This document shows positions 1 through 64,000 of a DNA stretch of 64,000 nucleotides, one piece after another; the stretch's first letter is position 1, and every line of letters begins with the position of its first letter. This DNA is from Streptomyces parvus (GTDB taxonomy: Bacteria > Actinomycetota > Actinomycetes > Streptomycetales > Streptomycetaceae): assembly GCF_032121415.1 (NCBI RefSeq), contig NZ_CP135079.1:558001-622000 (forward strand). Direction: 5' to 3'. The notes beneath the pieces were generated by a model. That model was given only the letters and a program-made list of their open reading frames with translations. It was not told where the DNA came from and searched no databases. A program made the position numbers and the translations under genes.

Positions 1-1
1 G

Positions 2-427
2 GCCCGTGAGGGGGCACAGGACGCGGAGCTGTGGGCGTCGCTGGCCGCGGTCGACGCGGACGGCTGGGCGAAGGCGCTGGGGAAGGGGCTGGACACCGAG
101 GTCGGTTCGGGCGGGTTCGCGCTGACCCCGGCGCAGGCGCAGCAGATCGCGCTGGCCCGGCTGGTGCTCGCCGATCCGCACACACTGGTGCTGGACGAGG
201 CCACCTCGCTGCTGGACCCGCGGGCCGCGCGCCATCTGGAGCGTTCTCTGGCCCGGGTGTTGGAGGGCCGCACCGTGGTGGCGATCGCGCACCGGCTGCA
301 CACCGCGCACGACGCTGATGTGATCGCGGTCGTGGAGGACGGCCGGATCAGCGAACTGGGCAGCCATGACGAGCTGGTGGCGGCGGGTGGCGCGTACGCG
401 TCGCTGTGGCGCTCCTGGCACGGGTGA
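2..427 (+). CDS. ABC transporter ATP-binding protein, C-terminal part (cut by window start)
   Basis: The reading frame is open from the window edge to the TGA at 425-427, so only the last 141 codons of the nucleotide-binding domain are visible. The signature region reads TPAQAQQIALARLVLADP, followed by Walker B and D-loop LVLDEATSLLDP, and the H-loop IAHRLHTAHDAD. These are the ATP hydrolysis elements of an ABC ATPase. The signature lacks the canonical LSGGQ. The tail with LGSHDELVAAGGAYASLW is typical of exporter-type subunits that fuse a membrane domain to the ATPase, so an exporter half-transporter is likely. The substrate cannot be told. It converges on the leftward gene ending at 490. 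Confidence 0.85.
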   Translation, partial: AREGAQDAELWASLAAVDADGWAKALGKGLDTEVGSGGFALTPAQAQQIALARLVLADPHTLVLDEATSLLDPRAARHLERSLARVLEGRTVVAIAHRLHTAHDADVIAVVEDGRISELGSHDELVAAGGAYASLWRSWHG

Positions 428-489
428 GGCAACTCGTCCGACGGCCCGGGGTCACCGGGCCGTCCGTGCCTCGCCCGGCCGTGCGGGTG

Positions 490-2052
490 TCACCGGGCCG
501 TCGGGACGGGGTGGGGCTGGAGGAGCTGGTCGACGGGCGCGTGGTCGTCGGTGAGCACCCGGGCGTTCCCGGTCCAGGTGGTGAGGGTGTCGCCGGTGGC
601 GATCCTCCAGCCGACGTCCCGGGCGTCCAGGGCCTCCTGGAGGGCGGGGACGTCGAGCGGCCGGGCGGAGGCGACGACCACCATGTTGCCGCCGATGCTC
701 GAAGCGGTGGGGTCCAGGCCGATGTCCGCGGGCTTCCCGACCAGCGCGACATGCGGGAAGGTCGCGGCGAGGGTGGCGACCTCGGCGCGGGCGAAGGCGA
801 GCCGGCCGTGGTCGATGAGGTTGGCGACGTACAGACCCTCCGCGTCGAGCGCCCGGCGTACGTCCTTCAGCGCCTGGGACGTCGTGAGGTGCCAGGGCGC
901 GCTGACGCCTCCGAAGGCGTCGCCGACGACCAGGTCGTGGCTGCCGGCGGCCAGCCGCCGCAGGCCGAGACGTCCGTCCTCCACGCGTACGTCGATGCCG
1001 GTCGTGGCCGCGGGGCCGAGGCCGAGCCGGTCGCGGTCGATACGGACGACCCCGGGGTCGATCTCGGAGACGAGACTGCGGGTGCCGGGGCGGGCGGCCG
1101 CGAGGTAGCGGGGGAAGGTGAGGCCGCCGCCCCCGATGTGGTGGGCGGTCAGCGGTGCGCCCTCGGGGAAGGCGGTGTCGACCACGGAGGCGAAGGCGCG
1201 CACGTAGGCGAACTTCAGGTACGCCGGGTCCTCCACGTCGACGTAGGAATGGCGCAGGCCGTCCAGGACGAGGGTGCGGCCGCTGTCCCGGTCGGGGTCC
1301 GCGACGACGCGGGCGCAGTGGTAGCGGGTCTCCGCGTCGCAGCCGCCGGGGGCGAACCCGGTGGCGAGAGTGCCCGCGACGACGGTGGCGAGGGCCACGG
1401 CCGTGGCGCGCCGCCACCGCCGGGCCTGCCATCCGACGAGAGCCGCCCCGAGCACCAGCAGCGTGCCGAGGCCGATCAGGATGGAGCTGACGGGGAGCCT
1501 GGTGACCAGGACGAACCCGGTGAGTACGGTGCCGACGATGGCTCCGAAGGTGCCGACGCCCGACAGCCGCCCGACGACCGTCCCGGTCTCGGCGAGGCTG
1601 GTGAGCCGCAGCTTCGTCACGAACGGGGTCACCGCGGAGAGCAGCGCGCCCGGCACCAGGAGGGTCGCCGACGCGACCAGCAGGAGCAGCGCGGGAGACC
1701 ACTCCGCGGTGGTACGGAGCAGGAGCGGTGTGAGCGCGACGACCACGCCCGAGACCCCGAGCGCGGGGGCGATGAGCCGGTGCGGATCGACCTGGTCCGC
1801 GATGCGCCCGCCGAGCCAGGAGCCCAGGGCGATGGCGGTCAGCGCGATGCCGATCACCATCGTGCTGGTCTCCAGGGTGAGGCCGAGGTACGGGGCCAGC
1901 AGCCGCAGGACGACGATCTCGACCACGAGGACCGCGGCCGAGGAGCCGAACACGAGGGCCGCCGCGGCCCGGGAGCCCAGCCCCTGGCCGGGGGGCGGGG
2001 CGCCGCCCGCGGGAGAGTCGTCGGCCACGGGCGAGGAGGGCGAGGTGGTCAC
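490..2052 (-). CDS. Fused membrane / spermidine synthase-like protein
   Basis: This is a 520-residue protein. Residues about 30-225 hold roughly seven hydrophobic membrane segments. The C-terminal half is a Rossmann-type aminopropyltransferase/methyltransferase-like domain with the motif HHIGGGGLTFPRYL, an acidic SEIDPGVV strand end and VVGDAFGGVSAPWHLTT. Such fusions are annotated as MFS-like/spermidine synthase. Whether it makes a polyamine is not established, because the canonical HPEE-type active-site motif is not evident. It is probably an inner-membrane protein. It starts with ATG and diverges from the phosphotransferase gene at 2198. Confidence 0.75.
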   Translation of the reverse strand: MTTSPSSPVADDSPAGGAPPPGQGLGSRAAAALVFGSSAAVLVVEIVVLRLLAPYLGLTLETSTMVIGIALTAIALGSWLGGRIADQVDPHRLIAPALGVSGVVVALTPLLLRTTAEWSPALLLLVASATLLVPGALLSAVTPFVTKLRLTSLAETGTVVGRLSGVGTFGAIVGTVLTGFVLVTRLPVSSILIGLGTLLVLGAALVGWQARRWRRATAVALATVVAGTLATGFAPGGCDAETRYHCARVVADPDRDSGRTLVLDGLRHSYVDVEDPAYLKFAYVRAFASVVDTAFPEGAPLTAHHIGGGGLTFPRYLAAARPGTRSLVSEIDPGVVRIDRDRLGLGPAATTGIDVRVEDGRLGLRRLAAGSHDLVVGDAFGGVSAPWHLTTSQALKDVRRALDAEGLYVANLIDHGRLAFARAEVATLAATFPHVALVGKPADIGLDPTASSIGGNMVVVASARPLDVPALQEALDARDVGWRIATGDTLTTWTGNARVLTDDHAPVDQLLQPHPVPTAR

Positions 2053-2197
2053 CGCAGCATCCTCGCACGGGGCGGGCGGCCGAACTCCCGCTGTTCCAGG
2101 GGGCGGAGGGAAGGGCCCGCCGATCCGGGCCGGACGGGAACGGGTGTTTTCGGAAATTGCGGTGCGCCCGCGCCGGGGCCGGTGGTCCCATGATCAG

Positions 2198-3289
2198 GTG
2201 CACAGAGACGAAAAGCTCGGACCCGACGCGGCCGCGGACTCCGTAACCACGACCGCCGTGACCGGAACCGGCACGGCCACGACCGACGCGACCCCGAGCG
2301 TGGATCGGGGGCGCTTCCCGGACGCCGTGACGCCCTGGGAGGACCCGGTCTGGCGCGCGGAGGCCCTCGCCTGGGTGACCGAGGGCCTCGCCGCTCACGG
2401 GCTGGCGGAGACGGGCCCCCGGGCGGTGCGGCTGCGCCCCTGGTCGGTGCTGGTGCGGCTGACCGTCGCCGGGCCCGCGCCCGTCTGGTTCAAGGCCGTC
2501 CCGCCCGCCGCGGCCTTCGAGGCGGGCCTCAGCGGGGCGCTGGCGCGCTGGGTCCCGGCACAGGTGCTGCATCCGCTCGCCGTCGAGGCGGAACGGGGCT
2601 GGGCGCTGACCCCGGACGGCGGTCCGGTGCTGTCGGAGGTCCTCGACGGGCGCCCCGGCGGCCCTGATCCCGGGTACTGGGAGGAGCCGCTGCGCCAGTA
2701 CGCCGCGATGCAGCGGGAGCTGACCCCGTACGCGGGGGCGATCGAGGCGCTGGGGGTTCCGGCGGCCCGGCCGCGCGATCTGCCCGCGCTGTTCGACCGG
2801 CTGGTCGCGGGGAACGCCACGCTGACCCGGGAGGACCGGGTGGCGCTGGAGGCGCTGCGGCCCCGGGTGGCCGACTGGTGCGGGGAGCTGGCGTCGTCGG
2901 GGGTGGCGGACACACTGGACCACGCCGATCTGCACGAGAAGCAGCTGTTCGCACCCGTGTCCGGGCGGTACGCCTTCTTCGACTGGGGCGACGCGCTGGT
3001 GGGGCACCCGTTCTGCAGCCTGCTGGTGCCCGCGCGGGCGGCCCGGGAGCGCTGCGGCCCCGAGGTGCTGCCCCGGCTGCGGGACGCCTATCTGGAACCG
3101 TGGACCGGCGGGGGCGTCACGACGGCCGGGCTGCGCCGTGCGGTGAGCCTGGCGTGGCGGCTGGCGGCGCTCGGCCGGGCCGCCTCGTGGGGGCGGATGT
3201 TTCCCGTACCGCCGGGTGGTCCGGGCGTGTCCGGGGATGCCGAGGGGGCCTACTGGCTGCGGGAGCTGGCGGCCTCCCCGCCCCTGTGA
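2198..3289 (+). CDS. APH-family phosphotransferase (kinase fold)
   Basis: The protein has about 363 residues. The C-lobe carries a Brenner-type catalytic motif, DHADLHEKQLF, and a DFG-like metal-binding motif, FFDWGDALVGHPF. These place it in the aminoglycoside phosphotransferase/choline kinase-like family. The Asn usual in HxDxxxxN is replaced by Gln in HADLHEKQ. The substrate is unknown, and most chromosomal Streptomyces members have no shown antibiotic target. The start is uncertain: GTG 2198 is used here, and in-frame GTG codons at 2258 and 2300 would remove a low-complexity Ala/Thr-rich N-terminus. Confidence 0.7.
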   Translation: MHRDEKLGPDAAADSVTTTAVTGTGTATTDATPSVDRGRFPDAVTPWEDPVWRAEALAWVTEGLAAHGLAETGPRAVRLRPWSVLVRLTVAGPAPVWFKAVPPAAAFEAGLSGALARWVPAQVLHPLAVEAERGWALTPDGGPVLSEVLDGRPGGPDPGYWEEPLRQYAAMQRELTPYAGAIEALGVPAARPRDLPALFDRLVAGNATLTREDRVALEALRPRVADWCGELASSGVADTLDHADLHEKQLFAPVSGRYAFFDWGDALVGHPFCSLLVPARAARERCGPEVLPRLRDAYLEPWTGGGVTTAGLRRAVSLAWRLAALGRAASWGRMFPVPPGGPGVSGDAEGAYWLRELAASPPL

Positions 3290-3415
3290 CCGGGCCCCGT
3301 TTCACCCCTGTCAGGAGGCGGATGCCGGAGCATCCGGTGAGGATGAGAGGTGAATCACCCGGTAAACGGGGCAGGCGAGCGCAGAACCACGCAAGCCCGA
3401 GAAGGGACGCAGACC

Positions 3416-4777
3416 GTGGCACCACCCAGGATTCTCGTCGTCGGCGCCGGCTTCGCAGGCGTCGAGTGCGTACGCCGTCTGGAGCGCAGGCTCGCTCCGG
3501 GCGAGGCCCGGATCACGCTCGTCACGCCGTTCTCCTACCAGCTCTATCTGCCGCTGCTCCCCCAGGTGGCCTCCGGGGTGCTCACGCCGCAGTCCGTGGC
3601 GGTCTCGTTGCGCCGCAGCCGCCGCCACCGGACCAGGATCGTGCCGGGCGGTGCGATCGGCGTGGACACGCAGGCGAAGGTCTGCGTGATCCGGAAGATC
3701 ACGGACGAGATCGTGAACGAGCCGTACGACTACCTCGTACTGGCGGCCGGCAGCGTCACCCGCACCTTCGACATTCCCGGGCTGCTGGACAACGCCCGGG
3801 GGATGAAGACGCTGGCCGAGGCCGCGTACGTACGGGACCACGTCATCGCCCAGCTGGACCTGGCGGACGCCAGCCACGACGAGGCCGAGCGGGCCTCCCG
3901 GCTCCAGTTCGTGGTGGTCGGCGGCGGTTACGCGGGCACGGAGACCGCCGCCTGCCTCCAGCGCCTGACCACCAACGCGGTGAAGCACTATCCGCGGCTG
4001 GACCCGCGCCTGATCAAGTGGCATCTGATCGACATCGCGCCCAAGCTGATGCCGGAACTCGGCGACAAGCTCGGGCAGGCCGCCCTGGAAGTGCTCCGCA
4101 AGCGGGACATCGACGTGTCACTCGGGGTCTCGGTCGCCGAGGCGGGGCCGGAGGAGGTCACCTTCACCGACGGCCGGGTGCTGCCCTGCCGGACGCTCAT
4201 CTGGACCGCCGGGGTGGCCGCGAGCCCGCTGGTCGCCACGCTCGACGCGGAGACGGTACGCGGGCGGCTCGCCGTGACCCCGCAGATGAAACTGCCGGGC
4301 GCGGACGGGGTGTTCTCGCTCGGCGACGCGGCCGCCGTGCCCGACCTGGCGAAGGGCGACGGGGCGGTCTGCCCGCCCACCGCCCAGCACGCGATGCGCC
4401 AGGGCCGGGTGCTGGCGGACAATCTGATCGCCTCGGTACGCCACGAGCCGCTCAAGGACTACGTGCACAAGGACCTGGGGCTCGTCGTGGACCTCGGTGG
4501 CAAGGACGCCGTGTCCAAGCCGCTGGGCATCGAGCTGCGCGGGTTGCCCGCGCAGGCGGTGGCCCGGGGTTACCACTGGTCGGCGCTGCGGACGAACGTG
4601 GCGAAGACCCGGGTCATGACGAACTGGATGCTGAACGCGGTCGCCGGTGACGACTTCGTACGGACCGGGTTCCAGTCCCGCAAGCCGGCGACCCTGCGGG
4701 ACTTCGAGTACACGGACGTGTATCTGACGCCCGAGCAGATCAAGGAGCACACGGCGTCGACGGTCATCAAGCACTGA
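3416..4777 (+). CDS. NAD(P)/FAD-dependent oxidoreductase, NDH-2-like
   Basis: This flavoprotein has 453 residues from GTG 3416. An N-terminal dinucleotide fold, ILVVGAGFAGVEC, binds FAD. A second fold, VVVGGGYAGTETA near residue 165, binds NAD(P)H. The FAD-closing motif DGVFSLGDAAAV lies near residue 300. The order and length fit type II NADH:quinone dehydrogenases, which oxidise NADH and reduce membrane quinone without pumping protons. The C-terminal segment is probably the membrane-associated part. An in-frame ATG at 3350 exists, but the GAAGGGA ribosome site at 3401-3407 favours 3416. Confidence 0.8.
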   Translation: MAPPRILVVGAGFAGVECVRRLERRLAPGEARITLVTPFSYQLYLPLLPQVASGVLTPQSVAVSLRRSRRHRTRIVPGGAIGVDTQAKVCVIRKITDEIVNEPYDYLVLAAGSVTRTFDIPGLLDNARGMKTLAEAAYVRDHVIAQLDLADASHDEAERASRLQFVVVGGGYAGTETAACLQRLTTNAVKHYPRLDPRLIKWHLIDIAPKLMPELGDKLGQAALEVLRKRDIDVSLGVSVAEAGPEEVTFTDGRVLPCRTLIWTAGVAASPLVATLDAETVRGRLAVTPQMKLPGADGVFSLGDAAAVPDLAKGDGAVCPPTAQHAMRQGRVLADNLIASVRHEPLKDYVHKDLGLVVDLGGKDAVSKPLGIELRGLPAQAVARGYHWSALRTNVAKTRVMTNWMLNAVAGDDFVRTGFQSRKPATLRDFEYTDVYLTPEQIKEHTASTVIKH

Positions 4778-4789
4778 GCCGCCCATCGG

Positions 4790-4825
4790 CGTGAGCGCGT
4801 CCCGGATGCCCGGGGCGCGCTCACG
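4790..4825. terminator. Bidirectional hairpin between convergent genes
   Basis: The arms CGTGAGCGCG (4790-4799) and CGCGCTCACG (4816-4825) form a 10-bp stem with GC-rich inner sequence that can pair further. It lies just after the oxidoreductase stop and runs into the stop codon of the leftward ligase gene, so it can serve both transcripts. Confidence 0.6.
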
Positions 4826-6356
4826 GCTGCCGGGACAGCACCGTCTCGACGGTGTCCGCCTCCTGGGCGGTCTTGTCGTCGCGGTAGCGCAGGACGCGGG
4901 CGAACCGCAGGGTGACTCCGGCGGGGTAGCGGGTGGAGCGCTGGAGTCCGTCGTAGGCGATCTCCACGACGAGTTCGGGGCGTACGGTGACGACGTGGCC
5001 GTCGTCGTCGGTGGCCAGCTCCCCCAGTTTCTCGGTCTGCCACTCCAGCAGGGCGTCCGTGAGCCCCTTGAAGGTCTTCCCGAGCATCGCGAACGTACCG
5101 TCGGGGCGGCGTGCGCCCAGGTGCAGGTTGGAGAGCTTGCCGGTGCGCCGGCCGCTGCCCCGCTCGACGGCCAGCACCACCAGGTCCAGGGTGTGCACGG
5201 GCTTCACCTTCAGCCAGGACGCGCCCCGGCGGCCCGCGCTGTAGGCGGCGGCGAGGTCCTTGACGACGACGCCCTCGTGGCCGCGTTCCAAGGTGTCGGC
5301 GAGGAACGCGTCGGCCGCCGCGCGGGCCTGCTGGTCCTCCGCGTCGGGGACGAGGGTGCGACGGACCCGAAGGTGCTCGGGGAGGAGCCGGGCCAGGGCC
5401 GCGTGGCGGTCGGTGAAGGGCAGGTCGAGCAGGTCCTCGTCGTCGACGAGGAGCGCGTCGAAGAAGACCGGGACGACGGGCACGTGCGCCGCCGCCTCCG
5501 CCACGTCCCGCCGTGAGCCCACCCGGGAGGCGGTCTCCTGGAAGGGCCGGGGCCTGCCGTCCTCCCCCAGGGCGATCACCTCGCCGTCCAGGATGAGGCG
5601 GCCGGCCGGAAGGGCGCCGACGGCGGCGGTCAGCTCGGGCAGCCGGTCGGTGATGTCGTCGAGGGTCCGGGTGTAGGCGCGGATCCGGTCGCCGTCCCGG
5701 TGGACCTGCACCCGGATGCCGTCGAGCTTCTCCTCGACCGCGCACGCCCCCAGTTTGTCGAGGGCTTCGCCGACCGAGGCGGCGGTGTGCGCCAGCATCG
5801 GCTGGACGGGCCGCCCGACCGTGAGCCGGAAGGCGGCGAGCGCCTCCGGTCCGTCCGCGAGGAGGGCCCCGGCGACCTCCTGGAGCGATCCGGCGAGCAT
5901 CACGGCGCGCCGGACGTCGGCGGGCGGGGCATCGGCGGCGCGGGCCAGGGCGTCGGCGGCGACGGCGTCCAGGGCTCCCTGGCGTACCTCACCGGTGAGC
6001 AGGGCCCGCAGGAAGCGCTGTTCGTCCTCGGTGGCGGCGGCGAACAGGGCGCGCAGGTGCTCCTTGCGCCGGGCCTGGGAGCCGGGGCCCGAGACGGCGG
6101 CGAGGGCGGTCAGCCGGGCGTCGACGCCGGTGACGGTGAGGGTGGGTTCCGCCGCGGGCTCCACCGGGTCGCCGAGGGACCGCCATCCCACCCCGATCCG
6201 GCCCTGGGGCAGCCGTCCGGCGAGGTACGGGATGACGACGGGGACGTCCTCGGGACCGGCGTCCCGGAAGAGACCGGCGAGGAGGGCCACCTTCGTGGAC
6301 CGGGCGGAGGTGGCGGCGACCTCCAGGGAGACCTGGGCGAGCTCGGCGAGCAACAT
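4821..6356 (-). CDS. ATP-dependent DNA ligase (LigB/LigC-like)
   Basis: The 511-residue protein has an N-terminal helical DNA-binding domain (about 1-190), a nucleotidyltransferase domain with the adenylation motif [10 protein letters not shown] (Lys at residue 210), and a C-terminal OB-fold region. Downstream elements include [45 protein letters not shown] and SWLKVKP, corresponding to motifs III-V. It seals nicks in duplex DNA using ATP. It supplements the NAD-dependent LigA, which is essential in bacteria and not in this window. The length matches mycobacterial LigB (about 507). It is a single gene in repair or recombination, with no partner beside it. Confidence 0.9.
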
Positions 6357-6412
6357 GCGCCCATGGTGCTACGGGGCGGAGCGCGCCGCCCGCCCGCCGC
6401 GCGCCCGGTACG

Positions 6413-7204
6413 TCATATGTAGTTGAGGGCGGCGGCCCCGCCCACTCCCCCGAGGACCATGAAGGCGGGCATCAGCAGCTTGATCTCGACCCAGCTGCCG
6501 GCCCGGAAGCGCATGAACTTCGGCGGACCGAGCGGGTACCACCGCTTGCCGCCGATCGGGAGGGGCCACAGGATCGGGCAGCCGGAGATGGTCAGGGCGT
6601 CGCCGATGTCGTGGACCAGCGCTCCCAGCACGATGGGCAGGCCGAGCCACATGTACTCCTGGCCGGGGGCGTCGAACAGCCAGCCGGCCCCGTTGCCGGG
6701 CTGGTCGAGGACGCCCGCCAGGATCCAGGCGCTGGTCGCGCCGAGCAGCCAGACGAGCACGTCGCTGGAGACCCGGGCCGCCCGCCAGAGCAGGCCCTCC
6801 ACGGCGAGCACCAAGTGGACGAAGAGGACCGCGAGGACCGCCCAACGCCCGCCGCTGACCGCGGCGAAGGAGCAGCCCGCGCCCATCAGGACGGCGAAGA
6901 ACCAGGTGTGGGTGAGGGTGCGGTGGCCGCCGCTGCGGCGGGGGTCGGCGGTGCTCTTGGTCGCCTTGTAGACGGCGTAGGAGATCTTGTCGGTGATCTC
7001 GCAGAGGCCCTTGGACAGGGGGCCGAAAGCGCGCGAGATGGTCGCGGACTTGTGGTCGAGGTCGGGGGCGAGCGCGGCTCCCGCGCAGATCAGCGCCCCG
7101 ACGACGAGGACGGGCCAGGGCATCGTGTGGCCCGCGGCGGCGGCCGCCGCGCCCACCCCCAGCCAGGCCGCTGCCCCTGACAGAGAGTGTGCCGGTCCCA
7201 TCAT
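6413..7204 (-). CDS. YdjM-like metal-dependent membrane hydrolase
   Basis: The protein has about 263 residues with several membrane segments. It carries the His/Asp-rich motifs of the YdjM (DUF457, LexA-binding inner-membrane hydrolase) family: an early GPAHSLSGAAAW, then LAPDLDHKSA, GGHRTLTHTWFF and ALVHDIGDALTISG. These residues can bind metal at the membrane face. The substrate is unknown. Tandem ATGs at 7204 and 7201 lie behind a GGGAAAAGG ribosome site. An upstream in-frame start at 7333 would add 43 low-complexity residues and is not favoured. It is divergent from the helicase gene at 7343. Confidence 0.8.
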   Translation of the reverse strand: MMGPAHSLSGAAAWLGVGAAAAAAGHTMPWPVLVVGALICAGAALAPDLDHKSATISRAFGPLSKGLCEITDKISYAVYKATKSTADPRRSGGHRTLTHTWFFAVLMGAGCSFAAVSGGRWAVLAVLFVHLVLAVEGLLWRAARVSSDVLVWLLGATSAWILAGVLDQPGNGAGWLFDAPGQEYMWLGLPIVLGALVHDIGDALTISGCPILWPLPIGGKRWYPLGPPKFMRFRAGSWVEIKLLMPAFMVLGGVGGAAALNYI

Positions 7205-7342
7205 GGCCTTTTCCCGCCCCCAGTGGTTCGTGCGCCCATCGCCGGTGCGGCGCGGGCAGGTTGAGACCGCAGCGTATCGCCCATGATCTTGGTCGCGTCG
7301 GCCGGTTCCCTCATCCGGGCGGAAGACAGGCAAGATGGGGCC

Positions 7343-9856
7343 GTGACCCTCATCGACCAGCTTCCCCAGACCGCCGACCCGGACGCCCTCTTCGAGGCCT
7401 TCTCCTCATGGACCGAGAGCCAGGGCATCACGATGTACCCGGCTCAGGAGGAGGCGCTGATGGAGGTGGTCTCCGGGTCGAACGTGATCCTGTCCACCCC
7501 GACCGGCTCGGGCAAGAGCCTCGTGGCGGCGGGCGCGCACTTCACGGCGCTGGCCCAGGACAAGGTCACCTTCTACACGGCTCCGATCAAGGCGCTGGTG
7601 TCGGAGAAGTTCTTCGACCTGTGCAAGCTCTTCGGCACCGAGAACGTCGGCATGCTGACCGGCGACGCCTCGGTCAACGCGGACGCCCCGGTGATCTGCT
7701 GCACGGCCGAGGTGCTGGCCTCCATCGCGCTGCGCGACGGGAAGTACGCCGACATCGGCCAGGTCGTGATGGACGAGTTCCACTTCTACGCCGAGCAGGA
7801 CCGGGGCTGGGCCTGGCAGATTCCGCTGCTGGAGCTGCCGCAGGCGCAGTTCGTGCTGATGTCGGCGACGCTCGGCGACGTCTCGATGTTCGAGAAGGAC
7901 CTGACCCGCCGTACCGGCCGCCCCACCTCGGTGGTGCGCTCGGCGACCCGCCCGGTGCCGCTGAGCTACGAGTACCGCTTCACGCCGATCACCGAGACGC
8001 TCACCGAACTGCTGGACACCCGGCAGTCGCCGGTCTACATCGTGCACTTCACGCAGGCGGCGGCCGTCGAGCGGGCGCAGTCGCTGATGAGCATCAACAT
8101 GTGCACCAAGGAGGAGAAGGAGAAGATCGCCGATCTGATCGGCAGCTTCCGCTTCACCACCAAGTTCGGCCAGAACCTCTCCCGTTACGTGCGCCACGGC
8201 ATCGGGGTGCACCACGCGGGGATGCTGCCGAAGTACCGCCGCCTGGTGGAGAAGCTGGCCCAGGCGGGTCTGCTGAAGGTGATCTGCGGGACGGACACGC
8301 TCGGCGTCGGCGTCAACGTCCCCATCCGTACGGTGCTGTTCACGGCGCTCACCAAGTACGACGGGAACCGGGTGCGGACCCTGCGGGCGCGGGAGTTCCA
8401 CCAGATCGCGGGCCGGGCCGGGCGGGCCGGGTTCGACACGGCCGGGTTCGTCGTGGCGCAGGCCCCCGAGCACGTCATCGAGAACGAGAAGGCGCTGAAG
8501 AAGGCGGGCGACGACCCGAAGAAGAAGCGCAAGGTGGTCCGCAAGAAGGCCCCGGAGGGCTTCGTCGCCTGGTCGGAGTCGACGTTCGACAAGCTGATCC
8601 AGTCCGAGCCGGAGCCGTTGACCTCGCGCTTCCGCGTCACCCACACCATGCTCCTCGCGGTCATCGCGCGCCCGGGCAACGCGTTCGAGGCGATGCGGCA
8701 CCTGCTGGAGGACAACCACGAGCCGCGCCGGGCGCAGCTGCGGCACATCCGGCGGGCCATCGCCATCTACCGCTCACTGCTGGACGGCGGGGTGGTGGAG
8801 CAGTTGGACACTCCGGACGCCGAGGGCCGGATCGTGCGGCTGACGGTCGACCTCCAGCAGGACTTCGCGCTGAACCAGCCGCTGTCCACGTTCGCGCTGG
8901 CCGCGTTCGACCTGCTGGACGCCGAATCGCCGTCGTACGCGCTGGACATGGTCTCCGTCGTCGAGTCGACGCTGGACGATCCCCGGCAGATCCTGGCCGC
9001 CCAGCAGAACAAGGCGCGCGGCGAGGCGGTGGGGCAGATGAAGGCGGACGGGGTCGAGTACGAGGAGCGGATGGAGCGGCTCCAGGAGGTCACCTACCCC
9101 AAGCCGCTGAGCGAGCTGCTGTGGCACGCGTACGACGTGTACCGCACAAGCCACCCGTGGGTGAACGACCATCCGGTGTCGCCGAAGTCGGTGATCCGGG
9201 ACATGTACGAGCGCGCCATGACCTTCACGGAGTTCACCTCGCACTACGAGCTGGCCCGGACCGAGGGCATCGTGCTGCGGTATCTGGCGAGCGCGTACAA
9301 GGCGCTGGAGCACACGATCCCGGACGACGTGAAGTCGGAGGATCTCCAGGACCTCATCTCCTGGCTGGGCGAGATGGTGCGTCAGGTGGACTCCAGTCTG
9401 CTCGACGAGTGGGAGCAGCTGGCCAACCCCGAGGTGGAGACCGCCGAGGAGGCCCAGGAGAAGGCGGACGAGGTCAAGCCGGTCACGGCGAACCCGCGCG
9501 CCTTCCGGGTGCTGGTGCGCAACGCGATGTTCCGCCGGGTGGAGCTGGCCGCGCTGGACCGGGCCGGTGACCTGGGCGAGCTGGACGGCGAGTCCGGGTG
9601 GGACGAGGACGCGTGGGGCGAGGCCCTGGACGCGTACTGGGACGCGCACGAGGAGATCGGGACCGGTCCGGACGCGCGGGGCCCGAAGCTGCTGAAGATC
9701 GAGGAGGACCCGGCGCACGGGCTGTGGCGGGTCTGGCAGGCGTTCGCCGACCCGGCGGGCGATCACGACTGGGGCATCAAGGCCGAGGTGGACCTCGCGG
9801 CGTCCGACGAGGAGGGCCGGGCGGTCGTCCGGGTCACCGAGGTCGGCCAGCTGTGA
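7343..9856 (+). CDS. DEAD/DEAH-box (Ski2-like) helicase with DUF3516
   Basis: This is an 837-residue superfamily-2 helicase. It has motif I STPTGSGKS, Ia TAPIKAL, motif II DEFH, motif III LMSATL, and in the C-terminal RecA lobe ICGTDTLGVGVNVP and motif VI HQIAGRAGRAG. A basic linker, DPKKKRKVVRKKAPEG, follows the helicase core at about residue 392. The remaining residues form the actinobacterial DUF3516 region. It probably unwinds RNA or DNA in the cytoplasm using ATP. GTG 7343 is chosen because the upstream ATG at 7283 adds a poorly coding stretch that overlaps the divergent promoter region. Confidence 0.88.
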   Translation: MTLIDQLPQTADPDALFEAFSSWTESQGITMYPAQEEALMEVVSGSNVILSTPTGSGKSLVAAGAHFTALAQDKVTFYTAPIKALVSEKFFDLCKLFGTENVGMLTGDASVNADAPVICCTAEVLASIALRDGKYADIGQVVMDEFHFYAEQDRGWAWQIPLLELPQAQFVLMSATLGDVSMFEKDLTRRTGRPTSVVRSATRPVPLSYEYRFTPITETLTELLDTRQSPVYIVHFTQAAAVERAQSLMSINMCTKEEKEKIADLIGSFRFTTKFGQNLSRYVRHGIGVHHAGMLPKYRRLVEKLAQAGLLKVICGTDTLGVGVNVPIRTVLFTALTKYDGNRVRTLRAREFHQIAGRAGRAGFDTAGFVVAQAPEHVIENEKALKKAGDDPKKKRKVVRKKAPEGFVAWSESTFDKLIQSEPEPLTSRFRVTHTMLLAVIARPGNAFEAMRHLLEDNHEPRRAQLRHIRRAIAIYRSLLDGGVVEQLDTPDAEGRIVRLTVDLQQDFALNQPLSTFALAAFDLLDAESPSYALDMVSVVESTLDDPRQILAAQQNKARGEAVGQMKADGVEYEERMERLQEVTYPKPLSELLWHAYDVYRTSHPWVNDHPVSPKSVIRDMYERAMTFTEFTSHYELARTEGIVLRYLASAYKALEHTIPDDVKSEDLQDLISWLGEMVRQVDSSLLDEWEQLANPEVETAEEAQEKADEVKPVTANPRAFRVLVRNAMFRRVELAALDRAGDLGELDGESGWDEDAWGEALDAYWDAHEEIGTGPDARGPKLLKIEEDPAHGLWRVWQAFADPAGDHDWGIKAEVDLAASDEEGRAVVRVTEVGQL

Positions 9857-9890
9857 ACCGGCCCCTGACGCGTAACGGGAGAGGTACGGC

Positions 9891-10763
9891 ATGACGAATC
9901 CGGCCGAGCGCTTGGTCGACCTGCTCGACCTGGAGCGGATCGAGGTCAACATCTTCCGCGGCCGCAGCCCCGACGAGTCCCTGCAGCGGGTCTTCGGCGG
10001 GCAGGTCGCGGGCCAGGCGCTGGTGGCGGCGGGCCGGACCACCGACGGGGAGCGGCCGGTGCACTCGCTGCACGCCTACTTCCTGCGGCCGGGGCGTCCC
10101 GGGGTGCCGATCGTCTACCAGGTGGAGCGGGTCCGCGACGGCCGGTCCTTCACCACCCGCCGGGTGACGGCGGTCCAGGAGGGCCGGACGATCTTCAACC
10201 TGACGGCGTCCTTCCACCGCCCCGAGGAGGCGGGCTTCGAACACCAGCTGCCGCCCGCCCGGATCGTCCCGGACCCGGAGGAGCTGCCGACGGTCGCCGA
10301 GGAGGTGCGCGAGCATCTGGGCGCGCTGCCGGAGGCGCTGGAGCGGATGGCCCGCCGCCAGCCCTTCGACATCCGTTACGTCGACCGGCTGCGCTGGACG
10401 AAGGACGAGATCCAGGACGCCGATCCGCGCAGCGCGGTGTGGATGCGGGCGGTGGGCCCGCTGGGCGACGACCCGCTGGTGCACACCTGCGCGCTGACGT
10501 ACGCGAGCGACATGACGCTGCTGGACGCGGTCCGCATCCCGGTGGAACCGCTGTGGGGTCCGCGCGGCTTCGACATGGCGTCCCTGGACCATGCCATGTG
10601 GTTCCACCGGCCGTTCCGGGCGGACGAGTGGTTCCTGTACGACCAGGAGTCGCCGATCGCGACGGGCGGGCGGGGCCTGGCGCGGGGCCGGATCTACGAC
10701 CGTGCGGGGCAGCTACTGGTGTCGGTGGTGCAGGAGGGGCTGTTCCGGCGGCTGGAGCAGTAG
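9891..10763 (+). CDS. tesB: Acyl-CoA thioesterase II
   Basis: The 290-residue protein is a double-hotdog TesB-type thioesterase, which hydrolyses acyl-CoA to free fatty acid and CoA. The N-terminal hotdog starts VNIFRGRSPDESLQRVFGGQ and continues VAGQALVAAGRT. The second hotdog contains the conserved LTYASDMTLLDAVRIP and SLDHAMWFHRPFRADEW, matching the region with the catalytic Asp of the E. coli enzyme, and ends QEGLFRRL. It begins 34 bases after the helicase stop, behind GGGAGAGG, and may share its transcript. Confidence 0.92.
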   Translation: MTNPAERLVDLLDLERIEVNIFRGRSPDESLQRVFGGQVAGQALVAAGRTTDGERPVHSLHAYFLRPGRPGVPIVYQVERVRDGRSFTTRRVTAVQEGRTIFNLTASFHRPEEAGFEHQLPPARIVPDPEELPTVAEEVREHLGALPEALERMARRQPFDIRYVDRLRWTKDEIQDADPRSAVWMRAVGPLGDDPLVHTCALTYASDMTLLDAVRIPVEPLWGPRGFDMASLDHAMWFHRPFRADEWFLYDQESPIATGGRGLARGRIYDRAGQLLVSVVQEGLFRRLEQ

Positions 10764-10776
10764 CCCCCCTCCCGGT

Positions 10777-11031
10777 TCATGTGCCGGGCAGCGGGTCCTG
10801 GTCGACCTCGTGGCGGCGGGTGCGGATGTCCGGCGGCGCCGGATGCAGCTTGGCGTCGCAGGACGGGCCGAGGCCGGCCCGCCGCGAGTCGGCCCCGGTC
10901 AGGGGCCGGCCGCAGAGACGGCAGCGGACGAGGCGGCGGCCCTCCGGCGTCCCCTCGTCGGCGGTTGACTCCTCGCGGACCGCTTCGTCGGCCCCGGGCA
11001 GCGGTTCGGGAAAGGCATCGGGTGTGTCCAC
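10777..11031 (-). CDS. Small zinc-ribbon-like protein (DUF6011-type)
   Basis: This is an 84-residue acidic protein. Its core, CRLCGRPLT followed by GLGPSC, supplies three Cys for a likely metal site, as in small DUF6011-type proteins. The function is unknown. It lies between two rightward genes, reads leftward and converges on tesB, ending 13 bases from the tesB stop. Confidence 0.65.
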   Translation of the reverse strand: MDTPDAFPEPLPGADEAVREESTADEGTPEGRRLVRCRLCGRPLTGADSRRAGLGPSCDAKLHPAPPDIRTRRHEVDQDPLPGT

Positions 11032-11198
11032 CCCTCGATGATCCCAGCCCGGGCGGGCCGCCGCCCGCGGCCCAGGGCTTCCCGGCCGGGGCGCCCGGTT
11101 TGCCGAACCGTGCCGGGGCCGCGTTACTGGAGTGAGCCCCTGGCCGCCTGCCGGGCACAGCTCCGTGCGACGGGGCCGGGAGCCGCGGAGGTGCCGGG

Positions 11199-12164
11199 AT
11201 GGACATGATCCACATCCGCGCGGTGAGCCCGCCGGACCTGACCGACGAGGTCGTCGGCCTGCTCTCGGCGGACCCTTGCGTGCTCAACCTGATCGTCCAG
11301 CGCGACGCCGCCCGCCGCCCCGACGGCGACGCCATCGCCTGCGACGTGCTGACGGGGGCGGCCAACGACGTGCTGCGCCGGCTGCGCGCCGTCCGCCTCG
11401 ACCGGCGGGGCTCCCTCGTCATCGAACCCGTCGACATGGCCTTCTCCGGCGCGGCCACCGAAGGCGGGCAGCGCGAGCTGGGGCCGCTGAGCCGGGCGCC
11501 GGTCTGGGAACAGGTGGAGGCACGCATCAGGTCCGGGGGCCGGTACCCGCCGAGCTTCTACCTCTACCTGGTCATCGCGGGACTGATCGGTTCGGTCGGC
11601 ATCGTCACCAACTCGCAGATCCTGATCGTCGGTGCGATGGTCGTCGGGCCGGAGTACGGCGCCATCGTCAGCGTGGCGCTGGGGATCGACCGGCGCCTCC
11701 CGCCCATGGTGCGCAGCGGGCTGACCGCCCTGGGCGTCGGATTCCTCCTCACCATCGTGGTCACCTTCCTCTTCGCCCTCCTCATCCGGGGTTTCGGGCT
11801 GGAGTCGGAGGCGTTCGACCGGGGGCTGCGGCCCGTCTCCAATCTCATCAACACGCCGAACTTCTTCTCCGTCGCCGTCGCGACCCTGGCCGGGACCGTC
11901 GGGATCGTGTCGCTCACCGAGGCCAGGACGAGCGCCCTGCTCGGGGTGTTCATCTCCGTGACGACGATCCCGGCCGCCGCGGACATCGCCGTCTCCACGG
12001 CGTTCACCAGCTGGTCCGATGTCCGGGGCTCGGCCATCCAGCTCGTCGTCAACATCCTCGTGCTGATCGCGGTGGGCACGGCCACGCTCAAGGCCCAGCG
12101 CGCGATCTGGCAACGGATCCGCCGACGGCGCGACCGCGACCGCGAGATCGCCGAAGAGGCCTGA
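11199..12164 (+). CDS. DUF389 membrane protein
   Basis: The protein has 321 residues. Residues 1-100 are soluble and ferredoxin-like (IRAVSPPDLTDEVVGLL). Five to six membrane segments follow, including IAGLIGSVGIVTNSQILIVG, VGPEYGAIVSVALGI and NFFSVAVATLAGTVGIVSLT. This layout matches the DUF389 (TIGR00341-type) family of unknown function. The ATG at 11199 follows a GGAGGTG element. The next gene starts 22 bases after its stop, so the two may be co-transcribed. Confidence 0.8.
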   Translation: MDMIHIRAVSPPDLTDEVVGLLSADPCVLNLIVQRDAARRPDGDAIACDVLTGAANDVLRRLRAVRLDRRGSLVIEPVDMAFSGAATEGGQRELGPLSRAPVWEQVEARIRSGGRYPPSFYLYLVIAGLIGSVGIVTNSQILIVGAMVVGPEYGAIVSVALGIDRRLPPMVRSGLTALGVGFLLTIVVTFLFALLIRGFGLESEAFDRGLRPVSNLINTPNFFSVAVATLAGTVGIVSLTEARTSALLGVFISVTTIPAAADIAVSTAFTSWSDVRGSAIQLVVNILVLIAVGTATLKAQRAIWQRIRRRRDRDREIAEEA

Positions 12165-12186
12165 GGAACACCGGAAGGGGCCCTCC

Positions 12187-13650
12187 ATGGACCAGGAAGC
12201 CGAGGCGCCGCTGCGCGCCGCACCGCACGCGACGCCGGCCGAACGCGCGGCGCTGGGCAAGGCCGCCCGCCGGAAGGCACCCCGGTCGAGCCATGCGGAG
12301 TTCACCGCGTCGCCGCACCGGCCCGATCCGCTGACCGTCCTCGAGACGCAGTCGGCGGAGCGGGTTCCCGAGCTGGTCCCGATCCGCTATGCCCGGATGA
12401 CCGAGTCCCCGTTCCGCTTCTACCGGGGCGCGGCAGCGGTGATGGCCGCCGACCTGGCCGGCACCCCGGTCTCCGGGATCCGGGCGCAGTTGTGCGGGGA
12501 CGCCCATCTGCTGAACTTCCGGCTGCTGGCCTCTCCCGAGCGGAATCTGCTCTTCGACATCAACGACTTCGACGAGACGCTGCCGGGGCCCTGGGAGTGG
12601 GACGTCAAACGGCTCGCGGCGAGCCTCGTCATCGCGGGGCGGGCGAACGGCTTCAGCCACCGGGAGCGGGCCGGGATCGTCCGAGCCGCCGTCCGCTCGT
12701 ACCGGGCGGCGATGGCCCGGTTCGCGGGCATGCGCAATCTGGAGGTCTGGTACGCGCGGACGGACGCCGAGCGGCTGCGCGCGGTGGCCGCGGAGCAGCT
12801 GGGCGGACGGGGGCGCAGGAATGTCGACCGGGCGTTGGGGAAGGCCCGGTCCCGGGACAGTCTGCAGGCGTTCGGGAAGCTCGCCGGGGTGGTCGACGGG
12901 CGGCTGCGGATCGCGGCGGACCCGCCGATGGTCGTCCCGCTGACCGACCTGGCGCCCGGGGTGGACCGGGATGCGGTGTTCCGGCAGTTCGGCGGCATGC
13001 TGGCGGGGTACGCGCGCAGCCTGCCGTCCGACCGGCGCAGCCTCCTGGAGGACTTCGCGCTGGTGGACGTGGCCCGGAAGGTCGTCGGTGTGGGCAGCGT
13101 CGGCACCCGGTGCTGGATCGTCCTGCTGCTCGGCCGGGACGGCGGGGATCCGCTGCTGCTCCAGGCCAAGGAGGCCGGTCCCTCGGTGCTGGCCGAGTAC
13201 ACCGGGGCGAGCCGGTACGCGAACCAGGGGGAACGGGTGGTCGCGGGGCAGCGCCTGATGCAGGCGGCCGGTGACATCTTCCTCGGCTGGGAGCGGGCCG
13301 ACGGCCTCGACGGCCGGAGCCGGGACTTCTATGTGCGCCAGTTGCGCGACTGGAAGGGCATCGCCGAACCGGAGTCGATGGTGCCGAAGGGGATGCGGGT
13401 GTTCGGCGAGGTCTGCGGGTCCACGCTGGCCCGCGCGCATGCCAGGTCCGGGGACCGGATCGCCATCGCCGGCTATCTGGGCGGGAAGGATGTCTTCGAC
13501 CGGGCGATCGCCACGTTCGCGGAGTCGTACGCGGACCGCAACGAGCTGGATCACCGGGCGCTGGTCGACGCGGTGGCGGCGGGGCGGCTGCCCGCGGCCG
13601 GCGTGAACGGCGCCTCCGGTGCGGACGGTCTTCCGGGGCCGGGCGGCTGA
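12187..13650 (+). CDS. DUF2252 family protein (kinase-fold-like)
   Basis: The 487-residue protein matches the DUF2252 family, with LVPIRYARMTESPFRFYRG, then QLCGDAHLLNFRLLASPERN and LLFDINDFDETLPGPWEWD. The last two resemble the catalytic and metal-binding loops of kinase-like phosphotransferases. Later come KVVGVGSVGTRCWIVLL and a C-terminal RAHARSGD. The reaction is not known. It follows the DUF389 gene closely, and the two may form a small operon. Confidence 0.8.
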   Translation: MDQEAEAPLRAAPHATPAERAALGKAARRKAPRSSHAEFTASPHRPDPLTVLETQSAERVPELVPIRYARMTESPFRFYRGAAAVMAADLAGTPVSGIRAQLCGDAHLLNFRLLASPERNLLFDINDFDETLPGPWEWDVKRLAASLVIAGRANGFSHRERAGIVRAAVRSYRAAMARFAGMRNLEVWYARTDAERLRAVAAEQLGGRGRRNVDRALGKARSRDSLQAFGKLAGVVDGRLRIAADPPMVVPLTDLAPGVDRDAVFRQFGGMLAGYARSLPSDRRSLLEDFALVDVARKVVGVGSVGTRCWIVLLLGRDGGDPLLLQAKEAGPSVLAEYTGASRYANQGERVVAGQRLMQAAGDIFLGWERADGLDGRSRDFYVRQLRDWKGIAEPESMVPKGMRVFGEVCGSTLARAHARSGDRIAIAGYLGGKDVFDRAIATFAESYADRNELDHRALVDAVAAGRLPAAGVNGASGADGLPGPGG

Positions 13651-13836
13651 CCTTTCGCACCGGAGGGTGTGTCCTGGGCGGCGGAGGGCGGCGCGGTCGG
13701 CTGCCGCGTGGTATCCCGGCGTGAAGCCGTGGGGGTGTGCGCCCCTGTCCGATGTCCGGCGGCCGGAGGTGTGCCCGTGCCCGGCGGCCGGGGGATGCCG
13801 CTTTCCCGACCGTCGTCACGCCGAGGAGCCGAGACC

Positions 13837-15180
13837 ATGCCGACCACGCCTCCGGACATCCCCGCCGCCGAGCCGGAGGACCCGTACGCGGCGGTCCGTA
13901 CGAGGAAGTACGCGGTGCTGCTGCTGATGGCGGCCGTTCTCGGGGTGCCGGTCTCCGCGATCGCGTTCGGCTTCCTGGCGCTGGTCTCGGAGCTCCAGTC
14001 GCTGACGTACACGGAGCTGCCGAAGGCGCTGGGGTTCGCGGCGACCCCGTCGTGGTGGCCCGTTCCGCTGCTCGGGGTCGCCGGGCTCCTGGTCGGGCTC
14101 GTCGTGCGCCGGCTGCCGGGCGGGGGCGGCCACCGCCCGGCGGAGGGGCTGGTGTCCACCGGCGCCCCGCCCGCGGCGGATCTGCCCGGGATCGTGCTCG
14201 CGGCGCTCGTCTCGCTGGGCGTGGGCGCGGTGCTGGGTCCGGAGGCGCCCCTGATCGCGCTGGGCGGCGGGCTGGCGGTCTGGGCGGCGGGCCGCGTCAA
14301 GCGGGACCTGCCACCGGATGCGCGGGCCCTGGTCGGGGCGTCCGGGAGCTTCGCCGCGGTGAGCGCCCTGCTGGGGTCCCCGCTGCTGGGCGCGTTCCTG
14401 CTGATGGAGGTGGCGGGTCTGGCCGGGCCGATGCTGGGCGTGGTCCTGGTGCCCGGGCTGCTCTCGGCGGGGATCGGCGCGCTGATGTTCACGGGGCTCG
14501 GTTCCTGGACGGGGCTGGGCACGTACTCCCTGGCGCTGGGCGAGGTGCCGTCGGCGGCCACCCCGGATGCCGCCGGGTTCGGATGGGCGCTGGTCCTCGG
14601 GGGCGCGGCGGCGTTCACGGGCGCGGGCATCCGCCGGCTGTCGCTGGCCCTCCAGGAACGCGTGGAGCGGCGGACGGTGGTGGCCACGGCGGTGATGGGC
14701 CTGGTCGTCGGAGCGCTGGCACTGGTGTACGCCGAGACGTCGGGCAAGGACGGTTCCGAGGTGCTGTACTCGGGCGAGCACGAACTGGGCCACCTCCTGT
14801 CCGCGGGCGCGGAGTACTCGGTCGGCGCGCTCGTGCTGCTCATCGTCTGCAAGTCGCTCGCCTACTGCGCCTCGTTGAGCTGCTTCCGGGGCGGCCCGGT
14901 CTTCCCCGCGATGTTCGTGGGCGCGGTGGGCGGTATCGCGCTGTCCCATCTGCCGGGGCTGCATCTCACGGCGGGTTTCGCGATGGGCGTCGGGGCCATG
15001 TGTGTGGCGATGCTGCGGCTGCCGATGACCTCGGTGCTCCTGGCGACGCTTCTGCTGGGCAGGGAGGGGCTCACCGTGATGCCTCTGGTGATCGTGTCGG
15101 TGGTGGTCGCGTACGTGGTCACTCTCCGGCTGACGCCCGCGCCGGTGGACCGGGACGGGGCACGGACCGGGGCCACCTAG
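13837..15180 (+). CDS. ClC-type chloride channel/antiporter family protein
   Basis: The protein has 447 residues and about ten hydrophobic segments. It carries LGPEAPLIALGGGLA, corresponding to the filter region with the gating Glu of ClC proteins, and a second conserved region, CFRGGPVFPAMFVGAVGG (normally GGxFxP). The first filter motif GSGIP is degenerate (STGAPP), so the transported anion is uncertain. ATG 13837 follows GAGGAG at 13823-13828. The frame is open upstream to 13669 but lacks a ribosome site there. A 186-base gap separates it from the DUF2252 gene. Confidence 0.82.
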   Translation: MPTTPPDIPAAEPEDPYAAVRTRKYAVLLLMAAVLGVPVSAIAFGFLALVSELQSLTYTELPKALGFAATPSWWPVPLLGVAGLLVGLVVRRLPGGGGHRPAEGLVSTGAPPAADLPGIVLAALVSLGVGAVLGPEAPLIALGGGLAVWAAGRVKRDLPPDARALVGASGSFAAVSALLGSPLLGAFLLMEVAGLAGPMLGVVLVPGLLSAGIGALMFTGLGSWTGLGTYSLALGEVPSAATPDAAGFGWALVLGGAAAFTGAGIRRLSLALQERVERRTVVATAVMGLVVGALALVYAETSGKDGSEVLYSGEHELGHLLSAGAEYSVGALVLLIVCKSLAYCASLSCFRGGPVFPAMFVGAVGGIALSHLPGLHLTAGFAMGVGAMCVAMLRLPMTSVLLATLLLGREGLTVMPLVIVSVVVAYVVTLRLTPAPVDRDGARTGAT

Positions 15181-15187
15181 AATCTCT

Positions 15188-15207
15188 TCCCTGATCAGGG
15201 ATACGAT
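15188..15207 (+). promoter_or_regulatory. Palindromic operator and -10 for the XRE-cupin gene
   Basis: TCCCTGATCAGGGA at 15188-15201 is a perfect 14-bp palindrome. It is followed by TACGAT (15202-15207), a good -10 hexamer only 7 bases before the ATG at 15215. That spacing suggests a leaderless transcript, with the palindrome in the core promoter where a repressor could block it. Autoregulation by the gene it precedes is inferred. Confidence 0.55.
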
Positions 15208-15214
15208 CCCGAAT

Positions 15215-15793
15215 ATGGGAGATGTGATCGAGGAGCCGGACCCCCTGGGCGTCCGGCTCGCCGTGCGACTGGCGGACCTGCGCACCGAGCACGGCTGGTC
15301 CCTGGACGAGCTGGCCCGCCGCAGCGGGGTGAGCCGGTCGACGCTTTCGCGGCTGGAGCGCTGCGAGGTGAGCCCGACCGCCGCACTGCTCGGGCGGCTG
15401 TGCACGGTCTACGGCCGGACGATGTCCCGCCTCCTGATGGAGGTGGAGGCCGAGCCCCCGCCCCTGGTGCCCGCGGCGCGGCAGACGGTCTGGCGCGACG
15501 AGGCGGCCGGGTTCGTCCGGCGGTCGGTCTCGCCGCCGCATCCCGGGCTGCGCGCCGAGGTCGTCGAGTCCGTCCTCGAACCGGGTGCGTCGATCGCCTA
15601 CGAGAACGCGCCGGTGCCCGGTGTCGAGCAGCACATCTGGGTAGGGGAAGGCACGGTGGAGGTGACGGTCGCCGAGGTGGCGCACACCGTGCGCACCGGG
15701 GACTGCCTCCGCTTCAGGCTGCACGGCCCGTCCCGCTTCCGCTGCGCGGGACCGGAGCGGGCCCGCTACGCCCTGGTGATCGTCCTGCCCTGA
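15215..15793 (+). CDS. XRE-family regulator with C-terminal cupin
   Basis: The 192-residue protein has an N-terminal helix-turn-helix (about 10-65, LDELARRSGVSRSTLSRLER) and a C-terminal cupin barrel (about 100-190, with EQHIWVGEGTVEVTV and GDCLRFRLHGP). Such regulators bind DNA and sense a small ligand in the cupin. It starts 34 bases after the channel gene, but its own palindromic promoter suggests separate control. The GNAT gene 64 bases downstream is a likely co-regulated partner, as in many XRE-cupin/GNAT pairs. Confidence 0.88.
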   Translation: MGDVIEEPDPLGVRLAVRLADLRTEHGWSLDELARRSGVSRSTLSRLERCEVSPTAALLGRLCTVYGRTMSRLLMEVEAEPPPLVPAARQTVWRDEAAGFVRRSVSPPHPGLRAEVVESVLEPGASIAYENAPVPGVEQHIWVGEGTVEVTVAEVAHTVRTGDCLRFRLHGPSRFRCAGPERARYALVIVLP

Positions 15794-15857
15794 CTCCGGC
15801 TCCGTGCCTCTTTCCGTTCCGCGCCCGTCGACCGTTCCACGCGAAAGGACCCCGCCC

Positions 15858-16382
15858 ATGACCGAGATCGTCCACGTGTCCGCCCCCGAGCTGGTCACGT
15901 ACGCCGACGACCTGGCCGGCCTGCTGGTCGAGACCGTCGAGGAGGGGTCCTCGGTGGGCTTCCTGGCCCCGTTGGACCGGGAGGCGGCCGCCATCTGGTG
16001 GCGGGAGCGGGCCGCCGCCGTGGAGGCCGGGAGCATCGGCATCTGGATCGCCCGCGAGGGCGGCCGGGTCTCCGGGACGATCGCCCTGGTCCGCGCGCCG
16101 CTGCCGAACGCCCGCCACCGCGCGGAGGTCGCCAAGCTGATGGTCCGCCCCTCCGCGCGCGGCCAGGGGCTCGGCGGAGCCCTGCTCGCGGCGGTGGAGG
16201 CGTACGCGGCGACCGAGGGCATCACGCTGCTGATCCTGGACACCGAGAGCGGCAGTCTGGCCGAGCAGGTCTACTGCGGGGCGGGGTGGACGAAGGTCGG
16301 GAGCGTGCCGGGATACGCGGCCGATCCGGCGGGCAGTCTCAAGCCGACGACCTTCTACTACAAGGAGCTCGCCGCTCCGTGA
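15858..16382 (+). CDS. GNAT family N-acetyltransferase
   Basis: The 174-residue protein carries the acetyl-CoA binding motif A, KLMVRPSARGQGLGGALLAA, followed by ITLLILDTESGSLAEQVYCG and the C-terminal aromatic segment TTFYYKEL. The substrate is unknown. The ATG at 15858 follows GAAAGGA. It probably belongs to the regulon of the XRE-cupin protein just upstream. Confidence 0.85.
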   Translation: MTEIVHVSAPELVTYADDLAGLLVETVEEGSSVGFLAPLDREAAAIWWRERAAAVEAGSIGIWIAREGGRVSGTIALVRAPLPNARHRAEVAKLMVRPSARGQGLGGALLAAVEAYAATEGITLLILDTESGSLAEQVYCGAGWTKVGSVPGYAADPAGSLKPTTFYYKELAAP

Positions 16383-16432
16383 GCGGCGGACGGCACAATG
16401 AGCGGCACCACGCAAGGAACAGGGAGAGCTTC

Positions 16433-16921
16433 ATGACGCTGCACGACATTCCGCTGCGCACCCTCGCAGGCGAGCCGACCACGCTGGGCGCGTACAGCGG
16501 CCGGACCGTCCTGGTGGTGAACGTGGCCTCCAAGTGCGGGCTCACCCCGCAGTACGAGGGCCTGGAGCGGCTGCAGCAGAACTACGGGGACCGCGGCCTG
16601 ACCGTGCTCGGCGTCCCGTGCAACCAGTTCGCCGGGCAGGAGCCGGGCAGTGCCGAGGAGATCCAGACGTTCTGCTCGACGACGTACGGGGTGAGCTTCC
16701 CGCTGCTGGAGAAGATCGACGTCAACGGTGGCGACCGGCACCCGCTGTACGCGGAGCTGACGCAGCTGGCGGACGCGGACGGGGAGGCCGGGGACGTCCA
16801 GTGGAACTTCGAGAAGTTCGTGATCTCGCCGGCCGGTGAGCCGGTGGCCCGGATCCGCCCGCGCTCGGAGCCCGAGTCCACGGAGGTCGTGGCGGCGATC
16901 GAGGCGCACCTGCCGGGCTGA
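16433..16921 (+). CDS. Glutathione peroxidase-like thiol peroxidase
   Basis: This 162-residue enzyme has a complete set of family residues. The peroxidatic Cys is at position 35 in NVASKCGLTPQY and is encoded by TGC, so it is not a selenoprotein. Gln65 lies in CNQFAGQEPG, and Trp in VQWNFEKF completes the catalytic group. Streptomyces lack glutathione, so the bacterial form most likely reduces peroxides with thioredoxin or mycothiol-linked donors. The start follows AGGGAGAG. Confidence 0.9.
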   Translation: MTLHDIPLRTLAGEPTTLGAYSGRTVLVVNVASKCGLTPQYEGLERLQQNYGDRGLTVLGVPCNQFAGQEPGSAEEIQTFCSTTYGVSFPLLEKIDVNGGDRHPLYAELTQLADADGEAGDVQWNFEKFVISPAGEPVARIRPRSEPESTEVVAAIEAHLPG

Positions 16922-16928
16922 GCCCTCG

Positions 16929-16968
16929 GGAAGGGGCGGCCGGGGAGGTGTCCCCGGCCGCCCCTTCC
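16929..16968. terminator. Bidirectional perfect-stem terminator
   Basis: An 18-bp perfect stem (16929-16946 with 16951-16968) closes on the loop GGTG. It lies between the convergent peroxidase and acyl-CoA dehydrogenase genes, so it can end both transcripts. Confidence 0.85.
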
Positions 16969-16985
16969 GTACGTCCGCTTCTCCG

Positions 16986-18212
16986 CTAGCGGATCGGCAT
17001 GCCCGAGAGCGTGCGGGCGATCACCAGGCGCTGGATCTCGCTGGTGCCCTCGAAGATGGTGTAGATGGCCGCGTCGCGGTGCATGCGCTCGACCGGGTAC
17101 TCGCGGGTGAAGCCGTTGCCGCCGAGGATCTGGATCGCCTGCGCGGTGACGTCCCGGGCGGTCTCGCTCGCGTAGAGCTTCGACATGGAGCCCTCGGCCG
17201 AGGTGAACGGCTTGCCGGTGGTGGCCATCCAGGAGGCTCGCCAGACCAGCAGCCGGGCCGCGTCGATGCGGGTGCGCATGTCGGCGAGCTGGAAGGCGAT
17301 GCCCTGGTTGTCGATGATCGGGCGGCCGAACTGGCTGCGGGTCTTCGCGTAGTCGAGGGCGACCTCGTAGGCGGCGCGGGCGGTGCCGACGGCCATCGCG
17401 CCGACGGCCGGGCGGGAGGCCTCGAAGGTGGCCATCGCCGCGTTCTTGAGCCGCTCGCCGCCCGCCTTGGCGCGCTCCCGGGCGCGGGCGAGGCGCTCGT
17501 CGAGCTTCTCCTTGCCGCCGAGCAGGCAGTGCCCGGGGACGCGGACGTCATCCAGGACCACCTCGGCGGTGTGGGAGGCGCGGATGCCGTGCTTCTTGAA
17601 CTTCTGGCCCTGGGAGAGCCCGGGGGTGTTCGGCGGCACGATGAAGGAGGCGTGGCCCTTGGAGCCGATGTCGGGGTCGACGACGGCGACGACCACGTGG
17701 ACGCCTGCTATGCCGCCGTTGGTCGCCCAGGTCTTGGTGCCGTTGAGGACCCACTCGTCCTTGGCCTCGTCGTAGACGGCCCGGGTGCGCATCGAGGCGA
17801 CGTCGGAGCCGGCGTCGGGCTCGGAGGAGCAGAAGGCGGCGACCTTCACATCGTCGGCGTCGCCGTACATCTGCGGGATCCAGGTGCCGATCTGCTCCTC
17901 GGTACCGTTGGCGAGGACGCCGACGGCCGCCAGGCCCGTACCGACGATCGACAGGGCGATGCCGGCGTCGCCCCAGAAGAGCTCCTCCATAGCCATGGGG
18001 ATGCCCAGACCCGTAGGGTCGAAGAACTGCTGGGCGTAGAAGTCCAGGGAGTAGATGCCGACCTTGGCCGCTTCCTGGATGACGGGCCAGGGCGTTTCCT
18101 CACGCTCGTCCCACTCGGCGGCGGCGGGGCGGATGACATCCGCCGCGAAGCCGTGGAGCCACTCCTTGACCTGCTTCTGGTCGTCGTTGAGCTCAAGCGT
18201 GAACTCGGCCAT
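16986..18212 (-). CDS. Acyl-CoA dehydrogenase
   Basis: The 408-residue flavoenzyme introduces the alpha-beta double bond in acyl-CoA. The N-terminal helical domain is followed by the FAD/substrate motif VAAFCSSEPDAGSDVASMRT and the family segment GTKTWATNGGIAGV. The C-terminal domain has QILGGNGFTREYPVERMHRD and IFEGTSEIQRLVIARTL, which contains the Glu at the catalytic-base position of most members. ATG 18212 is chosen because GGAGGG precedes it by four bases. The frame continues upstream to 18263 across the divergent promoter. The TetR regulator facing it probably controls it. Confidence 0.92.
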   Translation of the reverse strand: MAEFTLELNDDQKQVKEWLHGFAADVIRPAAAEWDEREETPWPVIQEAAKVGIYSLDFYAQQFFDPTGLGIPMAMEELFWGDAGIALSIVGTGLAAVGVLANGTEEQIGTWIPQMYGDADDVKVAAFCSSEPDAGSDVASMRTRAVYDEAKDEWVLNGTKTWATNGGIAGVHVVVAVVDPDIGSKGHASFIVPPNTPGLSQGQKFKKHGIRASHTAEVVLDDVRVPGHCLLGGKEKLDERLARARERAKAGGERLKNAAMATFEASRPAVGAMAVGTARAAYEVALDYAKTRSQFGRPIIDNQGIAFQLADMRTRIDAARLLVWRASWMATTGKPFTSAEGSMSKLYASETARDVTAQAIQILGGNGFTREYPVERMHRDAAIYTIFEGTSEIQRLVIARTLSGMPIR

Positions 18213-18245
18213 GTTTCCCTCCAGGCACTGCGGCGAAAACCACGC

Positions 18246-18283
18246 GTTACTCGCGGTAACCACAGTCTGTTACCGGCAAGTAG
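18246..18283. promoter_or_regulatory. Paired TetR-type operator candidates
   Basis: GTTACTCGCGGTAAC (18246-18260) is an inverted repeat. A related site, GTTACCGGCAAGTAG (18269-18283), lies close by; read on the minus strand the first is GTTACCGCGAGTAAC, so both share GTTACCG and AGTA. They sit in the 184-base gap between the divergent acyl-CoA dehydrogenase and TetR genes, which suggests binding by that TetR protein. Confidence 0.5.
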
Positions 18284-18396
18284 GTACTGTCAACCGTCAT
18301 GGAGCCGATCCGGCGCCCGCCCCCTGGAGTGTTACGTTGCGCGGGCGTGCAGGAGCGGTGCGACGACATCGCGTGGCCAGGGGTGGGAGAGACGAC

Positions 18397-19071
18397 ATGG
18401 AGACCGCACGAAGCTCCGAGCGACAGCGGACCGCGGCCGAGCGCCGTCGCCGCGAGTTGCTGGAAGCGGCGGACCGGGTGGTGCTCAGGGACGGCCCGCA
18501 GGCCTCGATGAACGCCATCGCCGCCGAGGCCGGAATCACCAAGCCGATCCTCTACCGCCACTTCGGGGACAAGGGCGGCCTCTACCGCGCCCTGGCCAAG
18601 CGCCACACCGACGCGCTGCTCGGCGCGTTGCGCGCCGCCCTGGACGCGCCCGCCGAGCGGCGTGCGCGGGTGGAGTCCACGCTCGACACCTATCTCGCCG
18701 CGATCGAGGCCCGCCCGCAGGTCTACCGCTTCCTGATGCACCCCGCCGACGGAGCGGCCGACACCGCCGACCCCTCCCCCTCCGCCGAGCAGGGCTTCGA
18801 CGTCGGCCGGCACTCCGCACCGCTGCTGCGCCGCCTCGGTGAGGAACTGGGCCAGGTGATCGCCGAGCGGGTCGACCTGGGACCGGACAGCGAGCAGATG
18901 GCCCGCATCTGGGGCCACGGGATCGTCGGCATGATGCACGCGGCGGGCGACTGGTGGCTCGCCGACCGGCCCTGCTCCCGCCAGCGGCTGGTCAGCAGCC
19001 TCGCCGATCTGCTGTGGGGGCGGCTGGCGGAGGCGGGCGACCGCGACGTCAAGGGCGGGCCGGGGTTCTGA
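18397..19071 (+). CDS. TetR-family regulator
   Basis: The 224-residue protein has an N-terminal TetR DNA-binding domain, with ASMNAIAAEAGITKPILYRH and FGDKGGLYRALAKRH at about residues 34-70. The C-terminal ligand domain ends LADLLWGRLAEAG. The placement opposite an acyl-CoA dehydrogenase, with two related operator-like sites between, suggests control of fatty acid or acyl-CoA breakdown. The ligand may be an acyl-CoA. This is inferred from context. The ATG follows GGGAGAG. Confidence 0.88.
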   Translation: METARSSERQRTAAERRRRELLEAADRVVLRDGPQASMNAIAAEAGITKPILYRHFGDKGGLYRALAKRHTDALLGALRAALDAPAERRARVESTLDTYLAAIEARPQVYRFLMHPADGAADTADPSPSAEQGFDVGRHSAPLLRRLGEELGQVIAERVDLGPDSEQMARIWGHGIVGMMHAAGDWWLADRPCSRQRLVSSLADLLWGRLAEAGDRDVKGGPGF

Positions 19072-19098
19072 GGTCCCGGGACACCGGTCCCGGCGGGC

Positions 19099-19644
19099 TC
19101 AGCCCCGCCGTGCCCAGGACGCCCTGCGCGCGGCGCGCAGCACCCGGGAGCGCCGCAGTCCGGTCAGCCGGTCGGGGTAGACGGTGCCCTCCAGGTGGTC
19201 GCACTCGTGCTGGAGGCACCGGGCGAACCATCCCGTCCCGGCGATCCGGACCGGCTCGCCGGTCATCGTCAGTCCCTCGACGACCGCGTGGTCGAAGCGT
19301 TCCGTGCCCGCTTCCAGCCCTGGAAGTGACAGACAGCCCTCCGGTCCGCGTACGGTGAGTCCGTCCGCCTCGACCAGTTCGGGATTGACCACGTGTCCCA
19401 GATGGCGGACATCGTCGTCGTCCGGGCAGTCGTAGACGAACACCTTGAGCGGGACGCCGATCTGGTTGGCGGCGAGCCCGACACCCTGTGCGGCGTACAT
19501 CGTGGCGAACATGTCCTCGACCAGCTTCGCGAGCGACGGACCGAAGTCCGTGACGTCCTCGCAGGGCCGGTGGAGCAACGGGTCGCCGAGCAGACTCATC
19601 TCACGGACGAGTCCGGAACTGCCGGGGATCGGGCGGTTTCGCAT
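19099..19644 (-). CDS. def: Peptide deformylase
   Basis: This 181-residue metalloenzyme removes the formyl group from nascent N-terminal Met. All three active-site motifs are present: GVGLAANQIG, EGCLSLPG (Cys ligand) and QHECDHLEG (two His ligands and catalytic Glu). Streptomyces usually carry more than one deformylase, so this may not be the essential copy. Its stop lies 27 bases from the convergent TetR stop. It diverges from murT. Confidence 0.94.
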   Translation of the reverse strand: MRNRPIPGSSGLVREMSLLGDPLLHRPCEDVTDFGPSLAKLVEDMFATMYAAQGVGLAANQIGVPLKVFVYDCPDDDDVRHLGHVVNPELVEADGLTVRGPEGCLSLPGLEAGTERFDHAVVEGLTMTGEPVRIAGTGWFARCLQHECDHLEGTVYPDRLTGLRRSRVLRAARRASWARRG

Positions 19645-19758
19645 GGCGGCAAGGGTACGTTCCGCCGGGGCCGGTCAGTTCCCGTGGTGCCGCGGTGCGG
19701 TCGATGCGGCGGACATCGATAGGCTGGGCGCGGACCGATGCAAGGAGGATCTAGGACG

Positions 19759-20997
19759 ATGGCAGGCAACACGGAGCCGTTGTCGCCGCGGGCCAAACTG
19801 GCCGTGACGGCGGGCAAGGCCGCGGCGGCGGTGTCACGCGCCGCGGGGCGGGGCAGCGGATCGGTGATCGGCGGCCGGGTGGCGCTCAAACTCGACCCCG
19901 ACCTGCTGGGGCGGCTGGCGCAGCACCTGGACGTGATCCTCGTGTCGGCGACGAACGGCAAGACGACCACCACCCGGCTGATCGCCGAGGCGCTGCGGGC
20001 CGCCGGGCCCGTCGTGTCGAACGCGCTCGGGGCGAACATGCCCGCGGGCATCACCTCGGCGCTGGCGGGCGGCTCGGACGCGAAGTTCGGTGTGATCGAG
20101 GTCGACGAGAAGTATCTGGCGGGGGTGGCCCGGGACACCACGCCCAAGGCCATCGCGCTGCTCAACCTCTCCCGCGACCAGCTGGACCGCGCGGCGGAGA
20201 CGCGGATGATGGCCGAGCACTGGCGCGAGGGCCTGTCCGGCTCGAAGGCCGTGATCATCGCCAACGCGGACGACCCGCTGGTCGTCTGGGCGGCCTCCTC
20301 CTCGTCCAACGTGGTGTGGGTGGCGGCCGGTCAGGCGTGGAAGGACGACGCCTGGTCCTGCCCGTCCTGCGGCGGTGTGATGCAGCGCCCCGGCGACGAC
20401 TGGTTCTGCGGGCAGTGCGGCTTCCGCCGCCCCGCCCCGAGCTGGGCGCTGAACGGCGACTACGTCCTGGACCCGCACGGTTCGGCGTGGCCGATCCACC
20501 TCCAGCTGCCCGGCCGCGCCAACAAGGCGAACGCCGCCAGCTCGGCCGCCGTGGCCGCCGTCTTCGGTGTGCCGCCGCAGGTCGCGCTGGAGCGGATGTA
20601 CCAGGTGCAGGCGGTCGCCGGACGCTACGACGTCGTCACCTTCCAGAACCGTGAGCTGCGGCTCCTGCTGGCGAAGAACCCGGCCGGCTGGCTGGAGACG
20701 TTCTCGCTGATCGACCCGCCGCCCACGCCGGTGATCCTCTCGGTGAACGCCCGCGGCGCGGACGGCACGGACACCTCCTGGCTGTGGGACGTGGACTACA
20801 CCCAGCTGGCCGGGCACCCGATCTTCGTGCTCGGCGACCGGAAGCTGGACCTCGCGGTCCGTCTCGAAGTGGCCGGTCTCGACTTCCGGGTCTGCGAGAA
20901 CCTGGACGAGGCCGTGCAGTACGCCCCGCCCGGCCGCATCGAGGTCATCGCCAACTACACCGCCTTCCAGGATCTGCGCCGCCGTGTCGGCAACTGA
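19759..20997 (+). CDS. murT: Lipid II isoglutaminyl synthase subunit MurT
   Basis: The 412-residue Mur-ligase-like subunit activates the D-Glu alpha-carboxylate of lipid II with ATP. It has the P-loop SATNGKTTTTRLIAEALRAAG, and a four-Cys zinc ribbon (CPSCGG and CGQCGF) inserted in the central domain, as in characterised MurT. The C-terminal DUF1727 domain follows, with DTSWLWDVD. Together with GatD it amidates position 2 of the peptidoglycan stem to D-isoglutamine. ATG 19759 follows the strong AAGGAGG. gatD starts 34 bases after its stop. Confidence 0.95.
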   Translation: MAGNTEPLSPRAKLAVTAGKAAAAVSRAAGRGSGSVIGGRVALKLDPDLLGRLAQHLDVILVSATNGKTTTTRLIAEALRAAGPVVSNALGANMPAGITSALAGGSDAKFGVIEVDEKYLAGVARDTTPKAIALLNLSRDQLDRAAETRMMAEHWREGLSGSKAVIIANADDPLVVWAASSSSNVVWVAAGQAWKDDAWSCPSCGGVMQRPGDDWFCGQCGFRRPAPSWALNGDYVLDPHGSAWPIHLQLPGRANKANAASSAAVAAVFGVPPQVALERMYQVQAVAGRYDVVTFQNRELRLLLAKNPAGWLETFSLIDPPPTPVILSVNARGADGTDTSWLWDVDYTQLAGHPIFVLGDRKLDLAVRLEVAGLDFRVCENLDEAVQYAPPGRIEVIANYTAFQDLRRRVGN

Positions 20998-21031
20998 CCC
21001 CGGCCCCGGCCATCTCCGGAGAGGACGAAGT

Positions 21032-21757
21032 ATGAACAACGGTCTGCGTCTGGTCTGGGTCTACCCCGACCTGCTGAGCACCTACGGCGACCAGGGCAAC
21101 GCCCTGGTCGTGGAGCGGCGCGCCCGGCAGCGCGGCCTGGACGTGCAGCGTGTCGACGTGCGCAGCGACCAGCCGGTGCCGACGTCCGGCGACATCTATC
21201 TGATCGGCGGCGGGGAGGACAGGCCGCAGCGCCTCGCGGCGGAGCGGCTGCGCCGTGACGGCGGGCTGGCCCGGGCCGCGTCCAACGGCGCGATCATCTT
21301 CTCGGTCTGCGCGGGCTACCAGATCCTCGGCCACGAGTTCGTCAACGACCTCGGTGAGCGCGAGCAGGGTCTCGGTCTGCTCGACGTGGTATCCACCCGC
21401 GGCGAGGGCGCGCGGTGCGTCGGCGACGTACTGGCGGACATCGACCCGCAGCTCGGGCTGGAGCCGCTGACCGGGTTCGAGAACCACCAGGGCGTCACCC
21501 ATCTCGGCCCGACGGCACGGCCGTTCGCCCGGGTGCAGTTCGGCCGGGGCAACGGCACCGGGGACGGCACGGAGGGCGCGTACAACGACACGGTCTTCGG
21601 GACGTACATGCACGGCCCGGTGATGGCCCGCAACCCGCAGATCGCCGATCTGCTGCTGAAGCTGGCCCTCGACGTGAACGCGCTGCCGCCGACCGACGAC
21701 CGCTGGTACGAGGCGCTGCGCGCCGAGCGCATCTCGGCCGCGACCCAGCCCGCCTGA
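21032..21757 (+). CDS. gatD: Lipid II isoglutaminyl synthase glutaminase subunit GatD
   Basis: The 241-residue class I glutaminase-like subunit releases ammonia from glutamine and passes it to MurT. The nucleophile Cys lies in FSVCAGYQILG and the catalytic His in GTYMHGPVMARNP. The N-terminal segment WVYPDLLSTYGDQGNALVVE is typical of GatD. The ATG follows GGAGAGGAC. The stop codon is part of the first unit of a tandem repeat that runs into the gap before pfkA. Confidence 0.95.
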   Translation: MNNGLRLVWVYPDLLSTYGDQGNALVVERRARQRGLDVQRVDVRSDQPVPTSGDIYLIGGGEDRPQRLAAERLRRDGGLARAASNGAIIFSVCAGYQILGHEFVNDLGEREQGLGLLDVVSTRGEGARCVGDVLADIDPQLGLEPLTGFENHQGVTHLGPTARPFARVQFGRGNGTGDGTEGAYNDTVFGTYMHGPVMARNPQIADLLLKLALDVNALPPTDDRWYEALRAERISAATQPA

Positions 21758-21855
21758 GGCGCATTCCGCTCGCATGAGCAAAGCCCTCCTGAGGGGGCTT
21801 GTGCTCGGTTGAGCGACAGCCCGCCTGAAGAGTTTTCCGCTCGGTTGAGCGAAGT
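21749..21855 (+). repeat. Three 35-36-base tandem units at the gatD 3' end
   Basis: Three units begin at 21749, 21784 and 21820. Each starts CCCkCCTGA and carries GCTC-N4-GAGC about 19 bases later (at 21768, 21803 and 21839). The TGA in the first unit is the gatD stop. The two later copies lie in the gap before pfkA. The last copy has CGCTCGGTTGAGCG, a 5-bp stem with a GGTT loop. The units are diverged but clearly aligned. The function is unknown. Confidence 0.75.
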
Positions 21856-21968
21856 CCAGCAGGCGGACGGCCGGTTCGGTCCCGCCACCCTGCGCCGGTA
21901 GGGTGGCGGGGATCCAACCGGACGGCGTGGTCCGGTCGTCGACTTATACGTTGCAAAGGTTCCGGGCC

Positions 21969-22994
21969 ATGCGCATTGGCGTACTCACCTCCGGCGGCGA
22001 CTGCCCCGGCCTCAATGCCGTCATCCGTTCCGTCGTGCACCGCGCGGTGGTGGACCACGGCGACGAGGTCATCGGCTTCCACGACGGCTGGAAGGGCCTG
22101 CTGGAGGCGGACTACCGCAAGCTCGACCTCGACGCGGTGGGCGGCATCCTGGCCCGCGGCGGCACTATCCTCGGCTCCTCCCGCGTCCAGCCCGCCCATC
22201 TGCGCGACGGGGTGGAGCGCGCCCGCGGCCATGTCGCGGACCTCGGCCTGGACGCCATCATCCCGATCGGCGGCGAGGGCACGCTGAAGGCGGCCAACCT
22301 CCTCTCCGAGGCCGGGCTGCCCATCGTCGGGGTCCCCAAGACCATCGACAACGACATCGCCTCCACCGACGTCACCTTCGGCTTCGACACCGCCGTCGGT
22401 GTCGCGACCGAGGCGCTGGACCGGTTGAAGACCACCGCCGAGTCGCACCAGAGGGTGCTGATCGTCGAGGTCATGGGCCGTCACACCGGCTGGATCGCCC
22501 TGCACTCGGGCATGGCCGCCGGCGCCCACGCGATCGTGGTGCCCGAGCGCCCCTTCGACATCGACGAGCTGACCGAGCTGGTCGGCAAGCGGTTCTCGGC
22601 GGGCAAGAAGTTCGCCATCGTGGTGGTCGCCGAGGGCGCCAAGCCGCGGGAGGGCTCCATGCAGTTCGAGCAGGGCGTCAAGGACGTCTACGGCCACGAG
22701 CGGTTCGCCGGGGTGGCCACGCAGCTCTCCGGCGAGCTGGAGCAGCGGCTCGGCAAGGAGGCCCGCCCGGTCATCCTCGGCCACGTCCAGCGCGGCGGCA
22801 CGCCGACCGCCTACGACCGCGTCCTCGCGACCCGGTTCGGCTGGCACGCGGTGGAGGCGGCGCACCGGGGCGAGTTCGGGATGCTGACGGCGCTGCGCGG
22901 CACCGACATCGTGATGGTCCCCCTGGCGGAGGCGGTCGAGACGCTGAAGACGGTCCCGGCAGAGCGGTACGCCGAGGCGGAGTGCGTGCTGTAG
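21969..22994 (+). CDS. pfkA: 6-phosphofructokinase
   Basis: The 341-residue enzyme phosphorylates fructose 6-phosphate in glycolysis. The N-terminal phosphoryl-donor loop is TSGGDCPGLNAVIR, followed by GGEGTLKAA, VPKTIDNDI and EVMGRHTGWIAL. At the two donor-specificity positions it has Gly (GGEGT) and Lys (PKTIDND). Gly is the ATP-type residue and Lys is common in PPi-type or mixed enzymes. Streptomyces relatives are ATP-dependent, so ATP is the likely donor. ATG 21969 is used. The frame is open from 21903. Confidence 0.93.
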   Translation: MRIGVLTSGGDCPGLNAVIRSVVHRAVVDHGDEVIGFHDGWKGLLEADYRKLDLDAVGGILARGGTILGSSRVQPAHLRDGVERARGHVADLGLDAIIPIGGEGTLKAANLLSEAGLPIVGVPKTIDNDIASTDVTFGFDTAVGVATEALDRLKTTAESHQRVLIVEVMGRHTGWIALHSGMAAGAHAIVVPERPFDIDELTELVGKRFSAGKKFAIVVVAEGAKPREGSMQFEQGVKDVYGHERFAGVATQLSGELEQRLGKEARPVILGHVQRGGTPTAYDRVLATRFGWHAVEAAHRGEFGMLTALRGTDIVMVPLAEAVETLKTVPAERYAEAECVL

Positions 22995-23010
22995 GAACAC
23001 GTCGTCCCGG

Positions 23011-23048
23011 AACTGCCCCCCGGCCGCAACCGCGGCCGGGGGGCAGTT
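23011..23048 (+). terminator. Strong intrinsic hairpin after pfkA
   Basis: A perfect 17-bp stem (23011-23027 with 23032-23048) closes on the loop AACC, starting 16 bases after the pfkA stop. It isolates pfkA from the next gene. Confidence 0.85.
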
Positions 23049-23107
23049 CTACTCTGGACCGGACAACCGGCACGAAACGGGGACGTGTCCCCATCGGGAG
23101 TGAACAG

Positions 23108-24058
23108 ATGGATCACAGCGGGCACGGCATGAACATGGATCTGCCGCCGTTCACGCTGGGACGGGGGCTGGAGCTCTCCGTCGAACCGTTCTTCCTGACC
23201 GGCTGCGTCCTGGCGCTCGCCCTGTACGGGTACGGCGTGGTGCGGCTGCGTCGGCGCGGGGACGGCTGGCCGGTGAGCCGGATCGTGTTCTTCACGGTGG
23301 GCGTGCTCAGCATCGCCCTGGTGATGTGCACCAAGCTCAACGACTACGGCATGGTCATGTTCAGCGTGCACATGGTGCAGCACATGGTGATCAGCATGCT
23401 GTCGCCCATCCTGCTGCTGCTCGGCGCCCCGGTGACGCTGGCGCTGCGCGCGCTGCCGCCGGCCGGCCGGGGCCGCACCGGGCCGCGCGAACTGCTGCTG
23501 AAGCTGCTGCACAGCCGGTACATGAAGATCATCACGCATCCGGTGTTCACGATCCCGCTGTTCATCGCGAGCCTCTACGCGCTCTACTTCACGCCGATCT
23601 TCGACTTCCTGATGGGCTCCAAGCCGGGCCACATCGGGATGATGGTGCACTTCCTCGCGGTCGGCCTGGTCTTCTTCTGGCCGATCATGGGCGTGGACCC
23701 GGGCCCGCACCGCCCCGGTTACGTGATGCGGATGCTGGAGCTGTTCGCCGGGATGCCGTTCCACGCGTTCTTCGGGATCGCGCTGATGATGGCGTCGACG
23801 CCGATGGTGAAGACGTACGAGAACCCGCCCGCCTCGCTGGGCATCGACGCCCTGAGCGACCAGAACTGGGCGGGCGGGATCGCCTGGGCGTTCAGCGAGA
23901 TCCCCTCGGTGCTGGTGCTGATCGCGCTGGTCTACCAGTGGTACAACTCCGAACAGCGTGCCGCCCGGCGCTCGGACCGGGCCGCCGACCGCGACGGCGA
24001 CAAGGAGCTGGCGGCGTACAACGCCTATCTCGCGTCCTTGCAGGCGCGCGGGCAGTAG
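23108..24058 (+). CDS. CtaG-like (caa3_CtaG) cytochrome c oxidase assembly protein
   Basis: The 316-residue protein has about seven membrane segments and the caa3_CtaG layout. The N-terminus DHSGHGMNMDLPPF is rich in His and Met, possible copper ligands. Conserved His motifs include FSVHMVQHMVISMLSPILL and MMVHFLAVGLVFFWPIMGVD, and a further membrane segment has GMPFHAFFGIALMMAS. The likely role is copper delivery or assembly of cytochrome oxidase at the cytoplasmic membrane. The start ATG 23108 follows a weak GGGAGTGA. The frame is open further upstream through the pfkA terminator, which argues against longer starts. Confidence 0.85.
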   Translation: MDHSGHGMNMDLPPFTLGRGLELSVEPFFLTGCVLALALYGYGVVRLRRRGDGWPVSRIVFFTVGVLSIALVMCTKLNDYGMVMFSVHMVQHMVISMLSPILLLLGAPVTLALRALPPAGRGRTGPRELLLKLLHSRYMKIITHPVFTIPLFIASLYALYFTPIFDFLMGSKPGHIGMMVHFLAVGLVFFWPIMGVDPGPHRPGYVMRMLELFAGMPFHAFFGIALMMASTPMVKTYENPPASLGIDALSDQNWAGGIAWAFSEIPSVLVLIALVYQWYNSEQRAARRSDRAADRDGDKELAAYNAYLASLQARGQ

Positions 24059-24124
24059 CGCGGAGAGCGCATACGGGGTGACCATGGGGACAACGGCCGC
24101 GCGGCCGACGAGGAGCGTGCGCGC

Positions 24125-24283
24125 ATGTCCGGATCGACGAAGACCATGGGGTACATGACCGTCGGGGCGCTGGTCGCGGTGACCGCGTACACGGTGGCGC
24201 TGGGAAGCAGCGGCTGGCTCTGGTTCGGCTGGGTGGTGCTGGGACTGTGCACCATCGGCATGCTGGCCACGCGGGACACCTGA
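24125..24283 (+). CDS. Small two-segment membrane protein
   Basis: This 52-codon frame starts at ATG 24125 behind GAGGAGCG and ends at the TGA at 24281-24283. The product is hydrophobic, with two likely membrane helices around YMTVGALVAVTAYTVAL and WLWFGWVVLGLCTIGML. Codons are strongly GC3, as in neighbouring genes. It sits 66 bases after the CtaG-like gene and could be its operon partner. The function is unknown. Confidence 0.65.
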   Translation: MSGSTKTMGYMTVGALVAVTAYTVALGSSGWLWFGWVVLGLCTIGMLATRDT

Positions 24284-24357
24284 GACGTCGCGGCGGATGG
24301 CCACGCCTGGCGGACCCGGAGGCGGGTACGCGTCGGGAGACCGGTTCTCTACGGTCG

Positions 24358-24403
24358 CATGGTGGTGCCGGGTCCCTGCGGGTAGGGTCCCGGCACCACC
24401 ATG
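24358..24403 (+). promoter_or_regulatory. Long hairpin before the acyltransferase gene
   Basis: CATGGTGGTGCCGGG (24358-24372) pairs with CCCGGCACCACCATG (24389-24403), a 15-bp perfect outer stem with further partial pairing inside. It covers an in-frame ATG at 24401. It may end transcription from the small upstream gene or fold in the leader of the acyltransferase mRNA. Confidence 0.55.
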
Positions 24404-24457
24404 ACCTGGTGGTACGCAGTCCTGAGTCGGCCCGGCAGAGCGAGGTGCACCCACAAG

Positions 24458-25174
24458 GTGTTTTATTACGTCCTGAAGTATGTCGTTCTGGGACCAGTTC
24501 TGCGGCTCTTGTTCCGCCCCCGGATCGAGGGCCTGGAGAGCATCCCGGAGGACGGAGCGGCGATCGTCGCGGGCAACCACCTCTCCTTCTCGGACCATTT
24601 CCTGATGCCGGCCATCCTCAAGCGCCGCATCACCTTCCTGGCGAAGGCCGAATACTTCACGGGTCCGGGGATCAAGGGCCGGCTCACGGCCGCCTTCTTC
24701 CGCAGCGCGGGCCAGATCCCGGTGGACCGGTCCGGCAAGGACGCCGGGCAGGCGGCGATCCGCGAGGGGCTCGGCGTGCTGGACAAGGGCGAGCTGCTGG
24801 GGATCTACCCGGAGGGCACCCGCTCGCACGACGGCCGTCTCTACAAGGGCAAGGTCGGGGTCGCGGTGATGGCGATCACCGCGCAGGTGCCGGTGATCCC
24901 GTGCGCGATGGTGGGCACCTTCGAGATCCAGCCGCCCGGCCAGGTCGTGCCCAAGATCAAGCGGGTCGCGATCCGCTTCGGCGAACCGCTCGACTTCTCC
25001 CGCTACGCGGGCATGGAGAACCAGAAGGCGGCGATCCGGGCGGTGACGGACGAGATCATGTACGCGATCCTCGAACTCTCCGGCCAGGAGTACGTGGACG
25101 AGTACGCGGCCAAGGTGAAGGCGGCCGAGCAGGCTGCCGCGCCGCCGAGGAAGTTCCCGAAGCTGCGACGCTGA
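24458..25174 (+). CDS. Lysophospholipid (1-acyl-glycerol-3-phosphate) acyltransferase
   Basis: The 238-residue PlsC-type enzyme transfers an acyl group to a lysophospholipid at the membrane. It has the HX4D motif in GNHLSFSDHFLMP, the glycerol-phosphate binding motif IYPEGTRSHDGRL, and VPVIPCAMVGTFE. The start GTG 24458 gives the usual Streptomyces N-terminus FYYVLKYVVLGPVLR. The alternative ATG at 24401 lies inside a strong hairpin and lacks a clear ribosome site. GAGGTG at 24440-24445 may serve the GTG. Confidence 0.88.
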   Translation: MFYYVLKYVVLGPVLRLLFRPRIEGLESIPEDGAAIVAGNHLSFSDHFLMPAILKRRITFLAKAEYFTGPGIKGRLTAAFFRSAGQIPVDRSGKDAGQAAIREGLGVLDKGELLGIYPEGTRSHDGRLYKGKVGVAVMAITAQVPVIPCAMVGTFEIQPPGQVVPKIKRVAIRFGEPLDFSRYAGMENQKAAIRAVTDEIMYAILELSGQEYVDEYAAKVKAAEQAAAPPRKFPKLRR

Positions 25175-25238
25175 GGGCGAATTCGCCACCGGCAGAGCGG
25201 TCTCGTCCGGGAGGCACCGCTCCCCTAGCGTCGGTCGC

Positions 25239-26291
25239 ATGAGCAACGGACACGCATGGGTGCTGGGAGCGACGGGCCAGATCGGACGGGCAGCGGTCCG
25301 CGCGCTGGCCGCAGACGGCTGGGAGGTCACCGCGGTCTCACGCGGCGGGGGGCGGGACGAGGGGTGGGACCCCGGGGTCCGGGCGGTGGCGCTCGACCGC
25401 GACGAGGAGGGGGCGCTGGAGAAGGCGTTGGGCGACGGCTGTGACGTGCTGGTCGACATGGTCGCGTTCGACGGCGCGCACGCCCGGCAGTTGGCCGGGC
25501 TGGCCGGCCGGATCGGCTCGGCGGTCGTGATCTCCAGCGGTGCAGTGTACGAGGACGGGCAGGGCCGCAGCTTCGACACCCAGGCCGAACCGGACGGCTT
25601 CCCGCGCTATCCCGTGCCCTTGCCCGAGACCCAGCGCACGGTGGCTCCGGGGAACGCCACGTACGGCACGCGGAAGATCCTGCTGGAGCGGGAGTTGCTG
25701 GCGGCGGGCGGGGCGCTGCCGGTGACACTGCTGCGCGCGGGCGCGGTCCACGGCCCGTACTGCCGCACACCGCGCGAGCTGTACCTCGTGAAACGGCTGC
25801 TGGACGGGCGGCGGCGCCGGGTCCTCGCGTACGGCGGGAAGAGCCGCTTCCACCCGGTGCATGTGTCCAACGCGGCGGAGCTGATCCGGCTGGCCGCGCA
25901 CCACCCGGGATCGCGCGTGCTGAACGCGGCGGATCCCGAGGCGCCCACGGTCGCGGAGATCGCGTCGGCGATCGACGCGGTGCTCGGGCGGGAGACGGAG
26001 ACGGTGCTGATCGACGGACCGGCGCCCGAGGGGCATGTGGGCGAGACACCGTGGAGCGGTGCCCATCCCGTGGTCTACGACATGACGGCGGCCGGGGAGC
26101 AGCTCGGCTACCGGCCGGTGACGGGGTACGCGGAGTCGCTGCCGGAGACGGTCGAGTGGCTCGCCGGGGAGCTGGCGGGGCGCGACTGGCGGGAGGCGTT
26201 CCCGAAGATGCTCACGAACTACGGCGAGGGCCTCTTCGACTACGCGGCGGAGGACGCCTGGCTGGCGGCGTACGACCGGGACCGCCGCTGA
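25239..26291 (+). CDS. NAD-dependent epimerase/dehydratase family protein
   Basis: The 350-residue extended SDR-like protein has the N-terminal dinucleotide motif WVLGATGQIGRAAVRAL, the VVISSGAVYED strand, and a YGTRKILLERELLA segment with a catalytic Tyr-x3-Lys pattern. LLRAGAVHGPYCR and FHPVHVSNAAELIRLA are typical downstream elements. The substrate, perhaps a nucleotide sugar or a related metabolite, is unknown. The gene stands alone and converges on the peptidase gene, whose stop lies 30 bases away. Confidence 0.8.
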   Translation: MSNGHAWVLGATGQIGRAAVRALAADGWEVTAVSRGGGRDEGWDPGVRAVALDRDEEGALEKALGDGCDVLVDMVAFDGAHARQLAGLAGRIGSAVVISSGAVYEDGQGRSFDTQAEPDGFPRYPVPLPETQRTVAPGNATYGTRKILLERELLAAGGALPVTLLRAGAVHGPYCRTPRELYLVKRLLDGRRRRVLAYGGKSRFHPVHVSNAAELIRLAAHHPGSRVLNAADPEAPTVAEIASAIDAVLGRETETVLIDGPAPEGHVGETPWSGAHPVVYDMTAAGEQLGYRPVTGYAESLPETVEWLAGELAGRDWREAFPKMLTNYGEGLFDYAAEDAWLAAYDRDRR

Positions 26292-26321
26292 GCGGGCCCG
26301 GCCGTACGCCCCCCGAGAGAC

Positions 26322-27905
26322 TTACGGCTTCGGCGTGGCGTGCGGGGTGCACGTCACGTCGCGCCGGTCGGTCTTCCCGGTGAGCAGATAGGTGTCCACC
26401 CGCTCGTTGACGCAGGGGTTGACCAGTCCGGTGACGCCGTGGGACCCGGCGTCCTTCTCGGTGATGAGCCGGGAGCCCTTGAACCGCTTGTGCAGCTCGA
26501 CCGCGCCCGCGTACGGGGTGGCGGCGTCCCGGGTGGACTGCACGATGAGGACCGGCGGCAGGCCCTTGCGGGTCTTCACGTCCAGCGGGGTCTGCTGCTT
26601 GGCGGGCCAGGTGGCGCAGGGCAGGTTCATCCAGGCGTTGGCCCACGTCATGAACGGGTACTTCTCGTGCAGCCGGGTGTTGTCCCGGTCCCAGGTGCGC
26701 CAGTCGGTGGGCCACCGGGCGTCGGCGCACTCGACGGCGCTGTAGACCGCGTTGCCGTTCTCGGAGGCGGCGTTGCCCGCGATGTCGCTCATGTCGGGGG
26801 CGGCGGCGTCGATCAGCGCCTGGGTGTCACCGGCCCGGTAGGCGCTCCAGGTCTTGGCGGTGGGGGCCCAGGCGGAGTCGTAGTACGGGGCGCCCTGGAA
26901 GAAGCCGATGAGTTCGGCGGGCCCGACGACGCCGCCGATGGGCTTCTTCTTCGCGGCGGCCCGCAGCTCCAGCCAGGCCTTCTCGACCTTCTGCGGGGTC
27001 TCGCCGATGCCGTAGACGGAGTCGTGCTCGGCGACCCACGCCTTCCAGTCGTCCCAGCGGGTCTGGAAGGCGATGTCCTGGTTGAGGTTTGCCCGGTACC
27101 AGATGTTCTTCCGCGACGGGTCGACCACGCTGTCGACGACCATGCGCCGGACGTGGGTCGGGAAGAGCGTGCCGTAGACGGCGCCCAGGTAGGTGCCGTA
27201 GGAGACGCCGAGGAAGTTGAGCTTCTTCTCCCCGAGCGCGGCCCGGATGACGTCCAGGTCGCGTGCCGTGTTCGGCGTCGTCATGTGCGGCAGCATCTCG
27301 CCGCTGCGCTCGCCGCACCCCTCGGCGTACTCGCGGGCCAGCTTGCGCTGGGCGCGCTTGTCGGCCTCGCTGTCGGGGACCGGGTCGGCCTGGGGGGCCT
27401 TGACGAACTCCTGCGGGTCGACGCAGGAGATCGGGGCCGAGTGGCCGACGCCGCGCGGGTCGAAGCCGACGAAGTCGTACGCCTTCGCGGTCTTCGTCCA
27501 GAGCGGGTTCTTGGCGGTGATCCGGGTGGGGAAGCGCATCCCCGAACCGCCGGGCCCACCCGGGTTGTAGAGCAGGGCGCCCTGCCGCTCGCGCTTCGTG
27601 CCGGTACTGACGTGCCGGTCGACGGCGAGCTTGATCTTCTTGCCGTTCGGCCTGGCGTAGTCGAGCGGCACGGTCACCCAGCCGCACTGGATGGGAGCGG
27701 TCAGGCCCCAGTCCTCCGGGCAGTCCTTCCAGTCGATCCCGGTCTTCGCCGCCCGCTGCGCCGCGACGGCGACCCCGCGCGCCTCGGCGTCGCCCCGGCC
27801 GTGGTGAGGGCCGTCGGCGCTCGCCGCGGGCGCGGCCATCGCCCCCGCTATGAGCGTGCCCGCGACGAGAGCCCCGGCCGAGCCGAGCACTGTCGTACGT
27901 CTCAC
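26322..27905 (-). CDS. Secreted alpha/beta hydrolase, tripeptidyl aminopeptidase-like (S33)
   Basis: The 527-residue precursor has a signal peptide (residues about 1-30: RRTTVLGSAGALVAGTLIAG, ending with an AxA-type site before DGPHH). The alpha/beta-hydrolase core has the nucleophile elbow GVSYG in NFLGVSYGTYLGAVYG. A C-terminal TAP-like region follows, with VLIVQSTRDAATPYAGAVEL (Asp) and DAGSHGV (His). Such enzymes cleave short peptides outside the cell and often process other secreted proteins. It starts with ATG 27905 behind GGGGGATT. It is probably monocistronic. Confidence 0.88.
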   Translation of the reverse strand: MRRTTVLGSAGALVAGTLIAGAMAAPAASADGPHHGRGDAEARGVAVAAQRAAKTGIDWKDCPEDWGLTAPIQCGWVTVPLDYARPNGKKIKLAVDRHVSTGTKRERQGALLYNPGGPGGSGMRFPTRITAKNPLWTKTAKAYDFVGFDPRGVGHSAPISCVDPQEFVKAPQADPVPDSEADKRAQRKLAREYAEGCGERSGEMLPHMTTPNTARDLDVIRAALGEKKLNFLGVSYGTYLGAVYGTLFPTHVRRMVVDSVVDPSRKNIWYRANLNQDIAFQTRWDDWKAWVAEHDSVYGIGETPQKVEKAWLELRAAAKKKPIGGVVGPAELIGFFQGAPYYDSAWAPTAKTWSAYRAGDTQALIDAAAPDMSDIAGNAASENGNAVYSAVECADARWPTDWRTWDRDNTRLHEKYPFMTWANAWMNLPCATWPAKQQTPLDVKTRKGLPPVLIVQSTRDAATPYAGAVELHKRFKGSRLITEKDAGSHGVTGLVNPCVNERVDTYLLTGKTDRRDVTCTPHATPKP

Positions 27906-28056
27906 GTGAATCCCCCTTCATCCGATCCGCCGCCGGGGGCGGCGTGGTCATCGGTGCGTCGCGGGGATCCTTTCGCCTACGGGGCACCTGGGGCCAGGGC
28001 GTACACCTGTTTCTTTACCGAACCCATAACCGGTGAAGGAAGTTCGCTGAGCGGAC

Positions 28057-28838
28057 TCAGCCGAAGCCTTCCTCGTCGAGTCCGTCCAGCAGTTCGCGCA
28101 TCGCGTGGTCCAGGGTCCGGCGCAGCAGGCGGGCGTCGGCGGCCACGGCGGTGACCAGGACGGCGGGGCCGGCCAACGGGGTGAGGGCGGCGGTGGGGCC
28201 GAGGAGGCGGGCGGGGAGCGGGGTGTCGTCGAAGGACGGGTCGGCGAGGAGGAGTTGGCCGACGGCCCGGTGGCCGGCGAGGACGGCGGGGCCGTCCCAG
28301 CCGTCGGGGGCGTCGGGTCCGTAGGCCAGTTGCTGGTCGAGGAGGGGGCGGCCCGCGCGGTGGACGGTGAGGCGGGTGGTGAGGGCGCCGGTGGGTTCGC
28401 CGTGGCGGCCGAGGATCTGTTCCTCGCGCAGCAGAAGGCGTGCGGTGGGGGCGAGTTGGACCCGGGTGGTCTGGCGCAGACGGCTGCCGTGGGCGGAGAC
28501 GAGCTGTTCGGGCAGCCAGTGCAGGGCCGCCCCCTCCCCCACGGTCAGGTCCACGGTGTACGTGGACGGGCCGGTGTCCGCCCGGGGGCCCGGGAGGGCG
28601 ACGGTGGCCGCCGCCGCGTCGACGGTGAGGCGGGCGCCCTCGGCGACCTCGGCCGCGATGGCGAGGCGGTCGCCGTTCAGCGGGGCGCTCATCGCGCCGA
28701 CCACGGTGACCCGGGCGTACGGGGAGTGCGGCGAACGGGTGCGGCGCAGGGCGAGCGGGCCGCCGCTCTCCAGGACGGGCAGGGCGGTTCCGCCCCGCCC
28801 GTCGGGCTCGGCGCGGAGCCGGGCCCGCGCGTGGACGC

Positions 28839-28842
<4 letters not shown>
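28057..28842 (-). CDS. ureD: Urease accessory protein UreD
   Basis: This is a 261-residue UreD/UreH-type chaperone. With UreF and UreG it forms the complex that delivers nickel and CO2 to apo-urease. Recognisable elements are [20 protein letters not shown] and [14 protein letters not shown]. The GTG start at 28842 overlaps the ureG stop as GTGA, so translation is coupled. The frame is open upstream on the minus strand but is not coding there. It is the last gene of the operon. Confidence 0.9.
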
Positions 28843-29516
<674 letters not shown>

Positions 29517-29525
29517 GGGGGCTCC

Positions 29526-29583
29526 CTGTGGTGGTCGAGCGGGTGGCTACGAGGCTGTGGTGGCCGAGCGGGGGGCTACGAGG
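29526..29583. repeat. 29-base tandem duplication at the ureF 3' end
   Basis: Two adjacent 29-base copies (29526-29554 and 29555-29583) differ at only two positions. The right copy contains the last codons and the TAG stop of ureF on the minus strand; the left copy fills the gap before ureG. A copy of the gene end was probably duplicated. Confidence 0.75.
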
Positions 29584-30238
29584 CGAAGAGGCGTACCGGC
29601 CAGGTGGCGTGCGCCTCGGCGGTGATGTCGAGGAGCGGGGCCGAGGCGGCGGGCAGGGCGTCGATGCCCTGCCGGGCTGCCTCGGCGGCCTGTTCCGCGA
29701 CCCGGTCCAGCTCGGGGGCGAGCCGGGCGAGGACGGCGGTGGCGTGGAAGGGGTCGAGGGAGAGGAGCCGGACGATGGCGGTGGCGGGCGCGCTGACGGT
29801 CTCGTACGCGACACAGTGCGCGGCGTCCTCGGGGCCGAGGCCAGCCGACCGCGCGGTGAGCCCGAGGACGACGGGCTGGTGGGCGCCGCGCGGCCGGGCC
29901 GCGGCGAGCGCGTCCAGTTCGGGGCTGGGCCAGGTGGCGCGGGCGGCCCGCACCATCTGCCGGCCCAGCTTCCGGGCGGTGGCCCGCAGGGCGGGCGAGG
30001 GCGTACGGGCGTCGGCGGCCTCGTCGAGGGCGAGCGGGTCGAGGCCGTGGGCCGCCGCCGCGGCGAGGGCCGCGGCGGTGAGACCCGCGGTGTGCAGACG
30101 GCCCCGGCAGAAGGCGGCGAGGGAGTCGGCGTCCTGGACGCGGCCCTCGGCGACGGCCGGTTCGGCGCCACCGGAGTGGGCGTGGCCTCCGGCGGGGAAC
30201 CGGCCGTCGGCGAGGACGAGGAGAGCGGCGCGTGACAT
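29576..30238 (-). CDS. ureF: Urease accessory protein UreF
   Basis: The 220-residue all-helical protein acts as the GTPase-regulating partner of UreG in urease maturation. Family features are the N-terminal LLVLADGRFPAGGHAHSGG, and mid-protein LGLTARSAGLGPEDAAHCVA followed by VRLLSLDPFHATAVLA. The ATG lies 15 bases after the ureC stop. The stop lies in a 29-base tandem duplication. Confidence 0.92.
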   Translation of the reverse strand: MSRAALLVLADGRFPAGGHAHSGGAEPAVAEGRVQDADSLAAFCRGRLHTAGLTAAALAAAAAHGLDPLALDEAADARTPSPALRATARKLGRQMVRAARATWPSPELDALAAARPRGAHQPVVLGLTARSAGLGPEDAAHCVAYETVSAPATAIVRLLSLDPFHATAVLARLAPELDRVAEQAAEAARQGIDALPAASAPLLDITAEAHATWPVRLFAS

Positions 30239-30253
30239 GGCGGCGGCCGCCCC

Positions 30254-31975
30254 TCAGAAGAGGAAGTAGCGCTGGGCCATGGGCAGTTCCGCCGCCGGGG
30301 CCGGTTCGACCGGATCGCCGTCGATGGTGACGGCGAAGCTGTCGGGGTCGACCTCGACGCGGGGCACGGCGTCGTTCTCCCGCATGTCCGCCTTGGTGAC
30401 CCCCCGGGTGCTGGTGATCGGCGTGAACCGCTTCTCCAGGGCGATCCGTTCGGGCAGCCCGTCCTCGATCGCGGCAGCGGAGACGAAGTTGAACGAGCCG
30501 CGCGCGGCCGCCCGGCCCAGCGCGCCGAACATCGGCCGGGGCATCACCGGCTGGGGCGTCGGGATGGAGGCGTTGGCGTCGCCCATCTGCGCGTACGCGA
30601 TCTGGCCGCCCTTGATGACGGTCTGCGGCTTCACGCCGAAGAACGCCGGGTCCCAGAGCACGAGGTCGGCGAGCTTCCCGGTCTCCACGGAGCCGATCTC
30701 GCCGCCCATGCCTTGGGCGACGGCCGGGTTGATGGTGTATTTGGCGACATAGCGACGGACCCGGTGGTTGTCGGCCCGGCCGTCCCCGGGCAGGGCTCCG
30801 CGCCGCTTCTTCATCACATGGGCGGTCTGCCAGGTCCGCAGGACCACCTCGCCGATACGTCCCATGGCCTGGGAGTCCGAGGAGATGATCGAGATGGCGC
30901 CGAGGTCGTGGAGGATGTCCTCGGCCGCGATGGTGGAGGGCCGGATCCGGGACTCGGCGAACGCCAGGTCCTCGGGGACGGCGGGGTTGAGGTGGTGGCA
31001 CACCATCAGCATGTCGAGGTGCTCCTCGATGGTGTTGACGGTGTGCGGCCGGGTGGGGTTGGTCGAGCTGGGCAGGACGTACGGCTCGGAGACCACGCTG
31101 ATGATGTCGGGCGCGTGCCCGCCGCCCGCCCCCTCGGTGTGGTACGCGTGGATCGTCCGGCCGGCGATGGCGGCGAGGGTGTCGGCGACGAACCCGGCCT
31201 CGTTGAGGGTGTCCGTGTGGATGGCGAGCTGGGCACCGGTCCGCTCGCAGACGGTGAGGCAGGCGTCGATCACGGCGGGCGTGGCGCCCCAGTCCTCGTG
31301 GATCTTGAATCCCAGTGCTCCGCCGCGCAGTTGGGAGTACATGGCGTCCTGCGACATCGTGTTGCCCTTGCCGAGCAGTCCGATGTTGACGGGGAAGGTC
31401 TCCAGCGCCTCGAACATCCGGGCCAGATGCCAGGGGCCGGGGGTGACGGTGGTGGCCTTGGTGCCTTCGGCGGGGCCGGTGCCGCCGCCCACGAGGGTGG
31501 TGATGCCGCTGGAGAGCGCCTGTTCGACGAGGGTGGGCGAGATGAAGTGGACGTGGGCGTCGACCGCCCCGGCCGTGAGCAGCTTCCCGTTGCCCGCGAT
31601 GACCTCGGTCTCCGGGCCGATCACCAGGTCGGGGTGGACGCCGTCCATGGTGTCCGGGTTCCCTGCCTTGCCGATGCCGGTGATCCGGCCGTCCCGGATG
31701 CCGATGTCGGCCTTGACGATGCCCCAGTGGTCGATGACGACGGCCCCCGTGATGACGGTGTCGGGCGCGCCTTCGGCCCGGGTGGTGCGAGCCTGGCCCA
31801 TGGACTCGCGGATCACCTTGCCGCCGCCGAACACCGCCTCGTCGCCCGCGTGTCCGGGGCCGCCGGAGCGGTCCTCCTCGATCTCGACGAGCAGATCGGT
31901 GTCGGCGAGCCGGATCCGGTCGCCGGTGGTGGGGCCGAACAGGTCGGCGTACACGGCACGCTTGAGGTCAGGCAT
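30254..31975 (-). CDS. ureC: Urease subunit alpha
   Basis: The 573-residue catalytic subunit hydrolyses urea to ammonia and carbamate at a di-nickel centre. Nickel-ligand His are in [11 protein letters not shown]. The carbamylated Lys is in [15 protein letters not shown]. Flap and catalytic residues follow, with [20 protein letters not shown], and [11 protein letters not shown] supplies the Asp. ATG 31975 is preferred because GGAGGTG precedes it by six bases. An in-frame GTG at 31984 lies inside that ribosome site. The start overlaps the ureB stop by eight bases. Confidence 0.96.
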
Positions 31976-32279
31976 CGAGGGCACCTCCGGTTTCGCCGCG
32001 CAGGCCGGGGACGACGCGGCGGCCGGTGAGGGGGACGAGTTCGACGTCGGCGGGGATGCCGGGTTCGAAGCGGACCGCCGTGCCGGCGGCGATGTTCAGC
32101 CGCAGGCCGTGGGCGGCGGCGCGGTCGAAGCGCAGCCCGGGGTTGGCCTCGGCGAAGTGGTAGTGGGAGCCGACCTGGACGGGGCGGTCGGCGGCGTTGA
32201 GGACGGTGAGACGGGTGACCGCCCGCCCCTCGTTGATGGGGATGTCCCCGTCCCCGTACAGGATCTCTCCGGGAATCAT
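31968..32279 (-). CDS. ureB: Urease subunit beta
   Basis: The 103-residue structural subunit starts [18 protein letters not shown] and contains the conserved [18 protein letters not shown]. It packs with UreA and UreC into the urease trimer. Separate ureA, ureB and ureC genes are the usual bacterial arrangement. It lies 15 bases after ureA and overlaps ureC. Confidence 0.95.
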
Positions 32280-32294
32280 CGGCGCGCTCCCCCG

Positions 32295-32597
<303 letters not shown>

Positions 32598-32658
32598 GCT
32601 TCCACCTCATCGTCTTCCGCCCGGCTCCTGGCTCCGGACGCAGCGGGACCCTATCCCC

Positions 32659-32677
32659 GTTCAACAACTCGTTGAAC
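32659..32677. promoter_or_regulatory. Inverted repeat upstream of the urease operon
   Basis: GTTCAAC-N5-GTTGAAC is a perfect inverted repeat centred about 70 bases before ureA, in a locally AT-richer stretch. The position fits a repressor operator for the urease promoter. The binding protein is unknown; the TetR gene upstream is one candidate. Confidence 0.5.
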
Positions 32678-32721
32678 GCGAACGACGGCCTCGCGGCCAG
32701 GCATTGCACGTTAGGGCGGAA

Positions 32722-32740
32722 GTTTTTCCATTGCGTTAAC
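32722..32740 (-). promoter_or_regulatory. Weak GlnR-box-like sequence
   Basis: On the minus strand the sequence GTTAACGCAATGGAAAAAC resembles the GlnR half-sites gTnAC-N6-GaAAc. It lies about 130 bases before ureA and overlaps the 3' end of the TetR gene. GlnR controls nitrogen genes, including urease, in actinomycetes. The match is imperfect. Confidence 0.3.
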
Positions 32741-33356
32741 TGATCTTTTGCGGGGTGATGGACATCAGACCGCGCAACCCGTTCTCCACCACCTCGGGGC
32801 GTACGTCCCCGAAGAGCGCCTCCTGGACGAGGAAGCCCTGCGCCGCCGCGATCATGGTGCGCGCCACGTCGTCGCCGGACACATCGCCCTCCAGGACCCC
32901 GGCGGAACGGTAGGCGTCGACGAGCTTCGCCCAGGCGACGCGCATGGTGGCGTACCCCTCGTCGAGAAGCGCGGCGAGCCGTCCGTCGCGCAGCGTCTCG
33001 GACCAGAGCTGGACCACGAGCGCGGCGAAGGTGCGGCGCTCCAGCCCGTGCACCTGCCCAGAGAGCACCCCTGCGAGCACCCGGCCGAGCAGCGCGTCCG
33101 GGGTGGGCGGCGGCATCATGCGGGCGGCGTCCTCGAAGGCGCCGCGGATGACGGCGAAGGTCTCCTCGGTGATGGCCGCGATGATGTCCTCCTTGCCGGA
33201 GAAGTAGCGGTAGACCGCTCCGGCGGAGAGCCCCACCTCCTTCAGGACGTCCTGCATGGACGTGGCGTGGAATCCGTTGCGGGCGAAGCAGCGTGCCGCG
33301 CCGTCGAGGATCTGACGGCGTCGGGCGTCGAGGTGTTCCTGGGATACGCGGGCCAT
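32736..33356 (-). CDS. TetR-family regulator
   Basis: The 206-residue protein starts RVSQEHLDARRRQILDGAAR. Its helix-turn-helix (about 25-55) includes TSMQDVLKEVGLSAGAVYRY and FSGKEDIIAAIT. The C-terminal domain is the variable ligand pocket. It diverges from the membrane protein gene at 33481, with two copies of an operator-like sequence between them, so it most likely represses that gene and itself. It also lies upstream of ureA on the same strand. Confidence 0.88.
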   Translation of the reverse strand: MARVSQEHLDARRRQILDGAARCFARNGFHATSMQDVLKEVGLSAGAVYRYFSGKEDIIAAITEETFAVIRGAFEDAARMMPPPTPDALLGRVLAGVLSGQVHGLERRTFAALVVQLWSETLRDGRLAALLDEGYATMRVAWAKLVDAYRSAGVLEGDVSGDDVARTMIAAAQGFLVQEALFGDVRPEVVENGLRGLMSITPQKIS

Positions 33357-33367
33357 GGCCTCAATCT

Positions 33368-33446
33368 AAAACGAACGTTCCTTCTTGACAATCGAACGAG
33401 GGGTGCCGACAGTGGGAGCACCGGAAAACGAACGATCATTCTTTTT
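33368..33446. promoter_or_regulatory. Two direct copies of a TetR-type operator
   Basis: AAAACGAACGTTCCTTCTT (33368-33386) and AAAACGAACGATCATTCTT (33425-33443) start 57 bases apart and agree at 17 of 19 positions. Each has a GAACG/TTC partial dyad. They occupy the gap between the divergent TetR and membrane protein genes. TetR binding is inferred. Confidence 0.6.
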
Positions 33447-33480
33447 GAGTTCCCGCCCGTCGCACGAATCGAGGCCGCCC

Positions 33481-34455
33481 ATGTCCACCGCACCCAACCG
33501 CCGCGCGGTAGCGGTGATCCTGCTGATCCCCCTGGTGGTGACCCTCGCCCTCTGGGCCTTCGCCTGGCCCGCCGCCCGGATCGCGCCGCGCCACCTGCCG
33601 GTCGGCGTGGCGGGCGCGGCACCGGCCGCCCAGCAGCTGGAGCAGCGGTTCGAGCAGCGCGACGGCGCCTTCGAGGTGCACCGTTACGCCGACGAGGGCG
33701 CCGCCCGCGCCGCGATCGAGGACCGGGTCGTATACGGAGCCGTCATCGCCACCGCGCAGGGGCCGCACCTGCTCACCGCGTCGGCGGCGAGCCCCGTCGT
33801 CTCCCAGCTGCTGCGCGAGGCCGTGACCGCGTCCGCCCCGGCGGGCACGCGGGTCCAGGTCACCGATGTGGTCGCCGCACCGCCCGGGGACCCGCGCGGC
33901 AGCGCGCTCGGCGCGAGCGTCCTGCCCCTGGCCCTGGCGGGAATGGCGGCCGGAGCCGTCGTCACCTTCATGGGGCTGCGCGGGGCGCGCGGCGTGTCGA
34001 CCCTGCTGGCGGCGTCCACGCTGGTGGGGCTCGCCGCCACGGCCGTGGCGCACAGCTGGCTCGGCGTGATCTCGGGCGACTGGTGGACGGAGGCGGGAGT
34101 GCTCGCGCTCACCGTGCTGGCCATCGGTTCGGGGGTGGCGGGGCTCGCCGCCCTGTTCGGTTCGCGCGGCATCGGGCTCGGCGCCCTTCTGATGGTCCTG
34201 CTGGGCAATTCCTTCTCCGGTGTCACCAGCGCACCGCAGATGCTGCCCGAGCCCGTCGGGGCGATCGGCCAGTGGCTCCCGCCGGGCGCGGGCGGTTCCC
34301 TGCTCCGCTCGGTCGCCTTCTTCGACGGGAGCGCGGCGGTCGGGCCCCTCCTGACGCTCTCGCTGTGGTCCGCCCTCGGACTGGCGGCGGTACTTCTCGC
34401 CCGGCGGACGCCGAAGCCCGCCGAGCCGGCCCGGGAGCCGGCCCTGACCGGCTGA
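33481..34455 (+). CDS. Multi-pass membrane protein (ABC-2/YhgE-like)
   Basis: The 324-residue protein has one N-terminal membrane helix (AVILLIPLVVTLALWAFAWP), an extracytoplasmic domain of about 120 residues (VGVAGAAPAAQQLEQRF to VQVTDVVAAPP) and about six further helices in the C-terminal half. This resembles ABC-2-type permease or YhgE/Pip-like proteins, often linked to export or drug resistance. No ATPase lies beside it. It is probably controlled by the divergent TetR. Confidence 0.7.
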   Translation: MSTAPNRRAVAVILLIPLVVTLALWAFAWPAARIAPRHLPVGVAGAAPAAQQLEQRFEQRDGAFEVHRYADEGAARAAIEDRVVYGAVIATAQGPHLLTASAASPVVSQLLREAVTASAPAGTRVQVTDVVAAPPGDPRGSALGASVLPLALAGMAAGAVVTFMGLRGARGVSTLLAASTLVGLAATAVAHSWLGVISGDWWTEAGVLALTVLAIGSGVAGLAALFGSRGIGLGALLMVLLGNSFSGVTSAPQMLPEPVGAIGQWLPPGAGGSLLRSVAFFDGSAAVGPLLTLSLWSALGLAAVLLARRTPKPAEPAREPALTG

Positions 34456-34467
34456 GCACCGGGTCCG

Positions 34468-34523
34468 GACAGCACAGAGCCGGGTGCCCCTCATCGAGGA
34501 GGGGCACCCGGCTCTGTGCTGTC
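34468..34523. terminator. 25-bp perfect-stem bidirectional terminator
   Basis: The arms 34468-34492 and 34499-34523 pair without mismatch around a six-base loop (ATCGAG). It lies between the convergent membrane protein and antitoxin genes. Confidence 0.9.
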
Positions 34524-34557
34524 GCGGTCCGGGCGCGGGCTCCGTCCGGTCGGAGCG

Positions 34558-34854
34558 TCAGGCGTCCCGGCCGTCGCCGTTGCCGTCGCGGGGGCGGTGC
34601 TCGGCGGCGATACCGAACCTGCGCCGTTCGCCCTGAGCGGAGGGCGCGGAGTTGATCGAGGAGACCGAGCTGATCACCTGCTCCTCGGCGGCAGCCTCCT
34701 CCGCTTCGAGTCGTTGCAGGTCAGCGGCGGATACCAGCGCGATGAGGGGCTTGCCGTGCCGTGTCACCACGACGCGCTCACCGCCGTAGACGACGCGGTT
34801 GATCAGTTCGGCGAGCTCCGCCCGTGCTTGCGTCACCGGAATCTCGTAGGCCAT
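34558..34854 (-). CDS. Phd/YefM-family antitoxin without adjacent toxin
   Basis: The protein has about 98 residues from ATG 34854. Residues 1-60 match Phd/YefM antitoxins: AYEIPVTQARAELAELINRV and VVVTRHGKPLIALVSAADLQ. These dimerise, bind their own operator and neutralise a toxin through the C-terminus. Here the C-terminus is long, charged and disordered-looking, and no RelE/YoeB-like toxin gene is adjacent. Alternative ATGs at 34863 and 34866 exist. A TGTACA-type operator lies 19 bases upstream. Confidence 0.85.
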   Translation of the reverse strand: MAYEIPVTQARAELAELINRVVYGGERVVVTRHGKPLIALVSAADLQRLEAEEAAAEEQVISSVSSINSAPSAQGERRRFGIAAEHRPRDGNGDGRDA

Positions 34855-34873
34855 AGTCACCATCATAACCTTC

Positions 34874-34888
34874 TGTACGTCCTGTACA
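34874..34888. promoter_or_regulatory. YefM-like TGTACA operator
   Basis: TGTACGTCCTGTACA is a perfect inverted repeat, TGTAC-N5-GTACA, and contains the TGTACA hexamer recognised by characterised YefM antitoxins. It lies in the 92-base gap between the divergent antitoxin and ClpP-like genes, so it could control both. Confidence 0.6.
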
Positions 34889-34946
34889 TTTTTTACGGAT
34901 GGCTGGACGCCCAGACGGAGGGTCAGCTCCAGGAGAGAGGCACGCC

Positions 34947-35552
34947 ATGATCCGCCCCGCCGCCCGCTACGTCCTTCCCGAGTTCACCGAGCGCACCGCC
35001 ACAGGAACCCGGACGCAGGACCCGTACTCCAAGCTGCTGTCCGAGCGGATCGTCTTCCTCGGAAGCCCGATCGACGACACCGCGGCGAGCGACCTCGTCG
35101 CCCAGCTCATGTATCTGGAGCACGCCGATCCGGACCGGCCCCTGTCGCTGTACATCAACTCCCCCGGTGGTTCGTTCCAGGCGATGGCGGCGGTCTACGA
35201 CACGATGCGCTACCTCACCTGCGACGTGGAGACCTTCTGCCTGGGGCAGGCGGGCTCCTACGCGGCGGCCCTGCTCGCGGCCGGGGCGAAGGGGCGGCGA
35301 CATGCACTGCCCGGCGCGCGGGTAGTCATCCAGCAGCCCGCCGTGGAGGAGCCGATGCGGGGCCAGCCGTCCGACCTGGAGATCCACGCGCGCGAACTGG
35401 TGCGCACCCGCGAGATGTTCGCGGCCATGCCGGTCCGGCACACGGGCCGGACCGCGGAGCAGATCACCGCCGACATCGAGCGCGACACCATCCTCGACGC
35501 GAAGGCCGCCCTCGCCTACGGGCTGGTCGACCACGTCGTGGAGAACCGCTGA
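34947..35552 (+). CDS. ClpP-like protein lacking the catalytic His
   Basis: The 201-residue protein aligns over its full length with ClpP proteolytic subunits: [40 protein letters not shown], and C-terminal [20 protein letters not shown]. The Ser region [16 protein letters not shown] keeps the nucleophile. The motif that normally reads RVMIHQP is [12 protein letters not shown] here, so the catalytic His is Gln (codon CAG at 35330-35332). It may be an inactive paralog that assembles with active ClpP. The ATG follows AGGAGAGAGG. Confidence 0.88.
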
Positions 35553-35602
35553 CCGACCCGGCCGCCGTACGACCGGCGCCGACGACGCGAGGGGAAACGC
35601 CG

Positions 35603-35908
35603 ATGGAGCCACCCGAGTTCCCGCCCCTGCCCGCCCTGACCCGCGCCGAGGGCGAGTTCGTCGACTGCTATCTGGCCGTGCTCGACCAGATCGGCCGGAT
35701 CAACCCGGCGCACGGCGGCGACACCTACAGCGCGCTGCGGGCCGCCCAGGCCCTGGCCTCCGGGGCGGCGGCCCTGCGCGACGCCCTGGCCCTGATGCAC
35801 GAGCGAGGCGAGTCGCGGCTCCACGCCGCCACCCTGGCGCGGGCCCTGCGCGTCCTGGACGGGGAGCGCCGGGCGGGGCGGGTCGCGATGCCTCCGCCGG
35901 TGAACTGA
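35603..35908 (+). CDS. Conserved hypothetical protein
   Basis: This 101-residue, largely helical protein, with DCYLAVLDQIGRINPAHGGD and RAAQALASGAAALRDALALM, starts 50 bases after the ClpP-like gene and is probably co-transcribed. I do not recognise a family. It has no membrane segment or signal peptide, and could be a partner of the ClpP-like protein. Confidence 0.65.
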   Translation: MEPPEFPPLPALTRAEGEFVDCYLAVLDQIGRINPAHGGDTYSALRAAQALASGAAALRDALALMHERGESRLHAATLARALRVLDGERRAGRVAMPPPVN

Positions 35909-36280
35909 CCCGCCCCGCGCACCGGAGCGCATTACGGGAGCGGACCGGCCTGCCAGCCGCACGACACGCCCGATCCCGCGATCAATTCTCCTCGCTCGTT
36001 CGGCGTAGGCGCTCACCCGCGCGAGCGACGGCCCAACTTGCGTTCGGAGCGCGGCCCGCACTCGAAATGCGTCCTTTCGTCCCTGGTGCGAGGGTGTGCG
36101 CCGGGCTCGTCGGCGAGCGCGAATCCGGCCTGTCCACCTGAATGGATCAGTGGTGAGGAGACTCACAAATCGCCGTTTCAACTCGGAAATCCGGCACGGA
36201 GTGCGTCAAGATCCCTGGGACGACAAGCCCCCGCCGCCGCGGCGGGGCGGTCCGGGCGGACGCCGAGTCCTGCCGCCGCC
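35909..36280. other. Long gap before the riboswitch
   Basis: No convincing gene is seen in this stretch. A weak inverted repeat TCGCTCG (35992-35998) / CGAGCGA (36022-36028) could end the upstream transcript. The promoter of the riboswitch leader must lie here, but no clear -10/-35 pair stood out. Confidence 0.4.
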
Positions 36281-36442
36281 CGGATGACTGGTCGACAGGA
36301 GTGGATCGGCAGGAGTGGAGGACCCGAGCACAACGGGCCGACCGGGAGACCGGGAAGCCCTCGGGGTGAAGCCGCGACGCGGCCGGGCAACTTCGCCAGC
36401 CCGAACCCGACAGGTCATCCTTCACAGGCGGCTGACGAAGGG
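36281..36442 (+). promoter_or_regulatory. c-di-AMP (ydaO/yuaA-type) riboswitch
   Basis: The leader has the conserved ydaO segments GGGGTGAA (36363-36370), GGGCAACTTCGCCAGCCCG, then GAACCCGACAGGTCATCC and CAGGCGGCTGACGAAGGG. A closing helix can form from GGATGAC (36281-36287) and GTCATCC (36414-36420). In Streptomyces this class precedes cell-wall hydrolase genes and turns expression down when c-di-AMP is high. The 3' end includes the GAAGGG ribosome site of the NlpC/P60 gene. The exact boundaries are approximate. Confidence 0.88.
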
Positions 36443-36448
36443 TTGCGC

Positions 36449-36922
36449 ATGTCTGCGCAGGTTCATGTCCCGTCTCTGTTCGCCCGGGTCGGTACGGCTT
36501 CGGCGCTCACCCTGGCCGTGACGTCCTCGATGCTGGCGCCCGGTCTGGTGAGCGATGCCGAGGCCGCCACCGCCCACTCGACGAAGGCCCTGAAGGTCGC
36601 CGCGTCGAAGAAGGGGTCTCCCTACAAGTACGGAGCGGCGGGCCCCAGCCGCTTCGACTGTTCGGGGCTGACGCTCTACTCGTTCAAGAAGGCCGGCAAG
36701 AAGCTTCCCCGCACGGCACAGCAGCAGTACAACAAGACCCGCCATATCGCGAAGTCGCAGCGCAAACGCGGCGACCTCGTCTTCTTCCATTCGGGGCGCA
36801 GCGTCTACCACGTGGGCATCTACGCCGGGGCCGGGAAGATCTGGCACTCCCCCAAATCGGGGGACGTGGTGCGACTGGCGAAAATCTGGTCCAAGAGCGT
36901 CTGGTACGGACGGGTCCGCTGA
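36449..36922 (+). CDS. Secreted NlpC/P60 (C40) cell-wall peptidase
   Basis: The 157-residue precursor has a signal peptide (about 1-39, ALTLAVTSSMLAPGLVSDAE followed by AAT). The NlpC/P60 domain covers the rest. The nucleophile Cys is in RFDCSGLTLYSF, the catalytic His in SVYHVGIYAGAG, and the third polar residue is the His in KIWHSPKSGDVV. Such enzymes cut gamma-D-Glu-diaminopimelate bonds in peptidoglycan stems. Placement under a c-di-AMP riboswitch links cell-wall hydrolysis to osmotic signalling. ATG 36449 is six bases after GAAGGG. Confidence 0.92.
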   Translation: MSAQVHVPSLFARVGTASALTLAVTSSMLAPGLVSDAEAATAHSTKALKVAASKKGSPYKYGAAGPSRFDCSGLTLYSFKKAGKKLPRTAQQQYNKTRHIAKSQRKRGDLVFFHSGRSVYHVGIYAGAGKIWHSPKSGDVVRLAKIWSKSVWYGRVR

Positions 36923-36976
36923 CCCACCGACCGGACGCTCTTTCCTTGCGGGCACCACCCCTGCCGCGGGCCGCTC

Positions 36977-37657
36977 TCAGCGCAGCAGCGGGCCGGTGAC
37001 CAGGGCGAGTCCCAGTCCGGTGAGCGCCACCCCGCTGCCGCCCTCGATGGCGCGGGCGGTACGCGGGCGGCGCAGCCACCGGCCCAGCCGGTCCACGAGC
37101 AGGGCGACGGCCGGGAACCAGATCAGCGCCAGCACCACCACCACGGCCGCGAGCAGCAGGGTCCTGGGCAGCGGCGGCCGGCCTTCGGGCACGAACTGCG
37201 GCAGCAGGCTGAGGAAGAGGACCGGGGCCTTCGGGTTGAGCGCGTTGGTCAGGAACCCCTGGCGCAGCGCGCGTCCGAGCTCCCTGGGCGCGGGCCGCTC
37301 CGGCGTACCGGAAGGCGTGCCCGAAGCCGCACCCGCAGACGTGGCCGAGCCGTCCCGCGCCGGCCGGCGGCGGATCGCGTACAGCGCGCTGAGCCCGAGG
37401 TAGAGGACGTACGCGCCGCCGAGCAGCTGGACGGTGCGGAACAGCACGGGCATCGTCACCAGCACCGCGGCGAGTCCGGCGACCGCGAGCGCGGTGTGCA
37501 CCAGCAGTCCCCCGGCGACGCCGAACGCCGAGGCCAGGCCCGCGGTGCGCGAGGCCAGGGCGTTGCGTACGACGACGGTGAAGTCGGCGCCGGGCAACGC
37601 GACCATGCCGGCGGCGACCCCGGTGAAGGCGATCAGTTGTGCGTCCATGAGGTCCAC
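36977..37657 (-). CDS. LysE-family exporter
   Basis: The 226-residue protein has about six membrane helices. The N-terminal signature GVAAGMVALPGADFTVVVRN is followed by LGGAYVLYLGLSALYA and FLTNALNPKAPVLFLSLLP, as in LysE/RhtB amino acid exporters. The substrate is unknown. The start may be ATG 37657 or the in-frame ATG 37648. The divergent LysR gene at 37723 is the expected regulator, as in lysE/lysG. Confidence 0.88.
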   Translation of the reverse strand: MDLMDAQLIAFTGVAAGMVALPGADFTVVVRNALASRTAGLASAFGVAGGLLVHTALAVAGLAAVLVTMPVLFRTVQLLGGAYVLYLGLSALYAIRRRPARDGSATSAGAASGTPSGTPERPAPRELGRALRQGFLTNALNPKAPVLFLSLLPQFVPEGRPPLPRTLLLAAVVVVLALIWFPAVALLVDRLGRWLRRPRTARAIEGGSGVALTGLGLALVTGPLLR

Positions 37658-37722
37658 CTTGGACCTGCGGAGCCTTTAGCGTGTACTTGCAATCTTCTGG
37701 GTCTGCCTAAAGGAACGCTTTC

Positions 37723-38664
37723 ATGTACGACCCGACACGGCTCGCGGCGCTCGTGGCCGTCGCGGAAGCCGGATCGATCACCCGGGCCGCCGGCCGCCTC
37801 GGCTACACCGCGCCCGCTCTCTCGCAGCAGCTGGCCAAGCTGGAGCGGGAGGCGGGGGCGGCGCTGCTGGTGCGCCACCATCGCGGGGCGCGGCTGACGG
37901 CGGCGGGCGAGCTGCTGGCGGGCCGGGCCCGGCGGGTGCTGGACGAACTGGACCAGGCCCGGCACGAGCTGGCGCAACTGGCCGGGCTCTCGGGCGGCAG
38001 GCTGCGGGTGGGGACGTTCACGACGGCCGGGATCCATCTGCTGCCGCCCGTCCTGAGCGCCTTCCGGCGGGCCCACCCCGAGGTCGAGCTGACCGTCGCC
38101 GACCACGAACCGCCCGGCGGGATCGCCGCCGTGGCCGCGGGCGAGGTGGACCTGGCCCTCACGCACGCCTACGAACCGGGAGCGGTCGGGCCGCCGCCGG
38201 CGGGCGTGCTCGTCGACCCCCTCCTGGTCGAGGAGCTGGTACTGGTCACGTCGGTGGGGCACCGGCTCGCCGAGGGCACCGGGCGGCTGCCGGTCGGCGA
38301 GCTGGCGGGGCGGCCGCTGATCAGCAGTGCGCCCACCCATCCGCCCCGGCGCGGGGTCGAGGACGCGCTCGCCGAGGCGGGGGCGACGCCTGCGGTGGTC
38401 TGCGAATCGCCCGGGTACGCGCTGGTGTGCGCGCTGGTCAGTGCGGGGCTCGGCGTGGCGGTGGTGCCGGAGATGGTCGCCTCGATGGCGCCGGCCCCGC
38501 TGTCCGTCCGGCGGCTGGAGCCCGCGTCGTTCCGCCGGACCATCTCGGTGGTGCACCGGGGCGACCGGTCGAGCGCGGCCGCCGCGACGCTGCTCGCGCT
38601 GCTGCGCAGCGGCTTCGGCCGCGGGGGCACGGCTCCGGGGCCGAACCGGACCCCGGCGGGCTGA
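37723..38664 (+). CDS. LysR-family regulator
   Basis: The 313-residue protein has the LysR winged helix at residues 1-60 (LAALVAVAEAGSITRAAGRL, LSQQLAKLEREAGAALLVRH) and a two-lobed effector domain (GRLRVGTFTTAGIHLLPPVL, LALTHAYEP, GLGVAVVPEM). It faces a LysE exporter across 65 bases, where CCTTTAG (37673-37679) and CTAAAGG (37707-37713) form a loose inverted repeat that it may bind. It probably senses the exported amino acid. Confidence 0.9.
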   Translation: MYDPTRLAALVAVAEAGSITRAAGRLGYTAPALSQQLAKLEREAGAALLVRHHRGARLTAAGELLAGRARRVLDELDQARHELAQLAGLSGGRLRVGTFTTAGIHLLPPVLSAFRRAHPEVELTVADHEPPGGIAAVAAGEVDLALTHAYEPGAVGPPPAGVLVDPLLVEELVLVTSVGHRLAEGTGRLPVGELAGRPLISSAPTHPPRRGVEDALAEAGATPAVVCESPGYALVCALVSAGLGVAVVPEMVASMAPAPLSVRRLEPASFRRTISVVHRGDRSSAAAATLLALLRSGFGRGGTAPGPNRTPAG

Positions 38665-38795
38665 TCCTCTGCGGCCGGCACTCCGGGGGGCCGCTCCGGC
38701 CGGGCGGATCACCCCGCCGGAGCCCGCGCCGACCGGGCAGCCCGCCGGGTCCCGGCCCGGACGGTCGGCCCGTCGGGGTCCCGGCCCCGACAGAG

Positions 38796-39227
38796 TCAGC
38801 TCTGGACCGCGGCGACCCACGGGAGCGCGATCCAGACCGTCTTGCCGCCCTCGGCGGTCGGCGTGACCTGGAGCCGGCCACCGCGCTCCTTGGCCAGCAT
38901 CCGGATGATGACCATGCCCCGGCCGTTGTCCTGCCGTACGGCGGCGGGCAACCGCTGGGGCCACCGGGGGTGACTGTCCGTGACGCCGAGATACAGCTCC
39001 TCGTCGCGTTCGAGGCGCAGGTCCACGGTGAAGGTGGGCGACTGGCCGAACGTGTGCTGCACGGCGTTGGTGGCCAGCTCCGAGACGATCAGCCGGATGG
39101 TGTCGGCGAACTCGCTGTCGTCGGACAGGCCCCATTCGGCCAGGGTCCTGGCGACATGTCTGCGGGCCGAGGAGACCGAGACCGGATCGCTCGGCAGAGT
39201 GACGGTTGCTTCCTGATGGTCCGCCAT
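38796..39227 (-). CDS. ATP-binding (GHKL, anti-sigma-like) regulatory protein
   Basis: The 143-residue protein is a single histidine-kinase-like ATPase domain. It has the N-box LIVSELATNAVQH, a G1-type LGVTDSHPRWPQ and a G2-type DNGRGMVIIRMLA. It resembles RsbW/SpoIIAB-like proteins, which phosphorylate or sequester partners. In Streptomyces such proteins are often encoded beside a DUF5753 regulator and a DUF397 protein, as here. ATG 39227 lies behind GGGGCGGT. Confidence 0.85.
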   Translation of the reverse strand: MADHQEATVTLPSDPVSVSSARRHVARTLAEWGLSDDSEFADTIRLIVSELATNAVQHTFGQSPTFTVDLRLERDEELYLGVTDSHPRWPQRLPAAVRQDNGRGMVIIRMLAKERGGRLQVTPTAEGGKTVWIALPWVAAVQS

Positions 39228-39331
39228 GGCGATACCGCCCCTTTCCCGCCCCGGGCCGCGCGGCGGTCGGCCGGGATTGTGCTTCGCGCCAGATTGCCAT
39301 TGATGCAGCTCCCTGTAACGAGGTTCGGCCA

Positions 39332-39347
39332 AGATATGCATATATCT
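39332..39347. promoter_or_regulatory. AT-rich inverted repeat between divergent regulators
   Basis: AGATAT-GCAT-ATATCT stands out as an AT island in GC-rich DNA. It lies between the divergent ATPase and XRE/DUF5753 genes and could be the operator of the XRE protein or part of the promoters. Confidence 0.45.
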
Positions 39348-39464
39348 GTCGCTCGAAGCGGTGAATTCGGGACCCGTACAGCGCGGACGGACGGCACACT
39401 GGCCCCTCTGCGGGCCGGTCCCCGGCGACGGCCCGGCCCCTGCCGACAGCGGAAGGAGACCGGC

Positions 39465-40331
39465 ATGCTGCACGGCCCCGTCGTCCGGCGGCGCAAGCTC
39501 GGTGAGGAGCTGCGGAGCCTGCGCCACGCCTCCGGAATGACCAGCCGGGAGGCGGCGCGGCTGCTCGGCTGGCACCAGTCGAAGGTGAGCCGCATCGAGA
39601 CCGGCGCCAGCGGGGTGGCCCCGGGCGACGTGGCCCGGCTGCTGGACGTCTACGCCGTGCGCGACCCCCAGTTGCGCTCCCTGCTCGAAGTCCTCGCGGG
39701 GCAGGCGGGCGGCGGCGGTTCCGGCTGGTGGCACGCCTACCGGGGGCTGATCCCGCCGCAGTACCGCGACTTCATCAGCCTGGAGTCGCAGGCCAGGACG
39801 GTCCGGACGCTGGAGACCTCGGTGGTGCCGGGGCTGCTCCAGACCGCCGGGTACGCCCGTGCCGTGACCCGCGCTTCGCTGGACGGCGTACCGGACGGCC
39901 GGCTCGACTCCCTGGTCGAGGTCCGGCTGACCCGCCAGCGGGTGCTGCGCGCCAGCCCGCCGCTGCGGTTCACGGCGGTGCTGGACGAGGCGGTGCTCCG
40001 TCGCGAGGTGGGCGGGCCCGAAGTGATGCGGGATCAGCTGCAGCATCTGACCCAGGTGTCGCAACTGCCGCATGTTGAAATGCAGTTGCTGCCGTTCTCG
40101 GTGGGCGGATACGTCGGACTCACCGGCCCTTTCGTTATCTTCTCCTTTCCGAACATTTCTGATCTGGATGTGGTCGTTCTTGACCACTTGACGAGTAGCC
40201 TCTATCTGGAGCGGAGAGAAGACCTTGAGGCGTACAGCTCGGCCTTCCGCACCTTGCAGGCGCACGCGCTGTCGCCCGAACGCTCGCTGGACCTCATCAC
40301 CGAGATCGGACGTAGCTTCAGACGCAGCTGA
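39465..40331 (+). CDS. XRE regulator with DUF5753 (WhiJ-like)
   Basis: The 288-residue protein has a helix-turn-helix at residues 10-65 (MTSREAARLLGWHQSKVSRI), then the DUF5753 domain with FISLESQARTVRTLETSVVP, GLLQTAGYARAV and HVEMQLLPFSVGGYVG. These regulators act with small DUF397 proteins in development and antibiotic control in Streptomyces. The ATG follows GGAAGGAG. The DUF397 gene is 10 bases downstream. Confidence 0.9.
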   Translation: MLHGPVVRRRKLGEELRSLRHASGMTSREAARLLGWHQSKVSRIETGASGVAPGDVARLLDVYAVRDPQLRSLLEVLAGQAGGGGSGWWHAYRGLIPPQYRDFISLESQARTVRTLETSVVPGLLQTAGYARAVTRASLDGVPDGRLDSLVEVRLTRQRVLRASPPLRFTAVLDEAVLRREVGGPEVMRDQLQHLTQVSQLPHVEMQLLPFSVGGYVGLTGPFVIFSFPNISDLDVVVLDHLTSSLYLERREDLEAYSSAFRTLQAHALSPERSLDLITEIGRSFRRS

Positions 40332-40341
40332 GGGGGCCGCC

Positions 40342-40608
40342 ATGTCAGACCGACACGCACTGCCCGACGCACCGCCGCCATCGATGCCACCGCCGTCCAC
40401 GGCGCCGTCCGCCCCGCGGTGGCGGCGCAGCAGCCGGTCGACCGGGATGAACAACTGCGTGGAGACCGCGCGGCTTCGCGGCGCACTCCTGGCCGTACGC
40501 GACTCGAAGGACGTGGACCGGCCGCCGCTGCGGTTCTCGGCGGCGGCCTGGACCGCCTTCGTGGACGGGCTCGGCCCGCGCGGAACCGGTCCACAGCACA
40601 TCAGCTGA
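40342..40608 (+). CDS. DUF397 protein
   Basis: The 88-residue protein has the DUF397 core: WRRSSRSTGMNNCVETAR, VRDSKDVDRPPLRFSAAAW and a Phe-Val end. The N-terminal 30 residues are Pro/Ser-rich and unusual for the family. It is the presumed partner of the WhiJ-like regulator just upstream. Its last eight bases overlap the end of the convergent bioF. Confidence 0.87.
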   Translation: MSDRHALPDAPPPSMPPPSTAPSAPRWRRSSRSTGMNNCVETARLRGALLAVRDSKDVDRPPLRFSAAAWTAFVDGLGPRGTGPQHIS

Positions 40609-41761
40609 CGCCGACGTCCGCCTGCCGGGGAGCGGTGGCGGCGATCGTGGCCACCGCGGTCGTGATCTGCTCCTCGGTCAGGTCGGCGCGCGCGGTCAGC
40701 CGCAGCCGGGAGATGCCGTCCGGGACCGACGGCGGGCGGAAGCAGCCCACCGCCATGCCGGCCGTGCGGCAGTCGGCCGCCCAGCGCACCGCCGCGTCCG
40801 CCGAAGGCGCCCGGACGGAGACGACGGCCGCGTCGGGCCGGACCGCCTCCAGCCCGGCGGCGGTGAGCCGCGTGTACAGCGCGGTGGCCACCTCCCGGGC
40901 GCGGGCGGCCCGTTCGGGCTCCCGGCGCAGCACCCCGAGGGCGCCGAGCGCGCCGCCGACGGCCGCCGGGGCGAGCCCGGTGTCGAAGATGAACGTACGG
41001 GCCGTGTTGACCAGGTGGTCGATGACCCGGGCGGGCCCCAGGACCGCTCCGCCCTGGCTGCCCAGCGACTTGGACAGGGTGAGGGTGGCCACGATCCCTT
41101 CGCCGCCCGCCAGTCCGGCCCCCGCGAGCGCTCCTCGTCCGCCCTCGCCCAGGACGCCGAGGCCGTGGGCGTCGTCGACCAGCAGGGCGGCGTTCGCGGA
41201 GCGGCAGACCCCGGCCAGGGCCGGAAGCGGGGCGGCGTCCCCGTCGACGGAGAAGACCGAGTCGGTGACCGCGAGGGCCCGGCCGTCCTGTGCCCCGAGG
41301 GCCTTGGCGACCGCGTCCGGGTCGGCGTGGGGGACGACGGCGGTCTCGGCACGGGAGAGCCGGCAGCCGTCCACGATCGAGGCGTGGTTGCCCGCGTCGG
41401 AGACGATGAGCGAGCCGCGCCCGGACAGCGCGGTGAGCGCGGCGAGGTTGGCCGCGTACCCGGAGGAGAGCACGAGCGCCGCCTCGAAACCGCAGAACGC
41501 GGCCAGCTCCCGTTCGAGTTCGGCGTGCAGGGCGGTGGAGCCGGTGACCAGCCGGGAGCCGGTGGCCCCCGCTCCCCAGCGGCGGGCGGCGTCGGCCGCG
41601 GCGGCGGTGGCCTCCGGGTGCCGGGTGAGGCCCAGGTAGTCGTTGCTCGCGAGGTCCAGCAGCTTTGGCTCGGCGTCGCGCGGACGCAGCGTGCGTACGA
41701 GTCCGGCGGCAGCCCGGTGGCGGGCCTCGGCGTCGATCCAGTCGAACGGGGCGAAGGACAT
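40601..41761 (-). CDS. bioF: 8-amino-7-oxononanoate synthase
   Basis: The 386-residue PLP enzyme condenses pimeloyl thioester with L-alanine, the first committed step of biotin ring assembly. Family features are [50 protein letters not shown] and the PLP Lys in [16 protein letters not shown]. It is transcribed away from bioB across 148 bases. No bioC or bioH, for making pimeloyl precursor, is seen in the window. Confidence 0.94.
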
Positions 41762-41821
41762 GGGGCGGGTCCCTGTCTTTGTAGGCAGCCCACAGACCCT
41801 AGCCGGGTGCGCAGCAGGTCA

Positions 41822-41843
41822 GGGTGTGGCAATACACACACCC
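41822..41843. promoter_or_regulatory. Inverted repeat between bioF and bioB
   Basis: GGGTGTG (41822-41828) and CACACCC (41837-41843) are separated by GCAATACA. The site lies in the divergent bioF-bioB promoter region, where a biotin repressor (BioQ- or BirA-like) would be expected to bind. The sequence does not let me name the protein. Confidence 0.4.
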
Positions 41844-41909
41844 CCGCCCGGCTCTCCTGTCTGGTTCCTCCTTGGCTGGAGGCGGTGCCGTAGGCCAGGA
41901 TCGTCTTTC

Positions 41910-43178
41910 ATGGACCTGCTGAACACGCTGGTGGACAAGGGGCTGCGGCGCGAACTGCCGACCCGCGAAGAAGCGCTCGCCGTACTGGCGACCTCCGACG
42001 ACGAGCTGCTCGACGTGGTTGCCGCCGCCGGGAAGGTGCGCCGTCAGTGGTTCGGGCGACGCGTCAAGCTCAACTATCTGGTCAACCTCAAGTCCGGGCT
42101 CTGCCCCGAGGACTGCTCCTACTGCTCGCAGCGGCTCGGCTCGAAGGCCGGAATCCTCAAGTACACCTGGCTGAAGCCGGAGGAGGCGTCCAGGGCCGCC
42201 GCCGCCGGGGTCGCGGGCGGCGCGAAGCGGGTCTGTCTGGTGGCGAGCGGACGCGGCCCCACGGACCGGGACGTGGACCGGGTCACCAAGACCATCGAGG
42301 CCATCAAGGAGGAGAACGAGGGCATCGAGGTCTGCGCCTGCCTCGGCCTGCTCTCCGACGGCCAGGCCGACCGGCTGCGTTCGGCGGGCGCCGACGCGTA
42401 CAACCACAACCTGAACACGTCCGAGGAGACGTACGGGGCGATCACCACCACCCACACGTACGCGGACCGGGTGGAGACCGTGCAGCAGGCCCAGGCAGCC
42501 GGGCTCTCGGCGTGTTCCGGGCTGATCGCCGGAATGGGCGAGAGCGACAAGGACCTGGTCGACGTGGTGTTCGCGCTGCGCGACCTGGACCCGGACTCGG
42601 TGCCGGTGAACTTCCTGATCCCGTTCGAGGGCACGCCGCTCGCCAAGGAGTGGAACCTCACCCCGCAGCGCTGCCTGCGCATTCTGGCGATGGTCCGGTT
42701 CGTCTGCCCGGACGTCGAGGTGCGGCTCGCGGGCGGCCGTGAGGTGCATCTGCGCTCGATGCAGCCGCTGGCGCTGCACCTCGTCAACTCGATCTTCCTG
42801 GGCGACTATCTGACGAGTGAGGGCCAGGCCGGTCAGGCCGACCTGGACATGATCGCGGACGCCGGTTTCGAGGTGGAGGGCGCGGGCACGACGACGCTGC
42901 CGCGCCACCGGGCGGACGCGCTGGCCGGCGGCTGCGGTACGTCGGCGGAGCCGGCCGGGTGCGGAACGCAGGAGTCCGCGGGCTGCGGTTCGCACGGGGA
43001 CGGCAGCGGCTGCGGACCGTGCGGTGGCCACGGGGCGCAGGAGCGGGAACCGGTGGCGGTCGCCCGCACGGACGCCGACGTTCCGGCCGGGCGTACGGAG
43101 GCGAACGGCGCGCCGCGTACGGATCTGGTGGCGGTGCGCCGGCGCGGCGCGGGGACGGATCTCGCCCCCAATGCCTGA
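41910..43178 (+). CDS. bioB: Biotin synthase with Cys-rich C-terminal tail
   Basis: The 422-residue radical SAM enzyme inserts sulfur into dethiobiotin. The [4Fe-4S] motif is [12 protein letters not shown]. Further conserved regions are [30 protein letters not shown] and [20 protein letters not shown]. The catalytic part ends near residue 335. A tail of about 85 residues follows with repeated Gly-Cys-Gly motifs ([29 protein letters not shown]), which E. coli BioB lacks. The ATG at 41910 has only a weak ribosome site. The stop overlaps the bioA start. Confidence 0.94.
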
Positions 43179-44532
43179 GCCGTACGCCCCCGCGCTCCCC
43201 CGGCCCGCCGCGCACTCCCGGTCCGCCGCGCCGAAGCCGTACGCCCCCGACGAACTGCGGGCGCTCGACCGCGCGCACGTCTGGCACCCGTACGGTCCGA
43301 TGCCGGGCCGCCAGGAGCCGCTGATCGTGGAGTCGGCCTCCGGGGTACGGCTCCGGCTCGCCGAACCCGTCGAGGGGCGGCGCGAGTTGGTGGACGGCAT
43401 GTCGTCCTGGTGGTCGGCGGTGCACGGCTACAACCACCCGGTCCTCAACGAGGCAGCACGCGGCCAGCTGGACCGGATGAGCCATGTGATGTTCGGCGGG
43501 CTCACCCACGAGCCCGCCGTCCGGCTGGCGACCCGGCTGGTGGAGATCACCCCCGAGCCGCTCCAGCACGTCTTCCTGGCCGACTCCGGTTCGGTGTCGG
43601 TCGAGGTCGCGGTCAAGATGTGCCTGCAGTACTGGCGTTCGGCGGGCCGTCCGGAGAAGCGGCGGCTGCTGACCTGGCGCGGGGGCTACCACGGGGACAC
43701 CTGGCAGCCGATGTCCGTGTGCGACCCGGAGGGCGGGATGCACGAGCTGTGGTCGGGCTCCCTTCCCCGGCAGGTCTTCGCCGAGGCCCCGCCGGACGGT
43801 TTCGACGCGGAGCCGGATTCCGGGTACGTCACGCATCTGCGGGAGGTGATCGCCGCGCACGCGGAGGAGTTGGCGGCGGTCATCGTGGAGCCGGTCGTGC
43901 AGGGGGCCGGCGGGATGCGGTTCCACTCCCCCGCCTATCTGCGGGTGCTGCGCGAGGCGTGCGACGAGCACGACGTACTGCTGGTCCTCGACGAGATCGC
44001 GACCGGTTTCGGGCGTACGGGCAAGCTGTTCGCCGCCGGGCATGCCGGGATCTCGCCGGATGTCATGTGCGTCGGGAAGGCGTTGACCGGCGGCTATCTC
44101 ACGATGGCGGCGACGCTGTGCACCACCCGGGTGGCCGAGGGCATCTCCAGCGGAGAGGTGCCGGTACTGGCGCACGGGCCGACGTTCATGGGCAACCCGC
44201 TGGCCGCCTCGGTGGCCTCGGCCTCGGTGGACCTGCTGCTCGGGCAGGACTGGGAGGGCGAGGTTGCGCGGATCGGCGCGGGGCTGCGCTCCGGGCTCGC
44301 TCCCGCCGCGGACCTCGCCGGCGTGGTGGACGTACGCGTCCTCGGGGCGATCGGGGTCGTCCAGCTCGACCACGAGGTGGACATGGCGGCGGCGACCCGC
44401 GCGGCCGTGCGTGAGGGCGTGTGGCTGCGGCCGTTCCGCGATCTCGTCTACACGATGCCGCCGTACGTCACGGGCGACGAGGACGTGGCCCGGATCTGCC
44501 GGGCCGTGTGCGCCGTGGCACGGGAGGGCTGA
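43171..44532 (+). CDS. bioA: Adenosylmethionine-8-amino-7-oxononanoate aminotransferase
   Basis: The 453-residue class III PLP aminotransferase makes 7,8-diaminononanoate with SAM as amino donor. Motifs are [45 protein letters not shown], and the PLP Lys in [16 protein letters not shown]. Its ATG at 43171 overlaps the bioB stop by eight bases, so translation is probably coupled. bioD follows after six bases. Confidence 0.95.
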
Positions 44533-44538
44533 AGCGAT

Positions 44539-45237
44539 ATGTCGGCGATTCTGGTGGTGTCCGGTACGGGCACGGAGATCGGCAAGACCGTGGTGACCGC
44601 CGCGGTGGCGGCCGCCGCGCGGGGACGCCGGGTCGCGGTCCTCAAACCCGCGCAGACCGGGCTCGCGCCCGGGGAGCCGGGTGACGCGGCCGAGGTCGCC
44701 CGCCTGGCGGGAAGCCATGTGACGGCGGTCGAACTGGCCCGGTTCCCGGAGCCGTTGGCCCCGGCCACGGCCGCCCGGCGGGCAGGTCTTGTCCCCGTGC
44801 GGCCGTTCGAGGTCGCCGAGGCGGCTCAGAAGCTGGCCACCGAGCACGATCTCGTGCTGGTGGAGGGTGCGGGCGGGCTGCTCGTGCGGTTCGACGACGA
44901 GGGCGGCACCCTCGCGGACGCGGCCCGGCTGCTGTCCGCGCCGGTGCTGGTGGTGGCCCCCGCGGGGCTGGGCACGCTGAACGCCACCGCGTTGACGGCC
45001 GAGGCGCTGCGGAGCCGGGGGCTTGGCTGCCGGGGTGTGGTGATCGGCAGCATGCCGGCGGAGCCGGACCTCGCGTCCCGGTGCAACATCGAGGACCTGC
45101 CGGTGGCGGCCGGTGCGCCGCTGCTGGGCGCGGTACCGGCCGGTGCGGGTGCCCTGCCGGGAGCGGACTTCGCGGCGGGCGCGGCGCGGTGGCTCGCTCC
45201 GGAGCTGGGCGGGAGCTGGGCGCCGGGACGGCACTGA
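44539..45237 (+). CDS. bioD: Dethiobiotin synthetase
   Basis: The 232-residue ATP-dependent enzyme closes the ureido ring of dethiobiotin using CO2. The P-loop is [19 protein letters not shown], followed by VLKPAQTG, and [16 protein letters not shown] carries the second metal or nucleotide motif. It is the last gene of bioB-bioA-bioD, with a hairpin right after its stop. Confidence 0.95.
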
Positions 45238-45239
45238 GG

Positions 45240-45260
45240 CCCCGGACCGGACGTCCGGGG
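45240..45260 (+). terminator. Hairpin after bioD
   Basis: CCCCGGAC (45240-45247) pairs with GTCCGGGG (45253-45260) around the loop CGGAC, directly after the bioD stop. It is a short GC-rich stem without a T-run, as is usual in Streptomyces. Confidence 0.6.
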
Positions 45261-45411
45261 GCTATCCGGAGGCGTTCCGGGGGAGAATCGTCGGCCCGGC
45301 CCTGGTGCCGGAGGACAGGGCGGTCACCGGCACCAGGGGCCGGGCCGTACTCCAGGAGACCCGGACCTGTCCCCCGCACCCATAGGGCGCGGTCTGGCCC
45401 CGACCTTGTCC

Positions 45412-45526
45412 GCCACAAGCCGGGCCGAGGGGTCTGCTCGGAGCGTACGAACTCGGGCGGGGCCGAGCCGGGGCCCTCCTCGGTCAGCAGATGGACCAGT
45501 TCCTCGGGGGTACCCAGGTTGGTCAA
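45412..45526 (-). pseudogene. Short coding-like remnant at the left edge of the ars region
   Basis: About 37 codons on the minus strand from TTG 45526 have strong GC3 bias and a protein-like product (TNLGTPEELVHLLTEEGPGS then APPEFVRSEQTPRPG). After that the frame keeps no coding character as it runs through the gap toward bioD. I do not recognise the protein. It may be the remains of a gene cut when the arsenic genes were inserted. The 45261-45411 part of the gap shows nothing else. Confidence 0.3.
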
Positions 45527-46923
45527 GAGCTGCAGCAGCCGCCTGCCGGGGCCTCTTCGGCAGCCGCCCCGACCGCAGCGGGGGCGCCGAGCTGGACGAG
45601 CTGCGGGTTGGGCACGCAGCAGCCGTTGTCGGGTTCCTTGGTGTCGGAGGTGTCGAAAAGGCCGGCGCCGCCGCAGACTCCTGTCTCGGGGAGGGTGAGT
45701 TCCACGCGGTCAGCGGAGGCGAGGTCGCCGGCGATCGCGGCGGCTACCGAGCGGACCTGCTCGTAGCCGGTCATCGCCAGAAACGTCGGGGCGCGGCCGT
45801 AGGACTTCATCCCGACCAGGTACACACCGGGTTCGGGGTGGGCGAGTTCGCGGTGGCCGTGCGGGTAGACGGTGCCGCAGGAGTGCTGGTTGGGGTCGAT
45901 CAGCGGCGCGAGCCCGACCGGGGCCTGGAGGCGCTCGTCAAGGCCCAGGCGCAACTCGCCGAGGAAGGACAGGTCGGGGCGGAAGCCGGTCAGCACGATC
46001 ATCTCGTCGACAGCGTCCAGGCGGCGCCCGTCCTCACCGACGAGGACCAGGCGGCCGTCGGCGTCGCGCTCGACCGCTTCGGTGCGAAAGCCGGTCACGG
46101 CGTCCGCGTGGCCGTCGTTGACGGCGGCCTTCGCCGCCAGGCCCAGGGCGCCGCGGGCGGGCAGCTGGTCGGCTTCGCCGCCGCCGAAGGTGGAGCCGGA
46201 GATGCCCCGCCGCAGGATCCATACGCCCTTCGTGCCCCTGCCGTCCTTGGACTTGGCGAGGTCGGCCAGGTAGGCGAGTGCGGTGAACGCGGAGGCGCCG
46301 GATCCGATCACGGCGGTGCGCGTGCCCGCGTAGCGGGAGCGGATGGCGGGGTCCTTCAGGTCCGGGACGCGGTAGGTGATCCGGCCGGTCGCCGCACGCT
46401 CGCCCAGGGCGGCCAGGCCGCTGCCGCCGGCCGGGCTGGGCGTGGCCCACGTGCCGGAAGCGTCGATGACGGAGCGGGCGGAGACGCGCTCCTCGCGGCC
46501 GTCGGCGTGGGTGAGGTGCACGACGAAGGGCTGCTGCTCACGGTCGGCGTCGACGATGCGGTCGCGGCCGGCGCGCGAGACGCCGGTGACCGTCGCACCG
46601 AGGCGGACCCGGTCGCCAAGGACGTCGGCGAGCGGCTGCAGGTACTGCTCGGCCCAGTCGCCGCCGGAGGGCCAGGTGGCCGGGTCGGGACGGGTCCACC
46701 CGGTGGGAGCGAGGAGCTTCTCGGCAACCGGGTCGACGACCTCGCCCCAGGTGGAGAACAGCCGCACGTGCGCCCACTCGCGCACCGCGGCGCCGGCCTT
46801 CCGGCCGGCTTCCAGGACCAGGGGCTCGATGCCCTGGTCGAGCAGGTGGGCGGCGGCGGCCAGGCCGACGGGGCCGGCTCCGATCACGACGACGGGCAGC
46901 TCGGGGGTGGCGGGCGCGTTCAC
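45523..46923 (-). CDS. ArsO-like FAD/NAD(P)-dependent oxidoreductase
   Basis: The 466-residue flavoprotein has FAD motif VVVIGAGPVGLAAAAHLLDQ at the N-terminus, a second dinucleotide motif TRTAVIGSGASAFTALAYLA near residue 195, and LTGFRPDLSFLGEL near the end. This is the layout of flavin-binding monooxygenase-like ArsO proteins found in Streptomyces ars clusters. The C-terminus carries Cys pairs (DNGCCVPNPQ, AGGCCSS) that may bind arsenite or metal. Its exact reaction is unproven. The GTG start at 46923 follows AAGGAGT. An ArsR-type box lies 63 bases upstream. Confidence 0.82.
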   Translation of the reverse strand: MNAPATPELPVVVIGAGPVGLAAAAHLLDQGIEPLVLEAGRKAGAAVREWAHVRLFSTWGEVVDPVAEKLLAPTGWTRPDPATWPSGGDWAEQYLQPLADVLGDRVRLGATVTGVSRAGRDRIVDADREQQPFVVHLTHADGREERVSARSVIDASGTWATPSPAGGSGLAALGERAATGRITYRVPDLKDPAIRSRYAGTRTAVIGSGASAFTALAYLADLAKSKDGRGTKGVWILRRGISGSTFGGGEADQLPARGALGLAAKAAVNDGHADAVTGFRTEAVERDADGRLVLVGEDGRRLDAVDEMIVLTGFRPDLSFLGELRLGLDERLQAPVGLAPLIDPNQHSCGTVYPHGHRELAHPEPGVYLVGMKSYGRAPTFLAMTGYEQVRSVAAAIAGDLASADRVELTLPETGVCGGAGLFDTSDTKEPDNGCCVPNPQLVQLGAPAAVGAAAEEAPAGGCCSS

Positions 46924-46985
46924 GGCGACTCCTTGCGTGGTTCGACATCTGTCGATGGCTTGCGTGGATCAGCATGACACCCATA

Positions 46986-47006
46986 TTGACGAACGTCAAC
47001 ATAGAC
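46986..47006. promoter_or_regulatory. ArsR box 1 with -10-like CATAGAC
   Basis: TTGAC-GAAC-GTCAA (46986-46999) is a perfect inverted repeat followed by CATAGAC. It lies between the leftward ArsO-like gene and the rightward broken oxidoreductase. A closely related 21-base sequence precedes arsR at 47582. Confidence 0.65.
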
Positions 47007-47031
47007 ATGCATCGAATCTAGGCGTTGGTTC

Positions 47032-47560
47032 ATGGAGCACACCGACGTCGCCGTCATCGGTGCCGGCCGGTCCGGACTCGCCACCGCCCCCGCGCTGCTG
47101 TGCCGCGGGCTGCGGCCGGTGGCGCTGGAGGCGTCCGACCGTACGGCCGCATCGCGGACGCGCGACTACGACAGCCTCACCTGGCGCGCCCGCCGGCGCA
47201 GCCCGCCCTCGACGACGGCCGCTACCGTGCCGCCCTGACCGCCGGACGACCCGACCGGCGACCGCTGCCCACCGGCGCCGACGGGACCGAGCTCATCCGG
47301 CCGGACGGACAGCGGGAGGAGGTCGACGCGGTCATGCTCGCCACCGGCTACCGCCCCGGCCTGTCCTACCTCACCGACTCCGGCGGCGCCCTGGACGCCG
47401 ACGGGAGCCCCCGGCACCGCGAGGGCCTGGCTCCCGAGGCGCCGGGCCGCCGTTCGTCAGGCCGGAATGGCAGCGCAGCCTCTCGTCGAACTCACTGCGC
47501 GGTGTTGGCCGGACGCGGAGCGGATCGCCCGGCGCGTGGCTGCCCGCCTCGTATGCCTGT
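47032..47560 (+). pseudogene. Broken FMO-like flavoprotein gene
   Basis: Three fragments of one flavoprotein family follow each other in different frames. The first (47032 to about 47200) encodes the FAD motif VAVIGAGRSGLATAPALLCR. The second (about 47205-47455) encodes LATGYRPGLSYLTDSGGALD, a C-terminal region. The third (about 47448-47560) encodes VRPEWQRSLSSNSLRGVGRT, the usual end. A central part of roughly 200 residues is missing and two frameshifts separate the pieces. The gene cannot make a functional enzyme. Confidence 0.8.
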
Positions 47561-47581
47561 GCCAACCCGCCCGAGGCTGGT

Positions 47582-47602
47582 TCGACGTGTGCCAACATAG
47601 AC
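47582..47602 (+). promoter_or_regulatory. ArsR box 2 at the arsR promoter
   Basis: TCGAC-GTGT-GCCAA followed by CATAGAC matches box 1 at 16 of 21 positions. CATAGA is placed as a -10 only a few bases before ATG 47605, which fits a leaderless arsR transcript under autoregulation. Confidence 0.6.
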
Positions 47603-47604
47603 GC

Positions 47605-47979
47605 ATGTCGAATGCGAAGGTGCTGCCGCTGCTCGAACCCGCCGATGGCCAGGGTGTGGCGCCGTGCTGCCCGCCGCTGGCAGAGCGCCCCATGAGCGCC
47701 GCCGAGGCCGAAACCGCGGCGCGGATGTTCAAGGCGCTCGGCGACCCGGTGCGGCTGCGGCTCTTCTCCGCCGTCGCCTCGCACGAGGGCGGGGAGGCGT
47801 GCGTGTGCGACATCTCCGACGTCGGCGTCTCCCAGCCCACCGTCTCTCACCACCTGAAGAAGCTCAAGGAGGCCGGTCTGCTCACCTCCGAGCGGCGCGG
47901 CACCTGGGTGTACTACCGGGTCGAGCCCTCGGTGCTCGCCGCGATGGGCCAGTTGCTGGCCATGCCGGCCGCGGACTGA
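47605..47979 (+). CDS. arsR: ArsR-family arsenic-responsive repressor (copy 1)
   Basis: The 124-residue winged-helix repressor has the metalloid site EACVCDISD, where the paired Cys bind arsenite, followed by the recognition helix SQPTVSHHLKKLKEAGL. An additional N-terminal APCCPPLAER may add a Cys ligand. ArsR leaves DNA when it binds arsenite. The start ATG 47605 directly follows a promoter-like ArsR box, with no ribosome site, so the mRNA may be leaderless. An internal ATG at 47692 is an alternative. Confidence 0.9.
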   Translation: MSNAKVLPLLEPADGQGVAPCCPPLAERPMSAAEAETAARMFKALGDPVRLRLFSAVASHEGGEACVCDISDVGVSQPTVSHHLKKLKEAGLLTSERRGTWVYYRVEPSVLAAMGQLLAMPAAD

Positions 47980-48007
47980 CGACCGGACGAACAGAAGGGC
48001 GGGTGCG

Positions 48008-48514
48008 GTGAGCGGGGCGCTGAGTGCGATGGTCGTGTCACTGGCGGCGGAGAACGCCGAGCAGGTGCTGGCGATCTACCAGGCCGGGGTCGACGAAGGG
48101 AACGCCACCTTCGAGACCACCGCCCCGGCGTGGGAAGCGTTCGATGCGGCGAAGCTGCCCGCGCACCGCTTCGCCGCCGTCGACGGGAACGGGAAGGTGC
48201 TGGGGTGGGTCGCGGCGAGCCGGGTTTCGGACCGGTGCTCGTACGCGGGGGTGGTCGAGCACTCCGTCTACGTCCACCCCGCAGCCCGCGGTCGCGGCGT
48301 CGCTTCCACCCTTCTCGAGGCGCTGATCAAATCGACAGAGCAGGCCGGGATCTGGACCATCCAGTCAGGGGTCTTCCCCGAGAACACCGCCAGCCTCGCC
48401 GTGCATGAGCGGGCCGGTTTCCGGGTCATCGGCACGCGGGAGCGGATCGGGCGCCATCACGGCGTCTGGCGTGATGTCGTCCTTCTCGAGCGCCGCAGCC
48501 CGGCCATCGCCTGA
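48008..48514 (+). CDS. ArsN1-like N-acetyltransferase
   Basis: The 168-residue GNAT protein resembles phosphinothricin/arsinothricin acetyltransferases: ILAIY-like LAIYQAGVDEGNATFETT, VVEHSVYVHPAARGRGVAST, VFPENTASLAVHERAGFRVI and WRDVVLLERRS. ArsN1 enzymes acetylate the alpha-amino group of arsinothricin, an organoarsenical antibiotic. The position 28 bases after arsR supports this over a phosphinothricin role. GTG 48008 or ATG 48029 may be the start. Confidence 0.8.
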   Translation: MSGALSAMVVSLAAENAEQVLAIYQAGVDEGNATFETTAPAWEAFDAAKLPAHRFAAVDGNGKVLGWVAASRVSDRCSYAGVVEHSVYVHPAARGRGVASTLLEALIKSTEQAGIWTIQSGVFPENTASLAVHERAGFRVIGTRERIGRHHGVWRDVVLLERRSPAIA

Positions 48515-48517
48515 CCG

Positions 48518-49110
48518 TCAGCTCAGCTGTGCGATCTCGCGTGCGGCATCACGGGCGGGGCGACCGACACCGATGAGTGTGGCTGACGCCGGGCCGGTCC
48601 AGTCTCCCCCGCCGACCACGATGACGTGCTGGTCGGCGAAGTCGGCCGGGGAGCGGTAGTTCACCGTGTGGAGCTGTCGCCCGACGAAGATGTCGCGGCC
48701 GGGGACGGCGGGAAGGAAGGGCCGTGTCCAGGTGCCGGTGGCGCTGATGACCGCCCGGGCTCGCCAGGTGCCCGCGTCGGCCTCGACCAGGAGCCTCGCG
48801 CCGTCGCGGCGCACGCGCGGGTGTCATGCTGGACCGGCAGGTCGTAGCGCTTCTCGCAGTCGGTGAGGTAGTCCACCACGTGCCCGGCTTCCGGGTACGT
48901 CCCGCCCCGCCGGGCGGGCATGAGCCGCCCGGGCAGCGAGGAACAGGCGGCCGGGAGAACAGGCGCAGCGAGTCCCACATGCCAGGACCCGCCCGACGTC
49001 GACTCCGCGTCCAGGATGACGGAGTCGAGGCCGCGCCGACGCAGGTGGTACCCGGCGGCGAGACCCGACTGGCCGCCGCCGAGCACCACCACATCCATGT
49101 GCTGCGTCAC
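48518..49110 (-). pseudogene. Broken second ArsO-like flavoprotein gene
   Basis: The GTG at 49110 overlaps the acr3 stop (GTGA), so this was once the next gene of the acr3 operon. The N-terminus has the FAD motif MDVVVLGGGQSGLAAGYHLR and continues SSLPGRLMPARRGGTYPEAG. Near 49000 a short stretch (MWDSLRLFS) is in another frame. Near 48810 the frame shifts again to [20 protein letters not shown] and HVIVVGGG, after which normal sequence stops. The C-terminal third is missing. Confidence 0.82.
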
Positions 49111-50219
49111 GGGGCCGTCGTCACCGCACCGGGGGCGAACCTCTTGCGCCAGGCGAGCGCGACGTAGACCAGGCCGATCAGCACCGGGACTTCGATGAGC
49201 GGGCCGACGACTCCGGACAAGGCCTGGCCGGAGGTGACGCCGAAGGTGGCGATGGCGACCGCAATGGCCAGCTCGAAGTTGTTGCCGGCTGCGGTGAACG
49301 AAAGCGTCGTGGTGCGGTCGTACGCCAGGCCCAGGCCCTTGCCGAGCAGGAACGTGCCGAAGAACATGACGGCGAAGTAGACCAGCAGCGGCAGCGCGAT
49401 CCGGACGACGTCCAACGGCTGCGAGGTGATGGTCTTCCCTTGCAGGGCGAAGAGGATGACGATGGTGAACAGCAGCCCGTACAGGGCCCAGGGGCCGATC
49501 TTCGGCAGGAACCTGGCCTCGTAATTCTCGCGGCCCATCTTCTGCTCGCCGATGCGGCGGGTGAGGAACCCGGCCAGCAGCGGGATGCCGAGGAAGATGA
49601 CGACGTTCAGCGCGATGTGCCAGACGGACACATCGAGGCCCTGGCCGTCGCCGAGGTTCATCCACCGGGGCAACAGGTCGAGGTAGAACCAGCCCAGCAG
49701 GCCGAACGCGAACACCTGGAACACCGAGTTCAGTGCGACGAGGACGGCGGCGGCCTCGCGGTCGCCGCAGGCGAGGTCGTTCCAGATGATGACCATGGCG
49801 ATGCAGCGGGCCAGGCCGACGATGATCAGACCGGTGCGGTACTCGGGCAGGTCCGGCAGGAAGATCCACGCCAGGGCGAACATCACCGCCGGGCCGATGA
49901 TCCAGTTGATGACCAGCGAGGAGACCAGCAGCTTGCGGTCACCGGTCACGCGGTCGAGGCGGTCGTAGCGGACCTTCGCCAGGACCGGGTACATCATGAC
50001 CAGCAGGCCGAGCGCGATCGGCAGGGAGATCCCGCCGATCTCGATCTTCGCGAGCGCATCGTTCATCCCCGGGACCAGACGGCCCAGGCCCAGGCCCACG
50101 GCCATGGCGAGCAGGATCCACACCGCGAGGTATCGGTCGAGGGTGGAGAGCTTCTTGACGATCGAGTCGTCCCCGCCGCCGGCCGGAGCGGGGGCGGTGG
50201 TGGGCTCAGTGAAGGTCAC
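49107..50219 (-). CDS. acr3: Acr3-type arsenite exporter
   Basis: The 370-residue protein has ten membrane helices of the BASS-fold Acr3 family. Hallmarks are the conserved Cys in LARCIAMVIIWNDLACGD and the Glu in SFTAAGNNFELAIAVAIATF. It exports As(III) from the cytoplasm. The GTG at 50219 overlaps the arsR stop (GTGA), so the two are translated as a unit. Longer in-frame starts run antiparallel to nothing useful and overlap arsR. Confidence 0.95.
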   Translation of the reverse strand: MTFTEPTTAPAPAGGGDDSIVKKLSTLDRYLAVWILLAMAVGLGLGRLVPGMNDALAKIEIGGISLPIALGLLVMMYPVLAKVRYDRLDRVTGDRKLLVSSLVINWIIGPAVMFALAWIFLPDLPEYRTGLIIVGLARCIAMVIIWNDLACGDREAAAVLVALNSVFQVFAFGLLGWFYLDLLPRWMNLGDGQGLDVSVWHIALNVVIFLGIPLLAGFLTRRIGEQKMGRENYEARFLPKIGPWALYGLLFTIVILFALQGKTITSQPLDVVRIALPLLVYFAVMFFGTFLLGKGLGLAYDRTTTLSFTAAGNNFELAIAVAIATFGVTSGQALSGVVGPLIEVPVLIGLVYVALAWRKRFAPGAVTTAP

Positions 50220-50524
50220 GGGCAGGCCCTCTTGTTCTCGGCGGCGGTGCGGGCGGAGGCGGCCAGCGCGGCGAACTGCTCGGAGAGTCCGGCCAGGACC
50301 TCGGGCTTGAGCTTGTAGTAGGTGAAGCGGCCGCAGGGCTCGGTATCCACGATCCCGGCCTCGCGCAGCACTTTCATGTGGTTGGACAGGTTGGTCTGCT
50401 TGGCTCCGGTCTCCTCGACCAGGTGCGTCGTGCACAGCGTCTCGCGCGCCAGCAGGGTCACGATCTGAAGGCGGAGCGGATCGCCCAGCACCCGGATCAC
50501 ATCAGGATCGACTGAAGTCAGCAT
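50216..50524 (-). CDS. arsR: ArsR-family repressor (copy 2)
   Basis: The 102-residue repressor has VLGDPLRLQIVTLLARETLC, TGAKQTNLSNHMKVLREAGI and EPCGRFTYYKLKPEVLA. Cys at ETLCTTH, EPCGRF and the C-terminal RACP are possible arsenite ligands, a pattern unlike copy 1. It leads acr3 and faces arsC. CTGATAC occurs twice in the gap (50528-50534 and 50552-50558), a candidate operator element. Confidence 0.9.
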   Translation of the reverse strand: MLTSVDPDVIRVLGDPLRLQIVTLLARETLCTTHLVEETGAKQTNLSNHMKVLREAGIVDTEPCGRFTYYKLKPEVLAGLSEQFAALAASARTAAENKRACP

Positions 50525-50619
50525 GGACTGATACTTTCACATCACCGCCCGCTGATACCAGCGGGGGCTGAAGTCATTGGCGGCCGGGTTCCGCCATGCG
50601 ACGAGAGAGAACGATCATC

Positions 50620-51042
50620 ATGACCGACAAGCCGTCCGTCCTGTTCGTCTGCGTCCACAACGCCGGCCGCTCCCAGATGGCCGCCGCGTGGCTGACCCAC
50701 CTGGCCGGCGACCGGGTGGAGGTCCGCTCCGCCGGCTCCAACCCGGGCGATCAGGTCAATCCGGCCGCCGTCGAGGCCATGGCTGAGGTCGGCATCGACA
50801 TCTCCGAGGAGACGCCGAAGATCCTGACCGTCGACGCGGTCCGCGAGTCGGACGTCTGCATCACCATGGGCTGCGGCGACACCTGCCCCGTCTTCCCCGG
50901 CAAGCGGTACCTGGACTGGAAGCTGGAGGATCCGGCCGGCCAGGGCGTCGAGGCCGTACGACCGATCCGCGACGAGATCAAGATCCTCGTCGAGGGCCTG
51001 ATCGCCGACATCGCCCCCACCACGCAGGGGGTGACGACGTGA
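50620..51042 (+). CDS. arsC: Arsenate reductase, LMW-phosphatase fold
   Basis: The 140-residue enzyme reduces As(V) to As(III), the form exported by Acr3. The active-site loop CVHNAGRSQ fits CX5R, and [20 protein letters not shown] supplies two more Cys and the Asp region of thioredoxin-linked ArsC. The ATG at 50620 is preceded by GAGAGA. It starts a rightward unit with the broken thioredoxin reductase, which overlaps its stop as GTGA. Confidence 0.93.
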
Positions 51043-51391
51043 GCGAGATACGCAAGGTCGTCATCATCAGCTCCGGCCCCGCCGGCTACACCGCCGCCCT
51101 GTACACCGCCCGGGCCCACCTCGGGCCCCTGCTCCTCGGCAGCAGCATCTTCGTCGGCGGACCCCTGACGACGACGACCGAGGTCGAGAACTTCCCCCGC
51201 TTCCCCGAGGGCGTCGACGGCCCGGACCTCATGGAGAACATGCGGGCCCAGGCCGAGAGTTCGGCGCCGAACTGAACGACGACGACACCGTCGAAGCCGA
51301 CCTCACCGGTGACCTCAAGCTCCTCACCGACTCCGCGAGTGCCGTCCACCGCACGCCAGGACGGTGATCATCGCCACCGGCTCCGGCTAGC
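51039..51391 (+). pseudogene. Truncated thioredoxin reductase (arsT remnant)
   Basis: The start overlaps the arsC stop. The first frame encodes [40 protein letters not shown], then goes out of frame near 51255. The next part in the correct register reads [20 protein letters not shown] and VIIATGSG, then a stop. The Cys pair domain (CATCDG in intact enzymes) and NADPH domain are missing. It would have recycled thioredoxin for ArsC, so the cell must rely on its main thioredoxin reductase. Confidence 0.85.
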
Positions 51392-51740
51392 GGGGACGGG
51401 GCCCACGGCCGGGTGAGGCCAACACCGGAGAGCAGCACCCGACCGGCAATGCGAGGAGAGTCGCAGGCGAGCGCCGCCGCGCCGCCCGGGAGACGCCCCC
51501 CACCACGGCCGGCTCGCGCAGTCATTCATCTCATGGAACACCTCACCGATCCAGGACGCGCCACCTGTGACAGGACCGCTGGTGACCACGTCGGCGGGGG
51601 GGGGGCCGACGTGTGGCGGCGCGGGCACGAGCGCACCGGGTGCGGAGCAGGCCCCTTCTGCGGTTCTGCGGACTCGCACATATGTGCCGTGGGGTCGAAC
51701 TAGGCTGAGGTCCCTATCTGCTGGATGCGGGGGGAATGCC
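51392..51740. other. Gap between the ars remnant and the NLR module
   Basis: No gene is supported in this 349-base stretch. It holds a hairpin with an all-G loop (51589-51613) and must contain the promoter of the effector/NLR pair. CATATGTG at about 51679-51686 is a local AT-richer spot near where a promoter is expected. Confidence 0.4.
51589..51613. other. Inverted repeat with seven-G loop
   Basis: CACGTCGGC (51589-51597) pairs with GCCGACGTG (51605-51613), leaving a loop of seven G. It lies about 130 bases before the effector gene. It may be an operator, a terminator of the ars transcript or a slippage-prone tract. Confidence 0.55.
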
Positions 51741-52181
51741 ATGTTGGTCGAAGGGCTCATCGCTGTTGCGGCTGCCGGAGGTAGCGCGGTGGTGCAGGCG
51801 GCGGGAACGGACGCGTGGAACGGGATCCGGGGCGGCCTTGCCCGCCTCTTCGGCCGTGGCGAGCCCGGACGCGAGCAGGCCGAGCTGGAGCGCCTGGACC
51901 AGACGAGGTCAGTGCTTGAGGCAGCCGGCGATGGTGAGGAGTCGCACCGGGTGCAGATCGCGCAGGTTGCGCGGTGGCAGACGCGTCTGGAGACGCTTCT
52001 GGAAGAGCTGCCTGCCGCGGAGCAGCAGTTGGTGGTGGCCGAGTTGCGGGCGCTGGTAGCCCAGGCCGAGGCCGCCAAGCCGGTGGAGACCGCACATAAC
52101 GACTTCAGTCAGGCCTCGTTCACGAATAGTCAGGTGCTGGGCAGCGGGACGATGACGGTCACGAACAACTACGACAAGTAG
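51741..52181 (+). CDS. Candidate helical effector with C-terminal amyloid-type motif
   Basis: The 146-residue protein has a hydrophobic N-terminal helix (residues about 3-22, VEGLIAVAAAGGSAVVQAAG), an amphipathic GGLARLFGRG segment, and a helical region (44-112). The C-terminus (120-144, NDFSQASFTNSQVLGSGTM then TVTNNY) is Asn/Ser/Thr/Gly-rich and repeats in the next protein. The layout of a membrane-targeting helical domain plus a C-terminal amyloid motif recalls bacterial HeLo/HELL-like (Bell) effectors, but the domain call is inference. GGGGGAA precedes the ATG. The NLR gene starts after nine bases. Confidence 0.75.
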   Translation: MLVEGLIAVAAAGGSAVVQAAGTDAWNGIRGGLARLFGRGEPGREQAELERLDQTRSVLEAAGDGEESHRVQIAQVARWQTRLETLLEELPAAEQQLVVAELRALVAQAEAAKPVETAHNDFSQASFTNSQVLGSGTMTVTNNYDK

Positions 52182-52190
52182 GACACGGCT

Positions 52191-54908
52191 GTGGGGGGCA
52201 AGAACAGCGCCAAACACAAGGGCAAGAAGAGCGGGAAGCCTCAGCAAAGCCGGGCGCGGGCGGCTGAGGCAGCGGGGAACGATTTTCGCAGTGCGGATTT
52301 CACGAGCAGTTACGTGCTCGGGCACGGCACCATGAACACCTACCTGCAGCAGTACGCGCCCGTGCCCACGGCGCTGGACGCGCTGCCGCAGCCGCCCGTC
52401 GGGTTCACCGGCCGTGAGGACGACTTGGCGCACATCCTCGGCGTGCTGGATCCCGATCGTTCTGGCGAAGGGCCCGCAGTGGCCGTGCTGTCGGGCTGGG
52501 GCGGCGTCGGGAAGACCACCCTCGCCTGCACCGCAGGGCATGCCGCGCAGAGACGGGGCTGGTTCACCGGTGTGCTGCTGGTCGACCTTCGCGGTTACGA
52601 CCGCCAGCCGGCGCAGGCCGAGGAGGCACTCGAGGCGCTCCTGCGGTCGCTCGGTGTGCCGCACGAGCACCTTCCGCCGCCGGGAGCGGGGCGGGAAGCG
52701 CTGTACCGGTCCCAGCTCAATGCGCGGCAGGAAAAGGGGCAGCGACTGCTGGTGGTGGCCGACAACGCCTCGGCGGTCGCTCAGGTGCAGCCGCTGATGC
52801 CGCCCGGTCATCACGGCATGCTCGTCACGTCCCGGCACCGCCTCACCGGGCTGGGCCGTATGCGGACGGTCAACCGCCTCCAGCCGGAAGACGCCGTGAC
52901 CCTGCTCGAGGCAGCCCTGAGGAACAACGATCCGGACGACCCGCGGATCGGGGAGGACCCGAAAGCTGCCGAGCGGCTGGCATCAGCGTGTGGCTATCTG
53001 CCGCTGGCCCTGCAGATCACCGCGGCCCTGCTGGCCCAGGACCCCGAGCAGCCGCTGTCCGAACGCGCCGACGCCCTCGGCGGCGCGGAAGGCATCCTGG
53101 ACGGCCTGGACGACGGTGAACGCAGCCTGCGGACCACGTTCGACCAGTCCCTGGAACGTCTCACCCCGCAAGAGCGGGATCTGTTCCGCTTGCTCGCTCT
53201 CAATCCCGGCCCCGACATCTCCACCCCCGCTGCGGCCGTCCTGGCCGACCAGCCCCGGCCGGCCACCGAACGGCTCCTCGCGCGGCTCGCCGCCAGCCAC
53301 CTCATCGAACGAACCGCGACGGCCCGTGGCAGGTGGCAGATGCATGACCTCCTGCGCGCCTACGCCAACGAACAGGCCACGGCCGCCATGGACCGCGGCC
53401 GCGCCCCGCGCCGCCGCTACGACCAGGCACACGACCGGCTCATCCACCACTACGTCCAGCACGCCGAAGCAGCCAACACCCATCTCGCCCCTCCTGGCAG
53501 TCCTGTCTCCGCCCGGTTCACCGATCGGGACCAGGCGCTGGACTGGTTCGACGCCGAACGCGAAAATCTCATGGCCACCGCCCACACGAGCCCCCAAGCC
53601 GCCTTGCAGTTGAGCTCCGCACTCGGCGCCTACCTGAAATGGCGACGCCACCTCCGAGACAACGTCGTAGTCAACGCTCTCGCGCTCGACGCCTGCACCA
53701 AGCTCAACAACACCCGGAACAAGGCCACGGTCTGGAACAACCTCGGTGGCGCGCTCCTTGAGTTCCGACGTTTCGAGGACGCCGTGCACGCTCTCGAAAC
53801 CGCCCGCGACCTCTACCAGCAGGCCGGCAACACCAAACGCGAAGCCACCGCCTGGAACAACCTCGGCGGTGCGCTCCAGGAACTACGCCGCTTCGACGAC
53901 GCCCTCCACGCTCTGGAAACCGCGCGCGACCTCTACCAGCAGACCCGCGACACCAACGGCGTAGCCGATGCCTGGAACAACCTCGGCACCGCGCTCCAGG
54001 AACTACGCCGCTTCGACGACGCCCTCCACGCTCTCGAAACCGCGCGCGACCTCTACCAGCAGACCGGCGACACCCACGGCGAAGCCGGTGCATGGGACAA
54101 CCTCGGCAACGCCTATGGGGACCTGCGCCGCTTCGAGGACGCCCTCCACGCTCGGGAAACCGCGCGCGACCTCTACCAGCAGGCCGGTGACACCCACGGC
54201 GAAGCCGATGCCTGGAACAACCTCGGCACCGCGCTCCAGAAACTACGCCGCTTCGACGACGCCCTCCACGCCCACCAAACCGCCCGCCACCTCCACCAAC
54301 AGACCGACAACACCCAAGGCGAAGCCGATGCCTGGAACAACCTCGGCACCGCGCTCCAGGAACTACGCCGCTTCGACGACGCCCTCCACGCCCACCAAAC
54401 CGCCCGCCACCTCCACCAACAGACCGACAACACCCAAGGCGAAGCCACCGCCTGGAACAACCTCGGCACCGCGCTCCAGGAACTACGCCGCTTCGACGAC
54501 GCCCTCCACGCTCTGGAAACCGCGCGCGACCTCTACCAGCGAACCGGCGACACCCAAGGCGAAGCCATCGCCTGGAACAACCTCGGCACCACGTACCGGG
54601 GCCTGGGCCGCGCTGATGAGGCTGTCGTAGCGGGGAAGCAGGCTGCTGCGATGCTGGCCACGACGAGAGACTGGTTCCGCGCGGGAGAGGCGTGGGGCGA
54701 GCTGGCAACCACATTGGCCGCCGCCGGTGCGGATACGGTTCACGTGCGTGAGGCATGGGAGCAGTCCGCCCAGGCGTACACCCAGGCAGGCGCAAATGAG
54801 GAAGCAACCGCTTCCCAAGAGCACGCCAACAGCCCAAAGATCACGGAAGCGCAGCCGCCCGCAGGTACGGACCAGCCTGAAATGGACGTGGCTTCGGAGT
54901 CTGGTTGA
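52191..54908 (+). CDS. NLR-like STAND NTPase (NB-ARC with TPR array)
   Basis: The 905-residue protein begins with a Lys-rich stretch, then residues 30-55 (NDFRSADFTSSYVLGHGTM) matching the partner's C-terminus. The NB-ARC domain starts GFTGREDDLAHIL, with P-loop LSGWGGVGKTTLACTA (104-110), VDLRGYD, Walker B LLVVADNA, sensor LVTSRHRL, GLPL-like CGYLPLALQI and MHD-like WQMHDLLRAYANEQ. A superhelical part has eight TPR-like 40-residue units (about 510-829) plus a degenerate ninth. Ligand binding by the TPRs would trigger oligomerisation and templating of the effector motif. It starts with GTG. Confidence 0.9.
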   Translation: MGGKNSAKHKGKKSGKPQQSRARAAEAAGNDFRSADFTSSYVLGHGTMNTYLQQYAPVPTALDALPQPPVGFTGREDDLAHILGVLDPDRSGEGPAVAVLSGWGGVGKTTLACTAGHAAQRRGWFTGVLLVDLRGYDRQPAQAEEALEALLRSLGVPHEHLPPPGAGREALYRSQLNARQEKGQRLLVVADNASAVAQVQPLMPPGHHGMLVTSRHRLTGLGRMRTVNRLQPEDAVTLLEAALRNNDPDDPRIGEDPKAAERLASACGYLPLALQITAALLAQDPEQPLSERADALGGAEGILDGLDDGERSLRTTFDQSLERLTPQERDLFRLLALNPGPDISTPAAAVLADQPRPATERLLARLAASHLIERTATARGRWQMHDLLRAYANEQATAAMDRGRAPRRRYDQAHDRLIHHYVQHAEAANTHLAPPGSPVSARFTDRDQALDWFDAERENLMATAHTSPQAALQLSSALGAYLKWRRHLRDNVVVNALALDACTKLNNTRNKATVWNNLGGALLEFRRFEDAVHALETARDLYQQAGNTKREATAWNNLGGALQELRRFDDALHALETARDLYQQTRDTNGVADAWNNLGTALQELRRFDDALHALETARDLYQQTGDTHGEAGAWDNLGNAYGDLRRFEDALHARETARDLYQQAGDTHGEADAWNNLGTALQKLRRFDDALHAHQTARHLHQQTDNTQGEADAWNNLGTALQELRRFDDALHAHQTARHLHQQTDNTQGEATAWNNLGTALQELRRFDDALHALETARDLYQRTGDTQGEAIAWNNLGTTYRGLGRADEAVVAGKQAAAMLATTRDWFRAGEAWGELATTLAAAGADTVHVREAWEQSAQAYTQAGANEEATASQEHANSPKITEAQPPAGTDQPEMDVASESG
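53718..54677 (+). repeat. Eight 120-base TPR-encoding tandem units
   Basis: Units begin at 53718, 53838, 53958, 54078, 54198, 54318, 54438 and 54558. Each encodes WNNLGTALQELRRFDDALHA plus a variable linker. Units 1-7 are highly similar at DNA level. The 54198 and 54318 units are nearly identical over the whole 120 bases. Synonymous sites are conserved too, which points to recent duplication or gene conversion. Confidence 0.92.
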
Positions 54909-55009
54909 ACCGCGTCAAGCCGGTCTGCGGGCGGTCAATCGCGTCAGTAGCGGTGACCGGGCTCCGCGTGGCCACCGGGCGGTCCGCAAGTGGGCCCTGC
55001 GGGTGTGTT

Positions 55010-55618
55010 TCAGCCCGAGGCGCCGCTGCGCCGGGCGTAGGCGCGGGCGGCACGGACACGGTCGCCGCAGCGTGTGGAGCACCAGTGGCGCCGTCCGTGG
55101 GTGCGCAGGAGGAACCGGTCACAGGGGGCTGAACCGCAGGCGGCGAGGATGTCGGCGTCGGGACCGGTGAGCAGGTCGGCGGCGTCGGCGGCGAGGGTCG
55201 CCAGTGCGTGGTTGACGGCCTGGTCGGCGGGGTGCGCCTGGACGCGGCGCAGTCCTCGGGCCCCGTCCCAGGCGAGGAGGGGGGCGGTGGACACGGCCGT
55301 GAGGGCCTCGTTCACCGCGCGCAGGGATTCCTCGGGTGGGGTGGTGGTGTCGACGCGGGCGGCGAACAGGGCGCGGATGTGGGCGCGCAGTGTGCGCATC
55401 CGCTGTGCGCACATCTCGTACAACTGCACGTTTGGGGTGGTCAGGTCGCGGGCGGCGAGCCAGCGCATGGCGGATTCCGGGGCGGCGAGCAGGTCGTAGC
55501 TCTGGCCGGCGGGCAGGGTGGCGGCGGTGTCGGCGAAGTCCAGGGAGCGGTACCGGTCGGCACCCGGCGCCGGGGAGAGAGCGGTCGGTGCCACGTCTGT
55601 GGCCAGGGTGTCGTCCAT
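55010..55618 (-). CDS. CGNR zinc-finger (ABATE domain) protein
   Basis: The protein has about 202 residues. The N-terminal ABATE-type domain has LDFADTAATL and LRAVNEALTAVSTAPLLAW. The C-terminal CGNR-type zinc finger has ILAACGSAPCDRFLLR and RRHWCSTRCGDRVRAARAYA, with four Cys to bind zinc. Such proteins are probable transcription regulators, often divergent from their target. Here the target would be the metallo-hydrolase gene at 55712. Starts at 55627 and 55654 are also possible. Confidence 0.85.
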   Translation of the reverse strand: MDDTLATDVAPTALSPAPGADRYRSLDFADTAATLPAGQSYDLLAAPESAMRWLAARDLTTPNVQLYEMCAQRMRTLRAHIRALFAARVDTTTPPEESLRAVNEALTAVSTAPLLAWDGARGLRRVQAHPADQAVNHALATLAADAADLLTGPDADILAACGSAPCDRFLLRTHGRRHWCSTRCGDRVRAARAYARRSGASG

Positions 55619-55711
55619 ACCTCTCATGGTAGCGCTTGCATTTTCCCGTGACACCTGCCTAGCTTGGGATCACGTTAAACATAGGCTTTTTTCGTGAGAA
55701 ACGGAGACGTT

Positions 55712-56500
55712 ATGTCCCAGCTCAACGCCGGCCAGTTCCCGGTCCGCACGTTCGGCGGTCCGACCGCCCTGTTCGAGTACGGCGGTCTGCGCTTCCTGAC
55801 CGACCCGACCTTCGACGGCCCCGGCGACTACGCCTCGCCCGGCCCGACCCTGACCAAGACCGCCCCCTCCACCACCACACCCGCCGACCTCGGCCCCGTG
55901 GACGTGGTCCTGCTCTCCCACGACGAGCACGCCGACAACCTCGACACCTCCGGCCGCGCCCTGCTCGCCGACGTCCCCCTCACCCTCACCACACCCGGCG
56001 GCGGCGAGCGCCTCGGGGCGAAGGCCAAGGGCCTGGCCGACTGGGAGACGGTCGAGCTGGAGCGCCCGGGCGGCGGCACCATCACGGTGACCGGGGTCCC
56101 GGCCATCCACGGGCCCGGCGCGCGTGAGGAGGTCGAGCCCTTCACCGGCCAGGTCGTCGGCTTCGTCCTGACGGGCGAGGGCCTGCCGACGGTCTACGTC
56201 AGCGGCGACAACGCCTCCCTCGACGCGGTCAGGGAGATCGCCGACCGCTTCGCCCCGATCGACACCGCCCTCCTGTTCGCCGGCGCACCCCGCTTCCCCA
56301 TGCTCTTCGACGGCCGACCGGTCGTCCTGGACAGCGCCCAGGCCGCCGAAGCCGCCCGGATTCTTGACGCCCGCCGCGTCGTCCCGCTCCACCACGACAG
56401 TTGGGCCCACTTCACCGAGGGCCGCGACGAGCTGGAGGCAGCCTTCGCCGCCACGGGCCTGACCGACCGCCTGGACCAGGACTGGGCGCAGCGCGCCTGA
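55712..56500 (+). CDS. MBL-fold metallo-hydrolase
   Basis: The 262-residue protein is a UlaG-like member of the metallo-beta-lactamase superfamily. The first metal motif is LLSHDEHADNLD (HxxHxDN form), AIHGPG gives a further His, VYVSGDNASLD an Asp, and RVVPLHHDSWAHF the last His. It probably hydrolyses a small ester or phosphoester; the substrate is unknown. ATG 55712 follows ACGGAGAC. The CGNR protein divergent from it is its likely regulator. Confidence 0.87.
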   Translation: MSQLNAGQFPVRTFGGPTALFEYGGLRFLTDPTFDGPGDYASPGPTLTKTAPSTTTPADLGPVDVVLLSHDEHADNLDTSGRALLADVPLTLTTPGGGERLGAKAKGLADWETVELERPGGGTITVTGVPAIHGPGAREEVEPFTGQVVGFVLTGEGLPTVYVSGDNASLDAVREIADRFAPIDTALLFAGAPRFPMLFDGRPVVLDSAQAAEAARILDARRVVPLHHDSWAHFTEGRDELEAAFAATGLTDRLDQDWAQRA

Positions 56501-56636
56501 ATCCGGACCGCAGCTCAGGAACCCGAGGCCTCGCGCCAAGGGCGGTGCCCCCCACACACCGAGCCCCGCCCCTGGGAGCAACCCCTCGCGGCGCCCCCTG
56601 CGCCGCGCCAGAACGACAGAGAAGGACCCGACCACC

Positions 56637-56955
56637 ATGTCCACCGGAACCAACACCGGCCTCGTGCACCGCTTCTAACAGGCTCTTCAGCAGGACGACT
56701 ACGCCACGCTCACCGGCATGTTCCACCCGGACTTCGTCTTTTACCCCCGGATCGACAGCCCCCGGCCCGGTGCAGCAGGGTCCATCGACGCGGAGAAGAA
56801 GCACGTCGACGCCTTCCCCGCCATCCACCTGAAGGTCCTAGACACCGTCGCCGAAGGCGACAAGGCCGACGCCTACATCGTGGTCGAAGGAGACCAGGGC
56901 GGCGGCGACTACTTCGGCATCCCCGCACGCGGAGCGCACGTACGCTTTTCCATGC
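56637..56955 (+). pseudogene. SnoaL/NTF2-like gene with an early stop
   Basis: The ATG at 56637 follows GAAGGACC. Codon 14 is TAA (56676-56678). Beyond it, the same frame encodes a normal-looking NTF2-like fold: LTGMFHPDFVFYPRIDSP, VDAFPAIHLKVLDTVAEGDK and DYFGIPARGAHVRFSM. The C-terminal part is then lost, where DNA antisense to the LexA-like fragment begins. Restart at ATG 56718 is possible but would lack the first helix. Confidence 0.75.
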
Positions 56956-56984
56956 GGCCGCCGTACGGGCTGCTCCTCGCGCGG

Positions 56985-57146
56985 GACGCACGTACTCCAG
57001 GCCCGGCCGGTCCGGCTGATCAGGCCCCGGGTTTCGAGCCGGCCGAGCCGGTGGGCGACGGAGCTGGTGCTGGAGAGGCCGACCCGCGCCCCGATCTCCC
57101 GGACCGTGGGCCCGCGCCCGTACTCGGTGAGCCACGCCCGGATCAC
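56985..57146 (-). pseudogene. LexA-like DNA-binding domain fragment
   Basis: From GTG 57146 the minus strand encodes IRAWLTEYGRGPTVREIGAR, VGLSSTSSVAHRLGRLETRG and LISRTGRAWSTCVP, which matches the winged helix of LexA-type repressors. The N-terminal first helix is short and no protease domain follows; downstream the frame is antisense to the SnoaL-like remnant. It may be a remnant or a small stand-alone LexA-like DNA-binding protein. The 57147-57434 gap has no other supported gene. Confidence 0.5.
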
Positions 57147-57434
57147 CGCGCCACCTACCGCGCTCTCGCCGCGCCCCGTCCGCGCCCTGCCACCCAGCTG
57201 TGCCGCCTGACCGGCGGGGACCGCAGGGTGGAAGCGGCGTGAGGAGGGAGCCCCGTTCCCTGACGGCGCGGCAGGAGGCAGTTATGGCCCAGTTCACGGC
57301 GGTTGCTGGACGGGCTCACGGGGCACGCGCCTGCGACCCTTGAGCGCGCGCCATCGAACATTAACGGTCGTCGAGTTCGTGTCGCCGAACAGTGAGCACG
57401 CAGGTCAGGACGGGAAGGGGGCTGCAATTATCAG

Positions 57435-57466
57435 TACATGGATTCCTGAATTCAGGAATCCATGTA
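57435..57466. promoter_or_regulatory. 32-bp perfect palindrome at the metal-sensor promoter
   Basis: The arm TACATGGATTCCTGAA (57435-57450) is followed directly by its exact reverse complement (57451-57466). The site overlaps the first possible ATG (57462) and ends 10 bases before GTG 57477. It is the evident operator of the ArsR/CmtR-type repressor encoded just downstream. Confidence 0.85.
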
Positions 57467-57476
57467 TCGTCGCCGT

Positions 57477-57812
57477 GTGCTGACCGTTGCCTCTGACATC
57501 GAGGTGCTGGCCCGTTTCGGCCGCGCGCTCGCCGACCCGATCCGCTGCCGCATCCTGCTCGCTCTGCGCGAGGCCCCCGCCTACCCGGCCGACCTCGCCA
57601 GCGCACTGGGCGTCTCGCGGACCCGATTGTCGAACCACTTGGCCTGCCTGCGCGACTGCGGCCTGGTTGTCACCGTCCCCGATGGCCGCCGCACCCGCTA
57701 CGAACTCGCCGACGAACGGCTCGGCCACGCCCTGGACGACCTGCGCACTGCCGTTGTCGCTGTCGAGACCGATCGCAACTGCCCGGACGCGGAGACGAAG
57801 GACTGCTGCTGA
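57477..57812 (+). CDS. cmtR: CmtR-like metal-sensing repressor
   Basis: The protein has about 111 residues from GTG 57477. It closely follows M. tuberculosis CmtR: VLARFGRALADPIRCRILLA, RTRLSNHLACLRDCGLVV and YELADERLGHALDDLR. The Cys pair in HLACLRDCG plus the C-terminal NCPDAETKDCC match the Cd/Pb site of CmtR (Cys57, Cys61, Cys102). Metal binding releases DNA. GTG 57477 aligns with the CmtR start. ATG 57462 lies within the palindrome. Neither has a ribosome site, so a leaderless mRNA is possible. Confidence 0.88.
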   Translation: MLTVASDIEVLARFGRALADPIRCRILLALREAPAYPADLASALGVSRTRLSNHLACLRDCGLVVTVPDGRRTRYELADERLGHALDDLRTAVVAVETDRNCPDAETKDCC

Positions 57813-58540
57813 TGACCGCGATATCCCTCTGTCCCTCCCCGGCCCGCCGCGACGCGCTCACCCGCCGGATACGGTTGCTGATCGCGGCCACGATCACCTA
57901 CAACGTCATCGAGGCGGTCGTCGCCATCACGGCCGGCACGCTGGCCTCCTCCTCGGCGCTGGTCGGCTTCGGCCTCGACTCGGTTGTCGAGGTCTCCTCC
58001 GCGGCCGCGGTCGCCTGGCAGTTCTCCGCCCGTGACCACGACGTACGGGAGGCGCGCGAGCAGCGCACCCTGCGGATCATCGCCGTCTCCTTCTTCGCGC
58101 TGGCCGCGTATGTCGCCGTCGACGCCGTCCGCGCGCTGACCGGCACCGGGGAAGCGGAGCGGTCGATCCCGGGCATCGTCATCGCCGCCCTGTCGCTCGC
58201 GGTGATGCCGTTCCTGTCCGCCGCCCAGCGTCGCGCCGGCCGGGAACTCGGCTCCGCCTCGGCGGTCGCCGACTCCAAGCAGACGCTGCTGTGCACGTAC
58301 CTGTCCGCCGTGCTTCTGGTCGGCCTGGTCCTCAACGCGACCCTCGGCTGGTCTTGGGCCGACCCGATCGCCGCCCTGGCCATCGCCGCCATCGCGGTCA
58401 AGGAAGGCCGCGACGCCTGGCAGGGCAAGGGCTGTTGCGCACCCACCATCGCGGTGACGCCGTCCGCCGGTGTCGAGACGGACGCGTGCGGCAGCCGCCC
58501 CGACTGCCGCAACCAACCGGCAGCTGCACGGCGCCGGTGA
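57812..58540 (+). CDS. Cation diffusion facilitator-like metal exporter
   Basis: The 242-residue membrane protein has five to six helices of the cation transporter family: NVIEAVVAITAGTLASSSAL, VGFGLDSVVEVSSAAAVAW and SASAVADSKQTLLCTYLSAV. Asp in GFGLDS and ADSKQ are probable metal ligands. The C-terminus is Cys-rich (GKGCCAPT, TDACGSRPDCRNQ). Its start overlaps the repressor stop (TGATG). It probably exports Cd, Pb or Zn under CmtR control. Confidence 0.87.
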   Translation: MTAISLCPSPARRDALTRRIRLLIAATITYNVIEAVVAITAGTLASSSALVGFGLDSVVEVSSAAAVAWQFSARDHDVREAREQRTLRIIAVSFFALAAYVAVDAVRALTGTGEAERSIPGIVIAALSLAVMPFLSAAQRRAGRELGSASAVADSKQTLLCTYLSAVLLVGLVLNATLGWSWADPIAALAIAAIAVKEGRDAWQGKGCCAPTIAVTPSAGVETDACGSRPDCRNQPAAARRR

Positions 58541-58644
58541 CCGCTGAGGCCACCGCCAGGAGCCGGCACAGCCCGTATGCAACGGGGGCAGGCAGGTGCG
58601 ACCTCGTCATGTCGTGCCAACCGGCCCTGCCGGCATACGGGCAC

Positions 58645-58689
58645 GGGCGGATCCGTACGAGGGGGTCAGCCCGTCGTACGGATCCGCCC
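58645..58689. terminator. 16-bp perfect inverted repeat
   Basis: GGGCGGATCCGTACGA (58645-58660) pairs with TCGTACGGATCCGCCC (58674-58689) around a 13-base loop. It lies between the exporter gene and the decayed effector-like gene, both ending here, so it can act as a shared terminator. The rest of 58541-58798 shows no gene. Confidence 0.65.
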
Positions 58690-58798
58690 CGGTGAGCGTG
58701 TCGACCAGGCCGGTGCCGATCCCGGGGCCGGCCCGGACCACCGGAACGCCGCTCCTCCGTGCGCCGCCCCAGGCCGACGCCCGCACGACGCACGGTGG

Positions 58799-59196
58799 TC
58801 AGCGGCGGTTGCGTAGGGCGGGGCCCTCGTCGAGCCGGACTACCTGTTCCCGGAGTTCGGCGTGGTCGGACAGGTCCAGGTGCCGCGGATCCGCTGCGTG
58901 GCGCGGCAGGTCGAACGCGCGGTGGAGGATGTCGGCCTCGTGCTGCTGGAGCTGCCACTGCTCGTCGCCCGGCCCGGGCGGTCCGGGCGCTCGCGGGTGT
59001 GCTCGACCCGCTCGTTCTGGGTACGGGGGCGGCTGCCGTCGGCACGGATGGCCTGGCGGAGCCGGAGGTGACGGCGCTCGGCGGACTGCCGGCTCTTCAG
59101 CTCCAGCGCGTCAGCGACCCGGGTCCAGGCGACGCCCAAGGGGCGGGCAGGCGAGATGCGCACGAGCTCATCGTCGAGGAGCTTGTCCCGCAGCAT
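58799..59196 (-). pseudogene. Decayed helical protein gene (Streptomyces 'type III effector'-like family)
   Basis: The minus strand encodes LRDKLLDDELVRISPARPLG, VAWTRVADALELKSRQSAER and HLRLRQAIRADGSRPRTQNE, then shifts frame near 58985. The rest, in the correct register, reads ILHRAFDLPRHAADPRHLDL and SDHAELREQVVRLDEGPALR before the stop at 58799-58801. From memory these are start and end of a longer helical family often labelled type III effector or HSP18-related regulator. The middle is deleted. The 5' end stops at the methyltransferase fragment. Confidence 0.6.
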
Positions 59197-59211
59197 CCGG
59201 ACTACCAGCGG

Positions 59212-59594
59212 CCGAGGCGCTGCCGGTCAAGAGCGAGGCGTTCGACGGGGCGGTGGCGTCCCTGGTCCTGTGCACCGTACGGGACCTGCCCCGGGCGGTC
59301 GCCGAGATCAAGCATGTCCTGCGGCCGGGCGGCGAACTGCGGTTCTTCGAGCACGGGCTGGCTTCGGGGCGGGCGCTGGCGACGGCGCAGCGGGCGGCCG
59401 ACCGGACCCTGTGGCCGCTGCTCTTCGGCGGCTGTCACACGGCCCGGGACCCCTTGGCCGCGAATCGAGGCGGCGGGCTTCGAGCTGGGCACGTACCGCG
59501 CAGGCTGCGCATCCCGGAGACGGGTCTTGGGGTGCCCTCGTCGTCCTGTGTCCTGAGCGTGGCCCGCAAGCCGTTCACGGAGAGCGGGGGCTGA
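59212..59594 (+). pseudogene. 5'-truncated SAM methyltransferase
   Basis: Only the C-terminal half is present: EAFDGAVASLVLCTVRDLPR, VLRPGGELRFFEHGLASGRA and LWPLLFGGCHTARDPLA. A short part (IEAAGFELGTYR) is then read in another frame, after which the first frame resumes with LRIPETGLGVPSSSCVLSVA. The SAM-binding motif I is missing. The fragment adjoins the decayed gene on the opposite strand, so a deletion probably joined the two. Confidence 0.7.
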
Positions 59595-59597
59595 CCC

Positions 59598-59969
59598 TCA
59601 CGCGCTCCACTGGCGCAGCTCGTCGGCGATGGCCCGTACGTCCGCCTTGCCCTGCTTCACCAGCAGCGCCAGATCGCGGACCTGCTCGGGCGAGGTGATG
59701 ACCTTGAGCCCGGAGGCGACGAGGTAGCCGTACGCGACGGCCGAGGCGAACATCGCGTTGGAGTGTTCGAGCGCGGGCACGTGCAGCAGCAGCTGCAACA
59801 GGGCGGCCGCCCGTGCGTGCGGGTCGCTGTAGACGGTACTGCCGAAGATCTCCGCGTCATGCCGGGCCACGGCGGCGACGAGGGCGCCCCAGTCGACGAC
59901 CTGGGGGTCTCCGGGCGTCTTGTGCTCGGCGACCATCAGCAGCCAGGAAAGGTCGATCCGCAGGTTCAA
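59598..59969 (-). CDS. Fic/Doc-like toxin
   Basis: The 123-residue protein starts LNLRIDLSWLLMVAEHKTPG and contains DWGALVAAVARHDAEIFG, ARAAALLQLLLHVPALEHSN and YGYLVASGLKVITSPEQVRD. The HVPALEHSN segment corresponds to a degenerate Doc-type HxFxxxN motif. In Streptomyces these are paired with a ribbon-helix-helix antitoxin, as here. Doc phosphorylates EF-Tu; with the degenerate motif, activity is uncertain. The TTG start overlaps the antitoxin stop (TTGA), giving coupled synthesis. Confidence 0.78.
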   Translation of the reverse strand: MNLRIDLSWLLMVAEHKTPGDPQVVDWGALVAAVARHDAEIFGSTVYSDPHARAAALLQLLLHVPALEHSNAMFASAVAYGYLVASGLKVITSPEQVRDLALLVKQGKADVRAIADELRQWSA

Positions 59970-60193
59970 CGGGGGCCTTCGCGCTCCGGGCCGAACTCCT
60001 CGGCGAACACCGACTCGTACTGCTTCATGAAGTCGGCCGCGGCCTCGACGAAGGTGTGTCCCACCTCGCCCGCGTCCTGCTGGACGAGTTCCTCTATGTA
60101 GCGGTTCACGCTCATCCCCCTCTGCAGCGCACGCCGCCGCGCGGCCTCGGCGGTGGCCTCGTCCACTCGGACGTTCAGCTGGGTCTTGGGCAC
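59966..60193 (-). CDS. Ribbon-helix-helix antitoxin
   Basis: The 75-residue protein has an Arc/RHH N-terminus: PKTQLNVRVDEATAEAARRR and ALQRGMSVNRYIEELVQQD. The C-terminal helix AADFMKQYESVFAEEFG is the likely toxin-binding part. It comes first in the operon and would repress it, while blocking the Fic-like toxin. ACGCTAGCGCGGTCGCGCTAG just upstream holds repeated CTAGCG/CGCTAG motifs (60201-60220), a possible operator. Confidence 0.82.
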   Translation of the reverse strand: MPKTQLNVRVDEATAEAARRRALQRGMSVNRYIEELVQQDAGEVGHTFVEAAADFMKQYESVFAEEFGPEREGPR

Positions 60194-60288
60194 CCGACCA
60201 CGCTAGCGCGGTCGCGCTAGCACCGGCAAGGGGAGCGTGCGCCCGCCATGCGGAATGCGATCGACGCCCCGGCGCCGCGGATGGTGGG

Positions 60289-60729
60289 ATGGTCGTCATG
60301 AACGATCTTTCGCTGTCGACACGGTCCGCGACCCCGGCCGATCTGGACGAGGTCCTCGCCTTCTGGAAGGTGGCCGCCGAGGGCACCAGCATCAGCGACG
60401 ACGGGGACGGGGTCGCCCGCCTGGTGGAACGTGACCCCGAGGCGTTGATCCTGGCCGAGCGGGAGGGGGAACTGGTCGGCACCGTCATAGCGGGCTTCGA
60501 CGGCTGGCGCTGCCATCTCTACCGCCTCGCGGTCCACCCGGACCAGCGGCGCCGGGGCGTGGGAAGCGCCCTCCTCGCCGCGGCGGAGGAACGGTTCACC
60601 GCTCTGGGCGGGCGGCGCGCCGACGCCATGGTCCTCGACCGCAACACCTCCGCGCATCCCGCCTGGCGCGCGGCGGGGTACGGGCCCCAGCCGCAGTGGA
60701 GCCGCTGGGTGAGGCATCTGACGGGCTGA
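60289..60729 (+). CDS. GNAT family N-acetyltransferase
   Basis: The 146-residue protein has the acetyl-CoA motif YRLAVHPDQRRRGVGSALLA and ALILAEREGELVGTVIAGFD. The C-terminus NTSAHPAWRAAGYGPQPQWS is typical of small stand-alone GNATs. The substrate is unknown. The start may be ATG 60289 or ATG 60298. It marks the return to ordinary chromosomal genes after the accessory region. Confidence 0.83.
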   Translation: MVVMNDLSLSTRSATPADLDEVLAFWKVAAEGTSISDDGDGVARLVERDPEALILAEREGELVGTVIAGFDGWRCHLYRLAVHPDQRRRGVGSALLAAAEERFTALGGRRADAMVLDRNTSAHPAWRAAGYGPQPQWSRWVRHLTG

Positions 60730-60833
60730 CGCGGTAAAAGGGGGCCGCCCTGGGCAGACGCCTACGATGACATGCACCTCCGACACCGCGCGGTCCCCCC
60801 GCCTCTGCCCGATCATGGGACGGAGGTGAACCG

Positions 60834-62171
60834 ATGACCGAAGTGCTTCTGCTGCTCGTCGCCCTGCTGCTCTGCGTCGCCTGCGGCGCGTTCGTCGCGG
60901 CGGAGTTCTCCCTGACCACGGTGGAACGCAGCGAACTCGAACGGGCTGTCGAGCGGGGCGAGCGGGGTGCCGCGAGCGCTCTGAAGGCCGTCCGGAGTCT
61001 CACGTTCCAGCTCTCGGGGGCCCAGCTCGGCATCACCGTCACCAACCTGGTGATCGGCATGCTCTCCGAGCCGTCCATCGCCAAACTGATCCGCGGCCCC
61101 GTCGAGGCGGCGGGGCTGCATCCCGCCGCCGCGTCCACCCTGGCGCTCGTCATCGGTACGGCGCTGTCCACGGTGGTCCTGATGGTGGTCGGCGAGCTGG
61201 TCCCGAAGAACTGGGCGATCTCCTCCCCGCTGGCCGTGGCCAAGACGGTGGCGACACCGCAACGCGGGTTCACGGCGGTGTTCCGGCCCTTCATCAGCCA
61301 CCTGAACAACACCGCCAACCGGATCGTGCGCCGCTTCGGTCTGGAGCCGACCGAGGAGCTGGCCTCCGCCCGCAGCCCACAGGAGCTGGTGGCGCTGGCC
61401 CGGCACTCCGCGAAGGAGGGCGCGCTGGAGGCGGACACGGCCGAGCTGTTCGTCCGCACCCTGAACCTCTCGGAGCTGACGGCGGAGAACGTGATGACCC
61501 CGCGGGTCCAGGTGACCGCGCTGGATCTGCACGCGACGGCAGAGGACGTCGCCAACGCCACCCGGGCGACCGGACTGTCCCGCTTCCCCGTCTACCGGGG
61601 CAGCCTGGACACCGTGGTCGGCGTGGCCCACATCAAGGACGTCCTGGCGATCCCCGCCGACCGGCGGCCCCGGACCCGTGTCTCGGAACTGCTGCGCGAG
61701 CCGCTGCTCGTACCGGAGACGCTCACCGTGGACAAGCTGCTGGACCGGCTGTCCGGCAAGCTCGCCATGGCCGTGGTGATCGACGAGTACGGCGGTACGG
61801 CCGGGGTCGCGACGCTGGAGGACATCGTGGAGGAAGTCGTCGGCGAGGTCCGCGACGAGCACGATCCGCACGAGACACCCGATCTGGCCGCCGCAGGTGA
61901 GGACGCCGACGGCCGCACCCTGTGGTCGGCGGACGGGGCTGCGCGCACCGACCAGCTCCGCAGGATCGGTCTGCGGGTACCGGAGGGGCCCTACGAGACC
62001 CTCGCCGGGCTGGTCGCCACCGAGCTCGGACGGATTCCGACGGTGGACGACAGCGTCGAGCTGGCGGGCTGGCGGATCGACGTGGTGGACGCATCGGGCC
62101 GCCGGGCCGCACGGGCCCTGCTGCACGCCCCGCTGCCGGGGTCCGAGGACCGGACGGAGGACGGACAGTGA
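60834..62171 (+). CDS. CNNM/CorC-type membrane protein (hemolysin family), copy 1
   Basis: The 445-residue protein has an N-terminal DUF21 membrane domain (about 1-190, SGAQLGITVTNLVIGMLSEP, VVGELVPKNWAISSP), a CBS pair (about 215-335, ENVMTPRVQVTALDL, LSRFPVYRGSLDTVVGVAHI, VVIDEYGGTAGVATLEDIVE) and a C-terminal CorC_HlyC domain. Such proteins are linked to Mg2+/Co2+ efflux or tolerance; 'hemolysin' is a historic label. The stop overlaps the next gene's start (GTGA). Confidence 0.9.
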   Translation: MTEVLLLLVALLLCVACGAFVAAEFSLTTVERSELERAVERGERGAASALKAVRSLTFQLSGAQLGITVTNLVIGMLSEPSIAKLIRGPVEAAGLHPAAASTLALVIGTALSTVVLMVVGELVPKNWAISSPLAVAKTVATPQRGFTAVFRPFISHLNNTANRIVRRFGLEPTEELASARSPQELVALARHSAKEGALEADTAELFVRTLNLSELTAENVMTPRVQVTALDLHATAEDVANATRATGLSRFPVYRGSLDTVVGVAHIKDVLAIPADRRPRTRVSELLREPLLVPETLTVDKLLDRLSGKLAMAVVIDEYGGTAGVATLEDIVEEVVGEVRDEHDPHETPDLAAAGEDADGRTLWSADGAARTDQLRRIGLRVPEGPYETLAGLVATELGRIPTVDDSVELAGWRIDVVDASGRRAARALLHAPLPGSEDRTEDGQ

Positions 62172-63187
62172 TCGTTCTCCAGCTCTTCATCGGTCTGTTG
62201 ACGCTCGTGGCCAACGCCTTCTTCGTCGGCGCCGAATTCGCCCTGATCTCGGTGCGCCGCAGCCAGATCGAACCGGAGGCCGAGGCCGGGAACCGGCGGG
62301 CCCGCAGTGTCATCTGGGGCCTGGAACACGTCTCGGCGCTGCTCGCCGCCGCCCAGCTCGGCATCACGCTCTGCACCCTGGTACTGGGCATCGTCGCCGA
62401 ACCGGCCATCGCGCATCTGCTGGAGCCGGTCTTCGACGCGGTCGGAGTGCCGCACGGTCTGGTGCATCCGCTGTCGTTCGTCATCGCCCTGAGCGTGGCG
62501 ACGTATCTGCACATGCTGCTGGGCGAGATGGTCCCGAAGAACATCGCCCTGGCCGAACCGGCCCGGAGCGCCCTGCTCCTCGGTCCCCCGCTGGTGGCGA
62601 TGGCCCGGGCCCTGCGGCCGGTGATCTTCGCGATCAACGCGTTCGCCAACGCCCTGCTCACCCTGTTGCGGGTGGAGACCAAGGACGAGGTCTCCGCGAC
62701 CTTCTCGGACGACGAACTGGCCCGGATGGTGCAGGACGCGGGGGACGCCGGACTGGTCGACGACCGTTCCGCGCAACGCCTCCACCATGCTCTGGAGCTG
62801 GGGCGCCGGCCGGTGCGCGACGTGGTGATGCCGGTCGACCGGGTGCTGTACGCCAGGGTCGGCACGACCCCGGAGGAGCTGGAGCGGCTCTCGTCCGAGT
62901 CCGGCTTCTCCCGCTTCCCGGTGATGGACAGCGAGCAACGCATCCTCGGCTACCTCCATGTGAAGGACGCCTTGGACGCCATGCCCCGCGACGTTCCCTT
63001 CCCGGTGTCGGCGATGCGGCCGATCGCCCGTGTCCGGGCGGCGACCCCGCTGGACGACGCGCTGACCGCGCTGCGCCGCAGCCGGACCCACCTGGCGGCG
63101 GTCCTCGACGAGGACGGGCGGCTGGCGGGCATGGTCACGATGGAGGACGTGCTGCGCGAACTCGTCGGACGGCCGGGGTCCCGCTGA
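62168..63187 (+). CDS. CNNM/CorC-type membrane protein, copy 2
   Basis: The 339-residue paralog has the DUF21 domain (NAFFVGAEFALISVRRSQIE, LLGEMVPKNIALAEPARSA) and a CBS pair (VRDVVMPVDRVLYARVG, SGFSRFPVMDSEQRILGYLH, LAAVLDEDGRLAGMVTMEDV). It lacks the C-terminal CorC_HlyC domain of copy 1. The GTG start overlaps the upstream TGA, so the two are translationally coupled and may form a heterodimer. Confidence 0.9.
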   Translation: MIVLQLFIGLLTLVANAFFVGAEFALISVRRSQIEPEAEAGNRRARSVIWGLEHVSALLAAAQLGITLCTLVLGIVAEPAIAHLLEPVFDAVGVPHGLVHPLSFVIALSVATYLHMLLGEMVPKNIALAEPARSALLLGPPLVAMARALRPVIFAINAFANALLTLLRVETKDEVSATFSDDELARMVQDAGDAGLVDDRSAQRLHHALELGRRPVRDVVMPVDRVLYARVGTTPEELERLSSESGFSRFPVMDSEQRILGYLHVKDALDAMPRDVPFPVSAMRPIARVRAATPLDDALTALRRSRTHLAAVLDEDGRLAGMVTMEDVLRELVGRPGSR

Positions 63188-63239
63188 CCCGCCGGCCGAC
63201 TGGCCCTGCCGACCTACCGACCGGTACGCTCATCGGGCC

Positions 63240-64000
63240 ATGGAATTGAATGCCTCCTACACCAGTCTCGTCGCGGTCGGCGACTCGTTCACCGAGGGCA
63301 TGTCCGACCTGCTCGCCGACGGTACGTACCGCGGCTGGGCCGACGTCCTCGCCGCCCGGCTCGCGGTCCGGTCCCCCGGTTTCCGGTACGCCAATCTCGC
63401 CGTACGCGGGAAGCTCATCGGCCAGATCGTCGACGAGCAGGTGGAGGCGGCGGCCGCGCTCCAGGCCGATGTGGTCACGCTCGTCGGCGGGCTCAACGAC
63501 ACGTTGCGCCCCAAGTGCGACATGGGGCTGGTGAAGGGACGGCTGGAAGAGGCCGTGGAGCGCCTGGCCCCGTCCTGCAAGCAGCTCGTCCTGATGCGCA
63601 GCCCCGCCCGCAACGGGCCGGTGCTGGAGCGGTTCCGCGGCCGTATGGAAGAGCTGTTCACCCTGGTCGACGGGCTGGCCGAGCGGTACGGGGCCACGGT
63701 GGTCGACCTCTACAGCGCGCCGTCGCTCAGCGACCCCCGGATGTGGGACGTCGACCGCCTGCACCTGACCGCCGAAGGACACCGGCGCGTCGCCGAGGCC
63801 GTCTGGCAGACGCTGGGGCTCCCGGCGGAAGAGGACTGGTGGACGCAGCCGCCCGCGACCGCGCCGCCCCGCTGGGCCTCCCGGCGGACCGAGGACATCC
63901 GTTTCGCCCGTCAGCACCTGGCCCCCTGGATCGGGCGACGGCTCACCGGCCGCTCCTCCGGCGACGGACGCTCCGGCGCCCAGTTCGACGCCGCGACGGG
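63240..64000 (+). CDS. SGNH/GDSL hydrolase, cut by window end
   Basis: The first 253 codons are visible and still open at the edge. The nucleophile block is LVAVGDSFTEGMSDLLADGT, block II has ANLAVRGKLIGQIV (Gly), block III is VTLVGGLNDTLRP (Asn), and block V is WDVDRLHLTAEGHRRVAEAV (Asp and His). It is thus a complete SGNH catalytic set for an esterase or lipase. There is no signal peptide, so it is probably cytoplasmic. The remaining residues are rich in Arg and disordered-looking. Confidence 0.9.
   Translation, partial: MELNASYTSLVAVGDSFTEGMSDLLADGTYRGWADVLAARLAVRSPGFRYANLAVRGKLIGQIVDEQVEAAAALQADVVTLVGGLNDTLRPKCDMGLVKGRLEEAVERLAPSCKQLVLMRSPARNGPVLERFRGRMEELFTLVDGLAERYGATVVDLYSAPSLSDPRMWDVDRLHLTAEGHRRVAEAVWQTLGLPAEEDWWTQPPATAPPRWASRRTEDIRFARQHLAPWIGRRLTGRSSGDGRSGAQFDAAT

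Follow-up and report, generated by a model that had tools for sequence, protein, structure and literature searches.

When a ClpP paralog keeps its fold and loses a catalytic residue, does it persist as a working part of the Clp machinery, or is it on the way to being lost? The question is raised by a gene of Streptomyces parvus at positions 34947 to 35552 (forward strand) of the window, the 64,000-nucleotide stretch of contig NZ_CP135079.1 (positions 558,001 to 622,000) that we analyzed. The gene encodes a ClpP2-like, putatively pseudoproteolytic protein of 201 amino acids, and a ribosome-binding-site-like AGGAGA lies about 10 bases 5′ of its ATG. The Pfam profile CLP_protease matched residues 20 to 200 at 217.8 bits, and the top match by sequence in the PDB was ClpP2. 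An AlphaFold2 model gave a confident ClpP monomer (pLDDT, 88.2; pTM, 0.80), and the best 50 rows of a Foldseek search with this model were all ClpP structures, led by Mycobacterium tuberculosis ClpP1P2 chains (51% identity) and including among the top matches chains of the Streptomyces hawaiiensis ClpC1:ClpP1P2 entries 8xon and 8xn4 (56% identity). The protein has the ClpP fold and the family profile required of an active ClpP peptidase (S14).

The catalytic triad is another matter. The initial annotation, made from the letters alone, had pointed to retained GQAGS and DIERD segments and to a segment reading RVVIQQP, all of which are present in the translated open reading frame. Alignment to solved ClpP2 chains and to the organism's own ClpP1 and ClpP2 placed the three catalytic sites at Ser104 (codon at 35256 to 35258, forward strand), Gln129 (CAG, 35331 to 35333, forward strand), and Asp180 (35484 to 35486, forward strand). 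The nucleophile and the aspartate are kept and the histidine alone is missing, replaced by glutamine as the initial annotation had proposed. The same glutamine occurs in all seven nearest Streptomyces orthologs (~93 to 97% identical; pairwise dS from the window gene, 0.10 to 0.24), so that neither a sequencing error nor a mutation of this one strain can explain it. Of the three ClpP matches in the genome, two form a ClpP1/ClpP2 tandem and have Ser-His-Asp. The third is the window protein, which is 55.9% identical to this ClpP2 and 45.3% identical to this ClpP1 over the matched parts. No ClpP4 match was found in a search of this genome. The gene stands alone, apart from clpP1P2, in a conserved neighborhood, and this lone Streptomyces paralog is probably clpP5; we use that name below.

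We searched 295 Streptomyces genomes with the window protein, repeating the search in 71 of these, and took as orthologs the 217 genomes with a best match of ~1e-69 or better. All 217 were read, with residue letters taken from tblastn segments; more divergent or broken copies (L383 to L388, L392, and L244) were left out of all counts. Since a small gene that we call orf101 follows in the same orientation in 216 of the 217, the set represents one locus. The Ser-His-Asp triad was intact in 84 orthologs and lost in 133, in 42 combinations. At the histidine site we read His in 99, Gln in 49, Arg in 40, Glu in 13, and Ser in 8, with Asp, Gly, Thr, Ala, or Lys in eight more; the serine was gone in 47 and the aspartate in 37. 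Such a mixed family rules out a single substitution fixed across the genus. Orthologs with histidine, which according to the initial annotation would speak against a genuine replacement, do exist, but only among more distant orthologs; within the window protein's own clade none of 69 members has a full triad. Beyond Streptomyces, ClpP5 was intact in all 10 loci read from a sister genus (g7) and in none of three loci from another such genus (g13). At least 80 further loci named from GTDB genomes, some of which may duplicate genomes already counted, comprised 70 that were not ClpP5 (69 Ser-His-Asp and one S-Q-D) and 10 that were, one of them intact. ClpP5 was absent above the cut from 78 of 295 genomes, some of which carry frameshifted or truncated copies, and the gene is therefore dispensable for many species. 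In five loci (L383, L384, L385, L244, and L392), a frameshifted or truncated clpP5 lies beside an unbroken orf101 match.

We estimated the number of losses on a quick maximum-likelihood gene tree built after removal of the three triad columns. The 217 ClpP5 sequences formed one clade, separate from the ClpP2 and ClpP4 rows, within which the intact and lost states required at least 22 changes; minimum letter changes were 40 at the histidine site, 28 at the serine, and 25 at the aspartate. The maximal all-lost clades numbered 27, but branch support was weak for many of them. Ten independent pairs that differ in state sit on well-supported branches, and so about ten is the safer count of separate losses. 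In the window clade, 30 of the 69 proteins are S-Q-D like the window protein, and the remainder have other letters at the histidine site or further changes at the serine or aspartate. Most likely, the ancestral ClpP5 was active. The triad may also have been regained: parsimony placed two Arg-to-His changes at the histidine site, and a two-trait model (with presence of ClpP4 as the second trait) fitted no regain in its independent form and some in its dependent form where ClpP4 is present. The mixed state of the family, the repeated losses, and the missing histidine of ClpP4 (below) are all points absent from the initial annotation.

If catalysis was lost many times, the proteins that lost it might simply be decaying. 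Under a slow-decay explanation, selection on ClpP5 is relaxed, the triad goes first, and loss of the gene follows. Some of the evidence leans this way, as lost proteins are more diverse than intact ones (mean site diversity, 0.323 versus 0.243), and median omega is 0.357 in the window clade and 0.366 in other lost proteins versus 0.285 in intact ones (0.17 among the eight nearest sequences), these being NG86 values from overlapping pairs with dS of 0.05 to 0.9 and very GC-rich codons. The broken copies and the 78 genomes lacking ClpP5 above the cut fit as well. The triad sites are themselves among the most relaxed, a circular result in that the groups were defined by the triad. Against decay, conservation across the 133 lost proteins reaches at least 97% at 54 positions, omega is well under 1, no internal stops occurred among the matches listed, and each of the 69 window-clade proteins was read as a near full-length match. 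Nor is breakage limited to triad-lost copies, since two of the three frameshifted ones (L384 and L385) are Ser-His-Asp. Taken together, omega and the conserved positions indicate selection that is slightly relaxed but clearly purifying, and we consider slow decay a rather unlikely account.

The positions that survive loss of the triad are informative. All 133 lost proteins retain L30, L121, D195, and E150, and 132 retain each of Y69, G75, and G139; of these, L30, Y69, and L121 are pocket residues. The arginine adjoining Asp180, which we take to be the oligomerization sensor corresponding to E. coli R170, persists in 132 of the 133, including 36 of the 37 proteins that lack Asp180 itself. Other pocket sites vary. 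Of the 133 lost proteins, 28 have Val, Ser, or Thr at residue 89, presumably the counterpart of E. coli F82, and 38 have a residue other than glutamate at position 33. Residue 67, which is Ser in the window protein as in the seven aligned ClpP2 rows, differs from Ser in 45 of the 133 lost and 15 of 84 intact proteins. Given this variation in the lost proteins, docking of partner proteins may weaken or change in sub-clades.

We examined the neighborhood for features that travel with clpP5. Downstream, orf101 (35603 to 35908, forward strand) encodes a family-less small protein of 101 amino acids and, from its conserved position, is a probable operon partner; it lies within 300 bp in 215 loci. 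Thirty-four positions are invariant in 30 homologs. It had no match in Pfam or NCBIfam, and further sequence searches returned nothing significant. An AlphaFold2 model predicted three helices weakly (pLDDT, 71; pTM, 0.47), and Foldseek with this weak model gave no match at an E value of 0.001 or below. Assignment of a function by homology failed, as the sequence searches gave neither a family nor a convincing relative of solved structure. In lists compiled by hand, orf101 matches occurred in 240 of 295 genomes, 216 with ClpP5 and 24 without ClpP5 above the cut; in the seven of these 24 that were inspected (L244, L383 to L387, and L392), a broken, truncated, or divergent clpP5 lies beside orf101. 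An NlpC/P60 hydrolase gene (36458 to 36922) is a neighbor in 201 of 217 clpP5 loci. Some neighboring genes are putatively named as urease genes.

Upstream and divergent lies a Phd/YefM-type antitoxin gene (34558 to 34866, reverse strand; PF02604, 52.1 bits; TIGR01552, 56.6 bits), an arrangement found in 196 of 217 loci; 13 of 206 matches to this gene read over a stop codon. No toxin gene was recognized beside it in the window. A very long hairpin (34452 to 34540; −81 kcal/mol; z, −10.4) lies between the antitoxin gene and a convergent ABC-type gene and is perhaps a two-way terminator. The divergent promoter region between the antitoxin gene and clpP5 contains an operator-like site, TGTACGTCCTGTACA, at 34874 to 34888 (no strand assigned). 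TGTACA occurs within 260 bp upstream of clpP5 in 211 of 217 loci versus 7 in mononucleotide-shuffled controls, the consensus over 207 of the 211 loci is GTACGTCCTGTACATTTTTTAC, and the pattern TGTACNTCCTGTACA has a single occurrence in the whole genome. TGTACA is reported as the core of YefM operators (PMC7730913), and it is therefore reasonable to infer that the neighboring YefM-type gene may regulate clpP5. Direct identity with the described operator does not hold, as the core fits but the TGTAC half-sites start 9 bp apart in our examples versus the 12 bp, center to center, reported for the yefM-yoeB operator (PMC7730913).

Tight control of this kind, suggested by the divergent antitoxin gene and the conserved TGTACA site, would suit a poison subunit. 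Under this explanation, ClpP5 would enter ClpP1P2 and lower or redirect its activity, much as ClpP_ADEP acts on ClpP1, with its dose under the YefM-type regulator. There is precedent in the report that an extra Streptomyces ClpP can block ClpP1 tetradecamers (PMC12607617). That protein, however, is described there as nearest ClpP1 and active with ClpP2, while ClpP5 is nearest ClpP2, and the candidate assembly arginine is kept in ClpP5. We regard a poisoning role as rather unlikely, on a par with slow decay.

ClpP5 is not the only ClpP2-type subunit in the genus to lack the histidine. ClpP4, the ClpP2-type member of ClpP3P4, has Gly at that site in 57 of 57 loci, equal to 52 of 52 genomes (56 triads S-G-D and one S-G-E), while its partner ClpP3 is Ser-His-Asp in all 57. 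The loci read were L137, L140 to L143, L146, L151, L251 to L280, and L414 to L433, of which five repeat a genome and 20 were taken mostly from the more divergent end. From these sequences, the ClpP3P4 backup protease would appear to have one catalytic subunit type, ClpP3. Separately, genome G004 carries an extra pair (L250, positions 835 to 2094; L291 is probably the same locus) in which a ClpP2-type S-Q-D protein neighbors a ClpP1-type protein with Ser-His-Asp.

ClpP4 matches better than 1e-80 were present in 148 of 295 genomes (again from a list compiled by hand). We considered whether loss of the ClpP3P4 backup pair drives ClpP5 to become a pseudoprotease. Intact and lost ClpP5 numbered 64 and 41 in genomes with ClpP4 and 20 and 92 in those without (Fisher P = 6e-11), and a Pagel-type two-trait model favored dependence (likelihood ratio, 16.7; P = 0.002). 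The informative independent pairs mostly agreed in direction, with a mean of 1.8 in the same direction and 0.2 in the opposite direction among eight pairs on well-supported branches. However, common ancestry can account for much of the association, the independent-pairs sign test was not significant, with too few informative pairs, and the fitted rate of triad loss pointed the opposite way, at 3.0 with ClpP4 and 1.0 without it. Absence of ClpP3P4 was rejected as the cause of triad loss in ClpP5, and we think such a cause quite improbable. Least probable is that ClpP5 remains a peptidase in which another base replaces the histidine: 83 of the 118 non-His proteins retain Ser, the window protein keeps its Asp, and the oxyanion Gly pair is kept, but the same family loses Ser and Asp as well, and the histidine site takes Q, R, E, S, G, T, A, D, or K.

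We therefore favor, at a probability of about one-half, the reading that the window protein is a pseudoprotease of the ClpP2 type that forms a docking or structural ring, which ranks as most likely, above slow decay and a poison subunit. For ClpP1P2 of Streptomyces, it is reported that the triad of ClpP1 cuts, that ClpP2 docks ClpX, ClpC1, and ClpC2, and that ClpP1 with ClpP2 S131A degrades casein with ClpC1 at full activity (PMC9765437). As the catalytic serine of ClpP2 is dispensable in that work, an additional subunit of the ClpP2 type can do without its triad and still function. ClpP2 S94 has also been tied to ClpC1 specificity, with Tyr at this position in ClpP1 (PMC9765437); by our mapping, ClpP5 residue 67 would be the S94 site. 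The repeated loss of the triad, the low omega, the closeness to ClpP2, Ser at residue 67, the kept arginine, L30, Y69, L121, and D195, the Gly of ClpP4, and the S-Q-D protein of G004 speak for this reading. Several observations count against it. Pocket sites vary in some lost proteins, constraint is somewhat lower in lost than in intact proteins, 78 genomes do without a ClpP5 above the cut, and several single Streptomyces cattleya ClpPs with ClpX are reported to shorten antitoxin half-life in E. coli (PMC4989188), a result to which the host E. coli ClpP may have contributed. The initial annotation had suggested a pseudoprotease that modulates a ClpP ring or competes for adaptors; conservation outside the triad, the open frame, purifying selection, and similar losses in ClpP2-type paralogs fit a non-catalytic paralog that could modulate a ring, and to that extent support the interpretation in part.

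With docking as the function, ClpP5 would form heptameric rings stacked on a catalytic ClpP1 ring in place of ClpP2, leaving the cutting to ClpP1. Its docking face would have an altered preference for ClpX, for ClpC1/ClpC2, or for an adaptor. The divergent YefM-type regulator, acting at the TGTACA site, would set the dose of ClpP5, and orf101 might be an accessory protein of the ring. A broader and decidedly speculative proposal is that, in the extra ClpP systems, docking (ClpP2-type) and cutting (ClpP1-type) subunits have parted permanently, with ClpP4 and, repeatedly, ClpP5 becoming non-catalytic docking rings. ClpP5 and orf101 might then be a cassette under the control of the orphan YefM-type protein. 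Itself Clp-labile, this repressor would sense how much Clp capacity there is and free the pseudo-ring and its helper when proteolysis runs short.

Loss of catalysis many times by the same paralog in one genus, with the fold kept, amounts to a natural experiment, and the matched active and inactive orthologs allow a non-catalytic role in the ClpP ring to be tested. A single catalytic type in ClpP3P4 would bear on ClpP-targeting antibiotics. Our analysis also names a conserved family-less protein, orf101, and a candidate regulator. The consulted main text of PMC9765437 makes no mention of a missing histidine, and triad-less Streptomyces ClpP4 or ClpP5 was not found in titles, the beginnings of abstracts, or the consulted text of PMC9765437, PMC12607617, and PMC9775585; it may be in print in older papers cited there (Viala 2000; Gominet 2011) or in supplements. 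Within a literature search of the same scope, we did not meet the repeated loss in ClpP5, the Gly of ClpP4, the orf101 partner, or the TGTACA site.

Among known systems, the window protein resembles ClpP2 of Streptomyces and Mycobacterium ClpP1P2, which is its closest paralog, supplies its closest solved sequences, and shares Ser at residue 67. ClpP2, however, keeps Ser-His-Asp, both in this genome and in 69 of the 70 non-ClpP5 loci among the matches listed, whereas the window's ClpP5 has Gln and is encoded alone, apart from clpP1. The window gene is also like clpP5 of Streptomyces lividans, described as monocistronic (PMC9765437), in being a lone third clpP apart from clpP1P2, from which we infer the name. 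ClpP_ADEP of S. hawaiiensis is, as ClpP5 may be, an extra Streptomyces ClpP that modulates the main ring, but it is tied to an antibiotic cluster and reported closest to ClpP1 (PMC12607617), a property not shared by ClpP5 (55.9% identity to ClpP2, 45.3% to ClpP1). Non-catalytic ClpP homologs are already known in the form of ClpR, found in cyanobacteria, plastids, and apicoplasts, which lacks the catalytic triad and works alongside catalytic ClpP (PMC7966870). ClpP5 likewise has an incomplete triad and a kept fold, with only the histidine missing in the window protein. Unlike ClpR, its best matches by sequence and structure are actinobacterial ClpP2 (our tree covered ClpP5, ClpP2, and ClpP4), and its loss of the triad is repeated and incomplete within one genus. 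A further parallel is ClpP4 of ClpP3P4, by its S. lividans name, which is also without the histidine.
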